Below are positions 1 to 64,000 of a DNA stretch of 64,000 bases, in pieces. Under the pieces are notes generated by a model. The model made no database searches. It was given only the letters and a program-made list of their open reading frames with translations, and was not told the origin of the DNA. Origin of the DNA: Prosopocoilus inquinatus (lineage: Eukaryota > Arthropoda > Insecta > Coleoptera > Lucanidae); assembly GCA_036172665.1 (NCBI GenBank), contig CM069875.1, forward strand, positions 20,491,806 through 20,555,805, given 5' to 3'. Both the position numbers and the translations under genes were made by a program. How positions within the stretch are numbered: position 1 is the stretch's first letter; each line of letters opens with the position of its first letter.

Positions 1-13
1 CCACAAACACATC

Positions 14-228
14 ATGTCCCATAAGTGATTTATCTATCAAACTTATACTTTTTTAATGGAATGTACCAGTTTTTATTGAAGATATTGGTAGATCTCTTAA
101 AAATAAATATTTTCTATAGTTGCTGAATAGAAAATACTTTTAAGAGATCTATCGATATCTTCAATAAAAAGTGGTACATTAAATTTACAAGAAGTATAAG
201 TTTTATAGATAACTCACTTATGGAACGT
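14..228. repeat. Foldback hairpin, about 100-bp arms
   Basis: The sequence reads as an imperfect palindrome centred near 121. The left arm (about 14-114) returns as its reverse complement at about 129-228, with a short AT-rich loop. Shared blocks include TATTGAAGATAT, AGATCTCTTAA and CATAAGTGA. No protein is encoded. It is a non-autonomous foldback element or MITE of unknown superfamily, abutting the next element on its right. Confidence 0.7.
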
Positions 229-236
229 GCTGTATA

Positions 237-829
237 CTAGGTGTTTCGTAACCTACGGAGGAGATTAAAAGGGTAGCTAGGGGAGATCAAATTAAAGATT
301 TTTTCTTAATAAATTTTTGGCAAATAAGCAATAAGTAAAAAGTTAGTTTAAAGTGAAATTAATTAACGAGTAAAAGTTACTCCCTGTAGTAATATTTTAC
401 CTTTTAAATTCAAATTTGAAGCATTTATGAGTTAATTGAACACTGCTTTACAATAAACAACTATTTTAAAAAATGTAGTCACGTTAAAGTAACGGCTATT
501 TCATTTTTTCTTTTAATGCCCAAAAACGTATTTTCATCTCGTTGTGCACCGCCTGCCTACTAATTAAAAACAAAACCAGGAAACAGATTAACATTTAAGA
601 ATGGAGGTTTTGATAAATTTAGAGTTTATTTAATAATAAAGTTGCATTTTGTGAAATAATTTTGATTAATTGAGAAGCTATAGGTGTAAATTAAAAAAGA
701 AATTAGGAAGGTTAAACTGCTGTAAGTTTCTTATTACTGCGTTTTTGTCAAAGGCGAATTAAGAAAATGCTTTATTTGATGTCCTACGGCTGCCCTTTCA
801 ATCTCCTCCATGCGTTGTGGGACACCCAG
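237..829. mobile_element. MITE with about 45-bp terminal inverted repeats
   Basis: The left end (CTAGGTGTTTCGTAAC..., with GGAGGAGATT inside it) matches the reverse complement of the right end (...AATCTCCTCC...GGACACCCAG) over roughly 45 bases. A TA lies immediately outside each end (235-236 and 830-831), which is the target duplication expected of Tc1/mariner-like elements. The 500-base interior is AT-rich without a recognisable frame. The GGGTGT-type ends resemble those of the element at 50820-52612, but I see no wider homology. Confidence 0.6.
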
Positions 830-832
830 TAT

Positions 833-3800
833 GTGGAAATAATTTGCTAAGATAGAACTCATTATAGGGGATAACTTTTATAAAAGACATTTTCTTTTAT
901 AATTAATAATTAAGGCGCTACTGAAGAAATCGACACCAATAACCTACCCTGTATAATAATTTAATGGAAAAAACTAGATATTCGAAGAATCGATTTTTAA
1001 GCGGTTCAAAATCTAAGGATAATATGCAGAATTGGTATAAATTATGCGTTGGAACTGTTTCGCCTTTTTTCGATTGTGAATATTACTGCATTTCTGATAG
1101 CTGTTTGTGAATTTTAGAAAAATATTCATCGGTGTGTGCATGTTTTGTTGCACTTTACTTTGCTCTGATTGTTAAAATTTCACCGTACTTTTTTGAAAAC
1201 TAATTTTCCTAAATAATAAATAAATAAAATAAACAATCTCAACGGACGATGTGTTTGTCCGGCTCGAAGGACCAAACGTACTGTAACGAAGCGGTTATCG
1301 TTAGTTTCGACGCTATTATTATCTGGGCGTTTTGAATTTGATTTTGGTATTTTATTTCACAATAAAACATGGTCAATATTTTTGACAACTCTTTTTTATT
1401 GATTATTTTTACGTAATATTTTTGTTTGTTACCGTGAATACAATGAAGGTACGTTTTAAAAAGAACACTTAGGACGTGAAAATATCCTTTTCTGCTGTGC
1501 ATTTATAACTAACCTGTCTAAATGGAAATTTTTCTTACCGTTTCTTGTATAAATTTTTGTGTTAACGTTATTTAGCATCGCGTTTAATTTTAAGAGAATG
1601 TCAGGTTTAAGTAATTACCGGATAATTTTAGCTAAAGCAATTATTAATATTTCACAGATAATAATGGCCATACGCAATGTGTGATGTGCATGAATATTTA
1701 ATGCGGCGCTTCATGAATTTTCATTGGACCCGCTTTACTCCTGAGTTATTAATAAGCAAACAATGTCGAATCTGTCGTAGGAAATTAATGTGCAAGTTAC
1801 TTAGGTAGTCGGTCATATGTGCGATTTGATAGGTAAATGTCGTCAGCAATTGCTTGTCAAAATTTAAATATCAAACTTAATTAAACACTTGTTCCTTCGT
1901 GTGAAAGTTATTAACTTCATAAGTTTCTTAATTGCGTCCAACTTAATTTGATGTAAAGAACTCTGAGCGGAGTTTAAAAGTTAACTTTAGAACTTGCCGG
2001 GTTCTACACAGCAAGGAGTTTTGTATCGCGCGCTGGCCCTCTTTAAACTTAATGGCCAGTGAAGTTTCTAAACTTTTGGAATTCTTGTTTAATTTCAGCA
2101 ACAATTTATGTGACGCTCTCGGAATTTCAAGCACATAATAAAACGCTGTTAAAAAACGAAAATAAACAGACTTATTTTTTAAAGTTCTTGGAAATATAGG
2201 TATCGTCGAATTAATCGAAAAATAATAGTAATTAAATACCAAGGGTGCGAAGATATTTTTTCACTTCATTGCAGTTCGGCTATAAAAATTCTCGGACTCG
2301 TGGCTTAAGTATTATTTTTTTCGTTACTAGCACATTATATTTAGTATAATTTTTCTAACCGTTTTTATATTTATAATAGTTAAATGGAAATTAGTTAAAA
2401 ATACTGTTTAAAAACAAATAGTCTGTGAAAACAAATAAATAGCAGCTAATTTGAATTGACATTTCTTGAATGAAAACATGACTTGACCTCCACATGTTCG
2501 TCTGACTACAGCGCTGTTCGCTTTCGCTACCCAGCCAGGCACATATGCCCGCGAAATTTAATATCTCTCAACGGTTCTAATTAATTCCCGCCTGAAAGTT
2601 TACTTATTTCGTTTTAACAATGCATTATTTTGAAGTTAAGTTTGTTGTCGTCAGTGTCAAAACGTGACACTTATGATTAGATGATTAGCTCTTTTCATTA
2701 TTAATTAGTAGGAGAGAACAAAAAAAAATATTAGGCAATATCAGGAAAATCATGTTCTCCGTTTGAAAACAATGTACAATGTTCTAGAAATAGTAGAGAA
2801 GAAAGCAATTTTAATCTCTCTTGGATGCCTGGCTTTGATTTACTAATGTTGGGTAATGATATTTTCAGAGTGAATAGAACAACAGAAAATAAATCTTTTG
2901 ATATAAATTTTTTTCGAAAAATTAAAAATACAGATTTATTGTCTTCAAGAAAATTAAAATCCGATGAAGTAATTTACGGTTATACAAAATCTCATCAGCT
3001 TTTAGACAAAAGTGTGCTTTGATTAGTCCTCCTAGATAAGATAATGCTCAATAATTTATTCTTTTTCGGTCTGAATTCCTGAATTTTGTAAAGTTGAGAC
3101 TTTCTTAATATTCTCCACCTTCTTCGATTTAAACTTATAAGTGCACCATATTGAATCATTAATCTGTCTAGACTGCCAGTAAATTATGTTTCATACTTTT
3201 CTCATTAGCAACACTACGATCTGCTACTTGGTTTTCCACTTTTAACTGACCCTTTTCTTCTCCGTCTGCGAACCCACGGATCAATGTCTTGCGTTGGATC
3301 CAGTTACTATTGATGTTGAAATTACCTTTATATACGAATAAGAAAATTTAATTGAATAAATGTTTTGTTAGAGTTTAATTCCCTGGTTCTTTTAAATATT
3401 GATGTGTGGTACATTTTAGTTGTTGAACGTTGGCCACGCTGTTCGTTTCCGTTTCCGGTTTAGGCGCGTTGATATTACGCTCCCATTGGGTCTGGAAGTC
3501 ACGTTATCTGTAATTGTAATCTGATTGGTCGAAATTGCTATCGCTACTCGGCATTACGCCAGCACGAGAGACAGGCACGTGTACGTACTTCCGTGAATTG
3601 TAATTTCTTATGCAGAATTCAAATCAGCTACAATGATAACTAGTATTATTTATCTTAGTGAACCTATGGAGTTGTTAGATACAGCTTATTCCAAGCGGAT
3701 TTTCCTTTTCTGCGTTAAACAGGCAGGTATTTAGGTGATGCCAGTTCAACGACCCAAGCACATATTAGATTTCCTTGTTCTCACAGAGAAATTCGCTTTT

Positions 3801-4217
3801 TTAATTCCTCCTTGGAGTCTTATTTTCTTCGAAAATCTTGTGTAAGGTACTATTTTTTATTTTACATATTGGTATGGTTTGGAAAACTGCTTTCCAAGAA
3901 ACAACCTGTATATTAAGTTTGAGTCGGATTTACTTTCGATTGCAAAATATTAGGACACGGCGTGTGTGGGAAGCGCTTCATGCCGCACCTATTTAAACTA
4001 TTTAAAATCGGAAAACAGCCATCAGCATGGTAGGGGAGCATGACGAGGTATATCCCCTCTCTTCGCAGTATTAGTTGCGCGCTAATCAAAACAACCAATC
4101 GGACCCGAACATTTTTTGTAACTTCCAAGAGATCACACTTGTTTGTTAATGGATTCATTTAAACCGTCGAAGAGAAGTGATACTACAAACTGGATCTTTT
4201 CGGATTTATATTTTTAT
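833..4217. other. Intergenic, no gene recognised
   Basis: AT-rich sequence with only short chance open frames. A 65-codon frame at 2825-3022 has no recognisable motif. CCCTGTATAAT at about 948 resembles the terminal motif of many insect DNA transposons, but no partner end was found. The stretch 3420-3600 is somewhat richer in GC and CpG and could be regulatory or an untranslated exon; nothing decides this. Confidence 0.5.
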
Positions 4218-4337
4218 AGTTTTACAATTACAGCTCAACTTTGAGTTGAGACTTAAACTCTTAGCAACGATTATTTCAACAATTGTTGTGAAGGATTTAA
4301 ACTTCGGTTCAAAGTTAAACCGTCATTGTAAAACTGG
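4218..4337. mobile_element. Small palindromic MITE
   Basis: The ends AGTTTTACAATTAC and GTCATTGTAAAACTGG are inverted copies, and the symmetry continues inward through TTTAACTTTGAA and AAGTTTAAA for about 43 bases per arm. The centre holds ACAATTGTTG. The element at 22343-22464 has the same CCAGTTT ends and TTTAACTTTAA block, so the two probably belong to one family. Confidence 0.6.
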
Positions 4338-7291
4338 GCTTAATTGATCTCACGCTTTGCGTTTTAACTCAGACACTTTTGTGCATTCGTTTTAAAATAC
4401 TCCGACCATAACACGGTGTAAAATTCACGACGCATCGGCACTTTTATTTTATGATTTTAATAACTAATATTTTTCGGAGTTTCTATTTTTAGATAGAATT
4501 GCCTCATCTTTTGAAAACGTTTGCTGCGCATTTCATCTCTTTCGTGAGAACCGTTCGACATTATTATTTCGCGAAGTTGGACAGTCATAAAATTTCAATC
4601 ACTGTATATTTATTTTGTTACCGGACTAGTTTATGTGAATTACAGTCTTTTACGAGTTAATATTTCGACGGACAGAATAAATTTGTTTCACTCTCGACCT
4701 TTAATGCCACTGGTTTTTCTTTCCGTCATGTTGATACTCGTTGGTTCTATTTGAGGTCACAATGTTTTCGATTCGCGCAAATCATTCGTTAGTACATTTG
4801 GAGGCACAGCTAGTTTTGCTTTATTAATTAGTAATGGGTCGGGTGATAGTCAGTCGTTTAGCGATATCTCCAGCGACTGGTGGTGTTATGTGTAGGTGGC
4901 GCGGCCCCATTTTTACGTCGTGGTCGTCCTGAACCTCGGTTCACATTTCGGTTTCGGGAGGAACCTCGGGGAGGTTTTCTCTTCTCTTTCATTTTGTCCA
5001 GTTCTCGTTTGGCGTTGATGGAACTATAAGCTCGTTCAGAGTTTTACTCAAACTTCGTCCTTGTAGTTTTGGATAGGTATGTTTTAAACTGTCATTCTCC
5101 CTTTCTTGCAGGTTATTATTGTCAAGCTTTCCTTCCCTTACAGGCTTATTTTTAGCCCCGGTTTATTTTTGGGTTCCAGCTTTGTCTACGACCTGTTTCC
5201 TTTCGTGAGGTACGTCATTGGTAGAGAGGAACCGGAACGGCCTTACGGGATGACAAACAAGTGGGAAATACCCTTATTTGTGACTACCGTCTTAGGCCGA
5301 ATTAACATTAATCATTGTGACTGTTATGATTTTGCTTTGGGCGCTTCACAGCAAACATATTTAAGATCACGTTTTAATTTACATATTGTAAAACTCTTGT
5401 CGGATTCGGTTATTTTCTATTACCTTTGAAATATTCTTAGTGTACATTACTCTGCCTTTACGTAAAGTCATAATTTAACTTACGTAAAAATTTTATAGTT
5501 TTAGTGGTTATAGTTCTCTTGTTAAGGACAGTCTTGGAGGCGGTAAGCTCGCAACACCTTTTGCGTTGTTTGTTGTTGTTGACGATATTAAACGTTATTG
5601 CATAAAGTGAGTCATTTTCTTTTCCTTCGATCCTCTCCTCATCTCGGGTGAAGATTAGGTGGGGCCATTTTTTTTCGTGTTTAATTAACACGCACACCCG
5701 TCACGATCGAAGCTACTGGCTGTGCTGCACGTTAATTTCCTCAGCACAAATCTTGTTTCTACAACAGGTAGGTAGCAATTTAACATTTAACTGTCAAGAA
5801 GGATGATCAAAATCTGTATGAAAAAGTTGTGGTTGGTCTTTTTAAAATTAAAAATTCACTTGTTTTAGGTGCAAAAAAAAAATTAAATAAACAAAACATG
5901 AGCTTGGTGCGATACTTTATCACCATTCTGTATGTATATTAAGCGAAGGAGGGGGGAGGGGGGCATGGGAATTTATATGAACTCCATAATTTACGCAAAT
6001 TACGCATAATTCAATTAAAACCATATTTCAATAATCGGTTCTGAAATTGTCACAGAATTTGTTGCGATCGACAATTTCCTCGTGACCTTTAACATTTTCC
6101 GTCGCTTGCAAACAACTCGTGTACAACGATTTAATTACATGAAGCTATTAAAATTTGAGAGGCATTAGAATAAGGTATTTGATGTTATTGTTCTGCTGTA
6201 ATGTTGTTTGTACCGAACACATCGTCACCGCTAAAAATCAAGCGGATACAGGGCTTCGTGTTAATTACCGCTGAAGTTACGCTAATAATACAAACATAAA
6301 GGACTGAACAAACCATAGATTTAAATAATTTCATTTAAATTCAAATTTTCTTTGATTAACGGAGGGTTTAAACCCACATCTAAATAACGGGGTTCTTTTG
6401 TGTAAAGGATCGTTGGAGTTTCTGAAAAAATATTTCAGATGCGATAGATTTCAGTGGATTTGTGGCTGAATAGGAATATTCGGAGACGGCCAAGTGGAAC
6501 ACATCTGAGTTCTGAACTGGAAGATATTTGTTCGCGTGGGAAATAACCAGGCCTTGCAAGAAATATATTATTCACCTGAAATGAAATATTAGAAATAAAT
6601 TCGTTTGTTTGATTAGTAGCATGAAAGTTTTTGTTTTACTTGGTTTGCTTTATTTATTTTGTGATTCAATCTTGAATTTAAGAAACAAAAACAAAAAAGA
6701 AAGCGTAATTTTGGTGTTAATAAAATTAGGAATAAATTCTTCCTAAAAGAAAAAAAATGTTATAATTCTTTTCGATTACTGTCACTTAAGTTTCATGCAA
6801 GCATTTACAAAAATATTTTTCAACCCCTTTTATCTTCAATTCTTTTGACTGTCCGTATAATGTTGAATTGAATTTCGATTTCTTTGTTAATAGCGGCCTG
6901 GTTTGAACATGAAAAACCAGAAATCGATTTGCAGATCGTTTTCCACGAATTGCTCGTATTCTAGCGATTAAAAAGTAAATTTTCCATAGTTATAAAGCTT
7001 TTTTTATATAAAAATTCCACACATATATCTAAAAAATAATTATAATTTTATTTAAAAATGTAACGTACCTTAAATATGAAAAATAATGACATTTCCGTAC
7101 TTTTTACTCACTTGGTTTATTGATTAATTTTTACGACACTATTTCGGAAATTATTTTCACCTACAAACAATTCAAAATTATTTCAGAATGTCTGCAACCT
7201 CACTTTCTTCTCTGACGATAAAAAAATGCCTCCTTAAGGTAGGATTCATTTTATAAGAGACAGAAATAATCCTTTTAATGATTTGGATGAT
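4338..7291. other. Intergenic, some GC-richer patches, no gene recognised
   Basis: The 4840-5000 and 5200-5290 patches are richer in GC than the surroundings and contain possible splice-like sites, for example TTTCTTGCAG before 5112. They could be untranslated exons of a host gene. I cannot assign a product, and the short frames here (107 codons at 5106-5429, 79 codons at 5458-5697 on the minus strand) have no recognisable domain. A G-rich run lies at 5946-5965. Confidence 0.4.
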
Positions 7292-7490
7292 AATGAATTT
7301 AACATATAAAATAGCGACATCTTACTATCGCTTTTTGACCTAACATTGCAGTAGGATAGACAAATTGAAGCGGGATTTGCTCCTAATGAGTCCCCCATGC
7401 AAGGCGGCCATGCTTGCTGTCAAAGCATAATGAAAGATTTTAGAAAAATTTTGTGCAAATCGTTTTTGATTGCAGTGAGAACCTCGAGCA

Positions 7491-7539
7491 GCCTCTGGAC
7501 AGCTGTTTCAGCCCTGTTTGGAGCTTCTTCAGCAGAAAC
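7491..7539 (-). ncRNA. Hammerhead ribozyme, left arm copy 1
   Basis: Minus-strand copy of the motif described in full at 8555-8603. A C-to-T change in stem II (AGCTC instead of AGCCC) replaces a C-G pair by a U-G pair, so the stem is kept. The core boxes and GTC are unchanged. Confidence 0.8.
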
Positions 7540-7802
7540 GTAGCTCGACATTCCCACTGCAGACCAAAAACGACTTGCCCAATTTATTCGCAAATGCGAT
7601 GTAAGAATGATGAACATATAAAATAGCGACATCTTACTATCGCTTTTTGACCTAACATTGCAGTAGGATAGACAAATTGAAGCGGGATTTGCTGCTAATG
7701 AGTCCCCCATGCAAGGCGGCCATGCTTGCTGTCAAAGCATAATGAAAGATTTTAGAAAAATTTTGTGCAAATCGTTTTTGATTGCAGTGAGAACCTCGAG
7801 CA

Positions 7803-7851
7803 GCCTCTGGACAGCTGTTTCAGCCCTGTTTGGGGCTTCTTCAGCAGAAAC
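7803..7851 (-). ncRNA. Hammerhead ribozyme, left arm copy 2
   Basis: Minus-strand copy, identical in stems and core to the reference copy at 8555-8603. Confidence 0.85.
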
Positions 7852-8114
7852 GTAGCTCGACATTCCCACTGCAGACCAAAAACGACTTGCCCAATTTATT
7901 CGCAAATGCGATGTAAGAATGATGAACATATAAAATAGCGACATCTTACTATCGCTTTTTGACCTAACATTGCAGTAGGATAGACAAATTGAAGCGGGAT
8001 TTGCTCCTAATGAGTCCCCCATGCAAGGCGGCCATGCTTGCTGTCAAAGCATAATGAAAGATTTTAGAAAAATTTTGTGCAAATCGTTTTTGATTGCAGT
8101 GAGAACCTCGAGCA

Positions 8115-8163
8115 GCCTCTGGACAGCTGTTTCAGCCCTGTTTGGGGCTTCTTCAGCAGAAAC
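8115..8163 (-). ncRNA. Hammerhead ribozyme, left arm copy 3
   Basis: Minus-strand copy, identical in stems and core to the reference copy. A fourth left-arm copy is cut at the inversion junction. Only its GCCTCTG (8427-8433), the strand just downstream of the cleavage site, remains. Confidence 0.85.
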
Positions 8164-8554
8164 GTAGCTCGACATTCCCACTGCAGACCAAAAACGACTT
8201 GCCCAATTTATTCGCAAATGCGATGTAAGAATGATGAACATATAAAATAGCGACATCTTACTATCGCTTTTTGACCTAACATTGCAGTAGGATAGACAAA
8301 TTGAAGCGGGATTTGCTCCTAATGAGTCCCCCATGCAAGGCGGCCATGCTTGCTGTCAAAGCATAATGAAAGATTTTAGAAAAATTTTGTGCAAATCGTT
8401 TTTGATTGCAGTGAGAACCTCGAGCAGCCTCTGCAATGTTAGGTCAAAAAGCGATAGTAAGATGTCGCTATTTTATATGTTCATCATTCTTACATCGCAT
8501 TTGCGAATAAATTGGGCAAGTCGTTTTTGGTCTGCAGTGGGAATATCGAGCTAC

Positions 8555-8603
8555 GTTTCTGCTGAAGAAGCCCCAAACAGGGCTGAAACAGCTGTCCAGA
8601 GGC
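8555..8603 (+). ncRNA. Hammerhead ribozyme, right arm copy 1 (reference)
   Basis: All elements of a type I hammerhead are present in order. Stem I 5' strand GTTTCTG (8555-8561). Core box CTGAAGA (8562-8568), fitting CUGANGA. Stem II AGCCC (8569-8573), loop CAAACA, GGGCT (8580-8584). GAAA (8585-8588). A very short stem III, CAGCTG (8589-8594), leading into the cleavage triplet GTC (8594-8596). Stem I 3' strand CAGAGGC (8597-8603). Stem I pairs 7 of 7 with two G-U wobbles. The first stem II pair is A-U rather than the usual G-C. Short-stem-III hammerheads of satellites, retrozymes and Penelope elements are known to work best as dimers, which fits the tandem arrangement. Self-cleavage is predicted, not shown. 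Confidence 0.88.
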
Positions 8604-8866
8604 TGCTCGAGGTTCTCACTGCAATCAAAAACGATTTGCACAAAATTTTTCTAAAATCTTTCATTATGCTTTGACAGCAAGCATGGCCGCCTTGCATGGG
8701 GGACTCATTAGGAGCAAATCCCGCTTCAATTTGTCTATCCTACTGCAATGTTAGGTCAAAAAGCGATAGTAAGATGTCGCTATTTTATATGTTCATCATT
8801 CTTACATCGCATTTGCGAATAAATTGGGCAAGTCGTTTTTGGTCTGCAGTGGGAATGTCGAGCTAC

Positions 8867-8915
8867 GTTTCTGCTGAAGAAGCCCCAAACAGGGCTGAAA
8901 CAGCTGTCCAGAGGC
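8867..8915 (+). ncRNA. Hammerhead ribozyme, right arm copy 2
   Basis: Exact repeat of the reference copy, 312 bp downstream, with all core and stem bases the same. Confidence 0.88.
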
Positions 8916-9178
8916 TGCTCGAGGTTCTCACTGCAATCAAAAACGATTTGCACAAAATTTTTCTAAAATCTTTCATTATGCTTTGACAGCAAGCATGGCC
9001 GCCTTGCATGGGGGACTCATTAGGAGCAAATCCCGCTTCAATTTGTCTATCCTACTGCAATGTTAGGTCAAAAAGCGATAGTAAGATGTCGCTATTTTAT
9101 ATGTTCATCATTCTTACATCGCATTTGCGAATAAATTGGGCAAGTCGTTTTTGGTCTGCAGTGGGAATGTCGAGCTAC

Positions 9179-9227
9179 GTTTCTGCTGAAGAAGCCCCAA
9201 ACAGGGCTGAAACAGCTGTCCAGAGGC
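9179..9227 (+). ncRNA. Hammerhead ribozyme, right arm copy 3
   Basis: Exact repeat of the reference copy, 624 bp downstream. Confidence 0.88.
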
Positions 9228-9490
9228 TGCTCGAGGTTCTCACTGCAATCAAAAACGATTTGCACAAAATTTTTCTAAAATCTTTCATTATGCTTTGACA
9301 GCAAGCATGGCCGCCTTGCATGGGGGACTCATTAGGAGCAAATCCCGCTTCAATTTGTCTATCCTACTGCAATGTTAGGTCAAAAAGCGATAGTAAGATG
9401 TCGCTATTTTATATGTTCATCATTCTTACATCGCATTTGCGAATAAATTGGGCAAGTCGTTTTTGGTCTGCAGTGGGAATGTCGAGCTAC

Positions 9491-9539
9491 GTTTCTGCTG
9501 AAGAAGCCCCAAACAGGGCTGAAACAGCTGTCCAGAGGC
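9491..9539 (+). ncRNA. Hammerhead ribozyme, right arm copy 4
   Basis: Exact repeat of the reference copy, 936 bp downstream. Confidence 0.88.
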
Positions 9540-9802
9540 TGCTCGAGGTTCTCACTGCAATCAAAAACGATTTGCACAAAATTTTTCTAAAATCTTTCAT
9601 TATGCTTTGACAGCAAGCATGGCCGCCTTGCATGGGGGACTCATTAGGAGCAAATCCCGCTTCAATTTGTCTATCCTACTGCAATGTTAGGTCAAAAAGC
9701 GATAGTAAGATGTCGCTATTTTATATGTTCATCATTCTTACATCGCATTTGCGAATAAATTGGGCAAGTCGTTTTTGGTCTGCAGTGGGAATGTCGAGCT
9801 AC

Positions 9803-9851
9803 GTTTCTGCTGAAGAAGCCCCAAACAGGGCTGAAACAGCTGTCCAGAGGC
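9803..9851 (+). ncRNA. Hammerhead ribozyme, right arm copy 5
   Basis: Exact repeat of the reference copy. This last copy is followed by only about 50 bp of unit before the element ends at 9902, so the 3' end of the insertion lies shortly downstream of a ribozyme. Confidence 0.88.
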
Positions 9852-9914
9852 TGCTCGAGGTTCTCACTGCAATCAAAAACGATTTGCACAAAATTTTTCT
9901 AAAATGAATTTAAC

Positions 9915-10466
9915 GTTTCGCTTTTCCAAAGTTTTAGAGTTATGGAACTCTTTGGTCCCACACTAGAACCTGCAACAAGCAAAAATAAATTTATTTTATG
10001 GTACAAATCAGTTGCTGATAAACTTACGTTATTATCCACTGAAATATTTCAACAACTGATTCCTGATACTTTCAGAAACCATCGATACGTAGAATAATTC
10101 ATCGTGTCACTCATCTTATTGCAAGGCAAAGCAAACAGTTAATTAAATTGCCAATAGAAGAAGCTCCGCGCGTTAACATTAGGCTTTTCTCATGTCATTG
10201 GTACCACAGATTGTACCCCATGTTAAAATTATTTCACCTGGTGGTAATCCAGCTGAGCTGTACCACAACAGAAAATATGTTTTTGCCATATATGTTCAAG
10301 TAATTCAAGTGCACTAACGTTTCCTTCCTCCCTTTCTTTTTTCCTTTTCATTTTTAGAAATCACAACTGCACTAATGCGAAGAATTTAAGATGTATTTAT
10401 TTATTTTAAGTTTCTAATCTCACACTACCTGACTACAGGCCTGACGCCACGCCGATCAGACTACTT
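9915..10466. other. Intergenic, nothing recognised
   Basis: AT-rich sequence between the retrozyme insertion and the P-like element. No frame, repeat or RNA signal that I can support. Confidence 0.5.
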
Positions 10467-12060
10467 TAAAGTGCCTTAAATCAGAGTGTGGACATACGTG
10501 AAGTCGATTTCTATTGGTCGCGAGCGATTTTCGACTTTACTTACCAAGGTCGGTAGCCATATTTGTTCTAAGCGTGTTTGATACGGTAAGAGAAATGTTA
10601 TTTCATATGGTTATTCGTTAATTTAACCTACATTGAGACGATTGTGACTGTTTAATAGTGTTGTTGATTAATCAGTTAATTGTTTTTGTTAATAGTGTAT
10701 ACTATATTGTTGTCGACTTTATTGTTACTAAGAAATTAGTTGTCAAATTCGTAGACAAGAATTTTTGTTATTTATTGAGTGTGGCACAAAGGTAAGAATT
10801 TCTTTTAATATTATCTACAAACATTTTTTAAAAATCCTAGTCCAGAAGTATAGTATTGTGTAACAACTAATAAAAAGAAATAACAATTTGATACTGTTCG
10901 TGCTCTTATAACCTCGTAAGTTATTTTTGGGTAATATGTACCTACATTTATTAATGAATAAAAGTTACAGAAAAATTAGTTTTTTTTTGATCTTACAAAA
11001 TAACGCTGATGAGGTTTATAAGTACTGTATCGAAATATGCACTTATGGTATTTATAAAACAATTCTTTACAGTACTATGGTTGGGTGTGTTGCAATTGGT
11101 TGTTCGAATCAGTCATCGTAGGGATTTCTGATGAAAGCTTTTCTTCGAGATCGTGTAAGGAGGAAACAATGGACTGACCAAGTAAATCGAAGTGACTGGG
11201 AGCCCACAAATTATTCATGGCTGTGTGAGGGAGGTACGACTTTTGCCAATGTATTAAAATAAACACTGTAACATATTAAAAATATCAAACCAACTAAAGT
11301 GTGTATCTTTTAGGTATATTTTACACCTGAAATGTGAAGAAAGCCCAGAGTTGATGCCAAGAGAGTAGTAAGAAGAACGAGTCGCTTGTAAAAAAACGGA
11401 AACCACTTGCCGAAAGAACAATTCCACAGCCTACAGTTCTTGTACAGCAGGCAGCATTACAAGCACAGCCTACAATTCCTGTACAGCAGGCAACATTAGA
11501 AGCACAGCCTACTTTGAAAAGTTTTAAGAAAAATTGTTTATTTTATAGCAATCCGGAAACATTTCATTTTTTTATGAGTCTAGAAACTGTATTCCAACAG
11601 TATTTTGAATTTCTTGAAAATAAAAACCTAAATAAAATCTATTTTAAATTGCCGATTAAAAATGAAAATAATAAGTAGATTAATTACATTTATGGCATCA
11701 CAGTAGTAATAATACAATAAAAATACTATTAGATATTTATGTCGATGGTATTTGCTGTACATTATATAATTATTTTTATTATATAAGTGTTTTAGTGTCT
11801 ACATATTAGCATAAATGTTTATTTCATTTCATATCTGTTTATGTTCTTTTCTTAGTTGTGTAATTATGTTCTATGAATAAATATACTTAAAAGTGAAGCG
11901 CTTATGTTTTTCTTACTTGAAATGCATTCATGGTTATAGGCGGAGGAAGAAAATGGCAAATTAGGAGAAGTCAACAGACGCCTGCCTAATTTCAAATTTG
12001 CCTCCTAAATTAGAACAAATATGGCGTCCGTATGGCCACACTCTGATTTAAGGCACTTTA
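10467..12060 (+). mobile_element. P-element-like transposon carrying a THAP gene
   Basis: The terminal inverted repeats at 10467-10498 and 12029-12060 match at 31 of 32 positions (AAAGTGCCTTAAATCAGAGT...). A second, sub-terminal inverted pair of 16 bp (GCCATATTTGTTCTAA at 10556-10571, its complement at 12010-12025) lies inside. P elements have about 31-bp ends plus sub-terminal inverted repeats and a THAP DNA-binding domain, so the architecture fits. No transposase catalytic region is present in the 1.6 kb, so the element is non-autonomous. I could not find a convincing 8-bp target duplication; the CTTTAAAG-like flanks are only partly alike. Confidence 0.65.
11077..11678 (+). pseudogene. THAP-domain protein, broken, one intron
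   Basis: The start MVGCVAIGCSN gives the first two zinc cysteines (C4, C9) of a C2CH THAP finger. It is followed by WTDQVNR, WEP and a third cysteine in WLCE. A GT/AG intron (11234-11313) separates this from YFTPEM and PRVDAKRVVRRT, the characteristic end of the domain, where the expected zinc histidine is tyrosine. A Gln/Pro stretch with the motif VQQA-L-AQPT repeated and a short helical C-terminus follow, ending at TAG 11676-11678. In-frame stops at 11119-11121 and just after YFTPEM break the gene. THAP domains bind DNA ends in P-type transposases; here only the binding part exists. It could be the truncated transposase of this element or a captured host THAP gene. Confidence 0.7.
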
Positions 12061-14120
12061 TTTAAAGCGGTGTGAAAGTGACAATTTTTCGATGTTGCCA
12101 AACGTAAACTCCAATTAGTTAATCAAAGATTAACATAATAGTTTTTTGTTTTGTGAAACAGCATCAAATTTTTAACACTGATTAAACTTAACGGTTGATT
12201 AGTTAATCAACGTTTTAACAAAGCTCTGTGAAACCGGCGATAAGTATACTTGGTTTCCTATAAAACAACAAACGTCATCGTCATCTAAAAATACGTAACA
12301 GGTTTTTTAAATGTTTGGAATCCTCTTTTGGTGGCTCCTCGCTTTCTATTATGTAAGCAACGTCAAATCCAGATATACCATCACGAAATATATAAAATAA
12401 ATACACACTGTCGCTTTTTCTTGTTGGCTTTACGCCAATGTACGGCGCAGTTATCCTAGGAAACCCATGCTTTATTTTTAGGTGTCCTCCTTTGAGTAAA
12501 GAAACCAAACGCGTTGCGTACCTATTTATCAACTGTGAGAATACAGGAAATCTGTGGAATTATGAACACTACAACTTTTTTCTTCAGTTTACATTGCTGA
12601 TTGAAATTTTTCAATTTATTTCATTTTTCCTGGCACTTTCTATTACGTTAGTAAATAAGCTACCTCGTTCATTACAAAACGAATTCTGTGTGTGCGGAAT
12701 TTGATTTGGAGCATATCAGGCAAATTATACAACCATAACATGAACAATGGGTTTTTATTGATTTGCATTTTCGGGTAAACATTGTTCTTCCAGTTATTAT
12801 AGGTAAAATTTTCAATTATAAAGTAACTGGATGGCGAACAAAACGGTTGCTTGATTACATGTTATTTTTCAAAATTACGGCATGCATGCGTAATTAGTGC
12901 TCGACACACAACATCATTTTCCCAGGAAAACCCTCTGCGGTAGAAAGCCATCGCATGAAATCGATAACCATCAAAGTGTTCTTTATTGACTGAATACATT
13001 TTGTTTCTGTATTTGATTATGTCAGTCTGAGAAATCGCAGGTTACTAACACAAGACCTCGATGACATTTAACACAGATAACAAATTCTATGGAGTTATCT
13101 TATTAGGTGCGTCATCTTTAGAAAACATTTCTCTCGACGTGATTGGTACGATTTCATTGTATGTGTTATTAATGAGGTGAAAATACGCAGGCATCTGCTG
13201 AGTTTGATGGAGCTACAAATAAATAACTTTAACGTCTTTAATTGTGACTTAAACATGTACTATTGTGACCGACTGACACATTTCATATTCGCTTTTATGG
13301 TGTACGATCAATAAACTTTTACATGTTGACGAAATAGAATAGTGAAAGTTGGCAAAAGTAAGTAATAAATATTTTGCAGAAAAAGTGGTTTTGTTTTCTG
13401 TATAGTTCGTATAATATCTTTCTTCTTTCGTTCTCCACACAGCCAAGTTCCTGTTTGAATTCCGTGGATTTATATTTTATAGCATTTTATTGCTCAAAAC
13501 ATATTCGATTACAACAATAAAACATTACGTTATATTCTATGAATCGATACCTTAAAAGCATTTGAATTAATTCGACCTTGTTCTGCACTTATAAACGAAA
13601 CAATAACATACGTATATTTAATGGAACTTGAAGTTTGTATAGTAATTATTTGCTGTAAGAACGTCATTACACGTCTAGACCTATTTTGAGGGATGATAAA
13701 ATATAAATTAAGTACTTGTCAAGCTGGTAATGAACTCGATTGTTCGTTGTTTACTTCCTTGGTTTAATTAATTACGGTGTCTGCTGAAACTACATTGCCA
13801 GCTAACGATGGGAGAAACGCATTTCGGCGGAGGACAATATCACTAGATTAGCAGATAACTGACGCTGTCGAGCAAGTCCTAAGTGATTATTGCTTGAAGT
13901 GGGCTTTTCGTTTGGCCCAACATAAATATAGGTCAAAGGTCAAGTTATGTTACGAAAAAGAACCGGAACGTAATTATTAAGGTGGATGACACGATGAAGT
14001 TTTACACCCAAAGAGTACCCTGTATATCGTCTATGTTAACATTAATATAATTATGATGATAATTATAAATTCATTCGAAGCAAATAAAATAATTTTAATG
14101 TTTAATCATTGAGTTTTAAT
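12061..14120. other. Intergenic; one unrecognised 83-codon frame
   Basis: TTAGTTAATCAA occurs twice, near 12116 and 12202, inside an imperfect hairpin (about 12070-12240) that may be an old foldback element. A minus-strand frame at 12281-12532 (start MINRYATRL, with repeated GG/PP and charged stretches) looks less random than most here, but I do not recognise it and have no start or splice evidence. The remainder is AT-rich. ACCCTGTATATC near 14020 resembles a transposon end without a partner. Confidence 0.35.
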
Positions 14121-14270
14121 CCTTAAGACAGCGTTTCCCAAATTATTAGGTTTCGCGACCCCCTTTTGAGCTGTGTTATTGTAACGCTCGCCGAGGAAAC
14201 TGCACTCAAACATTATTTTTACTTTAGCATTAAAAAAAATAATAAGTTTTTTGTGTTTAATTAATTAATT

Positions 14271-15424
14271 ATGCCGAAGACACGTGAATTATCGACGGCC
14301 GAAAGAAGTCAAATAGTGCTATTAAATTCTTTAGGTTTTTCGCAAGTTGCGATTGCAAAAAAAATAAAATGTTTGCGTTTTGCCGTTCAATACACGTTAA
14401 AACATTACCGGGAAACGGGTTCTTACGAAAATAAAAAAAGAACCGGACGTAAACGCATTACCACAACTCGGGGCGACAGAAATTTAGAAAGAATGGCTTT
14501 GCGAGACCGACGAAAATCGTCAAAAGACTTAGCAAGCGAATTGTGGGTCCATCATAGAATTTCACTTTCGACAAGAACTGTTAGAAGACGCCTCCAAGAA
14601 GTCAATTTAAGTGGCCGTATTGCCCGCCGGAAGCCCTTGTTAACCGAGAGCCACAAAAAAAAAACGTCTTCAATGGGCAAGAAGACATCAACATTGGTCT
14701 GTTGAAGATTGGTCAAAAGTCTTATGGTCTGATGAATCTAACATTGAGGTAACTTTGAAGAGTGTTTTTTTTTCATTTAGTGATCACCTCAGACTACACT
14801 TTACGTTTTTACAATTTTTTTAAAAAGACAAAACTAAAACACTCCTTTTTTTCTTAATTATTCTAGCTTTTTGGACGACCTGGGACGCAGTACGTGCGGC
14901 GCAGAAAAGGCGAAGCATTTCACCCTGCTTGTATCGTACCTACAGTCAAATTTGGAGGCGGAAGTGTGATGATTTGGGGGTGCATGTCTGCGTCCGGCGT
15001 TGGAGAAGTTTATTTATGCGAAGGTCGCATGAATAGCGCTCGGTATACAGCGATGTTAGACGAGGTCCTAGAGCCATCTCTACTAAAATTATTTGATAAT
15101 GATGATCTCGATTTTCATTTTCAACAAGACAATGCGCCATGTCATCGTTCCAAAGAGACAACACGTTGGTTCACAGAAAGTCATGTGCGACTTTTAGAAT
15201 GGCCTGCACAGTCCCCAGATTTATCTCCCATCGAGCATCTGTGGTCCATTTTAAAACATAATGTGTCAAAAAAACATAATTGTGCATCGTTAGCGCTATT
15301 AAAGAAGCAAATTATAAAAGAATGGGAGGCTATACCTGCCGAAGTCTGCAAGAACCTTGTGTCAACAATGCCTTCTCGCATCAAAGAAGTAATTAAAGCA
15401 CATGGTGGTGCAACGAAATATTAA
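14271..15424 (+). pseudogene. Tc1-type DD34E transposase, one frameshift, one intron
   Basis: The N-terminus (MPKTRELSTAERSQIV...) has the paired helix-turn-helix DNA-binding region of Tc1 transposases, including a GRKR hook. The catalytic triad can be read: D in WSDES (codon 14731), D in QQDNAPCH (codon 15128) and E in SPIEHLW (codon 15233), with exactly 34 residues between the last two. The frame is broken once, in the run of ten A's near 14651-14660. A 118-bp stretch at 14749-14866 begins GTAACT and ends TTCTAG. Removing it joins WSDESNIE to LFGRPGTQ in frame, so it behaves as an intron. The rest, including GGGSVMIWGCMS, is continuous to TAA. A 3' terminal repeat is present near 15541, but no matching 5' repeat lies before the start. 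Confidence 0.85.
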
Positions 15425-15508
15425 CACATGTAAATAAACTGTTGTTTAGAATACCTAAATGCACGTAGTTTTATTTAAATCCTTGTACATTGACATATTT
15501 TCATAATA

Positions 15509-15543
15509 CTTAAGGGTGCCTAATACATCTGGCCATGACTGTA
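15509..15543 (+). repeat. Tc1 3' terminal inverted repeat and TA
   Basis: Read on the minus strand this begins TACAGTCATGGCCAGATG, a typical Tc1-family terminus, with TA at 15542-15543. The matching left terminus is absent upstream of 14271, so the Tc1 copy has lost its 5' end. Confidence 0.55.
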
Positions 15544-15973
15544 CATACAGTATATGTACAGTTGTGTGCATTAAATTTTGGTTGTCACTGTCAAACAAAA
15601 CGTCAGTTTTATTCAAATACAAGTTCCGTGCCAACTTATGGCAATTAATGTATATACAACCTCTTGCACATAATAATATGATATATTAGTTGCAGTTTGC
15701 GTTCATTTGTTTTTACTTTTATTCTGCTGCGCCCCCCTTGGCGGACTTACGCGCGCCCCACAGTTTGGGAAACGCTGCCTTAAGATATTGATTCTTAAAT
15801 TTTTAAACTCTTTGATAATTTATGATTTAACAATTATTACGGTGCTCAGAGGGATTAATGCGACACCCTCTATAAATTTTCTTTCGGTGAAGTTTAAGCA
15901 ATAGTACTAACATAAAATTCAATGGCGCAGTAACATTTTATATGTCGAAAGGGGAGAAAAGTTAAATGAAGAA

Positions 15974-16135
15974 AACGGTGTCGCTCTGCAACAAATTTAT
16001 TATATTTTTTAGCACGACCGGTTTCGCTGTTTCCTGTAGCATTATCAAGTGCGGTAAGCGTACATTTGAGCTTGAGCAGTTAAAAAAAGGCGCTATAAAA
16101 TACATATAATAAATTTGAGACAGAGCGACATCGTT
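15974..16135. mobile_element. Palindromic element enclosing a hammerhead-like hairpin
   Basis: The left end AACGGTGTCGCTCTG...AAATTTATTATAT and the right end ATATAATAAATTT...CAGAGCGACATCGTT are inverted over about 32 bases. Between them, on the minus strand, lies a hammerhead-like motif ending GAAACCGGTC. Penelope-like elements often carry such motifs in their terminal repeats, so this may be a Penelope or retrozyme relic rather than a DNA transposon. Confidence 0.55.
16012..16052 (-). ncRNA. Hammerhead-like motif with U3/A8 core
   Basis: Minus strand: stem I GCAC (16052-16049) pairs with GTGC (16015-16012). The core box reads TTGATAA instead of CUGANGA. Stem II is GCT/AGC. GAAA is intact (16025-16022). 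The short self-complementary stem III ACCGGT runs into cleavage triplet GTC. The two core departures, C3 to U and G8 to A, exchange one Watson-Crick pair for another. Activity is uncertain. Confidence 0.5.
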
Positions 16136-16906
16136 GTTTTTTTAGATAAGGAAGGAGAGAGGATGCCGCACGCCGTACCTAACGCATGAGCGAAAACTGT
16201 TACCAGAAGGGACCAAAATAAAAACACTTCGCATTGCACTAACGCGTTACAGCCAAAGTGAATTTCGGTATTTTTGTTATAATAGTGTATGAAACAGATA
16301 CTGATAGTTTATAGAAACAATGTGCAATGTGTAGCAGAGCCGGCCGGAGAAGAAAGAGCCCGGCAAAACTTTTTTGTTACTTAATATATTGAAATGTGGT
16401 TTGAACTGATTTGGATGGTAATTTAAGTACTTTTGTGGGCAATTAAGAAAATCAATTTAATTTTTACAAATTCTTGGTAATCTAACCCAACCTCAAAATT
16501 TTAAATTGGGACCTCAGAATTTTTTAATCCTTTTAAGAGAGATTCTTTTTTGAATGCAATGGTGTATCACATCACACGGAAAATTCCTCAAAATTTTGAA
16601 AAACTGATACTTATTCTTTTTACGAACAGAAATCGCAGTAATCACAAAAACTTTGCTTTTTGTTTATTAAGTTAGGATGCAATCTCACTGACCCATCACA
16701 GCCAATCGTGCACAAGCGTTTAAAATTTAATACCAATATCACATCAGCCACGGGCATGTTGTATCAAAACGAATATCATTGGTTCAAATTCTAATCACTT
16801 TGTACAAGATTATCTACGGACGATCAATGGGACTGCAGCCTTATCTATAATTGAGCTTCGTATATTTCACGAGTAAGTTCTACGTTCTTGTAGCCCTTGT
16901 ATACCG
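16136..16906. other. Intergenic, nothing recognised
   Basis: AT-rich sequence with a short GC patch near 16335-16365 (GCCGGCCGGAG). No frame or repeat that I can support. Confidence 0.45.
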
Positions 16907-17018
16907 TACAGTCGCGATCAAGCGAATCGAGACCTATTGACAGTTCTGTAACCTTTAACAACTTTAACAAGGACGCGATGAGCTAGCAACGGTCTCGATT
17001 AGGATGATCGCGACTGTA
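16907..17018. mobile_element. 108-bp Tc1/mariner-type MITE with TA duplication
   Basis: The ends CAGTCGCGATCA (from 16909) and TGATCGCGACTG (to 17016) are inverted, the match continuing into CGAATCGAGACC / GGTCTCGATT. TA flanks both ends (16907-16908, 17017-17018). There is no coding capacity. Confidence 0.75.
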
Positions 17019-17847
17019 CAAAATTCGTTACATTTTTCAAAATTTTTCATAAGTTGAAGTAAGTAATAACACTGATACTATTGACAGGAACCTATGATGA
17101 TAAGCGTGCTTTTTGTTTCGAAACATAATGTCGCTAATAATTTGATTTCTCAATCATCTGTCAATAACTTGTTATTACAATCATTGATCAAGACCGTGCT
17201 GGTAGTTATATTGAATTTTTAAAACATTTTGAAAGTTAGCAAGGGAAATATTCTACTAAACTACACAGACAGATTCATTTTGAAGAGTACTTTAAAAACC
17301 TAACTGGAATTTTGATTTAAAATAATTAGGGAAGATGTTTGAAGATCTTTAAATTAACGCGGGGTTTCCTATGTTGCATTCATACATTTATTAATAGAGC
17401 ACCCTATATTCAAGTACCCTAGAAATTATGGAAAAATTGACCGAGGAATTGAACATGTTTAAAATTCTGCTTATTAAGTTTAAAATCACTTAAATTGCAC
17501 AAGTGTAAGACAACAATTTTAAGTTCTTGCTCAAATACGCTAGTGAACAATAAAACTCTGGCACTTTTTATAATAATAAGTTGGTGAATTTGTTAAGTGT
17601 TAAATATCCATGAAATTTGACATTTCGTATTCTTTTACGCTTTGCCAGCAATATAACTGCCTTGAAACAAACTTATTTACTAACTTGTCTCAAAATAAGC
17701 ATGATATGTTTGTCCGGATTTTATTGTCCGCTATTTTACTTAAAGTTGATGAAAAAATTAATTAATAAATTTATGTGATTTGAGCTAGGAGTTTGATTTC
17801 ATAATACAGAGTTTGCGTAAGCACTTCGTTACGTTATAAATGCAAAC
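17019..17847. other. Intergenic, nothing recognised
   Basis: AT-rich sequence without supported features. Confidence 0.5.
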
Positions 17848-18034
17848 GTTATTTATTATTTTTTTTCTGTGGAGTTTGCCCAACGGGGTCCTACCTAAGT
17901 CATGGACTTTTCAGGACCTTAGGAGTGAGGTGGACATTGTGTGTCCATGGCTTTGTTACTTCCAAACCTCCTCGCCGTTGAAAGGGAAGCAGTGTCGAAT
18001 TTTCTCCCCGACACTGAAGGCACTTAGGCAGCAA
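17848..18034 (-). mobile_element. SINE fragment (same family as 48866-49146)
   Basis: About 180 bp are similar to the SINE body at 48866-49055. Shared blocks include TACTTCCAAACCTCCT, GTTGAAAGGGAAGCAGT and TCGAATT. On the minus strand it ends in an A/T-rich tail at 17848-17870. The tRNA-like head is missing, so this copy is 5'-truncated. The 104-codon plus-strand frame at 17840-18154 that crosses it is not a gene. Confidence 0.6.
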
Positions 18035-19025
18035 AGCAAAAAGTCGACGGAGTCCAAGATAACGTGGGGCGCAATTAGCATAGACCATAAAACTGAGATG
18101 GTTGTAATTACTGAGTCCCCAAAAAAGCACTTCGAACCTTCAACGAAGATTTAAAAGTTCACATCGAAATTAAATACTCACGTCGATAACATATTTAATT
18201 GAAGTTGACGCTAGGTTTAGTCACTCAATGAGTCTAACTGTAATTCTGCAGTGGTATACACTAGTCCATTAGCGCACATTTTTTTACAGTAAGTAGAAGT
18301 GATACTCATTGTCAGTAAAACTAATAGTTTCCAGATTGCATTAAAGCATATTTTTCGCTAAAGTGCAGGATAATAAAGACACCTACTTTTAGGACAATGC
18401 ACTGTAACACGATAGAATTTCAGGAACTTTCTGCAGAATCAGAGGTTCTAGTCATAGACCAATTGTGTCTCGGCGATATTTTCGTCGGTGCCCAGGATTC
18501 AGGATGGAACGTTGCGTATTTTAAAATAACATAACGCCCGAATTCCAAATACCGATCAAAATATCGCGCCAGTATGAATTTTTAACCTCGGTGCTGACTT
18601 GGCCACTCGAATATGTTCGGCACATGTTAGATGAAATGATTATCTTCACCTGAAGCTTCACAGCAACTACAAGAAATGTTACAGTTACAAGATTTTCTCC
18701 ATTTGTCGATTATATTTCCCAATTTGTCAAATCATATACAAGTTTCTGAATCAAATCGCAATTCAAATAGAAAAGTCATTTGACAAACGGAAAACATAAC
18801 TGGCAAAAGGGGAAAATCAAAAGAAAGAGGTCGTAAAAATTTTCGTCTAAATCTGCTGTTTTTATGGAAATTCAAAATGTATCTAAAAATATATCTTAAA
18901 TATCTCAAATGAAATGATACTTTTGTAACTGTATCTAGATGCGGATACAAATCTGTATCTGGATACTCATTAAGTATTTAAATCGTGTATCTAGTTACTT
19001 GCGTCTAGATACTTAACAACCCTGG
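18035..19025. other. Intergenic; possible degenerate hAT end at 18880-19023
   Basis: Mostly featureless. The stretch 18880-19023 is built from imperfect GTATCTAGATAC-like repeats and ends TTAACAACCCTG. Its complement (CAGGGTTGTTAAGTATC) looks like a hAT terminus; no opposite end was found. Confidence 0.35.
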
Positions 19026-19280
19026 TGATAATTACTGTCGTGAAAGTAACTATTGCTGTCAGGAGAACAACTATCAATTACTTGAAAGTCGCGCTTTCAT
19101 GACACATCCTTCATACTATCTCATCTGTCTAGATAGTTGAAAGTAGCTCTCGCAATAGTGTAATTGATCTAAAAACATTTCGTTTTCACGATATTTCTGT
19201 GAAAGTTGTTGTCTTGAGAGGTGTTGTCACGTGAGCAATAGTTACTCTCACGAGAGTATCTATCTGAGAGTAACTATCAC
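19026..19280. mobile_element. Foldback element, GTGATA...TATCAC
   Basis: The left arm GTGATAATTACTGTCGTGAAAGTAACTATTGC recurs inverted on the right (GCAATAGTTACTCTCACGAGAG...AGTAACTATCAC). The interior is rich in CTTTCA/TGAAAG repeats. No protein. Confidence 0.55.
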
Positions 19281-20258
19281 AAACCCCCACCGTGAAACGA
19301 GGCTGAAGTCTGCCTATTTACCTAAATCAGTAACGTAGCACTTGGAGCGTAGCAAAATTTTTCAGTGCGAACAAATTATTGTAAATCTATGATAATTTTT
19401 GCAAAAAAATACTTTTACATAAGCTAGATAATATGATTTTTACCTTCGTATTGCTTGTGACGGAAGTAGGGAAAAAAGATGTTTTCTTAAAAATCACAGA
19501 TCGTTGTATTTCTTGGAGATTGCTTTCTTGTATTAACGTCGCATAATTTATATTTTTGATATTAGTCCATACGTTACTGCAGTTACTTTAAGAAATTAAA
19601 TAGGGATGATAAAAAATACAGACACGAAGAAGCGGATGTATTTTCAGCTTTAAAACTTGAGAACAACTTGAATTGTTTCTGCAGCTTTCGCCAAACTATT
19701 ATTACAAATGTAATTCCCAGAAGTGTGATAAAATCCAGCCGTTACAGCTGCGGTAATTTCAATAGGTGTACGAGAACAATGTAACCATAAATTAAATTCA
19801 ATCCCTTAAGCTAAATCTTAACAAACAAGGACGACTTACTAATGTCTTACGTAGGGAAACGTAATTGCATTCCACTCCAAAGTACTTCAGAAAATGTAGA
19901 TTGCAACCAGCTGTTTCTAAATAACCAAGTTCTGATTAACGATTTCAGTTGATTATAATCCAGAAGAGCAGTCAGATACAGCACATTTTTCCAGTGAATT
20001 AAAACTGCTTTATACGAGCGTTATTCATAAGACAGTTTTTCATTTGAATAATAATAAAGCTTACTATACCACTAGTCATTTCATGTAAAAGAAATCCACA
20101 ACATCTCTTTTGTGTCATTTTTACTTTCTTTGATGTACACCAACCAATAGTTCGTTTATACAATTGTTCCTTCTTAGTTTGTGATTTATTTGGTAAAAGC
20201 CAAGAACCACGTTTACAGAAACTTCTTCAATTTCTAAACGCAGGCGCTCTGTAACTAA
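19281..20258. other. Intergenic, nothing recognised
   Basis: AT-rich sequence, no supported feature. Confidence 0.5.
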
Positions 20259-20386
20259 TGCCCGATTTCTTCAACTTCTGATAACTTTATCTGCCAGGTA
20301 TTATCCTTGGAAACCATTGTATCGATAATAGATTCCGAGGATACTACCTGCAGATAAATTTATCCGTAGGTGATGAAATCAGGCCT
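20259..20386. mobile_element. Palindromic MITE
   Basis: GCCCGATTTCTTCAACT and its imperfect complement GTGATGAAATCAGGCC bound a hairpin. The arms continue with TATCTGCCAGGTATTATCC / GGATACTACCTGCAGATA, about 55 bases per arm. The centre holds ATTGTATCGATAAT. Confidence 0.65.
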
Positions 20387-20551
20387 AAATGACTCGTTAT
20401 TACATGATTTCACTATCTTTATGATATGTTACCATATTATTAATTAACTTTAATCCTTGATTTTTAATTAAAAAAACAGTGTCCGATTAAAATTTTTAAT
20501 TACAAAAAAATACAAAATTAGAATTGAAGTCGACTCTTGTCCGATGAAATT

Positions 20552-20760
20552 TGTGAGAAAATAATTTGAAACTTTAGATGGACACTGTAAAACGGCGCTC
20601 TAATTTTAGCTATCGTTTGACAGAGCTTCGTCAGGAGTTTGTTTATTATTTTTTATTTTTTTCACTCCTGCCGAAGCTGTCAAGCTTTAGCGAAACGTAG
20701 AGTGTTCCTTTCCATTTTACAGTGTCTATCTAAAGTCTAAAAACTATTTTCTTATAAAAT
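20552..20760. mobile_element. Inverted pair of Penelope-type 3' ends
   Basis: The right half (20663-20760) is the same sequence family as 37842-37930: CACTCCTG..GAAGCT, GAGTGTT, TTTTACAGTGTC, TAAAGT and ATTTTCTTA in that order. The left half is its reverse complement, so the copies stand head to head with 3' ends outward. The second family member at 43802-44360 is linked to a GIY-YIG frame, which identifies the group as Penelope-like. Only about 100 bp of each 3' end remains. Confidence 0.6.
20663..20704 (+). ncRNA. Hammerhead-like motif, degenerate
   Basis: Outer stem CACTC/GAGTG, core box CTGCCGA (A6 changed to C), stem-loop from GCT to AGC, then GAAAC and GTA. The core change should inactivate it. 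Confidence 0.4.
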
Positions 20761-21047
20761 TAAATTTGAATTTGGGTTTTTCTCAATTTTGGGTTCTTGC
20801 CAATAGAATTTCATGAACTAGAGCATATTACAGAAACTTGTGATTTTCAATCTTCACACTCGCAGTGCTGTTTTGAAAATTCCTATACAAGTGGAACTAT
20901 GTAAAGTCAAATTAAATTCATTCGAAATTACAATATTTCTTTAGGAAACTATTTCGGTGTGTTACAGAGTAACTAAACAACTAACGCGTAATAATTAATC
21001 TTTTGGAGCCATTTTCTCAGTCAAAGTTTAACTTTAATCTTCAATTA
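20761..21047. other. Intergenic, nothing recognised
   Basis: AT-rich spacer between a Penelope fragment and a large palindrome. Confidence 0.5.
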
Positions 21048-22280
21048 TACAGTGACCGCCAAAAGTTCGTACCATATGGGAACATTTTTTATTATTGATT
21101 TTTTTTTAACTTTTCGCGCTAATAGTTTGTGCATAAGCAAGTATAAGGGCAACTTATAGTGTTACTAAAAATAGCACTTATTTAAGATATGAATATAAAA
21201 AAATTGTAATTTGGAATTGCTGGACATATTAGACAAAATTTTTATAGGATTCAGTACTTATTTACAAAATGTGTTTCTTGATTGCCACACAAAATTTCCT
21301 TCGGTCTAGTATTTCGAAAAAGGGAAGATTTTCAATATTCTCAGTTTTGCTCAAGATGTAAAGCAGCCAATGATTATTTGGTATTTAACTCTTACGAGTG
21401 GTTTCATCCATACTCATAAAAAATATTTAATAGAATAAATTTTCCTCTTGAGTTCCAAATTGTTGCATGTACAAAAAAATTTGAAACAGTTTTTCACGTT
21501 TCTGGCGTAAGGCCATTTTTTACATACGATTTCGTGTTAATGTTTTTGATTTCTTCATAATACGTTTCTTATAATCCCAAATTAGTCTAATCAGACCGAA
21601 AATTGCAAGAATTGCATCTACTTTTCAGTTTGGATCTGTTTAAGATCCGTACTTATAAAATTGATATTTTTCGTGGTAGCCATGAAATCGTATTTACTGT
21701 TTGTACCAATATCGATTTTAAAAGTATGAAACAGGTCCAAACCAAAAAGTACACAGATACAATTCTTGCAATTTTCGGTGTGTTTAGGTTAAATTAGGGT
21801 TAGAAGATTTGTGTAATCAAGAAATCACACAATTTTAGGTAAAAAAAGCCTTGCACCAGAAACGTGAAAAATTGTTTCAAATTTTCTTGTGCGCGCAACA
21901 GTTAAAAACCCAAGAGCAGATTTAATTGTTTTAAATACTGCCTATGGATATAAATGAATAAGCTAACCACTCGTAAATGTTAAATGCTTAATGCTAATTG
22001 ACTGCTTCACATTTTGAGCAAAACTGAGAATGTAGAAAATCTTCCTTTTTCCGAAATACTAAACCAAAGGAAATTTTGTCTAATATGTCCGTTAATTCCA
22101 AATGACAACTATTTTCTAATTTTCGTGCAACTTTTAGCAACAATAAAAGTTGCTTACCAGCATTGTCCTACTTGTATTTGGTTATTGAACATACACAAAC
22201 TATTGGCGTAAAAAGTTTTTAAAAATAATCAATAATAAAAATTTTTCCCATATAGTGCGAACTTTTTGGCGGTCATTGTA
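21048..22280. mobile_element. 1.2 kb palindromic Tc1-type element, about 600-bp arms
   Basis: The ends CAGTGACCGCCAAAA (from 21050) and TTTTTGGCGGTCATTG (to 22278) are inverted and flanked by TA. The complementarity continues almost to the centre near 21680. For instance, GCTCAAGATGTAAAGCAG at 21352 matches the complement of CTGCTTCACATTTTGAGC near 22003, and AATTGCAAGAATTG at 21602 matches the complement of CAATTCTTGCAATT near 21761. The right arm lacks about 50 bp that the left arm and the 30.4 kb copy retain. No transposase is encoded; the short frames inside are products of the palindrome. Confidence 0.75.
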
Positions 22281-22342
22281 TGTTATTTTAAATAAATAAA
22301 TTGAAAAATTAAACTATGACTAAGAAATGTATTCTCTAAGCC

Positions 22343-22464
22343 CCAGTTTCTCCATCTCAGTTTAACTTTAAGTTTCGCTTGATTCCCATGGTAACAATTG
22401 TAAGGACAACTGTTTCCATATGAATAAAACGGAGTTTAAAGTTAAGCCCTATTTTAAAAACTGG
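22343..22464. mobile_element. Palindromic MITE, CCAGTTT ends
   Basis: CCAGTTTCTCC...AGTTTAACTTTAA and its complement ...TTTAAAGTTAAG...AAACTGG form about 60-bp arms around CAATTGT. Related to 4218-4337. Confidence 0.65.
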
Positions 22465-23270
22465 TCCTAAGTCCTAAGGAACCCCAAACACTCCTTTGCG
22501 GAACCCTAGGTTGAGAAACATTGCTCTAAGTTCTCTGAGATTATCATTGAACCAGGTTATTTTAGCTTTATCAACAGCTTTAAATTATATGACAGTGGAA
22601 ACAGTGTACTGCGCTTTCAAGGATCATTATAAATTTGACAGCTGCTTCATCATCAGATCCTTCGGAAATAAAGTGCCAGTCGACTTGGTCTGCATAAGGA
22701 TTTTCAGATGCAGTTTTAATTTTAGTAAAAGACATACTAATCAAAAGATCAGTGGTCAGATAAAAAAAAAAAAACTATTTATTATCATACATAATTATAA
22801 GTAATGAAAGGACATTCCAAGGTATCAAACAAACAAACAAGTGGATAAGGTAACCCCTTCAGCGGGACTTATTAGTAGTACGTAAGTGGTCCACCGTGCA
22901 AGGTCCACGGGCCCGCACTAAAAACATTTAAAAAGCTAAAATTCAGGAGCGCAAAATGTCAGTCGTATACTGTATTTCTCCAGCAAAACATTTTCTTGCA
23001 AATGACACTCTACCCTAACCGCAGAATATAAGGCAGTTCTTTTCACCGAAACGACGGAAAATACTTTCAACAGACCACCGCAGAGACACGTAATTTTATA
23101 CTTAGGTTTAGAATTAGTTCCTTTTATCTCATCGATTCAATTATTTAATTGATCGTAACTCCGCGTTGCACTGAAATCTGGCGCTCAGCTCGTATTCCTC
23201 GCACGCTCATTACGATGACTCTGCCTTTTTCCTCCGTCTAATAATTATAAGGTACGCGAGATACATAAGG
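22465..23270. other. Intergenic, nothing recognised
   Basis: The patch at 22850-22920 is GC-richer (GGTCCACGGGCCCGCAC), but no tRNA fold or frame could be supported. Confidence 0.4.
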
Positions 23271-23985
23271 TTTGTTCATTGATACATACTTAAGTTATCC
23301 AAACACACAAAACAAAATCGTACACAGCGAGTTAAATTGTACTATAATTTGTCAACTGAATTATCCTTAAATTCTGGAGTCCCCCAGGGACGTACGTTGG
23401 TATCTTGTCCTTTGCTTTTTATTATTTATATTGGCAACCTTTTTAATAATCTAAGAGTGAGTAAATTTCATTTATATGCTGATGATACTCAGCTGTATCA
23501 CTCTTTTTCTAAGTGTAATCTTACTCAAGGGTTTGCTGATGTTAATTCTGATCTAGACACTGTTCATTCCATTTGCACTAAACATTGTTTATCTCTTAAT
23601 CCTTTTAAGTCATAAGTTTTAATTTGTAGAAAAAATAGAGAATGGGTGGTAAGATTGAGGGATGAGGTTAAGTTGAATGTTGGTGGGGCAACTATCTCGA
23701 TGGTTGAATATGCTAAAAAGTTTAGGCGTCTACATAGACAGAAATTTGTGTTTAAGTTGCATGTCACGAAAACTATTCAAAGGGCTATCAGTCATCTTAA
23801 AGTTTTATACGCTTGTAAAGACTGTTTAGATATCAAACTAAAAAAAATGTTCTGTGACTCTTTGGTTTTGAGTCATTTTAATTATTGGGGCTCTGTTTAT
23901 GGACCGTCTTTAAATAAAAATGATATACAAAGAATTCAGCAGGTGCAAAACTCCTGTATTATTTCTTTTTTAAAAAATTAGGAAT
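23271..23985 (+). pseudogene. Non-LTR (CR1/jockey-type) reverse transcriptase fragment
   Basis: The frame from 23337 contains SGVPQG, PLLFIIYI and the catalytic YADDTQLY box, followed by LSLNP. These are reverse transcriptase motifs in the order and spacing of CR1/jockey-like non-LTR retrotransposons. A TAA at 23613-23615 interrupts the frame, which then continues in phase from 23616. A pair of compensating single-base shifts near 23708-23745 distorts the conserved LGV-ID region. The frame resumes with AISHLKVLYA, CDSLVLSHFNYW and IQRIQQVQN, typical of the post-RT thumb, and stops at 23981. No N-terminal fingers, endonuclease or poly-A tail are present. A dead, 5'-truncated fragment. Confidence 0.85.
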
Positions 23986-26857
23986 CCATTATCTTCTTTT
24001 TTCAAAGCTAGATAAGAGTAACTGCATTAAAGCTAACACAACAAAATAAACGTTATTGACAATAAGAAAACTAATTGAAATAGCTATAGGGAATATTACT
24101 ACTAATCGATGTAGAGTTTCATTCTGTATCTCATGATCTAAAAATATACAGGGTGTTCTATTTACGGAAACTGGGTTTTGGGCAATTAAACATAACAAGG
24201 TTCGACACCATATTTTGACCATCCTGTGAATTTTTCAGGGATAACTAGTATATGATTTGAAAGGCTGAACATTACTGTTTCAAAAGTGGCAACTTGAATC
24301 TTAAAATTTGAAAGTGAAAAAAAAAACAGAAACAAAAAATATTTACTGGTGTTGACAGTTTATAAAAATAAGAATTTTATGTCAGCAGCTCACAAAATTG
24401 TGATTACCTTATTTGTTCGCTATTCAAATTTTATATGTAATTAGTTTTATAATTTAAGGTAAAACTCATTTTTTTACATAAAGCACACGGAACTGAATAA
24501 TCTTTTCCAGATTAAATAAACTTTCTAATATATTAATTAGAATATTTGCATACTTCGAATAAATTTCTTTCCTCAGTTACTGGAATTTATTTAAATATTT
24601 TAATAACAATTAGCTTGCCTGCCAATACTCTTTCGATACCGTGCAACGGGAAAGCAGATATTTTGCGTTACAATGTACAGATTGAGATTTCTAATTATGC
24701 GGCAAAGACGAAAGTAATCAACGAATCTGTAATTATTGATTGTGCCGTTACTTATTTTGTTTTACGTTTCCCTGCTTAACGGAATACCCTTGTGAAATCG
24801 AGCAAATGTATTTTAAAAAAAGGAGATAAATCATATTTTTTTTCATTTTTTGCCGTCAAAGACAATGGAGTTAATATGTGTTCAAATATCTCACGTTTCT
24901 AAAATTATTTTTCCTGTCAGAGAAATAGATGCTGTAGTACTTTTGCCTTTTCACCCGTAAAAAAACCACCCCACGCAAGAATGAGACTACGAAATTTTAT
25001 AAAGTATAACTCTTGTTTTACTTCATCCAAGTGGAACTCATCGCCTTGTTTTATTATTTAAGATCTTGACTGAAAGAAAATTGCGTTTGTGAATTCAAAT
25101 CCCGGTAGTATTTGATCAAGATTTTATAAGGATCTATTATCGTGAACCTTGCTATCCTTATGTAAAATTTATCTTTATTATTATAGACGATTTTTTAATG
25201 TAATTTAAATTAAATCCACTGAAATGACTTGAATCACGTAGAAGTGACTATGTGGCTTAAAAAGTACACGTATATGTTACTGTAACGTCACAAGCAAGAA
25301 AGAACTAGAATCGACTTGTCTATTAGCATCCAACTACGACATTGTGCAGTTGTAGTTATTTGGCAGTAAAGTATGGTTATATACATATGTAATTATGTAA
25401 TATTTCAGTTAAATATATGTATTACTTTTTGATTTACTTTCATAACCTACACAAGGCCTATGTAGAAGATTATCGAACAAGTGCCGAAATTAATCGCAAC
25501 GCAATCTCTCCAAGTCTTTTTCATCTCTGAAAAGATCATACGATATGTGAGTTCATAACTGAATCATTAACAAATTCTACGATTCTTCGTGACATAGAAC
25601 ATAGAACAGAGTAACAAAATTTCAGCGATTGTTAACATAAAATGTGTGATTTGCTTACATAAATAAATAAATAATAAATAAACAATAAAAAAGTTGCTAT
25701 AAAAGTAGTATTATTTTTCAAACACTGTATTAATAATTACTACATTTTTTTAATTTTTTTCCACAAATGAAGGAACAAACTTCTATAGAAAATAGAATTT
25801 TAATAGAATACGTTTAACTTTATTTACAAATTTAAGTTACACACTTAAGGATTTTCTCATTAAAGTGTAAAGTTTTACTAAAAATATTACTCTACAATTG
25901 CTTGGAAACGTCTTGCATTTATTATTCCTGTCTTCCTTTCAGGTACAATTGGTAGATATAAAGTCTACAATTTTGTTAACAAACTACATTGATTTTTCTC
26001 TGTAGGCACAATAGTGTGGAACAAATTACTTTCCGCAATATTAATATTTAAATTGCGAAATTAAATTCTTGATGTCAATTACACTCGGTACATTTTCCAT
26101 GACATTTGAAAGCACATGGAAGTAGAACTTCCTCGTTAACGTTTCGACCACAATAAAATTAAATTAGTTTCGCCTGTACCACTTTAGACTTCGCTTTGCA
26201 TTTAAGTACAGGTTTATTTTTTCTTATAGTTTACTCAGATATTTATATTTAGCCTGCATTCACAATTTATTGACGACGTTGCCTCTTTGTGAAAAGCCAA
26301 GAGGAATTTGATCACACACGTCAAGTTTACAAAAGCCGCTTCTTTCTCCCTACGGTGCTGTTGTATGTAAAAATGTGATTTAAATTTCCCACCGACGCGA
26401 CGACGCTTTTATGGTAATGTAAATACGACCACGATGGAGGAATTTTTTGGCGATGTTGTCCTCGTTGTTTACATGAAATTAAGATGGGAGCAGGGACGTT
26501 TTATAACTTGAGTGTTTACAAAATCGGGTTGAGATAGGGTAGTTTTTCGACAGTCTCGTAAATGTTGCAGAGGGGCTGAAAAGTGCAACTGGCAAGAAAG
26601 AATAATTTAGTATCTTGAAAATTTAATAGACTGATAAGATTGACGATAAACTTCTGGGATGGACTTGGGAGATTTTATCCTGGAGCTATGAAAAGTTAAT
26701 TTGCTTTAAAATAGTAAAATAACTAATTTCCCCAGTACAAATGAATAACAGGTCATTTTTAAAATTTTTAATTGGAGTAAGTCATGATTTTGATAATTCA
26801 AATTGAATTAATTCAGGGCGGCTTTATTCATTAAAAGCTTACTTTAACTGTTAGGAA
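23986..26857. other. Intergenic, no gene recognised
   Basis: TACAGGGTGTTCTATTTACG at 24149 is a typical insect DNA-transposon terminus, but no partner end is visible. Otherwise AT-rich, with short chance frames only (for example 77 codons at 24546-24779). The 26330-26520 patch has more GC/CpG, without a recognisable exon. Confidence 0.45.
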
Positions 26858-28168
26858 TAAGGGTGTGTCAACTAAAAATCCGGAAAATCTTTGTTCAACT
26901 ATATTTTATTAACTAAACAAAACATTATTTATTTAAGAATTATAACAATTTATCTAATGTCAAATGACGTGATCAGGACCATAATCCGCCGCTTGCCGCA
27001 CTTTGGTATGTACACGAGCCATCAAGGTCTGAAAGTGCGAAGAATTGAATTGGCGAAGTTTGTTTTTGATTCGGGCCTTCAATTCTTCCACTGTTTTTGC
27101 TTCCCAGCCACCTTCATAAACTTTCTGCTTCAGTTGATACCAAAAGCGCTCGATTGGTCTCAATTGAGGTACATTTGCTACATTTTCTGCTCGTGGAATG
27201 TATTTAATTTGATGCTGCTCGTATACGGCTAGAGTATTACGCGCGTAGTGTGCCGTAGCCATGTCCGGCCAAAAGATGTAATTGTTGTCATTGTGGTATT
27301 TTCGTAGAAATGGTACAAGTCTTTTACGGATACATTCCTTTGAATATACATTTTGGTCAACACAAAGTCCTGAAGGGGCGATGAAGGGAGCAGACCTTCC
27401 TTTGCTGCTTATCGCTAGCCAGACCAAAACTTTCTTGGAAAACTTAGCGTGCCTTTTGTAAATGACTTCAGAATCGATTTCCACACCTTTTTTATAAAAG
27501 TAGCTGTTATTTCCAGCAACTTCGGTACCATCTAAAGTAAAGTAAGACTCATCATCCATTACTACAAAATTTTGGTTCGCTGGCTTCAAATGCCCTTCGC
27601 GCAATTTACGCAGGAAACCTTTTTGACTTTTCAGTTGAGATTCACTATATTTCGGAGCAGATTTTCTCTTTCTTAGAACTACATTATCTTCCTTTAGTAT
27701 TTTCCTTACGTACTCGTGACATATGTTAAATTTTCTTGATAGTTTTCGATAAGATATTCCAAGTTTTCCAACTGCCTCCTGAACAAGTTGCTCTTTCTTT
27801 CTCTTGGGCATTTTTTTTGCTATCCTTCCACTTCCTTCGATTCTAGTAAGCGTTTTTTCATTCTCTACTCGTTTTATAATATCATATATACTACTTTGCG
27901 GAATTCCCATTGTTTTGAAATGATTCACGGTGTATAATTTCCCTTGCCCTCTATGGTCTATATAAAATTCGCCAATGAGTTTTCTGCGAGAATTCTCTTT
28001 CAACGTCTTCATCTTGTCACGTACACAAGTTAGAAACACCACAACGCTTGTTTTGACATTTGTTAAGTTGACATAGACAAATGACACAATTTTTTTGTCA
28101 AGGCTAACGGTATTTAGAAAATAGCTAAATGATAAAAGCATTCCGGATTTTTAGTTGACACACCCTTA
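26858..28168 (-). mobile_element. Intact DD37E mariner-type transposon (ITmD37E-like)
   Basis: Perfect 26-bp terminal inverted repeats (26860-26885 and 28141-28166, beginning AGGGTGTGTCAACTAAAAAT) are flanked by TA on both sides (26858-26859, 28167-28168). The 1307-bp element contains one uninterrupted transposase gene on the minus strand and little else. This is the full organisation of an autonomous Tc1/mariner-superfamily element of the DD37E group. Confidence 0.92.
26960..28012 (-). CDS. DD37E transposase, full length, 350 aa
   Basis: Cut-and-paste transposase acting in the nucleus on the 26-bp ends of its own element. I take the methionine at 28012 (MKTLKENSRR...) as the start. The frame is open further up to 28141, but that methionine overlaps the terminal repeat. 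Residues 1-110 form a paired helix-turn-helix DNA-binding region (FKTMGIPQSSIYDIIKRVE, then LGISYRKLSRKFNICHEYV) separated by the GSGR hook. The catalytic residues, in this numbering, are D154 (MDDESYF), D250 (FWPDMATAH) and E288 (RPIERFW), with exactly 37 residues between the last two, the DD37E signature first described in mosquitoes. No stop or frameshift interrupts it. Unlike every other transposase in the window it looks intact, which suggests recent arrival. Expression is unknown. Confidence 0.9.
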   Translation of the reverse strand: MKTLKENSRRKLIGEFYIDHRGQGKLYTVNHFKTMGIPQSSIYDIIKRVENEKTLTRIEGSGRIAKKMPKRKKEQLVQEAVGKLGISYRKLSRKFNICHEYVRKILKEDNVVLRKRKSAPKYSESQLKSQKGFLRKLREGHLKPANQNFVVMDDESYFTLDGTEVAGNNSYFYKKGVEIDSEVIYKRHAKFSKKVLVWLAISSKGRSAPFIAPSGLCVDQNVYSKECIRKRLVPFLRKYHNDNNYIFWPDMATAHYARNTLAVYEQHQIKYIPRAENVANVPQLRPIERFWYQLKQKVYEGGWEAKTVEELKARIKNKLRQFNSSHFQTLMARVHTKVRQAADYGPDHVI

Positions 28169-29691
28169 GTTTATAAAAATCACTCCGATTAAAAATTTGA
28201 AAAATGAACCGTTACTTATAATTAGTTAAATTAACAAATTAAGAAAACTAAGTTATATTATTATCAAATATCTTCTCTAATTAAAATTTAAATGAAACAT
28301 TTCTAATAAATTCTTAAACATATTTAAATAACAACAGTTTGAAATAAAGAAACATGTTTAGAAGCGTCCTAATTTCATTAGAACTGTGATTTTGAAGTAC
28401 TATTATTTTAACAAATACTGTTATTTTAACAAATACTGTTATTTTGGCAATTAACATTGAATTAATTGTAATTTCGAGTCCTTATAATCATAATAAATAA
28501 TTTCTAAATTAATTAATTCTTCTTTATTTTTTGAACGAGTTTAATTCAGACTACTTTAATTGTTTAATGCAATTTCTATTTGACTAATTATTGTGAATAT
28601 AATTATATAAAAATAAATCGTTTCTGATATTTTTCGTGATTAATCATAAACATTTTCAAGAGTTTCTTGAATATGTCCAAAGCCACGTTTGTCAAAGCGT
28701 TGTCAAAGAAAAGTGCTAATAAATAATATATAAAAGACGAAACAAAGACCCATAACACAACAATTTACTTTTTTAATAAATTGATTGATTAAAAGAATAT
28801 ACTTCAAGTTCTGTAACCGTTGTATTACCATCAAGGCCGAGAAATAGTTAGACAAATATGACTCAACTCAACTCAAACATAAACATTCCATTTTAATCGG
28901 ATTACATAAATGACCACTCAGTACAATATATAACCGTTACGGTACTTTACAATCGAGTATTTCGTTAGAATTAAACCTAAATATGCAAATCGATTAAAAC
29001 AGAAATGTAAGCAGGGATTAGTTTCGATTCCCTACATATTGATATTCTAGAGAACTATATTTCTTTGACATTTTGTTGTACAGGAAAAATATAATTAGTG
29101 ACAATATAAATTTAAATTTATGACTATCTGCCACGCTGACAAATATTACATAAAAATGTATTAAACCAGAGGCAAGGAAAAGTATCAAATCAATCAATAA
29201 ACATCATTGTGGTAGCTTCTCATATTAAATTGTATATCGTCTCATACGGACATTATATAAATTTCCCACCTTCAATTTTTTTTTGCAAAGTTGGTTACAT
29301 GCTTTATCGAAATACGCAAGCAAACGTTTGTTATGAAAAGAAGAATTTATAAAATACGTATGAAAACAAAATGATAAAACAGAAAACAATGTAGCGAAAA
29401 GTGTCAGGAATGAGTGTGCCATACTGTATAAAACCAAACAAATATAGTGATATATATGAACAAATCGAAATGAACTTTTTTTCTTAATTCACTTTCGACC
29501 ACACACAAAGAATAAAAATCACTAAACAGGAACGCAGGAAATCTACGCTTATACTATACATATACCTATAAACCAAAATGAAAAAGTACTTTGTATATGA
29601 TGTCAAAAAATTGAATTCACTTTTGGTTTGTATATGGTCCGAATAAAGGTAAATAATGGACGGGAATGAAGTGTATAAATTAAAAATTAAA
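28169..29691. other. Intergenic, nothing recognised
   Basis: Very AT-rich. A short tandem repeat (AACAAATACTGTTATTTT, about 2.5 copies) lies at 28409-28447. ACTCAACTCAACTCAAAC lies at 28861. No gene. Confidence 0.5.
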
Positions 29692-30312
29692 TAAGTTCTT
29701 GAAAATTTAGTATTTCTTCTCCTAACAAATTTACGGCAAAATAATTAATGAAAGTTATGCAGAATTAAAATTAAAAGCATTTATTTATTTTCTTCTAACA
29801 TCCTCTGATACTAAAATAAAAGACAAAAAAGAATTCAGAAAGCACTAGTACTAGCCATGGAATTAGACTTATCCAATTGGATAAATCTTTTTGCATTTCT
29901 GTTTCCTTTCAGTTTAAGATTCCTTCAGTTACATACTCTGTTAAAAACAGTGCCTTCATATTCAAACTTTTCTATAATTCTTCGAATTATCGGGAATTGA
30001 TAGATCTGGATAAAATGCAACAGAAGCTTGGATTTCTTTCAAGATAATAAACCATAATATCACCTAATAAAATTTATTTTTTCATTCAATATTGAAATTT
30101 GATTATGTTTCAAATTAATTGTTACACAGCTAGTACTTTTTCGCATATTCTTTAATTCTGTTTTACCGTTTATCTCAGTACCAGAAGATGTTGGAAGAAA
30201 ATAAATATTACAAGAATCAACTTTTAATTTTAATTCTGCACAATATTCATCTTAATTATTTTGCCATAAATATGTTAGACGAGTAAATATTTGATACTTC
30301 TTTTTTTCCATG
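29692..30312. mobile_element. Foldback element, about 190-bp inverted arms
   Basis: The arm at 29692-29880 recurs inverted at about 30125-30312 (GGCAAAATAATTAA, GCAGAATTAAAATTAAAAG and TTATTTTCTTC-AACATC in order), roughly three-quarters identical. The 240-bp centre shows nothing recognisable. Part of the left arm recurs at 53955-54087. Confidence 0.6.
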
Positions 30313-30324
30313 TAAAATCCTGTC

Positions 30325-30694
30325 TATTCTAAGTACCAAATGCTCATTTACTTCTTCACATCTTGAGCAAAGCTGAGAATATCGAAAATCTTCCTTTTTT
30401 CGAAATACTATACCGAAGGAAATTTTGTCTGGCAATCAACACCCACATTTAGTAAGTAACTATTGAATTCTACTAAAATTTTGTCTAATACGACTAGCAA
30501 TTCCAAATTACGACATTTTTTTAATTTTCGTATCTCAAATAAGTGCTATTTTTAGCAACACTAAAAGTTACTCACTAGCATAGTACTTACATTTGGTTAT
30601 CGTACATACACAAACTATTGGCGCCAAAAGATTAAAGAAAAATCAATAATAAAAAAATTTCCCATGTGGTACAAACTTTTTGGCGGTCACTGTA
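30325..30694. mobile_element. Single arm of the 21.0-22.3 kb palindromic element
   Basis: About 365 bp match the right arm of the element at 21050-22278 and end in the same terminus (TGGCGGTCACTG, TA at 30693-30694). It retains the segment around GGCAATCAACACCCACA that the 22 kb arm has lost. The left end fades without a terminal repeat, so this is a half-element. Confidence 0.7.
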
Positions 30695-31595
30695 TATTTC
30701 GGAAAATACTTGAATATGCTTGGGAATTCTTTACGTTTTAAATTGCTTAAATTCCATGAACAGCGCCAGTAGGCATAGTTTCAGCAAAATTCTGATTACT
30801 CTATATTAAAAAATGTTGTTCTACCATGAGTATTTATCTTAAATATTTGGAAAATACAGAAAATTCAAATGAGCTGTATCCAAACAGAGAACAATATACA
30901 ATGTGAAAATTCAATTTCATAAAAGAACCCAATGTTGGTACAGGCTTAGCTCTGTAACTACACGAAAAAAGTAATAGTGGAAAAGAAATCATATTTACCA
31001 GCGTCCGTGAATCCTGGATATATGATTATAAAATCGATTTATTGTAACTTATATTTAATCTTAATATATAATTTTAATTTGAGACTTGAAATATCATATT
31101 CTCAAAAAAATAACTTCCATCTAACTGGAATTATTAAAAAGTTTTAGAGTAGTAGATTAAAAAAAATATATATACATAAAAATTTCAAAATTTTATTCAT
31201 AAATAAAAATGCTCATCTTCTCATGTAATTTTATACATACTGATGGTTTCTTTAAGATTTATGAGAAGGCGAAGACAGAACAGATGAAGCCAAATATAAA
31301 ATAAAGTGTAGAGCTTTCGCTTCTTTGCTTAAATCCCAGGCAGCACATTTTACTTTCTGAGTAGAACAGAAAGATATGAGGGGCCCGAGAGAAACGCATA
31401 CATTTCCAAATCAAAATAAAACATATCATGTAATACTATGCAGTGCTACGTTAAGAGCAATGGCATCTCAAAATATAAATTTTTCTGTTTTGTATTGAAA
31501 ACGAAGCTATTGACACACCCAAATAAGTATCTTTAATTGTTTGTGCAGTGGGCTCTTGGTGAAACATTATGAATAAATTGTAGTAAAAGAAAACA
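30695..31595. other. Intergenic, nothing recognised
   Basis: AT-rich sequence, no supported feature. Confidence 0.5.
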
Positions 31596-31630
31596 CTTGT
31601 ATTTAACTGTTTCACGAATTTATTTCAATA

Positions 31631-31677
31631 ACTCTGACATATGTTTCGGTAATACACTTTTACCATTCTCAAAGAGT
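31631..31677 (-). ncRNA. Hammerhead-like motif, Penelope left copy
   Basis: Same sequence as the motif at 33264-33310, read on the minus strand. Confidence 0.55.
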
Positions 31678-31701
31678 ATAAGATTAATACTAAATAAAGT
31701 T

Positions 31702-32744
31702 TTACTGCTGGGGCGTTATATTGCAGTCCAGGTCCATCCTTAGTTCCAGGTATTGATCAATAATTGGTGTATTCGGAAATTCAATGTGATTGTTGGTTAC
31801 TTGTTTGTTATTGTAAATGGCCCGTTTTATTTCTAAAGTTTCGAGTAAATTTAATTTTTTGCTTTTATGTATATGGTGTAATAGTTTACAGTCATCCATA
31901 TCGAAGAAATGGTTGTTATCAATGCAATGTTCTGCAAATCCGGTGTTCTTGATGTTATGCTTGATTGCTTTTTTATGCTCATCTAATCTAGTTTTTAATT
32001 TTCTACCACTTTGTCCGATATAGATGGCTTCACAATCTGCACAATTTATTTGATAGACACCTGTTTTTTCTAACTTTGTAGTCTGTTGTTTGTTGTTGAC
32101 AAGCATAGTACCGAGATTGCCTTTATTCACACTGACTATTTTGAGATCTATTTGTTTTAGAATTGAGGTGACTTTGTTATTGAAGGGTGCAAAGTAATTT
32201 ATATAATGCCAAATTTTATTGGGGTCATTATTGTTTACTACTGGATAAAATTGTTGTTTTAGTAACCGTTTTGTTTATTTTTAATCATTTTGTCTATTAA
32301 ATTTTCTTTATATCCGTTGTTTTTTGCAATGGCTTTGATTGTTTGTATTTCTATTTGGAAATTTTGTTCATTTAGTAGTATGTTAAATAGTCTGTGTATG
32401 TAACTGTGGACGGCTGCCAATTTTATTTTCCAATTTTGATTAGATTGTGCGGGTATGATAGTGTCCGTGTACGTGGGTTTTCTGTAGATGCTATATGTCA
32501 ATTTATTGTTATTTCGTTCGATGGTTAAATCTAAGAAGTTGACTTTTTTGTCTTTTTCTAATTCCATTGTGAATTGTATTTTATTATTTATTGTATTAAG
32601 GTGTGTCAGAAATTCATTTATTTGTCTTTCTGTTCCTCGCCAAATGCAGAAAATATCGTCGACATATCTAGCCCAAAATTGTACGTGTTTGATATGTTTG
32701 TGATTACTGTTGAATAGTTTTTCTTCGAAATCTGTCATAAAACT
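31702..32744 (-). pseudogene. Penelope-like RT plus GIY-YIG endonuclease, truncated
   Basis: Read on the minus strand. From the junction at 32744 the frame enters the reverse transcriptase just before its catalytic box (WARYVDDIFCIW), followed by VNFLDLTI and YRKPTYTD, conserved in Penelope-like RTs. A stop at 32259 is caused by a one-base shift: in the neighbouring frame the protein continues through KQQFYP and HYINYFAPFNNKV into the GIY-YIG domain. That domain has GVYQINC--C, IYIGQSGRKLKTRLDEH and a zinc-binding CC/HH set, and ends at 31702. RT copies the element's RNA and the GIY-YIG nuclease nicks the target. The RT palm and fingers upstream of YVDD are missing, so the copy is dead. Confidence 0.88.
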
Positions 32745-32810
32745 TACTTTGCACCCTTCAATAACAAAGTCACCTCAATTCTAAAACAAATAGATCTCAA
32801 AATAGTCAGT

Positions 32811-33239
32811 GTGAATAAAGGCAATCTCGGTACTATGCTTGTTAACAACAAACAAAAGACTACAAAGTTAGAAAAAACAGGTGTCTATCAAATAAATTGT
32901 GCAGATTGTGAAGCCATCTATATCGGACAAAGTGGTAGAAAATTAAAAACTAGATTAGATGAGCATAAAAAAGCAATTAAGCATAACATCAAGAACACCG
33001 GAGTTGCAGAAAATTGCATTGATAACAACCACTTCTTCGATATGGATGACTGTAAACTATTACACCATGTACATAAAAGCAAAAAATTAAATTTACTCGA
33101 AACTTTAGAAATACAACGGACCATTTACAATAACAAACAAGTAACCAACAATCACATTGAATTTCCGAATACACCAATTATTGATCAATACCTGGAACTA
33201 AGGATGGACCTGGACTGCAATATAACGCCCCAGCAGTAA
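32811..33239 (+). CDS. Penelope-like GIY-YIG endonuclease domain, 142 aa
   Basis: Plus-sense copy of the same C-terminal domain, uninterrupted from MNKGNLGTML to TAA. It has the GVY and YIG motifs, the catalytic arginine region GRKLKTRLDEHKK, a CADC pair and HHVHK histidines. It differs from the minus-sense arm at about ten residues or fewer. The reading frame is open upstream to the junction near 32745, so the ATG chosen here is internal to a once longer RT-endonuclease protein. It has no promoter or RT of its own and is almost certainly a truncated remnant rather than a free-standing gene. Confidence 0.75.
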   Translation: MNKGNLGTMLVNNKQKTTKLEKTGVYQINCADCEAIYIGQSGRKLKTRLDEHKKAIKHNIKNTGVAENCIDNNHFFDMDDCKLLHHVHKSKKLNLLETLEIQRTIYNNKQVTNNHIEFPNTPIIDQYLELRMDLDCNITPQQ

Positions 33240-33263
33240 AACTTTATTTAGTATTAATCTTAT

Positions 33264-33310
33264 ACTCTTTGAGAATGGTAAAAGTGTATTACCGAAACAT
33301 ATGTCAGAGT
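33264..33310 (+). ncRNA. Hammerhead-like motif at Penelope 3' end, U3/A8 core
   Basis: Stem I ACTCT (33264-33268) pairs with AGAGT (33306-33310). The core box reads TTGAGAA (33269-33275) where CUGANGA is expected. One extra T precedes stem II GGTAA (33277-33281) with TTACC (33289-33293). GAAA follows at 33294-33297. Stem III is AC-ATAT-GT, then the cleavage triplet GTC (33303-33305). Everything but the core box is canonical, and its two changes (C3U, G8A) would keep a Watson-Crick pair. Penelope-like elements are known to carry hammerheads in their terminal repeats. Confidence 0.6.
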
Positions 33311-33345
33311 TACTGAAATAAATTCGTGAAACAGTTAAATACAAG

Positions 33346-33583
33346 AAGAAATTCGATTAACGCAGTTATAACGGGAACCCAATTCAAGTATTAATTAAAA
33401 TCCTCAAAAGTGTTATTGTGACCTTGTAAACTTTGTCAGGAATATAACTATATCCAGAAAAGCGTCAAGAAAACGACAAAGCTGGATATCTGAAAGAGTG
33501 ACCTGTTTTCCCAGCTTGCCACTGCATATCGTCTGCAAACGCAAATAAATTATACTATTAATTATATTATTTACGAATAACTT
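33346..33583. other. Spacer after the Penelope pair
   Basis: No feature supported; shorter than 300 bp but sits between two related elements. Confidence 0.4.
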
Positions 33584-33645
33584 AAACAGCTGTACAGAGG
33601 CTGCTCGAGTAATTCACTGCAATCAAAAACGACTTGCAACAAAGT
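33584..33645 (+). mobile_element. Retrozyme fragment
   Basis: AAACAGCTGTACAGAGGCTG and CACTGCAATCAAAAACGA match the 312-bp unit from the GAAAC box of the hammerhead to just before its 3' end. The triplet at the cleavage position is GTA here. 5'-truncated; no duplication seen. Confidence 0.7.
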
Positions 33646-33899
33646 TTTTTTTTATTATTTACGTTATTTTTGTTTTGAAAGCCGGCTTCTAACTTAATTT
33701 GACTACTGTTGGTATTGGTACTTATCATGGTTGTCCCGAAGCGTATCTTTAAATATATAATATTAAATATTCCTATGTTTAACTTTGAAAAAAAAACATA
33801 TAAATGCATCTCAGGTTAAATATAAAAAAGACATAAAGTTGTCAACATTTGTTAATCGTTTTGCATTGTTCTTTAAATCATCGAGGATATTTTTTTCAC

Positions 33900-35041
33900 A
33901 AAGAAATGTTATCTAGTCACTAATCTCACGGATAATCCTTTGATTTTAAATGATGCCAGCCTAGCTGCTAATCCATAATTTTATGAAGTTGTTGCAGAAG
34001 AGAAAAACTACTAGCTCCAGAATTTTGTTTCTTAAAAATTGTAAAGCCAACAAGGTGTTTCCAAAACTTATTTTCAATCATTTAAAAATGAACATCACGT
34101 CGAATCCTGCAGTTAGGTACTACCACTTCCAAGGCTCGGTGGATAAGGCTCAACCTTAAAGGGAGGAAGGTTTATGCTCGGCTACGATTAATTTCAAGAA
34201 CCCTCTTTTTCATTCAATCCGATTTAACTTCAAGACTTCACCCATTGAATAGGAAGTTTTACATATCAAGATCAAAGATTTAACTTTCCACGAAGGACAT
34301 CTAAAACTCGTTGCGCTTAGAAAAAAACTTTATCATTTAATCGGACTTGCAGATCCTGTCTCGCAAGAGAATCTTCTAACCGATTTAACCAATCTCTCAA
34401 ACTGGGACTTACACACCCTCAGCAAGACGAATCATCAACATGTAAATCAACCTCTCAGTTTTACCCGCACATATTCTACAAGAATTATTTCTTCTGCAGC
34501 TGACCAATCGGTAGACCCAGGAACGGTTATTTCCATCCATAATTTTATTAATACTTTTCACAATTTTCTAAATTTCACATTCTCGGACACTCATTTAGAT
34601 TGTATTGTAGCCTCGGATAAGTCCACTAAACTTAATTTTAACTTTAGTTCAGATTGGAGCCATTTAAATTTTAACGCAGGTTTAAAAAGAGAAAATGTCC
34701 CTTCGGGGAAGTTGTAGCTACATAATAATTTTAATGAATTTGATTTGAATCAGTTTAACACGCCCAGCCCCTCACCGTTAGCTAATTTAAACTTTAAATT
34801 ACCGGAACTGGATAACATTTCCAATGACAACAAAAATTTTCTTGCACATAATAATTCCATTGAAAGTCCATTTTCAGCTTACAATCTTAATTATGAGGCT
34901 GAACATATTTTTAATGCAAATTTTATAGTGACTTCTCCTTCGTTGATTTTTTTCATAAATAATTTTTATCTAGTCACTAATTTCATGGATAATCCTTTGA
35001 TCAAGGATAATATATGGAATAATTATAATGATTTTATTTAA
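33900..35041 (+). pseudogene. Unrecognised broken reading frame(s)
   Basis: The frame from about 34253 is open for some 154 codons to a TAG at about 34715. The same frame then continues to the stop at 35039-35041, so one stop codon splits about 260 residues. The readable protein is not obviously low in complexity (RKKLYHLIGLADPVSQENLL, SFTRTYSTRIISSAADQSVD). It is rich in Asn/Phe later on. A second, shorter stretch at 33907-34020 encodes a similar tail: YLVTNLTDNPLI here against YLVTNFMDNPLI at 34967-35003. The region thus seems to contain two pieces of one repeated coding sequence, both decayed. I recognise no domain. It could be a retroelement gag/env-like frame, an old viral insertion or a host pseudogene. 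Confidence 0.4.
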
Positions 35042-35043
35042 AA

Positions 35044-36717
35044 AATAAATCTCGATAAAGCTTGGCTGAAACTAGTTTTGTTTCATCAAAGGTAGCCTGC
35101 GATGTATTGACTCGTTCTTTCTAAAATTGAATTTACATGTTTACATTGTATGATCAAAATTAAAGAAGTGTCATGGTTTGTTATTAATATAAATTTTTAT
35201 ATTTTTATTTTACACTTTTCAATAATAACATATCCTAACCACTAAAAGTGTTACATAACAATCATTTAATACATATTGAGGTAATAGATATTTTTAATAT
35301 CACTGAATCTACTTGGTGTCAGAAATCGACATTTAATCGATAGTTTCGAGAGCTTTGGTTGGTTCAAGGGAAATGGGAATAGAGCGACATTTAAAAATTC
35401 ACATGTAATCATTCTAATTCCAGAACAACTATATGTAATACATTTTGTTTCACTCTGTATTAAGTATTATGAATTGATTATTTAAAATATTAAACAAATT
35501 CATTCATATTCATTGTTATTAAATTAATTATTTCAGCTTCCAGATTCGAATCCCAAAATCACGAACATTTCTGAAATCCAATTTTTCCTTGATGAAAGCA
35601 TTAACTTTTTACCTAATATCATTTTCATTTTAAAATCGAAAACTTTCAGTGGTAAAAATATAAATAAATAATGAATGTAATGGCTTGAATAATTCTGTCA
35701 CAGTAACTAGTGGCCATTTGTCATTATTACTGGCAGGTGAGCACTCTTTAATCATGTCGATTTAGGGATTTATTTGCTATTTAAGGTATAGTTTGGAACA
35801 TTTTCCATTGGTAAAAGTAATAATTTTTCCTTCCATCATAATTCTATTAAATTTTACAATTTCCTTTCGTTTTTATTTTTTCTATCTACTACTCTCTGCA
35901 GCACACTCGTATCTCACCTCGTAATTCAATCAAAACAGCTTTAACGGCAGTTCTATCAGTTTAATTGTTCCCTATCGTCCTTTTTAACAACCCGCTGGGG
36001 GCGATTTATATTAGCGTTTTCAGCCGAATCGATTCAGAAACCTTTCTTCTAAATGTGTACTTCATTTTCAGGTCGTATTTATCGGCCCGGGAACACGCCA
36101 CGAAGTTGGAGCTAATTACCACCAAGTGATTTGACAGCGATAATACTAGTCGATTGGTAAAATAATGTGCCGCACGCTACTGGGGTTGTAAGTTGGTTTT
36201 AATTCATGCGACCCTCCTGTTATGTCATTCTGTTTACATTCGCATTTCCTTGTTGTCAGAGGAATGAAATTAATTTGCATTTATTGCAGTAACTTTTCTT
36301 AGAGTGACACACACCACTCTTATTAAAAACTTTTTAAGAAAAATCTAATACATCTACTGAGATTCCGAAAGAAAGCAGAACATTTTTAAGTGAATTATTA
36401 TTATTTATCCTGGACATTAGTTTTAAATTGTTTAATTTATAAATAGCGAACTGCAATGGTTCTGAATTGGTAGTACAAGAAGTCGGTAACTGAAGTCTAA
36501 TATAATCAGACTTCCCCTTTAAAACGATATCACATGCTAAAACTACAGTTAATAAAAAGAAAAGAAGTGCAAAAGAAATTGACTTATCTACGATTCAATA
36601 AACAGCTGCGTTCTTTATTTAATTTCATTTACTCTTTTCGTACTTTTACATGTATCAAAACAGCTTGAGCTCTCACTCAGCTTTTATTTCATTCTTGCAC
36701 CGCGTTAATAACCGAAC
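35044..36717. other. Intergenic, no gene recognised
   Basis: AT-rich, with a GC-richer patch at 35990-36140. That patch has a good splice acceptor (TTCATTTTCAG ending at 36071) followed by a 19-codon frame. It might be an exon, but nothing identifies it. Confidence 0.4.
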
Positions 36718-36900
36718 TCAATATTTATCGATAAAACAGCGACATCTTAAGATCGTTTTTTGACCTGACATTGCAGTAGGATAGACAAATCGTCTCTGCT
36801 GACGAAGCCCCAAGCAGGGCTGAAACAGCTGCACAGAAGCTGCTCCAGGTTTTCACTGCAATCAAAAACGATTTGCAACAAAATTTCTTCAATATTTATC
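36718..36900 (+). mobile_element. Solo retrozyme, 159 bp, 12-bp target duplication
   Basis: TCAATATTTATC stands on both sides (36718-36729 and 36889-36900). The enclosed 159 bp start with ATAAAACAGCGACATC, like the left end of the 7.3-9.9 kb insertion (ATAAAATAGCGACATC). They end GATTTGCAACAAAATTTCT, like its right end. About 60 bp are in minus sense and about 98 bp in plus sense, so the copy has the same head-to-head layout, reduced to its minimum. This pair of termini with equal-sized duplications defines the mobile unit. Confidence 0.85.
36792..36840 (+). ncRNA. Hammerhead ribozyme with altered cleavage triplet
   Basis: Stem I GTCTCTG with CAGAAGC (6 of 7 pairs), core box CTGACGA, stem II AGCCC-CAAGCA-GGGCT, GAAA, then CAGCTGCA. 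The cleavage triplet is GCA where the tandem copies have GTC. U16.1 is thus C, which breaks the A15.1-U16.1 pair and should disable cleavage. Confidence 0.7.
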
Positions 36901-37640
36901 CTTAAGGACAACAAATTTATTTAGATTAAGGAAATAGTGATTAGCTAATTGCATGAATTATGTTTGCTATTAAACAAAAAGTGCTGGCACACGTAGAACT
37001 TAAGCACTTTTAGATTATAATATATAAAATAAATATACTAAATAAATATAATTAATATTCAAGTGTGTCCAGTGTGATAACGCGTCATAGGAATTTCAAT
37101 GCATTTTTCTTTAATTATAAATTCCTACTTTCCTATCAAATTTATCATAAAGCAATAAACGAGATAAGCCATAGCCTAATTCATTTATTTTCGACTAGTA
37201 TTCTTTTCGAAACTCTTCATTTCTAACTTAATAATCTTTCTTTAGACATTTTAGTCATTACACACATCTAAGAGCCATATTGATCGTTGTATGTTAACCA
37301 CAAAACTTAGTTACCTCCTTTTAACACACAGATCTCTATTTTTTTCAATTTTCATTGTAATTAGTGTTTTTAAATTCATTTATATCTCTTGAAATTCTAT
37401 TTTCCTTGCATTGTTTAAAACATGAAAAACCGGATAAGTTGAACATATTCGGCTTTCTTTTTATACTAGATATAATAAAACAGTCATGGAGGTGGAAAAA
37501 TCTTTAAAATTTGGTACCCTCTACTTCTATTTAACATTAACATAATATATTTTCGATTTAGACTATTTTTTGATATGATATTTATACTGGTCTAAACGCT
37601 TCTTTAAATGTTGACCTGTTTTTCCTTCTCCTTCATAAAC
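36901..37640. other. Intergenic, nothing recognised
   Basis: AT-rich; the last part may already belong to the decayed Penelope copy that follows. Confidence 0.4.
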
Positions 37641-37930
37641 CGATTTAGAATTTGAAATAACATGTTTTGTAGTTTTCTCGATTCATTAAATAGGATTAAA
37701 AAATACTTAATTTAGTTCCAATTTAGTTATTTTTAAGTTTATGTTTCTCTGGACAATTCGTTTTCCACTTTAAAATTATGTTGTTTTTCGTTTCTCTTGA
37801 TAACTTATTTCTCTTGAAGACTTGTTTATTTTTTCCCACTCCTGATGAAGCTATCAAGCTATATCAAAAAGAGTGTTAGTTGCGATTTTACAGTGTCCGT
37901 TGTAAAGTAAAAATTATTTTCTTACAAAAA
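37641..37930 (+). mobile_element. Decayed Penelope-like 3' end (family of 43802-44360)
   Basis: Aligns in order with the minus strand of 44020-43800: TTTTGTAGTTTTCT, AATTTAGTTC, GGACAATTCGTTTT, TTTCGTTTCTCTTG, ACTTGTTTATTTT and CACTCCTGA-GAAGCTAT. No GIY-YIG motif is readable. At 37839-37879 the hammerhead-like box CTGATGA is canonical, but GAAAC has been lost. Confidence 0.6.
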
Positions 37931-38070
37931 CTTTTACTATATAAATTTCTCCTTGATCCTGATCAAGCTATATCAAAAAGAGTGTTAGTTGCGATTTTAC
38001 AGTGTCCGTTGTAAAGTAAAAATTATTTTCTTACAAAAACTTTTACTATATAAATTTCTCCTTGATCCTG
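37853..38070 (+). repeat. Tandem duplication, 2 x 109 bp
   Basis: 37853-37961 and 37962-38070 are essentially identical, beginning ATCAAGCTATATCAAAAAGA and ending CTCCTTGATCCTG. The duplication begins inside the hammerhead-like loop of the Penelope 3' end and covers its downstream sequence. Confidence 0.85.
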
Positions 38071-38344
38071 ATATCACTGACACTGAGCTCAACAGTTGTC
38101 AACAACTATCTATTTTAGATACTATTATGTTCCGGGCGAATGCAACAAGCTTTCTGATTTAACTTCGAATACCTAATATAGGTATAAACTCTACTGATTC
38201 TGCTTTCATTCTTGTTCGCCATAATTTTCGATTTTTTCCAACATTCTTAATTTCTTGTTTAATTTTACACCTATTTTCTCTTTAATTAATAATATTTCAC
38301 AAGCCGCAATTTCATTATTAAATTCTAAATTTATCAAAAAAATT

Positions 38345-38440
38345 TTAATGTTTTTTTTTTGCTTCAGATTTGAACCTGTAACCAATGATAAAGTCATAAT
38401 AACTTCACCGCTAACAAACTGGCTACACATAACCTCATTC
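38345..38440 (-). mobile_element. Possible tRNA-like SINE head
   Basis: On the minus strand, TAGCCAGTTTGTTAGCGG resembles a tRNA A box and GGTTCAAATCTG a B box, about 50 bases apart. An A-rich stretch follows. No second copy is visible in the window. Confidence 0.35.
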
Positions 38441-38764
38441 TATTAAGCCTGCAACGTGAAAATTATAATTTCTTTTTGTTTATTTGTAAGTAATTATCAT
38501 TTAATCATAAGTTTTATATCAAAATATTTTAAATACCACAATTTTTCCGATTGTAGTCTACATATTCGTATGAATTTTCTCAATTTTTGTTTTCCTTTGT
38601 TAAATCTTTATGTCCTGTTGTCCGGTGGACATACGGTATGTGCAAACATTCTTTGCTGCTTCACTTTGTGGACCCTTTTCGCTATTATTTCCCACCAAAA
38701 GCTTCGCACGGCAACACTACCGACGGCAGTTGAATCTTTAATTAAGTTTTAAAATGGCAGAATA

Positions 38765-39027
38765 AACAAAGTGTGTTTATGTTTATTTATTTAACAAGTC
38801 AGTAAGAAATTTACATATTTACATACTTGTTTTCTTTATTTCTTCGCTTTGCGCAATCACCCGCACATGATTTTCTTTTCGCATGATACCATTCCAGACA
38901 ATTTGCTTTGTTTAAGTACCCTAACAAGACAAACATCCATGACACTGGTGGGATTCAGACCTATGCCAAGGAGTGATACGACTTGATAAGTCGGCTAGGC
39001 TAACCACTGAGCCACTCGCCTGTCCCA
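38765..39027 (-). mobile_element. tRNA-derived SINE
   Basis: Minus strand: the head at 39027 begins GTGGGACAGGCGAGTGGCTC. The A box is TGGCTCAGTGG and the B box GGTCTGAATCC, properly spaced for internal Pol III transcription. A 150-bp body follows, and the 3' end is an AAATAAATAAAC-type tail at about 38790-38770. No target duplication could be defined. SINEs rely on a partner non-LTR element for mobility; none with a matching 3' end is seen here. Confidence 0.7.
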
Positions 39028-40487
39028 CATTAAATATCAATTGTAGTTGTTTATTTAAAATTAGCTTAAGAGTAGTTATTATTTAAATCTCATCGAACAC
39101 CGAAATTCTCAGTCTTCGAACTAGGTAATCACATTGAATATTTTATTAATTTATTCAACTGGATTATGAAACTTTGATTCATTGGCTATTAAGAAATTAG
39201 TATTGCAGAACGTAATGCAGATTTTTACTTTTTTTGTATTTTTGAGGACGTTACTGTTGCTCTGGCCCATAGTGCGACGCCTCTAGGATAATTAAATATT
39301 AAAACATCTAGCTTAATTTAGCAACGAATAACAACAGACGGAGGCAGAACATTAATAATTAAACTATTCTTAAAGACAAGAAAAGACAAAATAGACAAGA
39401 AATTACTTTCAAACCTAAAAAAGCTTGACCAGACGAAATAATTAAATACTTAGCGCAAGGTTTGTAGCAAAATACAGGGACAGAGTAATAATTCTTGGGT
39501 AAGAAATAACGTAATTAGGAATTCTCTTTGCAATGAATTATACGAGATGTTTTGCTGCCGTTGCTATTGAAGTTGGCAGAGACGCCGAATTAAGCAAAAC
39601 ATTACGAGGAAACGAAACGGAAGTGTTAGTCAAAGTAAGTTGCGCAGACGCTAAATAGTTGTAGCTGAATTGTATTTGCAAAATGGAGAGATTTATCGCT
39701 TCCAGGTTTTGTATTACAAGCGCCTATAATTCCTTTTAATTTTTAAGGAGTTTCAGTTTCAAAGGAAATATATAGGATACGTTTCTAATAATCAAACACT
39801 TCTTTCTGTTTTATGCCATGTTCATCATTCATAATAAAAAAACATGTTCATCATTGATAATTTAAAAAAGTACTTCATATATAAAAAAATGAAGTTTCTT
39901 AAGAAACTATTGTAAAAACTATTGTGTTTAGTGTAGTCTGCAATGTGTAAACTTAATGACACTACTAATGAAGACTACTGTCTTAATATTTTTTTACTGA
40001 ATCAAATGACTCAGCGATTTTTCTCCACCGTGTGTATATCCAGGAATCAACACGTTATTTTTTATAAATGAGTCGCAGAGTGAATAAAAAAAACATTGTT
40101 CATAACGGTTCAAACTCACCATGTGCATACATCATATAGATACTCCACAGAATAGATTTAGAATTCAATTTGATTTTAAAAAGAGCTCTTGTATAAGATT
40201 TCCGAAGATCATCAGAAGCAATAAGTTACAATTAAATGCATTTGATGCCTATAATCGACTTGACATGATTCTATACGTCGGTATTATTTATTATTTATTA
40301 TTATTACGCAAGTTAAAACAAAGTAATTGCATTGTAACAAGAATTGCATAAATTTTCAAGATGTTTAAGTGCAACTCCGCAAAGTAAATGTTTTCTTCCT
40401 CCACACTACTTTGTTCGTACGTCATCCCGTCCCGCGTTAATTATAAACTCCAACTAAAACTTTATAATCTAATTAATTGCAACTCAC
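39028..40487. other. Intergenic or intronic, nothing recognised
   Basis: AT-rich. CATGTTCATCATT occurs twice (39818, 39843). No gene. Confidence 0.45.
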
Positions 40488-40740
40488 CTTCCAACCAGCG
40501 AAGTACAAGCGACGGGAACTCCGGAAATTTATTCCGTAAAGTTTCCGGGTGGGTAGCAGACGTGAACTGAATGTAAAACTTTCCTGTCTCGAAAGAGGCT
40601 TGTAGTTGCGTAAGGGGTAATCGACTTCACGACCTCTTCCCGTGAGCAAACAGTCGGGAATAACGGGACTGCCCGGAACACCGGAGCGCACTGAGATTTC
40701 TACGCCCACGCGTTTTACCGGAGTCGAAAGCGGTCGACGT
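40488..40740 (-). other. Candidate host exon with GTGAGT donor
   Basis: A GC- and CpG-rich island within AT-rich DNA. On the minus strand it ends AAG|GTGAGT (donor at 40487-40482). A 78-codon frame (40473-40709) crosses it, but its product (GVPGSPVIPDC, RGREVDYPL) is unfamiliar. It may be a 5' untranslated first exon. The composition and donor are seen in the sequence; the exon call is inference. Confidence 0.3.
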
Positions 40741-41403
40741 GCGGCGATTAATTGCGAATGATAAGTTTTCTGCCGTTCAGGTATTTGTTTACAACTCGCT
40801 CAATATCATTAGTGATAAGGTAGGTCTTGAAAATGGGAGCTCTTTTGAGGAGTTGGTAAATATTTACTTGCATACAATGCTTATAAATTGGGGATTAGTG
40901 TTTCAAAAACAAACAAATAAGTGATTATTAAAAACTGATGTTTAGAATTAGAAGATTTAGTTTAACAAAAGCAATTCACAAAAATAGTAAGGTTGACTTC
41001 AGTGGCGTAGCTACAGGGGTCGCAAGAATTGCAAAGCAACCTGGCGCTAAGACGCCATAGGCGCCTGTTCGAAGTCTAAACTATTTTATTTTTTTTGCCT
41101 GGATCTCTAAAGGTTTTCACAAACGCGGAATAGTAAAACCTTCATAGTCATGAAACAATAAGTAAAAAAATAAGAAAAAAATAAAGAAAATGAAAAAAGA
41201 AAGACGAAAAACTAAAAGAATTGAAAACATTTTCAAAACAGCTGGGAAATGTTAAAAACAAAAAATTTCGAATGAACGTCGTTTGTAGCGCCCTCTATTA
41301 ATCCGAGCCGTACATTTGTAATATGCGAAGAATTGCTCCCAAAATAACTGAAAAACGTTAACAAAGTTCAAGGACGATGTATTCAAAAGAACTTAGAATA
41401 AAT
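40741..41403. other. Intergenic; one orphan hAT-like end
   Basis: CAGTGGCGTAGCTACAGGGG at 40992-41011 is a typical hAT terminus with no partner in reach. An A-rich tract lies at 41160-41220. Confidence 0.4.
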
Positions 41404-42480
41404 CAGTGGCGGCTCGTGGCTAATGATTCAGGGTAAACGACATAGTAAAGAAGAAATAGCTAACTGTATACTTTAAGTTTTATAAATTAGGTTTATACGA
41501 CGATCTTTTAACAAAGAGAATTTTTTAATTATTTCTTCGTAAACGTTATCTTCTTTGTAGTTTAATCAATTACTCTTTCTCTATGGAAAGCAGTGCAAGA
41601 TAGGTTAATCTTTCTTGTGTTTCTTAAATAACTTTTCACGCGTTTTAAACAAGAAAAATTTCTCTCCACAGTTGTTGTAGTAGCTGGTATAGTCGAAATT
41701 AAGTTTAATAATTTATAACTTTCTGAAAAAATTTCTGTAAGTTCTTTTTCTATAAAATGTTTTTGTATTTGGTACAGTTTCATAGATTGAAATTGATGAT
41801 TGTATATAATGCTTAATTCATTACTTAATTTCTGTTTATCAAATAAATCGCCAAATTGTGATATTAGATCATTTACAAGCTGATGCGGAAAATAAGAAAT
41901 GTAATACGTAAATTTAGAAGAGGCTGAAAAATAACTAATTTTACTAAGGTCTTCAAATCGTACTTCTAATTGCAATAAAATATTATCAAGAATTTCAAAA
42001 TATAAATTTCTGTATTGCACATCCCTATTTGTTGCTTCCCTTGATAATTTAATCGTTTTCCGTGAATCTACATTTTCTTCTAATGTGCACAACTTGTCTT
42101 GCGTAACTTTATAAAATTCTTCGAATTGATTAACTGTCCGTAATTTTGCTATTCTTTCCTTTGCCGGATTAATTTGTTTTTGGTAATAAATGATATCTAA
42201 ACATTTGCTTTGTAATATGTTATAAAGGTCTGCTATATTAAATATAAATCAAAGTCAGAAAAACAAATTCGAAATTATTTAAATGCTTTAAATAATCTTT
42301 GGCTCGATTTATAGATTCTGCTGATGACGAACTGTCTTGCACTATTTCAAGAAATATTCTTTAAGTTTTCCCGTTCATTATTGACTGTATGAATAATTTT
42401 AGATTTTGATGTCCATCTAACAGCTACACATTTTGGAATTCTTTTGTTCATAACCGAATCTAGAACAAATTTTCTTTTAG
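41404..42480 (-). pseudogene. hAT transposase (DUF4371/dimerisation type), broken
   Basis: Minus strand. The terminus CAGTGGCGGCTCGTGG at 41404 is the 3' end of a hAT transposon. The longest intact piece (41562-42092) ends with LISTIPATTTTVERNFSCLK and RVKSYLRN, the hAT C-terminal dimerisation domain. The frame continues upstream without a start through QFEEFYKV and LQSKCLDIIYYQKQINPAK to about 42235. Frameshifts follow near 42235 and 42358, then NKRIPKCVAVRWTSKSK to about 42480. The N-terminal zinc finger and the 5' end of the element are missing. Degenerate and inactive. Confidence 0.8.
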
Positions 42481-43004
42481 CTGACAGATTCAAAAATCCT
42501 GGAATAGATGTAATGCTTACAAAAAATATTCTACGTTTATTAATGTGTTTCTATTTACGCCATTGGTTGACATACGGCGATTGTGTTTGAGGTGAAGAAA
42601 ACAAGAAATTATTTTGTATCTTAAAATGTTTCATTTTAAATAAGAAAGAAAAGATTTCACTTGCATCTGCAATCGGAGAAAGTCGTAAAAAGTCATCTAT
42701 TCTTATTCAGATTAAGTTGCTGATCCGTTAGGTTCGCATTTACTATGGTCTTGCAAGTACGAAATGGCGAGACATAAGTTTATCAGAAGCATTACAAAAC
42801 TCAACTTCTCATGAACTTAAGATGAAACTGTTTAAATAACACTGATTGTCAGAATCTGATCACATATAAGAAGGTCAATGCGGACACAAATAGCGTGCCA
42901 CCTCATAAATTTAAATGTTGTTTCAAGTCGGCTAAGTTGCAATGGAGTCGCCAAGCATCCCCTATAAAGTTATTTAGAACATATCTAAGACCTCATCAGT
43001 AAAG
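42481..43004. other. Possibly more hAT debris, otherwise unrecognised
   Basis: Short minus-strand coding-like scraps (for example NANLTDQQLN near 42725) suggest the hAT copy once extended here. Nothing firm. Confidence 0.35.
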
Positions 43005-43130
43005 ACGTCGCTCGAGAACTCCATCGCAATCTGACTGAGCCGCGCCCGATTTTACTAATTTAGATTTCGATTCTTCTTCTAATGAGGCCTTAATTAGGGC
43101 TGAGAAGGGCACCCAGAGGACACTTAATGG
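43005..43130 (+). mobile_element. Retrozyme relic
   Basis: GCTCGAGAACTC-ATCGCAATC (from 43012) matches the part of the 312-bp unit after the ribozyme. TTCTTCTAATGAGGCC...AGGGCTGAGAAGG...CCAGAGG (43069-43117) aligns with the hammerhead itself. The core box is CTAATGA and GAAAC is GAGAA, so it is inactive. The order, unit tail then next ribozyme, indicates an old tandem copy. Confidence 0.5.
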
Positions 43131-43356
43131 TCCCGTTTCGGTTTAATCAACTTGCAGTAAGCTTTAAAATGCTTTTTTGTAATCAATACTTCTCGAGGTC
43201 AGTAAATTGAGTTTTTAAATAATAAGTAAATAATACTTTAATAAATTTTCGTTAAACAATCTTATTTATCTTCTATAAAGTCAGTATTATATATGTTTTA
43301 TTTACTTACTTATTTATTTATTATTATTTTTTGGTACAGTAATTTTTCTAATATAC

Positions 43357-43713
43357 TGTGATGACTCATCAACCTTAGATACCAGTTACATGCGTCAGAT
43401 CCTGGTGCGCCAGACTCTGGAAAGTTCAGGACAGGCCCGCTCACTTTGAAACACTTCCGACAGTCGAAGAACCGGGACATACATTCTAGAGCCTTCCAGA
43501 GGGCCTGCGTAAATCGTCACAGATTATAAAATCCGCCTGGTCAATAGACATCGACAGTTCGCATTTGAGAGGACAATTGATCGTTCGGCTTATGTTTAAA
43601 TAAATTAGTTTTTAAGTGCTCTTTTCCGCGTTAACATAAATTATTGTTTATAGTTACCCTAAATAAATTAGTTTATTAATTATATCGGGTTTTTATTTTA
43701 AAGTATATTTACA
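43357..43713 (+). mobile_element. Possible solo LTR
   Basis: Begins TGTGATGACTCATCAACC and ends TATATTTACA. It has a central TATAAAAT (43526-43533), then AGTTCGCATTTGAGAGG and AATAAATTAG polyadenylation-like signals downstream, the layout of an insect Ty3/gypsy LTR. No second copy, primer-binding site or matching target duplication is visible, so the borders are tentative. Confidence 0.4.
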
Positions 43714-43801
43714 ACGAACCCTAAATTCGTAATAATACGATAATTTATTATAAGTACAAGGTTTTTTTAATCTCGAACCGAATAAAAATATAATAGGAAC
43801 A

Positions 43802-43842
43802 CACTCAACGTTTCCCTATAGATTATAGCTTCGTCAGGAGTG
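43802..43842 (-). ncRNA. Hammerhead-like motif, canonical core boxes
   Basis: Minus strand: outer stem CACTC/GAGTG, core box CTGACGA (fits CUGANGA), stem-loop CTATA-ATC-TATAG with unpaired bases at its base, then GAAAC followed directly by GTT. Stem III has no loop (ACGT), so cleavage would need a dimer. Confidence 0.45.
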
Positions 43843-44360
43843 AAAAAAAGTAAATAAACAAGTTGTCAAGAGAAACAAGTCGCCAAGAGAAACGAAAAAA
43901 TAACATGATTTTAAACTAAAAAACGAATTGTCCGGAATAAAGGGAAAAGTAACTAGAACTAAATTAAAACATTTTTTTTATAATTAACAGATCTATATCC
44001 TATTTGAAGAATCCAGAAAACTACAAAATATGTCATTTAAATTTTCAAAGTCCGTACGTTTATTAATAGAATTTGGAGACATTTTAATTTTACACATTTC
44101 TATGAAACGTCTTTTAAAAATATTAGATTCACTGTATAAAATGTCAGTATTATCAAAATCGAAATTATGATTATTTACTAGTGAATGCTCTACAAGCATT
44201 GAATGATTTTAAATAACGTAAATAAACGTTTTTTTTTTTAATTTTGGCTTCTTTCACCTATGTAAACAGAATTACAATTTGAACATTTAATTTCATAAAC
44301 CACTTTAGGTTGTTTTAATTTCGGTATTTTGGTTTTTAAATTAAGTTTAATTAACTTTTC
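43802..44360 (-). pseudogene. Second Penelope-like family: GIY-YIG remnant and 3' end
   Basis: Minus strand. VVYEIKCSNCNSVYIGE near 44300 is a GIY-YIG motif with its CxxC pair. A stop (TAA) and frame changes around the run of A/T at 44227-44240 follow. The frame then resumes with LVEHSLVNNHNFDFDNTDIL (44199-44140) and ends at 43993. The remaining 190 bp are the 3' region shared with 37641-37930 and 20552-20760. The reverse transcriptase is absent. Together with the pair at 31.6 kb this shows two distinct Penelope families in the window. Confidence 0.75.
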
Positions 44361-45081
44361 AGTGAAATTTATTGCAAGCAAATCAAGTTGTCAAAGCTAT
44401 TGATGATACAAATTAAAAAGTGACTGAAATAAATTAAAAGCAGTAAAGGTTCTAAAATGGATATAAGAATTTTTAGAAACAATATTTGGTTAACGATTTC
44501 AACTTGAATTTATCACCAAATAAATTAATTGAATTCATTTTATTCGTATAGCCCGAGTCATCATTACAGTCTTCAAAAGTAATCCTTAATTTCCGTCCCT
44601 AGGTTATAAAATAAATATGGTTTCTTTTAGTATCCTTTACTTACCATAGCAATTTGACAACTGAATTTTCCAACACCCTGTATATACTTTTTCTCTAATT
44701 AGCTTTAAACTTTCAGTGTCTTTAAAAAATATATCTTAATTTTCATTTTTTTGTCATTTTCAGATCTTTGTAATTTTTTCAGATCTGAGGAACCATTAAA
44801 TTAGCACAACGACAAATTAATTTTACAAATTTTCTCATCGGTCATTATATTCAATTTTTATTCGAATCTGAGAACATCTTGTATATCTTGTATGTGCCAA
44901 GAGTCAACAGAATCAGCTAATCTCAAATGTTTTTTTCTCTTCGTTTTAATTTGTTTATCTCGATCAACGAAAACTTTTCCGACTTTATTAATTCAAATCA
45001 AATTTCCTTTGCTTTCTTTAACTCAAATAAATTACAGTGACTTTTAGATACCTTTTAGGCGACGGAAAGAGATAAAACGTG
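44361..45081. other. Intergenic, nothing recognised
   Basis: ACACCCTGTATATAC at 44672-44686 looks like a DNA-transposon end without partner. Otherwise AT-rich. Confidence 0.4.
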
Positions 45082-45242
45082 GATTACGTGTGATGCTAGT
45101 TTATTGGCTACTAGCTAGCTAGTTTAATGGCGGATATTATAAAGCTGTGTCGATTACATAAACCTAGTTTACAATTAGCTTCTTTACTATCAACCAGTGA
45201 ACTAGCTGTCTAGCAACGAGTAAATTAGCTTCGTGTAATCGA
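45082..45242. mobile_element. Palindromic MITE
   Basis: GATTACGTGTGATGCTAGTT...CTAGCTAGTTTA and its imperfect complement ...GAACTAGCTG...TTAGCTTCGTGTAATC form about 50-bp arms. Confidence 0.55.
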
Positions 45243-48200
45243 CGCGTTAAATACTTATTGTATGTACTAAATATTTGCACAAGGGTATCATCGATCTTTA
45301 CATTTATCCCCGAATATAATGTATTTCAATATAATAGAAAGTGGTAAAATAATGCACGTCCCCATGTGCGATCAGAAAACAGATATCGGTTTGTAACTCC
45401 TAATAAACTTAATAACATTACAATTTGTATTTTCATACTTCAAGGGTATCAAGAAATTATCAGCCGTATTGACTCAGTTATAAAGGTTCCAAGGTTTTCT
45501 GGATCAACAGGATTACTATTTTTTAAAGCTTTCAGAATTGGATAACACCGATTGTAATTAAACTGTTTATAATCATACAACGATCGCGGGATTATTATCT
45601 AATAAATTAGGGGTATTTAGCCTAAATACTCACCCTAAACTCTTTTACTTTAATAAGCAACATAACCACGCGCGCTTTACTAATAACCCAACCGACGAGC
45701 TACCGCTGGAAGACGGTTTTCTTTTCTTGCTCGGTAGCTACTTTGAGTTTTATAGCCGAAAAAGGTCTTCCAGGAGTTTTCGCACGAAACGCCAGAACAG
45801 GGCCATTATTTATCTAAAATTTCAATGTCAGGTTGTATTGCGGCGGAGTAGCTCACTCTCAAGCAACGCGAGAGTGCTCACGCCGATGTGGCAACGCCCT
45901 TTGGTTTGGGCAGTGTAAATTTTAATATATTTGATATTTTTACGGTCATTAACTCTAATGAACTTAAATTATTTTTTTTTGCGGTATGTATACTTTCGGG
46001 AGGGGTCTCAAAGATCACCTGTGACTTTTTCCTTATCAATTTCATTTGGAGATATATGGTGTGACTGGTAAACACACATTTTAAAACACTGGTTTCGCCA
46101 TTACATATCATTTCTGAGTTTATCTGATATTGTGTAGGTGTTGACAAGCAAGTGCTACAGTAAACAGTATAAATACATATAGATTAGATATTTATTAGGG
46201 TGTTACTATCCCCCCCCCCCTCCCCAAGAAAGAATACAAAACAAGAGTGTATTCAAGTATTCGCGTTATTCTGGACAAATAATATTTTCATGAATGTATC
46301 TATCTTTGATCAAAAGAAATTAATTAATCTTATTTTCAAAAAATAATCACTGGGAACAAGATACAACACGAGTTTTTCTAGGCTCTTAAAATCCACGAAC
46401 AAAATTGAAGAGCAAATTGTCAATTGTTTAAACCAACTTCGGATCAGCGATTCTGTTTGGCATTTTATAAATTTGTTTGTATTTTATTTTATTTTTTTTT
46501 TAATTTAGTTTGATTCTGACATTGGTTTAATTATTAGGTTTCGAACTTTAACAGATGCAACGGAAGATTCCGTACTAGAACTGCAATGTTAGCTTTTGGT
46601 ATGCGCAACCAAAAATGAATCATGGTGACTTGTGTTCATCTCATATTTCACTGACACTTAACAAAAACATATTATGTTACAATGGAGTATCGTTTATATT
46701 CGGAGAAATATGCTAGCGACTCGATTTCTAAATGAAAGCTTCGTCATCGATTGAGAGATTAAACAAAATTAAGTTTTTTTTTTCTTCGTACCGATAAAAA
46801 TTCAAATCCTTACAATCATAATTTCAACTATATTGAAAAGCACAACACTGTCACTTGAATTTCATCCAACTTTTTCTATGTTTGATTCAAATAATCCAAA
46901 ATATTGTCGAATATGTTGTTACGGATGTTTTGTGACATCGTCATTATTTTCACTCTCAACAGTTATTTTGTGAACCCGATCCTATCTATCTGCTCCGCAT
47001 TCTATGATCCGCATGTTGCTAGCGCTGAGGCATGCGCCTTCTCTTCGATATAATTTTCTGAATTTACGATTGACTACATCCAGACACATAGGACGAGTGT
47101 TTTCGCGCTCGAAGCGTCCATCACGGCATCCACGTTACTTGGTTAAATCGTGAAGGTACTGTTGCGTTTCGGTTACTTCCCTGTGTTTCCTGTTTGCGAG
47201 TTAATTTGTAAGTGTAGATATTATTCGAACGAAAGCAGTGCCGGAAGTTGTGGATAGTTAAGATTATTGCGTAATGAATTGAAACCTTAGCCATATCGTA
47301 ACATTTCGTCCTTTTCTTTCTCTTAGGCTTTTTCCCTTTTACACTGAGATTTTATTGTAAATCCTACAAGATTTGCCGCCCCTTTTGACTATTTCTCCTC
47401 GGCGTTTACCGCCGCCAGCCCGAAAAGTCTTCTCAAATATTGTCTCATTCCTCGGCCTCTCAGGAAAGGAACAGACAATAAACAGTTATTAGGAATATGA
47501 TTTCATAAATGAGTGACGAAGTGAACATTATCGTACTCAAGGACGATTTTTTTAACTTATTTTCGGAACACATAACTTCTTTAAATAAACGCTCATAGTA
47601 ATACGGCGACTTGTACATATTTTCATCAAGCTTCTAAAATAATACGAGATTGCCTCATTCGAACAATTTCAAAAGTCAGGGGGTTTAAATTCCTGATTAC
47701 TTTTCTGTTGAAGATACCATGTCAGTATTAACAAAAGTGATCTCGTTTTCTATAATAGGAATTAGCTGTTTTTGTCGACTCTGTGAATCTCTGTGAAATT
47801 AAACATCCAAAGAGGAGCCGAGGAGATGTTAGTAATGAACAGTAGGTATGTATCTTTACAGAGAATCGTCAAAAAATGTCACGAATATAAAAAATATATG
47901 TAAAAACAACAATAATTTTAAACGTTTAATTTAATGTTATAAAAATAATGAACATTTCTATTTATTTTGTTCATTTCGCATTATGCAAACTTAGGCTTCA
48001 CAAAGTTTGTTTTTACTTTAACATAGCTTACTTTCCAATTTCTCTGCTTGTGTATTTTTTTTCTAATCAAATAGAAATTGAATTCATATCATTTGAGCAT
48101 TGACGTCAAACTCTCCTAATTTAACAAAAATAAACACAACCTCCCCACATTCGCGGTTACAACAATTATTTACTTTGCTCAAGTAAATAAATTCGAGCTC

Positions 48201-48865
48201 GTAAGGGTTCGAGCCGCAATTACCGGAAACACATTAGGCGTGATATTAGGTATTGATTTTTTGAGAGGCTACTTATACAGATTAGTTTTCCAGTCGCGTT
48301 TTCCCAAGCGGGACTTTTTAAATTGACGTTTAACAAGACTTTGGGAAACGTTCTCGTGACAATGTGGCCGCCGTTGATTAAATCGATTAAAAATGTAAAT
48401 GTTTTTGGCATTTTCTAATTTTCTTTTACGAGAAAACATTCGAATATTTATATAAAACCTTGTTACCTACACGGTATTTCCTAAGTTTACTTATTTCTGG
48501 GAAGTAAATTTGTGTAGGTCGGAAAGGACGGTAAAGGATTAATTTGCTTTATGTTCTATATTATCATAACCAAAGTAAGCTAAGGCTCTGCACACAGGCG
48601 AGTATATCAACAGTCTGTTTATAGAAAGTAACATTTTCGGGCCATTTGTGTAGCAACGGCGGTGCATAATTTTAGTAGAGTTACAAGAAACGAGAAAGTA
48701 AATAGTAAAATTAAGAAGTTTACTTCTTGGATGATGTGGTGTGTTAAAGTAAACCAAGAAAGTACACAAGAATTTATTATTTTAATTCTATTTATAAGTT
48801 AACACACTTAATAAGAATCTTAATTATTAGAGAGAAGAAAGGAAAATAAAATGCCAAGTTGGTGT
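45243..48865. other. Intergenic, two GC-richer patches, no gene recognised
   Basis: 45680-45900 contains a hairpin (CACTCTC-AAGCAACGC-GAGAGTG at 45854-45874) and elevated GC. 47000-47240 and 47390-47470 are likewise GC-richer and include a donor-like GTAAGTG at 47209, so they could be untranslated exons. A run of C's sits at 46210-46225. None can be assigned. Confidence 0.4.
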
Positions 48866-49146
48866 TTTTGTTTTTTTATTTATCTGTGGTGCTTGCCGAA
48901 TGAAGTCCTAAGTCGTAAACTTGTCAGGACCTCAGGAGCGGGAGTGTATTTTTGTGTTTGTAAAGTGTTCCATAGCTTTATTACTTCCAAACCTCCTGAC
49001 CGTTGAAAGGGAAGCAGTATCGAATTGTATCCCCAACACTAAAGGGTACCTGAAGTGAGTAAGGACCACACCCGAGAAATATCTCGAGCGAGGTGCGAAC
49101 CCACGATCTTACTATTGCACCTTACCACTTGGGTCGTTCAGGCGTT
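48866..49146 (-). mobile_element. tRNA-derived SINE, near full length
   Basis: Minus strand: the head near 49140 has A box-like GACCCAAGTGGTAAGG and B box-like GTGGGTTCGCACC. The body is shared with 17848-18034, and the 3' end is GATAAATAAAAAAACAAA. The A-to-B distance (about 30 bases) is short, so the head may carry a deletion. A different family from the SINE at 38.8 kb. Confidence 0.65.
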
Positions 49147-50819
49147 GTGTGTGTTTAATAACAATAATAAAAGCCTCAGTATTACTGATGATTGTGATAA
49201 TTTAAATGAGATTCGATAAGTTTCTATTAAAAAAATGCAAATATTTGATTGACAGTAAAAGAACAAACTAATATTAGAATTGTTTCTAAAGAAGCAAGCT
49301 TATTCCTATAAAATTAAATTTTTATTGGCATACTTTGTAACTTATGTGAAAAAATTCAAAATAGTAACATATTTAAGTTAATTATTTTCCTATAAACACG
49401 TTACAATTTCATCGATTTGAGAAAAATTAAATTAAGGTTTTGCCATCAACGTTGAAAGATATCTTCCAATTCCCATTTCTGTTCATTTCACCTTTTATCT
49501 TTACTGTGTTGTGTATCTCCCGAGCTTTATTGAACCGTAAAAGTAAAGCATAAAACTGCTTTCAGTGTCTATAATTCGTTTATGCCGTTTATAACCACGT
49601 ATCATATAAAGGAGTCAATAACTGAAACTGGAATGGAAACCGGTGGAAAAGACGTTGCACACTCGAAAGTACAATACAATGGATATTTTTACCTTCTGGA
49701 CGGCTATGAAGTTACTTTTTTCCAACATATTTTGTTAGCAGTAACAAATAAAAATAGCTTTGTGGAGGGTAATTGATCGTATGGTATATCAATATCATTA
49801 AAGTAATTACATACACCCTACCCTGGGTGTTTCGTTTTTCAGACATAGCAAATAGCAGGTAAAACTAAATATTTGTAATTACTGACTTTCTTGTAAATTT
49901 TTAGAGTAAAGTGGTGAAGAAGAATAATGTTCAGAACTTTAAAATGCACTTAAGATCTCATTACAAACTGTAATTTTCGCAATTTTTTGTTTTAAACTGG
50001 TAAAAATTTCTGAAAAATACACTTATTAACCACTAGTTCTTACAGTTACGCAGATGCCCATAAGAGATATCGAAATTGATCCTCCCTGTACACACAACAC
50101 AGAACGCACAGATAACGATATAAGTTAAAACTTTTAAACTTGCGACTTGTCCGTAAATAAATGTGAAATTAGTAGTAAGTTAGGACTTAGGATACTTTCC
50201 GAATGAACTCGATATACAACTTTGTCGAGAAGTTCAAACCGTAATTGTGAATTTCGACTTAGCTGTTCTTCTACATTGCTTTAGATTATAACAAATTAGG
50301 ATAAAGTATTGTTATTGTATTATATTGTTTCATTTGTATTTTATACGATTTCGATTTTGCCATATAACTTTTATTCAATTTCGATTTTGGTTAGAGACTA
50401 ATTTAAAAATATTAATTTCATTTCTTTTCTCGTGGTCATGGCTAATAGCTAATAAAATGTCCTGAAACTGAAGCTTTTACTATTTTTGAGAATATAAATA
50501 TAACATTCAAAAATATTCAAAATAAGGCATTAAGTGGATTAAAAAGAAGAAGTGAACCTTGTACTTTACCGTTTTGCGCTAAAATTTACTTGAGAGCTAA
50601 TATCTGCAAATATTTAATTTTACGTGCTATTTTCCTATGTCTGAGAAACCAATCAACACCGTGTATGTAGGGGAATTCCAAGGAAGTACCTAAACGACTC
50701 CTAAGGGAATTTTGCGTTATTTTGGTTTTGTAAAACGACTTCCATCCTATTTTTTGACAAATGTCTGTGACAATCGAGTAACATTACTTTGTTATTTAGC
50801 ATTAGTAAATCAAAGTCCC
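49147..50819. other. Intergenic, nothing recognised
   Basis: CACCCTACCCTGGGTGT at 49814 is a small palindrome resembling a transposon end. No gene. Confidence 0.45.
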
Positions 50820-50857
50820 TATACCGGGTGTCTCAAGACGGTCGGCGACCGTCGGTA

Positions 50858-51221
50858 TATAGCTAACCGTAATACCTACAGCTTCGAAAGAAAAAGAATT
50901 ATAGTTAAAGTAACCCAGAGAAATCCAAAGAAAATATTTTTAAGTATCTGAGTTGACCGCAAAGGGGCGCAATCAATAGAGTAATCAATAAAAATCCAAT
51001 TTTCTAACACTTTTCTAACTTTTTATCAGAAATTAACGAACTTCGGCTAATTTGAAAAGTTTCTATTCAACGATTACAGATAATTTGATAAAAAGTAGCT
51101 AGAGGGCGCTCTTTGCAAAAGTATTAGTTTATCATAGTTTTTAAAAAGAATTTAAATGAAAAGGCGTATTTCTTTTACAACAATTTTTCTCCTGAAGCTG
51201 TAACTATTATGGTTAGCTATA
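50858..51221. mobile_element. 360-bp MITE nested in the left arm
   Basis: TAGCTAACC...CCTACAGCTTC (50860 on) and GAAGCTGTAAC...GGTTAGCTA (to 51219) are inverted ends flanked by TA (50858-50859, 51220-51221). The other arm of the host element preserves the uninterrupted site GGTATACAGGCTG at 52568-52580 (minus strand), so the insertion point is proven within the window. Confidence 0.85.
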
Positions 51222-51684
51222 CAGGCTGTCCGTTTTTCGAGTGCCACTATGGAGATCTCGCTTATTTTAAGAGATACAAAGTTGGTTAAATTCGGGCAAA
51301 GTTTCGCATTTTCATGCTGAATAATAATCTAAACAGAAATTTGAAATATCTTCAATGGTTTTGAAAATTTCAAACACTTTTTTATGAGAAATTCGAATAT
51401 GATATCCCCTTTTCAATAATTTTCAAAATGGCGGAGAAACACCTGGCAACTTCATTTTTTCATATGGTCGCTATTTTTAATTTTAACATTTTCAGATTAG
51501 GTAGGTTTTTATTTCTTTTTACAACGATATATCACACATGGTGGTCCAATATCACATTTTTGCCAAAAATCTAATTTTTCATTTTTTGCTTTGGAAAAAC
51601 AAAACGTTCTTTTATTCTGAACAAAAGTTTGAAAGTTTGATCCTATGTCAAGTTTTGTCAGTTTGCGCTAGTTTTATCGCGAAA

Positions 51685-51935
51685 ATGCCTTTGTCAAGTG
51701 AACAACAAAGAGATATGATACAAATTTACTACACTTCACATCCAAATGCCCTCATGACTGCGGCAAAATATTTGCAACGTTATCCAGAGCGGCAACAACC
51801 TGGTTTGAGATACTTTTCTATGCTTGGGCGAATATTGTTTGTTTAAAGGACGTAGACGAAAATAAGCGATAAGCCCAATGAATATGAGCAGGAAATTTTG
51901 GAAGAGGTAAAAATTTTACATGATTACAAATACTA
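51685..51935 (+). pseudogene. N-terminal DUF4817-like transposase fragment
   Basis: MPLSSEQQRDMIQIYYTSHP and AAKYLQRYPERQQPG form the helix-turn-helix start found in a common insect transposase-like family (DUF4817). The frame stops at 51844. In a shifted frame GRR-K, SDKPNEYEQEILEEV continues to about 51935, which is the next part of the same family. No catalytic core follows. It sits in the unique centre between the long inverted arms, the expected place for the transposase. Confidence 0.7.
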
Positions 51936-52612
51936 AAATCCATCTGTCTCCTCAAAAGAAGTTGCAGAGTTTTCCGTTTTTACCTATTCTTATTATGTAT
52001 TTCGGGGATGCCCATTTCGAATTCTCAATAAAAAAGTTTCTGCATAATGTCTCTTGGTTAGAAATCTCTAGTACGATTAGTTTAGCACAAACGTAAAAGA
52101 CAAAACTTGACATAGGATCAAACTTTCAAACTTTTGTTCGGAATAAAAGAACGTTTTGTTTTTCCAAAGCACTCTTCGCAAAAAATGAAAAATTGGATTT
52201 TTGGCAAAAATATGATATTGGACCACCATGTGTGATATATCGTTGCAAAGAGAAAAAAATACGTAATCTGAAAATGTTAAAATCCAAAATGGCATCCATA
52301 AGAAAAAATGAAGTTACTAGATGTTTCTCCGCCATCTCGAAAATTATTGAAAAGGGGATGTCATAATCGAATTTCTCATAAAAAAGTGTCGGCCTTAGAA
52401 ATGCCTAGTATGATTAGTTAACGTTGAAAAAATTAAAAACGAAAATCAAGAATTTTTGTTTCTTTGCGAAATTTTCAAAACCATTGAAGATATTTCAAAT
52501 TTCTTTTCAGATTATTATTCAGCATGAAAATGCTATGTGTCTCTTAAGATAAGCGAGATCCCCACAGCCTGTATACCACCGGTCGCCGCCCATCTTGTGA
52601 GGCCCAGTATAT

Positions 52613-53176
52613 GGTATATAGAGTCATTTTTAAGTAAAGTCTCCTACAAATGTTAAATTGCTGCCTAATGACTTCTGCTGACTTTAACAGATAGACACAT
52701 GAGCAAACGAGTAAACAGATAATCAAACAAAGTAAAAACATGGATAAAATTCAGAACGTGTTTGTTTACCTTTTATAAAATTTTATTGGGAAGACGTTAC
52801 TTTTAATTAAGACTTTTTATCGAACTTTATTAAGAAAAGTTGTGCAAATTCGCATTCTGCAAAATTATAATTATTTCCAGCTATAAAGGGTGTTTAATTA
52901 AGTTTTACATTATAGGACAATGGATTTCAAAAATGGTAAACAGGAAAACGCATCACCCAAAATATTGGGAAGATTTAGTTTCGAGCCGCGGCTAAGCATT
53001 TGGCATCACATTCGTTTATGGTCTGCCGTGAGTCGTGAAAATTCTTCAGACAGAATTTGCGCAAAGACAAAAATTCAGAGAAATATCAGGATATATAAGC
53101 AACCCACTGAAGAAGTAAATAGTAACGCTCCACCCCTAATTAAATGTTATTTATTTATCTATAAAGCGACAGCAAA
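52613..53176. other. Intergenic, nothing recognised
   Basis: AT-rich, with an 86-codon chance frame (52920-53180) of no recognisable family. Confidence 0.4.
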
Positions 53177-53860
53177 ATGAGTGCCAAAGCAAATGTCCCC
53201 AGAACTGGAAAGAAAAAATGGCATGATGCTTGTGAAGAACGTTTGCGTCGGTATGGAGCAGAGGGAAATGCCCTTCTTACAAGAGTTGTGACTGCTGACG
53301 AGTCTCAAGCGCACTATCATAAACCTGAAACCAAGAAAACAAGTAAAGAATGGCTGGCGTCACACATCTTCGCCAAAACCCAAAAATTGGCACACAGCTC
53401 TGGAGAGGAAAATTTATGCTGACCCCTATTTGGGATGCAAAAGGGGTGATTTTGGGGATCAGATGTCTAATGGGGTTACTGTTACTTGTGCCATATGCTC
53501 AGAACTCCTGAAGGACCGCCTCAAGTCTGTCATTAGAACCAAAAGTCGAGTACTTCTGAGTAATGACATTGTTTTGTAACACGACAAGGTGCGATCACAT
53601 ACTGCATCTGCAATGGTGGTGACCATCCAAGGTTTGAAGTTTCAGTGTCTACCACATCCTCTTTATTCCCCTAACCTAGCACCAAGCGATTAACATGTCT
53701 TTGGTCCACATTAGATAAGAAGAAACTTGAGTAATGATGAAGTGGTTTAGGCGGTGCCTGAGTGGCTGTGCACACGACCAATGGAATTTTTTCTTCCAGT
53801 ATTTAAGCAAACGGTGAAGAAGGTGCAGGGGACTGTGCCGCAAAATATCATACGTACTTG
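53177..53860 (+). pseudogene. mariner DD34D transposase, broken
   Basis: RRYGAEGNALLTRVVTADES and HYHKPETKKTSKEW match the mariner region around the first catalytic aspartate. After a frame change near 53400, ADPYLGCKRG, LLSNDIVL and HDKVRSHTA (second aspartate) follow. LAPSD carries the third aspartate 34 residues later (the DD34D signature). Stops near 53578, 53690 and 53713 and the missing N-terminal third make it a dead copy. No inverted ends were found. Confidence 0.85.
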
Positions 53861-53954
53861 CTTTAATAAATTTTGTTTATGCTTTAATAAATTTTGTTTA
53901 CCAACGTTTTTAAGGTTATTGTTAGGAAGAAAATTATGGTGTAATAATTTTAAA

Positions 53955-54087
53955 AGCTAATTCTTTTATTTATTTTCTTCTAACATCCTCTGTTACTAAA
54001 ATAAAAGGCAAAAAAATAATTCAAAAAACACTAAGAAATAGCATAGCAAGCCATGGAATTATTAGACTTTTACAATTGGATAAATCC
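53955..54087. repeat. Dispersed repeat shared with 29765-29888
   Basis: TTATTTATTTTCTTCTAACA, ACTAAAATAAAAG, AGCCATGGAATTA and CAATTGGATAAATC occur in the same order in the left arm of the foldback element at 29.7 kb. A single-arm copy of that family, directly downstream of the mariner remnant. Confidence 0.65.
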
Positions 54088-56238
54088 AAGGATATTGTAA
54101 AACATGGATGACTTACTACAGGGATATTGAAGCGAAGCAAGTGATAAGTTGTTTTAAGGGATTATGGTTTATTTAGTGAGGTGTACGATGATTTCTGCGT
54201 TAATTTAAATAACCGAAGAGTCAAGAGAAAGAACGTGCTAAGTCCAAAATTCCTAATTTTCTGTTTCTGATGATATCTTGTACACCGTAGTCTATACTAT
54301 CGAAAATATATAATATAAAGTCTAAAACCGTGTTCAGTTTCAAAATATTAAGTAAAGAAAAATTACTGTACATGGAAAGAACATGTTAAATCCATAAGCG
54401 TTTTATTTTTCGATTTTTGTTTTTATTGATTTCCATTGTATCGTCTGTACTTTGTCGCCTTTTCTTGTTTGTTTCAAACGTTTTAGCTCTGTGAAGTGCG
54501 TTATACAGTGTGTAATCTCCGGATTAACTTCGCGATCCGTATAATGAACCAAAAATTAAATAAAAAAGAAACTGAATCTATGTAGGGAAAGTGGTATTTC
54601 TCTTGAATATGGGAGAAAAGTTTAGTAAGGAGAAAATTATTACCGCTTGAAATGATGGAGATATACCAAGTTTCAACAAAGAAGAAAAAAAAAATAGAAT
54701 TACAGAAAATTAATATTTCTGTACAATTGGAAGAAATTAATGCTGTCAGGTGCAGTGGCAAATAATAGTCCACTCAAGTCCACCCCTGTTGAGGGATGAA
54801 CTATTATTTGAACAAACACATTTATTTTTCTATGTATTTTAATCAATAAGTATGTAGATGGCGTTGACATTTTACAACTTTACTGAAATATTATTTATAA
54901 TTTTATTATTATTAGTAATTTTCCTTAATTCAATTTTTCTTTCTATTTTCAAATGGTAAAAATTTTAACTCAGTATTTTTTTCTCTCTCTTTTACTTTTC
55001 GCACCAAGCAGATCTGAAATGCAAAACATCTGAATTCAAAAATGTTTGGTCCATTATAATTATCGTGATGTCAATCCAGGGACACACTGTATCTATCTAT
55101 CTAAATAACTATTCGTACAAACCTTTTTTTATAGAGGCAAGAATTGAATTAATAGATACTTCTCGTTGCTAAAAATTTCTAAAGGAAAATGTACAGATCT
55201 TCAGAATTTGAAAAATTTTTGCGACAATCCAGCTGCTAAAATATATTACGAAATTTTGCCTCATTGTTTACTTTGCTTTGAAAATGCTGTTAAATTCTGG
55301 ACTAAACACTTTTTTCCCTGTAATTTTGTATGTTACGTCTTTTTTCTTTGATTATACTAATTTACACATAACATTGCTTTATTCTATTTATATCCTTAGC
55401 TTTAAATAAAATATGAATTTAAGAAAAAATATAAGGAACAATATAACAAAGACACGTAAACTGGAGTAAGCAGTGAAACTTTAAAAATGCTCTCCTTTTA
55501 AAATTATAAAAATGTGACTTGACACGTTCTTTCCCTGGACCCTTCAACTATTTGCATAAGAAACGGTATGAGCTTGGAAAACTTTATTATTTATTATTAA
55601 ATTCTGACCGAGACGTTTAAATAATCTGAGCAATTGTTATTCAAATAAAAAAAGGTAAGGCCAAAAATTTTATTTGTCAAATTTTACTTTTTTGGTATAA
55701 TTCCGAAAATATTCTCTTGTTGGGAATGTTATCTTGGATATACTGTACTGTATTATCGTATCGTCATATTGTAGGGTCGATAGCCATTGTAGGGTCGATA
55801 GCCATGTTTGTGCTAAATGTGCGTGAGAGAGGTTATTCGAAATTAACTTAAATTTCGACGGTTTTTACAGTGTCAACTTAATTATTCAGGTCAGTATTTT
55901 CAAACATTCTACAGGGTGACGCCTATTCCTTTGAAGATGTTTTAGTAGAACTCATCTGCTATTAATTTATCATAATATGCTTTATACAAAATGCAATAGT
56001 TTCTAAGATTAATTTCTGTGTTTCTTTACTAATACGCTTCCTACCTATTTAAACGTTAAGTTAAAACACTAATGAGCTTAAAATACAGTGGCTGATCCAA
56101 ACTAGTTGAACATTCATTCTAATTTATTTCCAAAATTTAATTTAAATAGTATCAGATAGCAAATTATTCCAAGAAAGACTTAGATATTACCTTTCGAGTG
56201 AGGTTTTAAGTTTTAGTAAAAATTTGTGGACATCAAAC
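54088..56238. other. Intergenic, nothing recognised
   Basis: An 18-bp tandem pair (ATTGTAGGGTCGATAGCC x 2) lies at 55768-55803. CTACAGGGTGACG at 55910 resembles a transposon end. A short hairpin AATAATAGT...ACTATTATT lies at about 54762-54808. No gene. Confidence 0.45.
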
Positions 56239-56361
56239 AATACTTATTTCTTAATAATTACAGTATCTCTTAAATTGAAAACTATGAATATTCTACCTAG
56301 TTCTTGCTGGGTAGAATATTAATTGTTTCCAATTTAAGAGGATAACTTCTATTAAGTATTA
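56239..56361. repeat. Hairpin with about 55-bp arms
   Basis: CTCTTAAATTG-AAAC and GAATATTCTACC return as GGTAGAATATT and GTTTCCAATTTAAGAG around the loop TAGTTCTTGCT. Imperfect pairing continues outward to AATACTTA/TAAGTATT. A small MITE or a hairpin-RNA locus. Confidence 0.6.
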
Positions 56362-58005
56362 GTTTTCTGCACTGTTGTTCCTTTACACGTAAGCAATGCT
56401 TTGGTGAGAATTTCCAGCATCTAAACAATGTTTGTCTACTTTTACATATAAACAATGTGTAGACTATGTAGACAAACTAGACAATGTAGATTATGTAGAC
56501 AGTGTAGAAAATCATTTTCCGTTGACGTTCCCGAATGAAATTATTTTGTTTTACAGTGTAAGTTACCAGTTACCAAAGACATTTTCCTTATAAACTTAAT
56601 TTTTGTTGCATAGCATGTACTGTCAAGTTAAATCCAACCAAATGTCTATTTTTTTATTACTCAACGAGTTATTAAATTTAATATGTTAATGTTTCAAAAG
56701 GTATACCTACTTTATTTAGCTATTGGTCTTAGCAATGATTTTCACGATTTTTCATTAGTGTAAATGATCCTTCGAATTCAGTATCTAGCCATTTCCATAA
56801 CAATGTGATCCTAGCTACACAATTAATTATGTCTATTCTGTAAGCATTTCATGTCAGTTGTTATGCTTGTTACGATTGATATATAACAAGCATAACAATT
56901 AATTTCATAAAAAGCGTATTCTCTTCAACTGATTGTTACGGCATATTGGTCATTGGTGGATTGCTGTTGTTGCTATGGTTACATGTCAATTAATTCTCAG
57001 CAATTATTGTTAATTATCAATTGAAATGGGCTGATGCTTATTTACCATCAAGTATTTTATTAGGTTGGCTATTAAAGTTAAATTAGACAATTTAATTTCA
57101 TGTCATTATAACATATGCCAAAATGTGACACTTCAAATCAGATAGACCAACTCTCAACTTTAAGAAATCTACAAGTCAATTTGTTATGTAAATAATTAAT
57201 TATTTTATGCCAAGATGGTGAAAATTGTAAGACGCGAGATGAAAATTGCTATACTAAAAGCATTTGTAAGGTACCAAACCGACAGGCCAGATTTGGGGAA
57301 AATGGAAATTACTAAAAGATTAGAGGAAATTTTTGCAGTGAGTACAATATTTCAAACTTGTAAGCATACTTTTCATTTAGAAATACTTATTGTTGATGTC
57401 ATAAAAGTATATACGGAAAATATTGACGATAAAATGAGAAAAAAAAATTGAAAAGTTCTTCTTCTGGAAAACGTATTGCTACGGTCAAATTTTTAAATTA
57501 CATGTTTATTAAATAAAATATTTGCAACGACTAATTTGGCAATATAATATGAGAAAAGAAAAATACCCCTGTGACGAAAAGAAAATATTGCAACATTGCT
57601 TCATTCGCAGTAACCTTAAACTCAAAATCAAAATGACTTTCATTGTCAAAGTTTAGTTACTTGCATAAGTACCACTTTTTCCCTAAACTTTCACGCCATA
57701 CTTCTTTAGTTTAGTTGAAAAGTCCACTAGTTCTCGAATTAATACTTGGATTAATGAATGAGTATCATCTACCAAACAATAGTGGGTTTGCTCAATCTCA
57801 TTTAATAAGTCGGCAGAGTTACAGAATCGGTTTGTAACTTTGCTTGTCTACTAACCAGGCTACTAACCAGGAGAGGGAGCCAATTCCCATGTAAATTTTT
57901 TGACCACTTAATATGACGTAGTAGTACTTAGTAACGTATTTATCTGTTGCGATGGCGCCACTATTCTACGCGCGCCTTTCTACGGGCCTTTTTAATTTAA
58001 ATAAT
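56362..58005. other. Intergenic, nothing recognised
   Basis: GTAGACAATGTAG-like short repeats at 56460-56510, and a small inverted repeat TATGCTTGTTA/TAACAAGCATA at 56861-56895. A 78-codon frame at 57215-57451 has no known motif. Confidence 0.4.
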
Positions 58006-58150
58006 TCTTTAGGTTTTCTTTTCCATACATTCATTTAAGTAATACGTTATATTCTGCAAAGACTCTAATATGCTGTAATATACATTACAAGTCTTTACAG
58101 AATATAACGTATTACCTAAATGAATGTATGGAGAAGAAAACCTAAAGAAA
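58006..58150. repeat. Near-perfect hairpin, about 65-bp arms
   Basis: TTCTTTAGGTTTTCTT, CATACATTCATTTA and GTAATACGTTATATTCTG are followed by their complements CAGAATATAACGTATTAC, TAAATGAATGTATG and AAGAAAACCTAAAGAA. Only a few mismatches and a loop of about 20 bases. The arms' similarity implies a recent foldback insertion or a selected hairpin RNA. Confidence 0.75.
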
Positions 58151-59064
58151 CGGAAAATCATGCTTAACTTATGATATTTACTGGATTTTAAGCTAACAAA
58201 ACAAACCACATATTATTCTCAAATTACTATATTTAAATAAACTAAAAGTAACTGCAAGTAATAACACATTATTTGTACATTGTTATTCATGAAGTTCATA
58301 ATTTATGGAAATGCTTTCAAAATTACAATTCAATATATTCTTTCTTTATCCGTACACATTATTTTTGACTTTAAGTGTGAATGTCTTCAAAATTACTGCA
58401 AATTAACCTTTTTTTTAACAATTTTTATTCAGAATATTGTACTTTGACCAACTTTAAATTTTATAAATCAGCTAATCACTCACACATAATAATACTTGTT
58501 ACACTTTAATAAAATTATTTAAAGTGATTGATTCATAGTTGTAGCTCCTACCCTCTGCACTTTCATTTCTATTAAAATGATGAATTTTCTCGGTAGATAA
58601 TACGATGTGGGATCTCCGTATTAATTTAATCGTCCTGCATTCATGTCCTGGATACACATATCTGTAACAATTTATATTTTATTGCCATTGTAAATTTGGT
58701 AAAATAAGAACCTTATTATGGATTATTATGATGCTAACGGTAATGCTAACCTTTCATCAGTGAGACATATACACATCTTGCATCGAAATTGTCATAGGGC
58801 TTCGTTATCTAAATTAACAGCCCCAATTCCAAATTGAAGGAAATTTGATCTAATTGGAACATAAATTGCATCCAATAACTACACATTTAAATCTTCTTTT
58901 GCAGATCTTGCGAGGTCCATTTTTCTTAAGGGGACGATTCATTTCAAAATGGTGGAATTTCCTTCCCATGTAAATAATAGGAGGAAAGAACTTCGATATT
59001 TTTTCCAAAATTTAGGCACTAGTTTGATTTGAAAACGGATGTAATACGTTCCACAAAGCATAAG
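58151..59064. other. Intergenic, nothing recognised
   Basis: AT-rich sequence without supported features. Confidence 0.5.
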
Positions 59065-59216
59065 CTACGACGTGATCTATTTTTAAACTGAAATGGAAGT
59101 GTAAATTACTTTGAAATAAATAAATAAATCAGTCGATGTCATACACACCAACAGAAAATATTATTTTAAGAAATAATGACAGGAAATCAGAAGAAATAAA
59201 ATAGATCACGTCGTAG
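59065..59216. mobile_element. 152-bp MITE, 19-bp perfect inverted ends
   Basis: CTACGACGTGATCTATTTT (59065-59083) and AAAATAGATCACGTCGTAG (59198-59216) are exact inverted copies. No clear target duplication. Confidence 0.7.
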
Positions 59217-60595
59217 ACAAACATTTAAACTATAAGTAGTATCAGTTATTTCAGTCTATCCATTTTCTGAAAAATTTGTAGAAAATTTAGCTTAAATTAA
59301 AACCAACTGCAACGTTTTGCTGGTAAGGCGGATTTTGCTTTAAAATACATGAAATTCAAAGGTTCAATAGTGCTGAGACAGATGGCTCTGAACATAAAAG
59401 TGAATTAGGAGGGGAATACAATTTGAAGTTGCAGTCTGTACGTGGTCTGTACCAATTATGATACCAAATTATTATAACTGCTGAGCGAGTCTAGCGTTCG
59501 TAGCTTGACGTATGTGTTTATTTAAAATTAAATATATCATGAAATAACAATTACAGCAAATGTTTTGTACTGTCGCCGTCAAAAGAAAATGTAGCTGTAA
59601 TTAGGAACTGTCATTTAGGAATGACAAACAAATTAACTTCTTAAACATAAATTCATTTTCCATTTTTTACCTTAGCTGTATGGCTAACATGAACCTATAT
59701 TTTTCAAACAGAAATAATGACTGAACTTTATTATTGTCTGTCATCCGTAAATGTCTGTTCATAACAGCCACCCACAAAAAATCTTAGCAGTAGTTACATT
59801 ATACAGGGTGTTAATAAAAAAACCTATACAACGTTTGGCAGGTGATAGTAGAGATCAAAATAAGAAAAAAGTCTAATGAACCCATGTCCAATACTTAATA
59901 CAGGATGAGTAGTATAGCAAGCGGGATCCTAGGACACTTCGATGGCATGTTCCATCCGAAGAGACCACCGTTGAAATCCAACCCCAATTGTAGGGGTGTT
60001 TTTATCGGTGAAGAAGTAACCCCTGTTGGTTCTTGTGCATGTCGTCAATGACCAGAGGGTGTAAGAAGTGGTCAATGACCAGAGGCTTTCAAGGTCGCCT
60101 TGTGGACAATGCTGAGAGGCCTAAGAAGAAGTCTTTCAAGGTCATCGTCAATGACCAGAGGCGTAAGAAGAAGTGGAGGCTGGAGGAGCCTCGCCGCGGT
60201 TGCGCGAGCAGAGGTTTTCAAAGTCGCGCGCGCTGACCTTTGTACTGTCCTAGTACGAGCGGTATTTCTTGAACGCGTATCGTTTCGCAGGTTTGAACAG
60301 AATTTTTGCGCTACCTGTCACACAGGTGACACTTGTTTGTGTCGGTTTTTTTTTTTTTTTTGGTTGCTTACTGATTGAAGAAAAATGCAAAAATGTAGAT
60401 TTTTAGGAATCTGTGTTCCAACGTCGCTAGGGGGATCAGACGAGCGGTTACGCAAAGACGATAAGAGACGCTAGGTCAAACGAGGGATCAGGAAACTGAT
60501 AAAACGCTTCGTTAGAATGTAATATTTTATTTCAGACTTGTTCTAATATAATATTACAATTTTTACAAATAAAAAAAACTTTTAGTTATAATTTA
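59217..60595. other. Left flank of the Polinton region, with a GC-rich repeat
   Basis: TACAGGGTGTTAATAA at 59802 is a lone transposon-like end. 60040-60240 is GC-rich and repeats GTCAATGACCAGAGG at 60044, 60071 and 60147, with a weaker copy near 60104, each followed by GTAAGAAG-like sequence. It could be eroded basic coding sequence or a degenerate minisatellite. TTTTTGCGCTACCTGTCACACAGGTGACACTTG at 60303-60335 contains the palindrome GTCACACAGGTGAC. The Polinton boundary was not found. Confidence 0.4.
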
Positions 60596-61065
60596 CAATT
60601 AAAATAATTAGGATTTGTAAAATTCGTAAAAATGTAGATTTTTAGAAAGAATGTAATATTTTATTTCAGACTTGTTCTAATATAAATACAACAAATGTTA
60701 CAATTTTTACAAATAAGAAATTTAAAAAAAGTTGATATTCACATGTTATATGTACTTGTTACGGGTACAGTTTCATTATGATTATCAGAATCTGAGTCAT
60801 TAAAATTACAAATACAAAATTCTGATTCGACAATTAAAATAATTAGGATTTGTAAAATTCGTAAAAATGTAGATTTTTAGAAAGAATGTAATATTTTATT
60901 TCAGACTTGTTCTAATATAAATACAACAAATGTTACAATTTTTACAAATAAGAAATTTAAAAAAAGTTGATATTCACATGTTATATGTACTTGTTACGGG
61001 TACAGTTTCATTATGATTATCAGAATCTGAGTCATTAAAATTACAAATACAAAATTCTGATTCGA
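60596..61065 (-). repeat. Tandem duplication, 2 x 235 bp
   Basis: 60596-60830 and 60831-61065 are almost identical (CAATTAAAATAATTAGG ... TTCTGATTCGA). A partial third copy of the AGAATGTAATATTTTATTTC block lies at about 60515. The unit contains the last 30 or so codons of the adjacent 115-codon gene plus downstream sequence, so the gene's 3' end has been copied away from the gene. Confidence 0.85.
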
Positions 61066-61321
61066 TAACATCGTACAGATCTTTTTTACATGCTAAACAG
61101 TTCCCGATGTTATTGAAGCGAGAGATTTGATTTACGTTTATTTGATGCCTATCTTCGGTTGACAACATCGTATCGAATTCCATCAGACGTAAACAGTCAC
61201 TTATTTCAACGTTCCAGAATCTTTCACACGGTGCACATATGCGAATGACCAGATGTCGGTTACCAAATAATTGATAAACGGAATGCACCCGGGATACAAC
61301 GCAAACTTTGTACTCAGCCAT
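60974..61321 (-). CDS. 115-aa Cys-containing protein, unknown
   Basis: An uninterrupted frame starting MAEYKVCVVSRVHSVYQLFG and ending in an acidic Asp/Ser/Asn-rich tail (FNDSDSDNHNE). CAPCERFW (about residues 30-37), NCLACKKDL (about 73-81) and CIC near 92 could bind a metal. I do not recognise the family. It lies 71 bp downstream of the next gene in the same direction as the polymerase, so it probably belongs to the same element. Its last quarter is repeated downstream by the 235-bp duplication. An intact frame in decayed surroundings argues for a real, recently functional gene, but no homology supports this. Confidence 0.5.
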   Translation of the reverse strand: MAEYKVCVVSRVHSVYQLFGNRHLVIRICAPCERFWNVEISDCLRLMEFDTMLSTEDRHQINVNQISRFNNIGNCLACKKDLYDVIESEFCICNFNDSDSDNHNETVPVTSTYNM

Positions 61322-61392
61322 ATTTTTATGTAATGAACGAATGAATCGCTCAAGCTAATTTATACGTATGATCGTTTCCACCACTTAAGTAG

Positions 61393-61590
61393 TTATTTTT
61401 TCTTTTTGGATAAAGGTTTTTCTTCAGAGCTTGATTGCGAAATCTTTTCATTACATTGTATGAATTCTAAAAACGGACTCTTACTCAATGATGTTTTTTC
61501 ATCGTTATCTTTGATACTAGCAGTGTGTTTTTTTATAGATAGTTCACAAAAACAGAAAAACTTTTGACATTTTCTACAATATTGACTCAT
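61393..61590 (-). CDS. 65-aa Cys/Lys-rich small protein, unknown
   Basis: Starts MSQYCRKCQKFFCFCELSIK, with CxxC and CxC spacing that suggests a small zinc-binding knuckle, and ends in a basic KPLSKKKK tail. The start codon lies only 15 bases after the dUTPase stop, a spacing typical of compact virus-like elements. No family recognised. Short length and AT-rich context leave a fair chance that it is not translated. Confidence 0.4.
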   Translation of the reverse strand: MSQYCRKCQKFFCFCELSIKKHTASIKDNDEKTSLSKSPFLEFIQCNEKISQSSSEEKPLSKKKK

Positions 61591-61605
61591 TTTAAGAGTT
61601 TCTAG

Positions 61606-62045
61606 TTATTGAATACCGCTCGATCCAAATCCGTTATCACCTCGAACCGTATCTGATAGTTCCATCACTTCTTCTAATTCAGGGTAATAAATTTTTTGAC
61701 AGATCAGTTGTGCAACACGATCACCGCGCGTTATTTTGAACGTTATGTCGGAATGGTTAAATAATACGACTTTAATTACACCACGGTAATCTTCGTCGAT
61801 GACGCCTGCTCCGACTTCTACACCGTTTCTTGATGACAGTCCTGACCTTGATGCTATGCGTCCGTAACAACCTTCAGGAAGTTCAATTCGTATACCAATA
61901 TCGATGATTTCCCTGCCTCTTGCTGGAATAGTATAATCATAAGCGCTGCGTAAATCATAGCCAGCTGCTTTTGTTGAACTTTTGGTTGGTGCAAATGCGT
62001 GAGCTACAGCTTTCGTAAATTTTAAATGTGGTTGTTGATTTTCGG
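61606..62045 (-). CDS. dUTPase (trimeric type)
   Basis: Hydrolyses dUTP to dUMP, keeping uracil out of newly made DNA; in viral-type elements it supports the polymerase. All five motifs are readable in order on the minus strand: AGYDLRSAYD (1), GRIASRSGL (2), GVEVGAGVIDEDYRG (3), RGDRVAQLI (4) and RGDNGFGSSG (5), ending at TAA 61606-61608. Length (about 146 codons) is normal. No ATG opens the frame. Instead TTGTAG at 62046-62051 looks like a splice acceptor, and GTAAGT near 62091-62096 a donor, so a short upstream exon or a lost start is possible. The coding part shows no internal stop. Confidence 0.85.
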
Positions 62046-62175
62046 CTACAACATGAAAAAAAAAATATATTTAAGAAAAAAAAAAAAATACTTACATGTT
62101 GAAGTTATTCTGAAATTAGCCTTCAACTGTTTGATAAGTTTTGTTTTAAAACAAAAAAAGTTATTTCCTCCCCTT

Positions 62176-64000
62176 CTAATTTTTTTTATAGCCCCAAGGA
62201 ATGGTATCTGTATGAATAAAATTAACAATTCTTTTATCATCGAATGGACTCAGAGCTACTTTCTTTTGTTCAATCGTGTAAACTTCATGTTTCTCTGATT
62301 TAATTAAATGCTGACAGGTATCTATTATAGAATTATTAAATAGAGTTTAATAATAATCTTCGAACGATATAGAACGAAGTGCTGAATTTTTTATGCCTTT
62401 TGCTTTTTTTATAATGTTGCTATTTTCATTTTTTATTGCATACATTTTTGATCTAAGACCGATAAACTCTAACATTAATTTTCCATTATTTTCATCTTTC
62501 ATCAATCCTAAAATCTTTTTATTACGAAGAGGTATTTGATATCTGTTATCAGGTGAATAATCTGATGTGTCAAATTTTAAAATGTCTTCCTTGATGTGTT
62601 CGTATATGTCTTCAACGAAAAAATGATAAATTAACGAATCGGTATCAGTATAAAGTAATTTAGCATTGTTTTTAAATTTATTTTTAATATAATTATAATG
62701 AAAATCATATAAAAACGTTTTAGAAAGATCTAATATAGCAAAACCTATGTATATAGGTTTGTTAAATTTAATATTCAATCGTTTCATTTCGGTAATGATC
62801 ATATCGTTATCAAAAATGGTACAACTGTGAAAGTTTGGCTTCGAGATATAACATTTTGCTCCGTAACGTCCCTCCCACTTAGTTACCAATTTTACATCTT
62901 TATATTTCCTTACGTTTTCCATAGTCTTTCCGAACACCGAATTGTTCATTAGTTTATAAAAATTTTTTTCAAAATCATTTTTACTTTTTTTACGTAAATC
63001 ATTATTTAAATTTATGTACGGTTCCATCCAATTCGATTGCTTAAATTTTAATACTCTAGTGACTCTTTCAATTTTTAATCCTAATTGGATTGCTTGTTTT
63101 AAATTTCTGTAATGTATAACGTATTGTTTTTTATCAAATAAAGTTGTTAATAATTTTGGAACTTTTGAAGATAATGATGGTGGTACTAAACGTTCAGGAC
63201 AGAGTGGTAAATCTCTATGATTTTCAAATAGTTCTTCGGGATAAAGTAAATCACATTCCAAAATATAACCAAATTCAGCATCATCTGAGACATTGATGAT
63301 ATCTATCGAGTAAGGATCTACCCATTCAAATTGAGCAAAAGGTAAAGGTAGACACATAGCTGTACCGCACAAGTTGTTAACATCATAATACATTAAAAAT
63401 GATGAAGGTTCATCAGCATTGAAATCGTTCATGTACTTGTTATTCGCTTTACCATAACGATTAGAACACTGTGATACCCCACCTCTGATGCATTTTTCGA
63501 TAAACATTATCACGTCAACGTCCGTTAATAATTTTAAGGTAATGGAAGTTGTTTTCAACATGCTGTCGAAAGCTAAACCGGGTGCTGTATAATAATGTAA
63601 CGCGTCTAAATGATAAGTTTGCAAACATGTTGACCTGAAATTTTCAAAAATATCAGCTAAAAGCAAAACATCCGTTTTCAAGTACAATTCTGCGTACTCT
63701 TGTAAATTTTGAATATTGAATGTATGCCATACATTCAATGCGTGCTCATATTCACCGTCTGATATGTGAGATTGATTAATTTTACTGAAAAAATTATCTT
63801 TTGATGGTAAATTTGTATCTTGTAATTTTTCCCAATTGTCAAGATATTCATAGGGGAAAATTCCTTTCCTTTCAAGCAATTTAAATTCAGTATTATTTTT
63901 ACAATGAGCTTTGGTAATTACTTTTTGATCGCTCTCTAAATATGAGGAAAGTTTATCTAAACTACTAGCCATGAATCGAAAAGAATCTAAAAATCTAAAA
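62176..64000 (-). pseudogene. Protein-primed DNA polymerase B, partial, one premature stop
   Basis: Replicative polymerase of Polinton-like elements (DNA_pol_B_2 family). The frame is open from the window edge (RFLDSFRF precedes the methionine at 63972, which is internal) to a TAA at 62347-62349. Numbering from that methionine: exonuclease motif III near Y97/D101 (YLKTDVLLL), polymerase motif A at about 195-203 (YYDVNNLCG), motif B at about 332-353 ([20 protein letters not shown]) and motif C at 441-446 (YTDTDS). All catalytic aspartates are present. Beyond the TAA the same frame continues for 56 codons with the family's usual C-terminal segment ([11 protein letters not shown]) to TAG 62176-62178, so the TAA is a single nonsense change. 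The exonuclease and priming N-terminus lie outside the window. Confidence 0.88.

Follow-up and report, generated by a model that had tools for sequence, protein, structure and literature searches.

A head-to-head hammerhead retrozyme array in Prosopocoilus inquinatus with insertion features resembling those of Penelope-like elements

INTRODUCTION

In the main text of Cervera and de la Pena (2020, PMC7229834), animal non-LTR retrozymes are described as non-coding elements made of tandem units of 170–400 nt, each with a type I hammerhead, with a G+C content under 45–50% and target site duplications (TSDs) longer than 4 bp; they are known from insects too, and the hammerheads of cave crickets are cited there. 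The pDo500 satellite of Dolichopoda cave crickets is reported to be likewise an insect tandem repeat with a hammerhead (PMC2808323). In 2020, Penelope-like elements (PLEs) were named as candidate movers of animal retrozymes because both have type I hammerheads and a tandem layout and because the two co-occur (passages of PMC7229834 and PMC7761336).

Two sources on PLEs are closest to the present case. In rotifer PLE insertions, tandem direct copies accompany an inverted one, mostly in head-to-head orientation, and a 3′ tail may be present; their TSDs are short (8–10 bp), with some insertions lacking them (passages of PMC3846280). According to passages of PMC11167929, both DNA strands are cut and extended by a purified PLE protein, which favours AT-rich DNA and starts to reverse-transcribe the RNA from an internal point downstream of the hammerhead; in vitro, the start sites were the same on both strands, the main template was unprocessed RNA, and no RNA-seq reads started or stopped at the hammerhead cut.

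RESULTS

Two inverted arrays of a 312-bp unit

The stretch of DNA that was analysed (the window) is 64,000 nt long. Insertion 1 occupies positions 7304–9902 and is composed of 312-bp units in two inverted, head-to-head arms; unit positions are numbered from the base just after the predicted hammerhead cut. The exact 312-bp periodicity reported in the initial annotation was recovered with Tandem Repeats Finder, which gave a period of 312 and 99% matches for both the left arm (7301–8433, 3.6 copies) and the right arm (8431–9905, 4.7 copies). The arms are inverted, as had been stated: 7301–8433 pairs with 9729–8597 with 2 mismatches in 1133. When both are mapped on one unit, only three substitutions, each confined to a single copy (at 7694, 7522 and 8545), are present in ~2.6 kb, not counting three mismatches at the outer junctions. 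The 12-bp direct repeat noted at the flanks, AATGAATTTAAC, lies at 7292–7303 and 9903–9914, at the coordinates originally assigned, and the flanks are not mirrored (88/291 identical, near chance).

The left arm (7304–8433) holds ~3.6 units with the hammerheads in sense on the minus strand and extends from unit position 194, or up to 197 if a 3-nt overlap with the TSD is counted, to position 1. The right arm (8434–9902) holds ~4.7 units with the hammerheads in sense on the plus strand and extends from position 150, or 147 with the overlap, to position 58, or up to 61 with the TSD overlap. The arms meet in a 3-nt microhomology, CTG (8431–8433), common to positions 1–3 of the unit (left arm, antisense) and positions 147–149 (right arm). 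This inner junction is not mirror-symmetric, as position 1 meets positions 147–150, and at most 90 of 200 mirror positions match for every centre from 8425 to 8444. As a potential hairpin, insertion 1 comprises a 1,133-bp stem and a 163-nt loop.

Hammerhead motifs

The eight complete type I hammerheads that had been annotated, with a 7-pair stem I and a 5-pair stem II, were all found again by matches to Rfam RF00163, unit mapping and a custom motif scan. On the minus strand they lie at 7492–7538 (predicted cut between 7498 and 7497), 7804–7850 (7810 and 7809) and 8116–8162 (8122 and 8121), and on the plus strand at 8556–8602 (predicted cut 8596/8597), 8868–8914 (8908/8909), 9180–9226 (9220/9221), 9492–9538 (9532/9533) and 9804–9850 (9844/9845). 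In the motif at 7492–7538 one stem II base is changed, with pairing still possible. The covariance-model search of the window with RF00163 gave seven matches at 27.7 bits (E 6.5e-4) and one at 25.1 bits (E 4.8e-3); since all eight are below the gathering score of 34, none appears when the window is scanned with Rfam at default settings. At permissive settings, 33 weaker matches to other families also appeared, the best to a microRNA family (E 0.0097), and these were taken as chance or as an effect of the palindrome.

The custom scan found nothing else in the window. As a control, 40 windows generated at random from the dinucleotide frequencies of the original gave 0 strict matches and, at loose settings, 13. 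An earlier scan with different settings returned the eight hammerheads and two weak AT-rich matches with altered cores. Searched as exact patterns, the hammerhead core had 0 matches in prokaryote and viral contig collections and the conserved post-cut block 0 in viral contigs, results that say little because these collections are of prokaryote and viral contigs.

Identity of the element

The element at 7304–9902 is supported by its DNA-level features as an animal (non-LTR) retrozyme in an insect, and the annotation as a retrozyme holds for each such feature that was tested. The unit of 312 bp is arranged in tandem (3.6 + 4.7 units) with a hammerhead in each unit, its G+C content of 42.9% compares with 33% for the window, and the TSDs of its insertions measure 12, 12 and 11 bp. 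It is non-coding as judged by frame length alone: the longest stop-to-stop frame in a tripled unit has 103 codons, and the longest frame over the inner junction has 127 aa (8291–8674). No LTR was seen, and no convincing A/B pair of a Pol III promoter was found, A-box-like words with 1 mismatch being present on both strands and the best B box having 3 mismatches.

Unit size, hammerhead, tandem copies, G+C content, non-coding nature and TSD are thus all shared with the elements described in the main text of PMC7229834. In contrast, the arrays here are head-to-head, the term 'inverted' being absent from that main text, and the internal start sites and the junction at the hammerhead cut described below and above are likewise undescribed in the passages of that paper considered here. 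The pDo500 repeat, compared by its description, differs from insertion 1 in being a satellite family. In the initial annotation the palindromic layout was called one not known from described retrozymes. This stands in so far as no inverted array was found in the main texts and passages of the open-access literature searched; however, the layout is known for PLEs (passages of PMC3846280) and recurs in the window itself.

Older relatives of the unit in the window

Three insertions of the unit were found within the 64 kb, one young and two older; the older copies, at 33.6 and 36.8 kb, are absent from the initial annotation. Insertion 2 (36730–36888) is flanked by 12-bp TSDs, TCAATATTTATC, at 36718–36729 and 36889–36900. 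Its left arm (36730–36790, minus strand) covers unit positions 192 to 133 in antisense after one unmatched base, with 55/60 identical to the unit (~8% diverged), and its right arm (36791–36888, plus strand) runs from position 270 through the hammerhead to about position 54–56 of the next unit, with 98/114 identical (~14% diverged) over 36791–36904, TSD included. The hammerhead is decayed, its cleavage triplet reading GCA, and was not reported by Rfam. Insertion 2 is head-to-head like insertion 1, but without tandem units. The palindromic layout is therefore not a one-off: a second, older case lies in the same window.

Insertion 3 (33576–33652, plus strand) is an older, 5′-truncated copy with one arm. 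Its first five bases, at the left border, are unmatched; the arm then starts at unit position 299 and ends in the following unit at about position 57, with 60/69 identical over 33581–33649. It is flanked by 11-bp TSDs, TATTATTTACG, at 33565–33575 and 33653–33663.

Recurrent end points and the predicted RNA fold

The end statistics were computed post hoc on a sample of three copies in one window. When point pairs were drawn at random 200,000 times, a flush 11-mer at the borders turned up 6 times. The right ends fall at unit positions 58–61, 54–56 and 57 in insertions 1, 2 and 3 (random expectation 0.0017), that is, 54–61 nt after the hammerhead cut in all three cases. In both two-armed insertions the left starts also coincide, at positions 194–197 and 192–193 (random expectation 0.036), so that the two start sites of the arms are ~136 nt apart on the unit. 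The left arm of insertion 1 stops within 0–3 nt of the predicted cut (chance 4/312). In the predicted circular RNA fold, the two longest unpaired runs are at positions 186–210 and 48–69, and both start sites lie inside them; the mean unpaired probability is predicted to be 0.73 at positions 190–198 and 0.68 at 54–61, compared with 0.34 overall. Neither a poly(A) tail nor a simple repeat was seen at the three right ends, and inspection by eye revealed no common TTTT/AA-like site at the TSD borders.

A PLE remnant in the window

A head-to-head PLE remnant at 31596–33345 was recognised from an inverted repeat and domain matches. Its arms, 31596–32204 and 33345–32737, form a 98% inverted repeat, with a GIY-YIG domain in both and a reverse transcriptase piece in the left one. 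This remnant is a candidate relative of the mobilising enzyme. Three observations on it count against a PLE-type origin of the retrozyme insertions: no sequence link between the two was found, Rfam and the motif scan gave no clear hammerhead in the remnant, and its best TSD candidate is 6 bp. A hammerhead-like motif, GAAAC-ATAT-GTC, can be drawn by eye in its 3′ region (33264–33310), with a copy in the left arm; it has five pairs in each of stems I and II, and its core carries two substitutions and one extra base. The motif was reported by neither Rfam nor the motif scan and does not form in the free fold. A reading of 33581–33649 as the PLE end, which would give the retrozyme and this PLE a common 3′ end, was ruled out by the separate 11-bp TSD of 33576–33652, which marks an independent insertion next to the PLE.

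DISCUSSION

Insertion 1 is probably a young, non-coding animal (non-LTR) retrozyme whose integration was a single act of a PLE-type reverse transcriptase-endonuclease. A single event is indicated by the bordering TSDs (12, 12 and 11 bp) together with the small number of variants in ~2.6 kb, and the restriction of these variants to single copies fits repeated copying of one circle. According to the published retrozyme model, the array would be transcribed and its hammerheads would cleave the transcript into single units or short multimers, and a part of these would circularise. A PLE-type protein would then bind the RNA and cut AT-rich DNA. The TSDs record a stagger of about 11–12 bp in the target cut; we infer that the enzyme making it was of the PLE type. 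Both free DNA ends would prime reverse transcription at internal RNA sites predicted to be unpaired, the right end near unit positions 54–61 and the left end near 192–197, and the cDNAs would reach 4.7 and 3.6 units along a multimer or over several rounds of a circle. Finally, the left cDNA would run off at the RNA 5′ end made by the hammerhead and would be joined to the other cDNA through the 3-nt overlap. This run-off is suggested by one junction, in insertion 1, where the stop at the cut is compatible with a linear RNA end or with a circle that opened again while being copied; the left arm of insertion 2 stops elsewhere, which speaks against a cut-made end.

The insertions share with the PLEs that carry a GIY-YIG endonuclease (passages of PMC3846280 and PMC11167929) the inverted and direct tandem copies, the head-to-head orientation, the short TSD, the AT-rich target and an internal start of reverse transcription downstream of the hammerhead. 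Two of the three are head-to-head, insertion 1 alone being tandem, TSDs border all three, and each has a right end at positions 54–61 that corresponds to the fixed internal 3′ end (tail) of PLEs. The presence in the window of a PLE with head-to-head arms of its own also favours an enzyme of this type. As the layout is present in the older copy and is published for PLEs, it points to the mobilising enzyme and not to a new kind of element. The retrozyme itself is no PLE: the unit lacks a long frame for a reverse transcriptase plus GIY-YIG, so it can only be a non-autonomous client. Further differences are the hammerhead, which is canonical here and minimal in PLEs, the TSDs of 11–12 bp, longer than those in the passages on rotifer PLEs (PMC3846280), and the different unit positions at which the two arms begin. 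The separation of the arm starts and the hint of cleaved RNA conflict with the in vitro data in passages of PMC11167929 and count against a PLE-type enzyme, as do the unmatched bases at the left borders of insertions 2 (one) and 3 (five).

A less probable account is mobilisation of the retrozyme by a LINE through classical twin priming: the 5′ part becomes inverted because the RNA that is being copied also receives a primer from the second DNA end. Twin priming of LINE-1 leaves an inverted 5′ part, a TSD and short overlaps, and all of these are present here, the overlaps being at the outer ends and the inner junction; an RVT_1 fragment at 23283–23615, LINE-like by our own reading only, also lies in the window. 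However, the product of LINE-1 twin priming is a single-copy 5′ inversion with a poly(A) tail and with neither ribozyme nor tandem arrays, whereas a ribozyme and tandem arrays are found here and the three right ends, devoid of poly(A) or simple repeat, lie at an internal site 54–61 nt past the hammerhead. The TSD borders likewise share no TTTT/AA-like site by eye; a LINE clade with other habits may nevertheless have been the mover.

Improbable, in our view, is a PLE-type insertion in which the inverted arm arose by self-priming of the antisense template and not from both DNA ends. Such self-priming was once proposed for head-to-head rotifer PLEs with palindromes at the inverted junction (passages of PMC3846280), but the inner junction here, joining position 1 to 147–150, is free of mirror symmetry, and both outer ends look like priming sites. 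Even less credence is given to an ordinary satellite array partly inverted at the DNA level, or to re-integrated circular satellite DNA: hammerhead-bearing tandem units were first described as satellite DNA (main text of PMC7229834), yet TSDs on three insertions, near-identical units and recurrent end points would be unexpected from an inversion. An assembly or library fold-back artefact is the least credible, for although artefacts in the form of long inverted repeats are well known, a fold-back would mirror the sequence round the junction and take in flank, whereas these arms differ in length and phase, the flanks match only near chance, a 12-bp TSD is present, and the older copy, which is laid out alike, has diverged by ~8% in one arm and 14% in the other.

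The insertion anatomy described here is physical evidence pointing to PLE mobilisation of retrozymes. It yields predictions that lend themselves to counting in any genome: a TSD of 11–12 bp, a right end ~55–60 nt past the cut, a left start near unit position 195 and head-to-head arms. Arm ends at the hammerhead cut offer a test of the role of the ribozyme in transposition. A wider generalisation, which we put forward tentatively and consider doubtful at present, is that animal retrozymes are clients of Penelope-like enzymes, with an RNA that carries two dedicated unpaired priming sites flanking a hammerhead-bearing stem; each cut strand would start its own cDNA at one of these sites, and hammerhead cutting would set the cDNA end. 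Self-cleavage and circular RNA of the 312-bp unit are predictions from sequence, as is double-stranded RNA from the palindromic array. If animal retrozymes are such clients, palindromic insertions would be a normal product, and each long palindrome would double as an RNA hairpin locus (1.1 kb in this case) directed against the family. The 1,133-bp stem with its 163-nt loop is a plausible source of small interfering RNAs that may act against this retrozyme family in the insect.

Head-to-head architecture of a young insertion, probably a retrozyme

Insertion 1, a young copy located at 7304–9902, is built from copies of a 312-bp unit (position 1 being the base that follows the predicted hammerhead cut) that form two arms of opposite orientation. 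In the left arm the hammerhead sense is on the minus strand, and unit positions go from 194–197 at the outer end to 1 at the centre. The right arm has the hammerhead sense on the plus strand and extends from position 147–150 at the centre to 58–61 at its outer end. The arrangement is head-to-head, with both arms reading in hammerhead sense from the centre outward. The inverted 312-bp arrays described in the initial annotation were borne out: the unit copies differ by three substitutions, each confined to one copy, and the arms pair as an inverted repeat over 1,133 bp, with 2 mismatches. The loop between them is 163 nt long (8434–8596), and its right border lies exactly at the first predicted hammerhead cut on the plus strand. 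The 12-bp direct repeat that had also been reported, AATGAATTTAAC, is present on both sides as a target-site duplication (TSD). A fold-back artefact is a poor explanation for this architecture: such an artefact would be symmetric about its junction, but mirror matching reaches at most 90/200 for any centre within 8425–8444, the flanking DNA shows no mirror symmetry (88/291), the two arms are of unequal length and phase, and the insertion carries a TSD.

Eight type I hammerheads are predicted in insertion 1, three on the minus and five on the plus strand, the number initially annotated, and were found both by Rfam structure match and by motif scan. All share the core motifs CTGAAGA and GAAA, the cleavage triplet GTC at the predicted cut, stems I and II of seven and five pairs, the latter capped by a CAAACA loop, and a short stem III. 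Their Rfam scores (27.7 bits for seven and 25.1 bits for one) are below the gathering score of 34, and the assignment is based on structure and E-value rather than on the Rfam threshold. Across 40 random windows matched in dinucleotide composition, the motif scan gave 0 matches at its strict setting and 13 at a loose one; an earlier scan under other settings also reported two weak matches, both AT-rich, at other places in the window. At the DNA level, these features agree with the description of animal non-LTR retrozymes in PMC7229834, in keeping with the initial reading of a retrozyme in an insect. Judged from its sequence, insertion 1 is most likely such an element.

Older copies and recurrent end points

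Searching the window with the unit identified two older copies. Insertion 2 (36730–36888) is also head-to-head, with unit positions 192 down to 133 in antisense fused to a segment running from position 270 through the hammerhead to about 54–56 of the next unit (55/60 and 98/114 identical to the unit, respectively). It is flanked by a 12-bp repeat, TCAATATTTATC, unlike that of insertion 1. Its hammerhead, which has no Rfam match, is probably dead because the cleavage triplet reads GCA. Insertion 3 (33576–33652) is a single truncated arm from unit position 299 to about 57 (60/69 identical), flanked by the 11-bp TATTATTTACG. All three insertions in the window thus have TSDs of 11–12 bp. Of 200,000 randomly drawn pairs of points, 6 had a flush 11-bp repeat, and shared words of at least 11 bp anywhere in two random 46-base stretches arose 9 times in about 3000 draws.

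The right ends fall at unit positions 54–61 in 3/3 insertions and the left starts at 192–197 in 2/2 left arms, with random closeness probabilities of 0.0017 and 0.036, respectively, from tests that were devised after the data had been seen and that are based on three copies in one window. The inner end of the left arm of insertion 1 coincides with the predicted hammerhead cut within a 3-nt overlap (chance 4/312), as if the left cDNA had run off an RNA 5′ end made by the ribozyme; this is a single junction, and the left arm of insertion 2 has no inner end at the cut.

In the predicted circular fold of the unit RNA, stem I extends into a long helix in which positions 9–47 pair with 228–267. It far exceeds 100 shuffles in stability (z −7.6); the antisense fold, set against those same shuffles, has a z of −2.5. 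The two longest unpaired runs are positions 186–210 and 48–69. Since the recurrent end sites fall within these runs, they are good candidates for the places where a DNA primer would meet the RNA.

Proposed mode of insertion

The initial annotation had treated the palindromic layout as unfamiliar among described retrozymes. The layout itself was confirmed and is shared by insertion 2; its novelty is reduced, as it is already published for insertions of Penelope-like elements (PLEs). According to PMC3846280, rotifer PLE insertions comprise an inverted copy and tandem direct copies, most commonly in head-to-head arrangement, and may carry a 3′ tail. Insertion 1 resembles them in its inverted copy, tandem direct copies, TSD, and head-to-head orientation. 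However, rotifer PLE TSDs are 8–10 bp or, in some cases, absent in that account, whereas those of the retrozymes in the window are 11–12 bp. PMC11167929 describes a purified PLE protein that cleaves AT-rich DNA on both strands, extends both, and initiates reverse transcription internally on the RNA, downstream of the RNA's hammerhead. The PLE-like layout, together with this two-strand activity and internal start, leads us to propose that retrozyme RNA, perhaps as a circle or multimer, would undergo target-primed reverse transcription from both sides by a PLE-type enzyme, and that the two cDNAs would then be joined at the centre of the insertion. The observed basis of the proposal is the layout, the TSDs, and the end positions; the RNA fold and cut site are predicted. 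Against it, the same study (PMC11167929) reports that reverse transcription starts at identical sites on the two strands, that unprocessed RNA is the main template, and that no RNA-seq reads start or stop at the hammerhead cut.

A neighbouring PLE remnant

A head-to-head PLE remnant lies at 31596–33345, with a 98% inverted repeat (31596–32204 and 33345–32737) and a GIY-YIG domain in both arms (E 1.5e-6 and 1.8e-6). It also contains a stretch of reverse transcriptase. Pfam does not match this piece, but 350 of 455 candidates are related to it at E ≤ 0.001; among the best 120, many carry RVT_1 and one, P0023, carries GIY-YIG. The two arms begin at the same base of the 3′ region, and their 609-bp overlap takes in the GIY-YIG coding part as well as the 3′ region, so two templates or a tandem one are needed. 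The remnant demonstrates past activity of head-to-head PLEs in this genome. It does not establish this PLE as the mover of the retrozyme: no sequence common to the two was found, Rfam and the motif scan gave no clear hammerhead in the remnant, and its TSD is unclear. The stretch 33264–33310 and its left-arm copy are loosely hammerhead-like, with two core substitutions, one extra base, and no Rfam or motif-scan match; the would-be cut lies about 40 nt ahead of the common end of both arms.

Other features of the window

Several further repeats are present. An imperfect inverted repeat at 21043–22284 (21289–22079 against its own inverse, 73%), with relatives at 30330–30699, is perhaps the remnant of a palindromic DNA transposon, and an inverted pair at 51306–51659 and 52099–52533 (89–97% identical, about 0.4 kb apart) is a possible foldback element. 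Transposase pieces occupy 14265–15424, with DDE_3 within 14867–15424 and a frame at 14265–14705 that, by eye only, resembles the N-terminal part of the transposase. A 109-bp unit is perfectly duplicated in tandem at 37853–38072, and a 235-bp unit forms two nearly perfect tandem copies at 60595–61068, about 0.5 kb from a dUTPase frame (61606–62070). Among the best 120 of its 2986 matches, the best named relatives of this frame, at 65–71% identity, are from Trypoxylus, Aquatica, Ignelater, and Diorhabda, all beetles, which marks the host as an insect and probably a beetle.

Implications

Retrozymes in insects, the PLE layout, and the proposal that PLEs move retrozymes are already known. Within the open-access literature and the passages covered, the head-to-head layout of a retrozyme insertion, the recurrence of internal start sites, and a retrozyme junction at the ribozyme cut appear to be new. 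A plus-strand transcript of insertion 1 could supply small interfering RNA or could undergo cleavage at the loop base.
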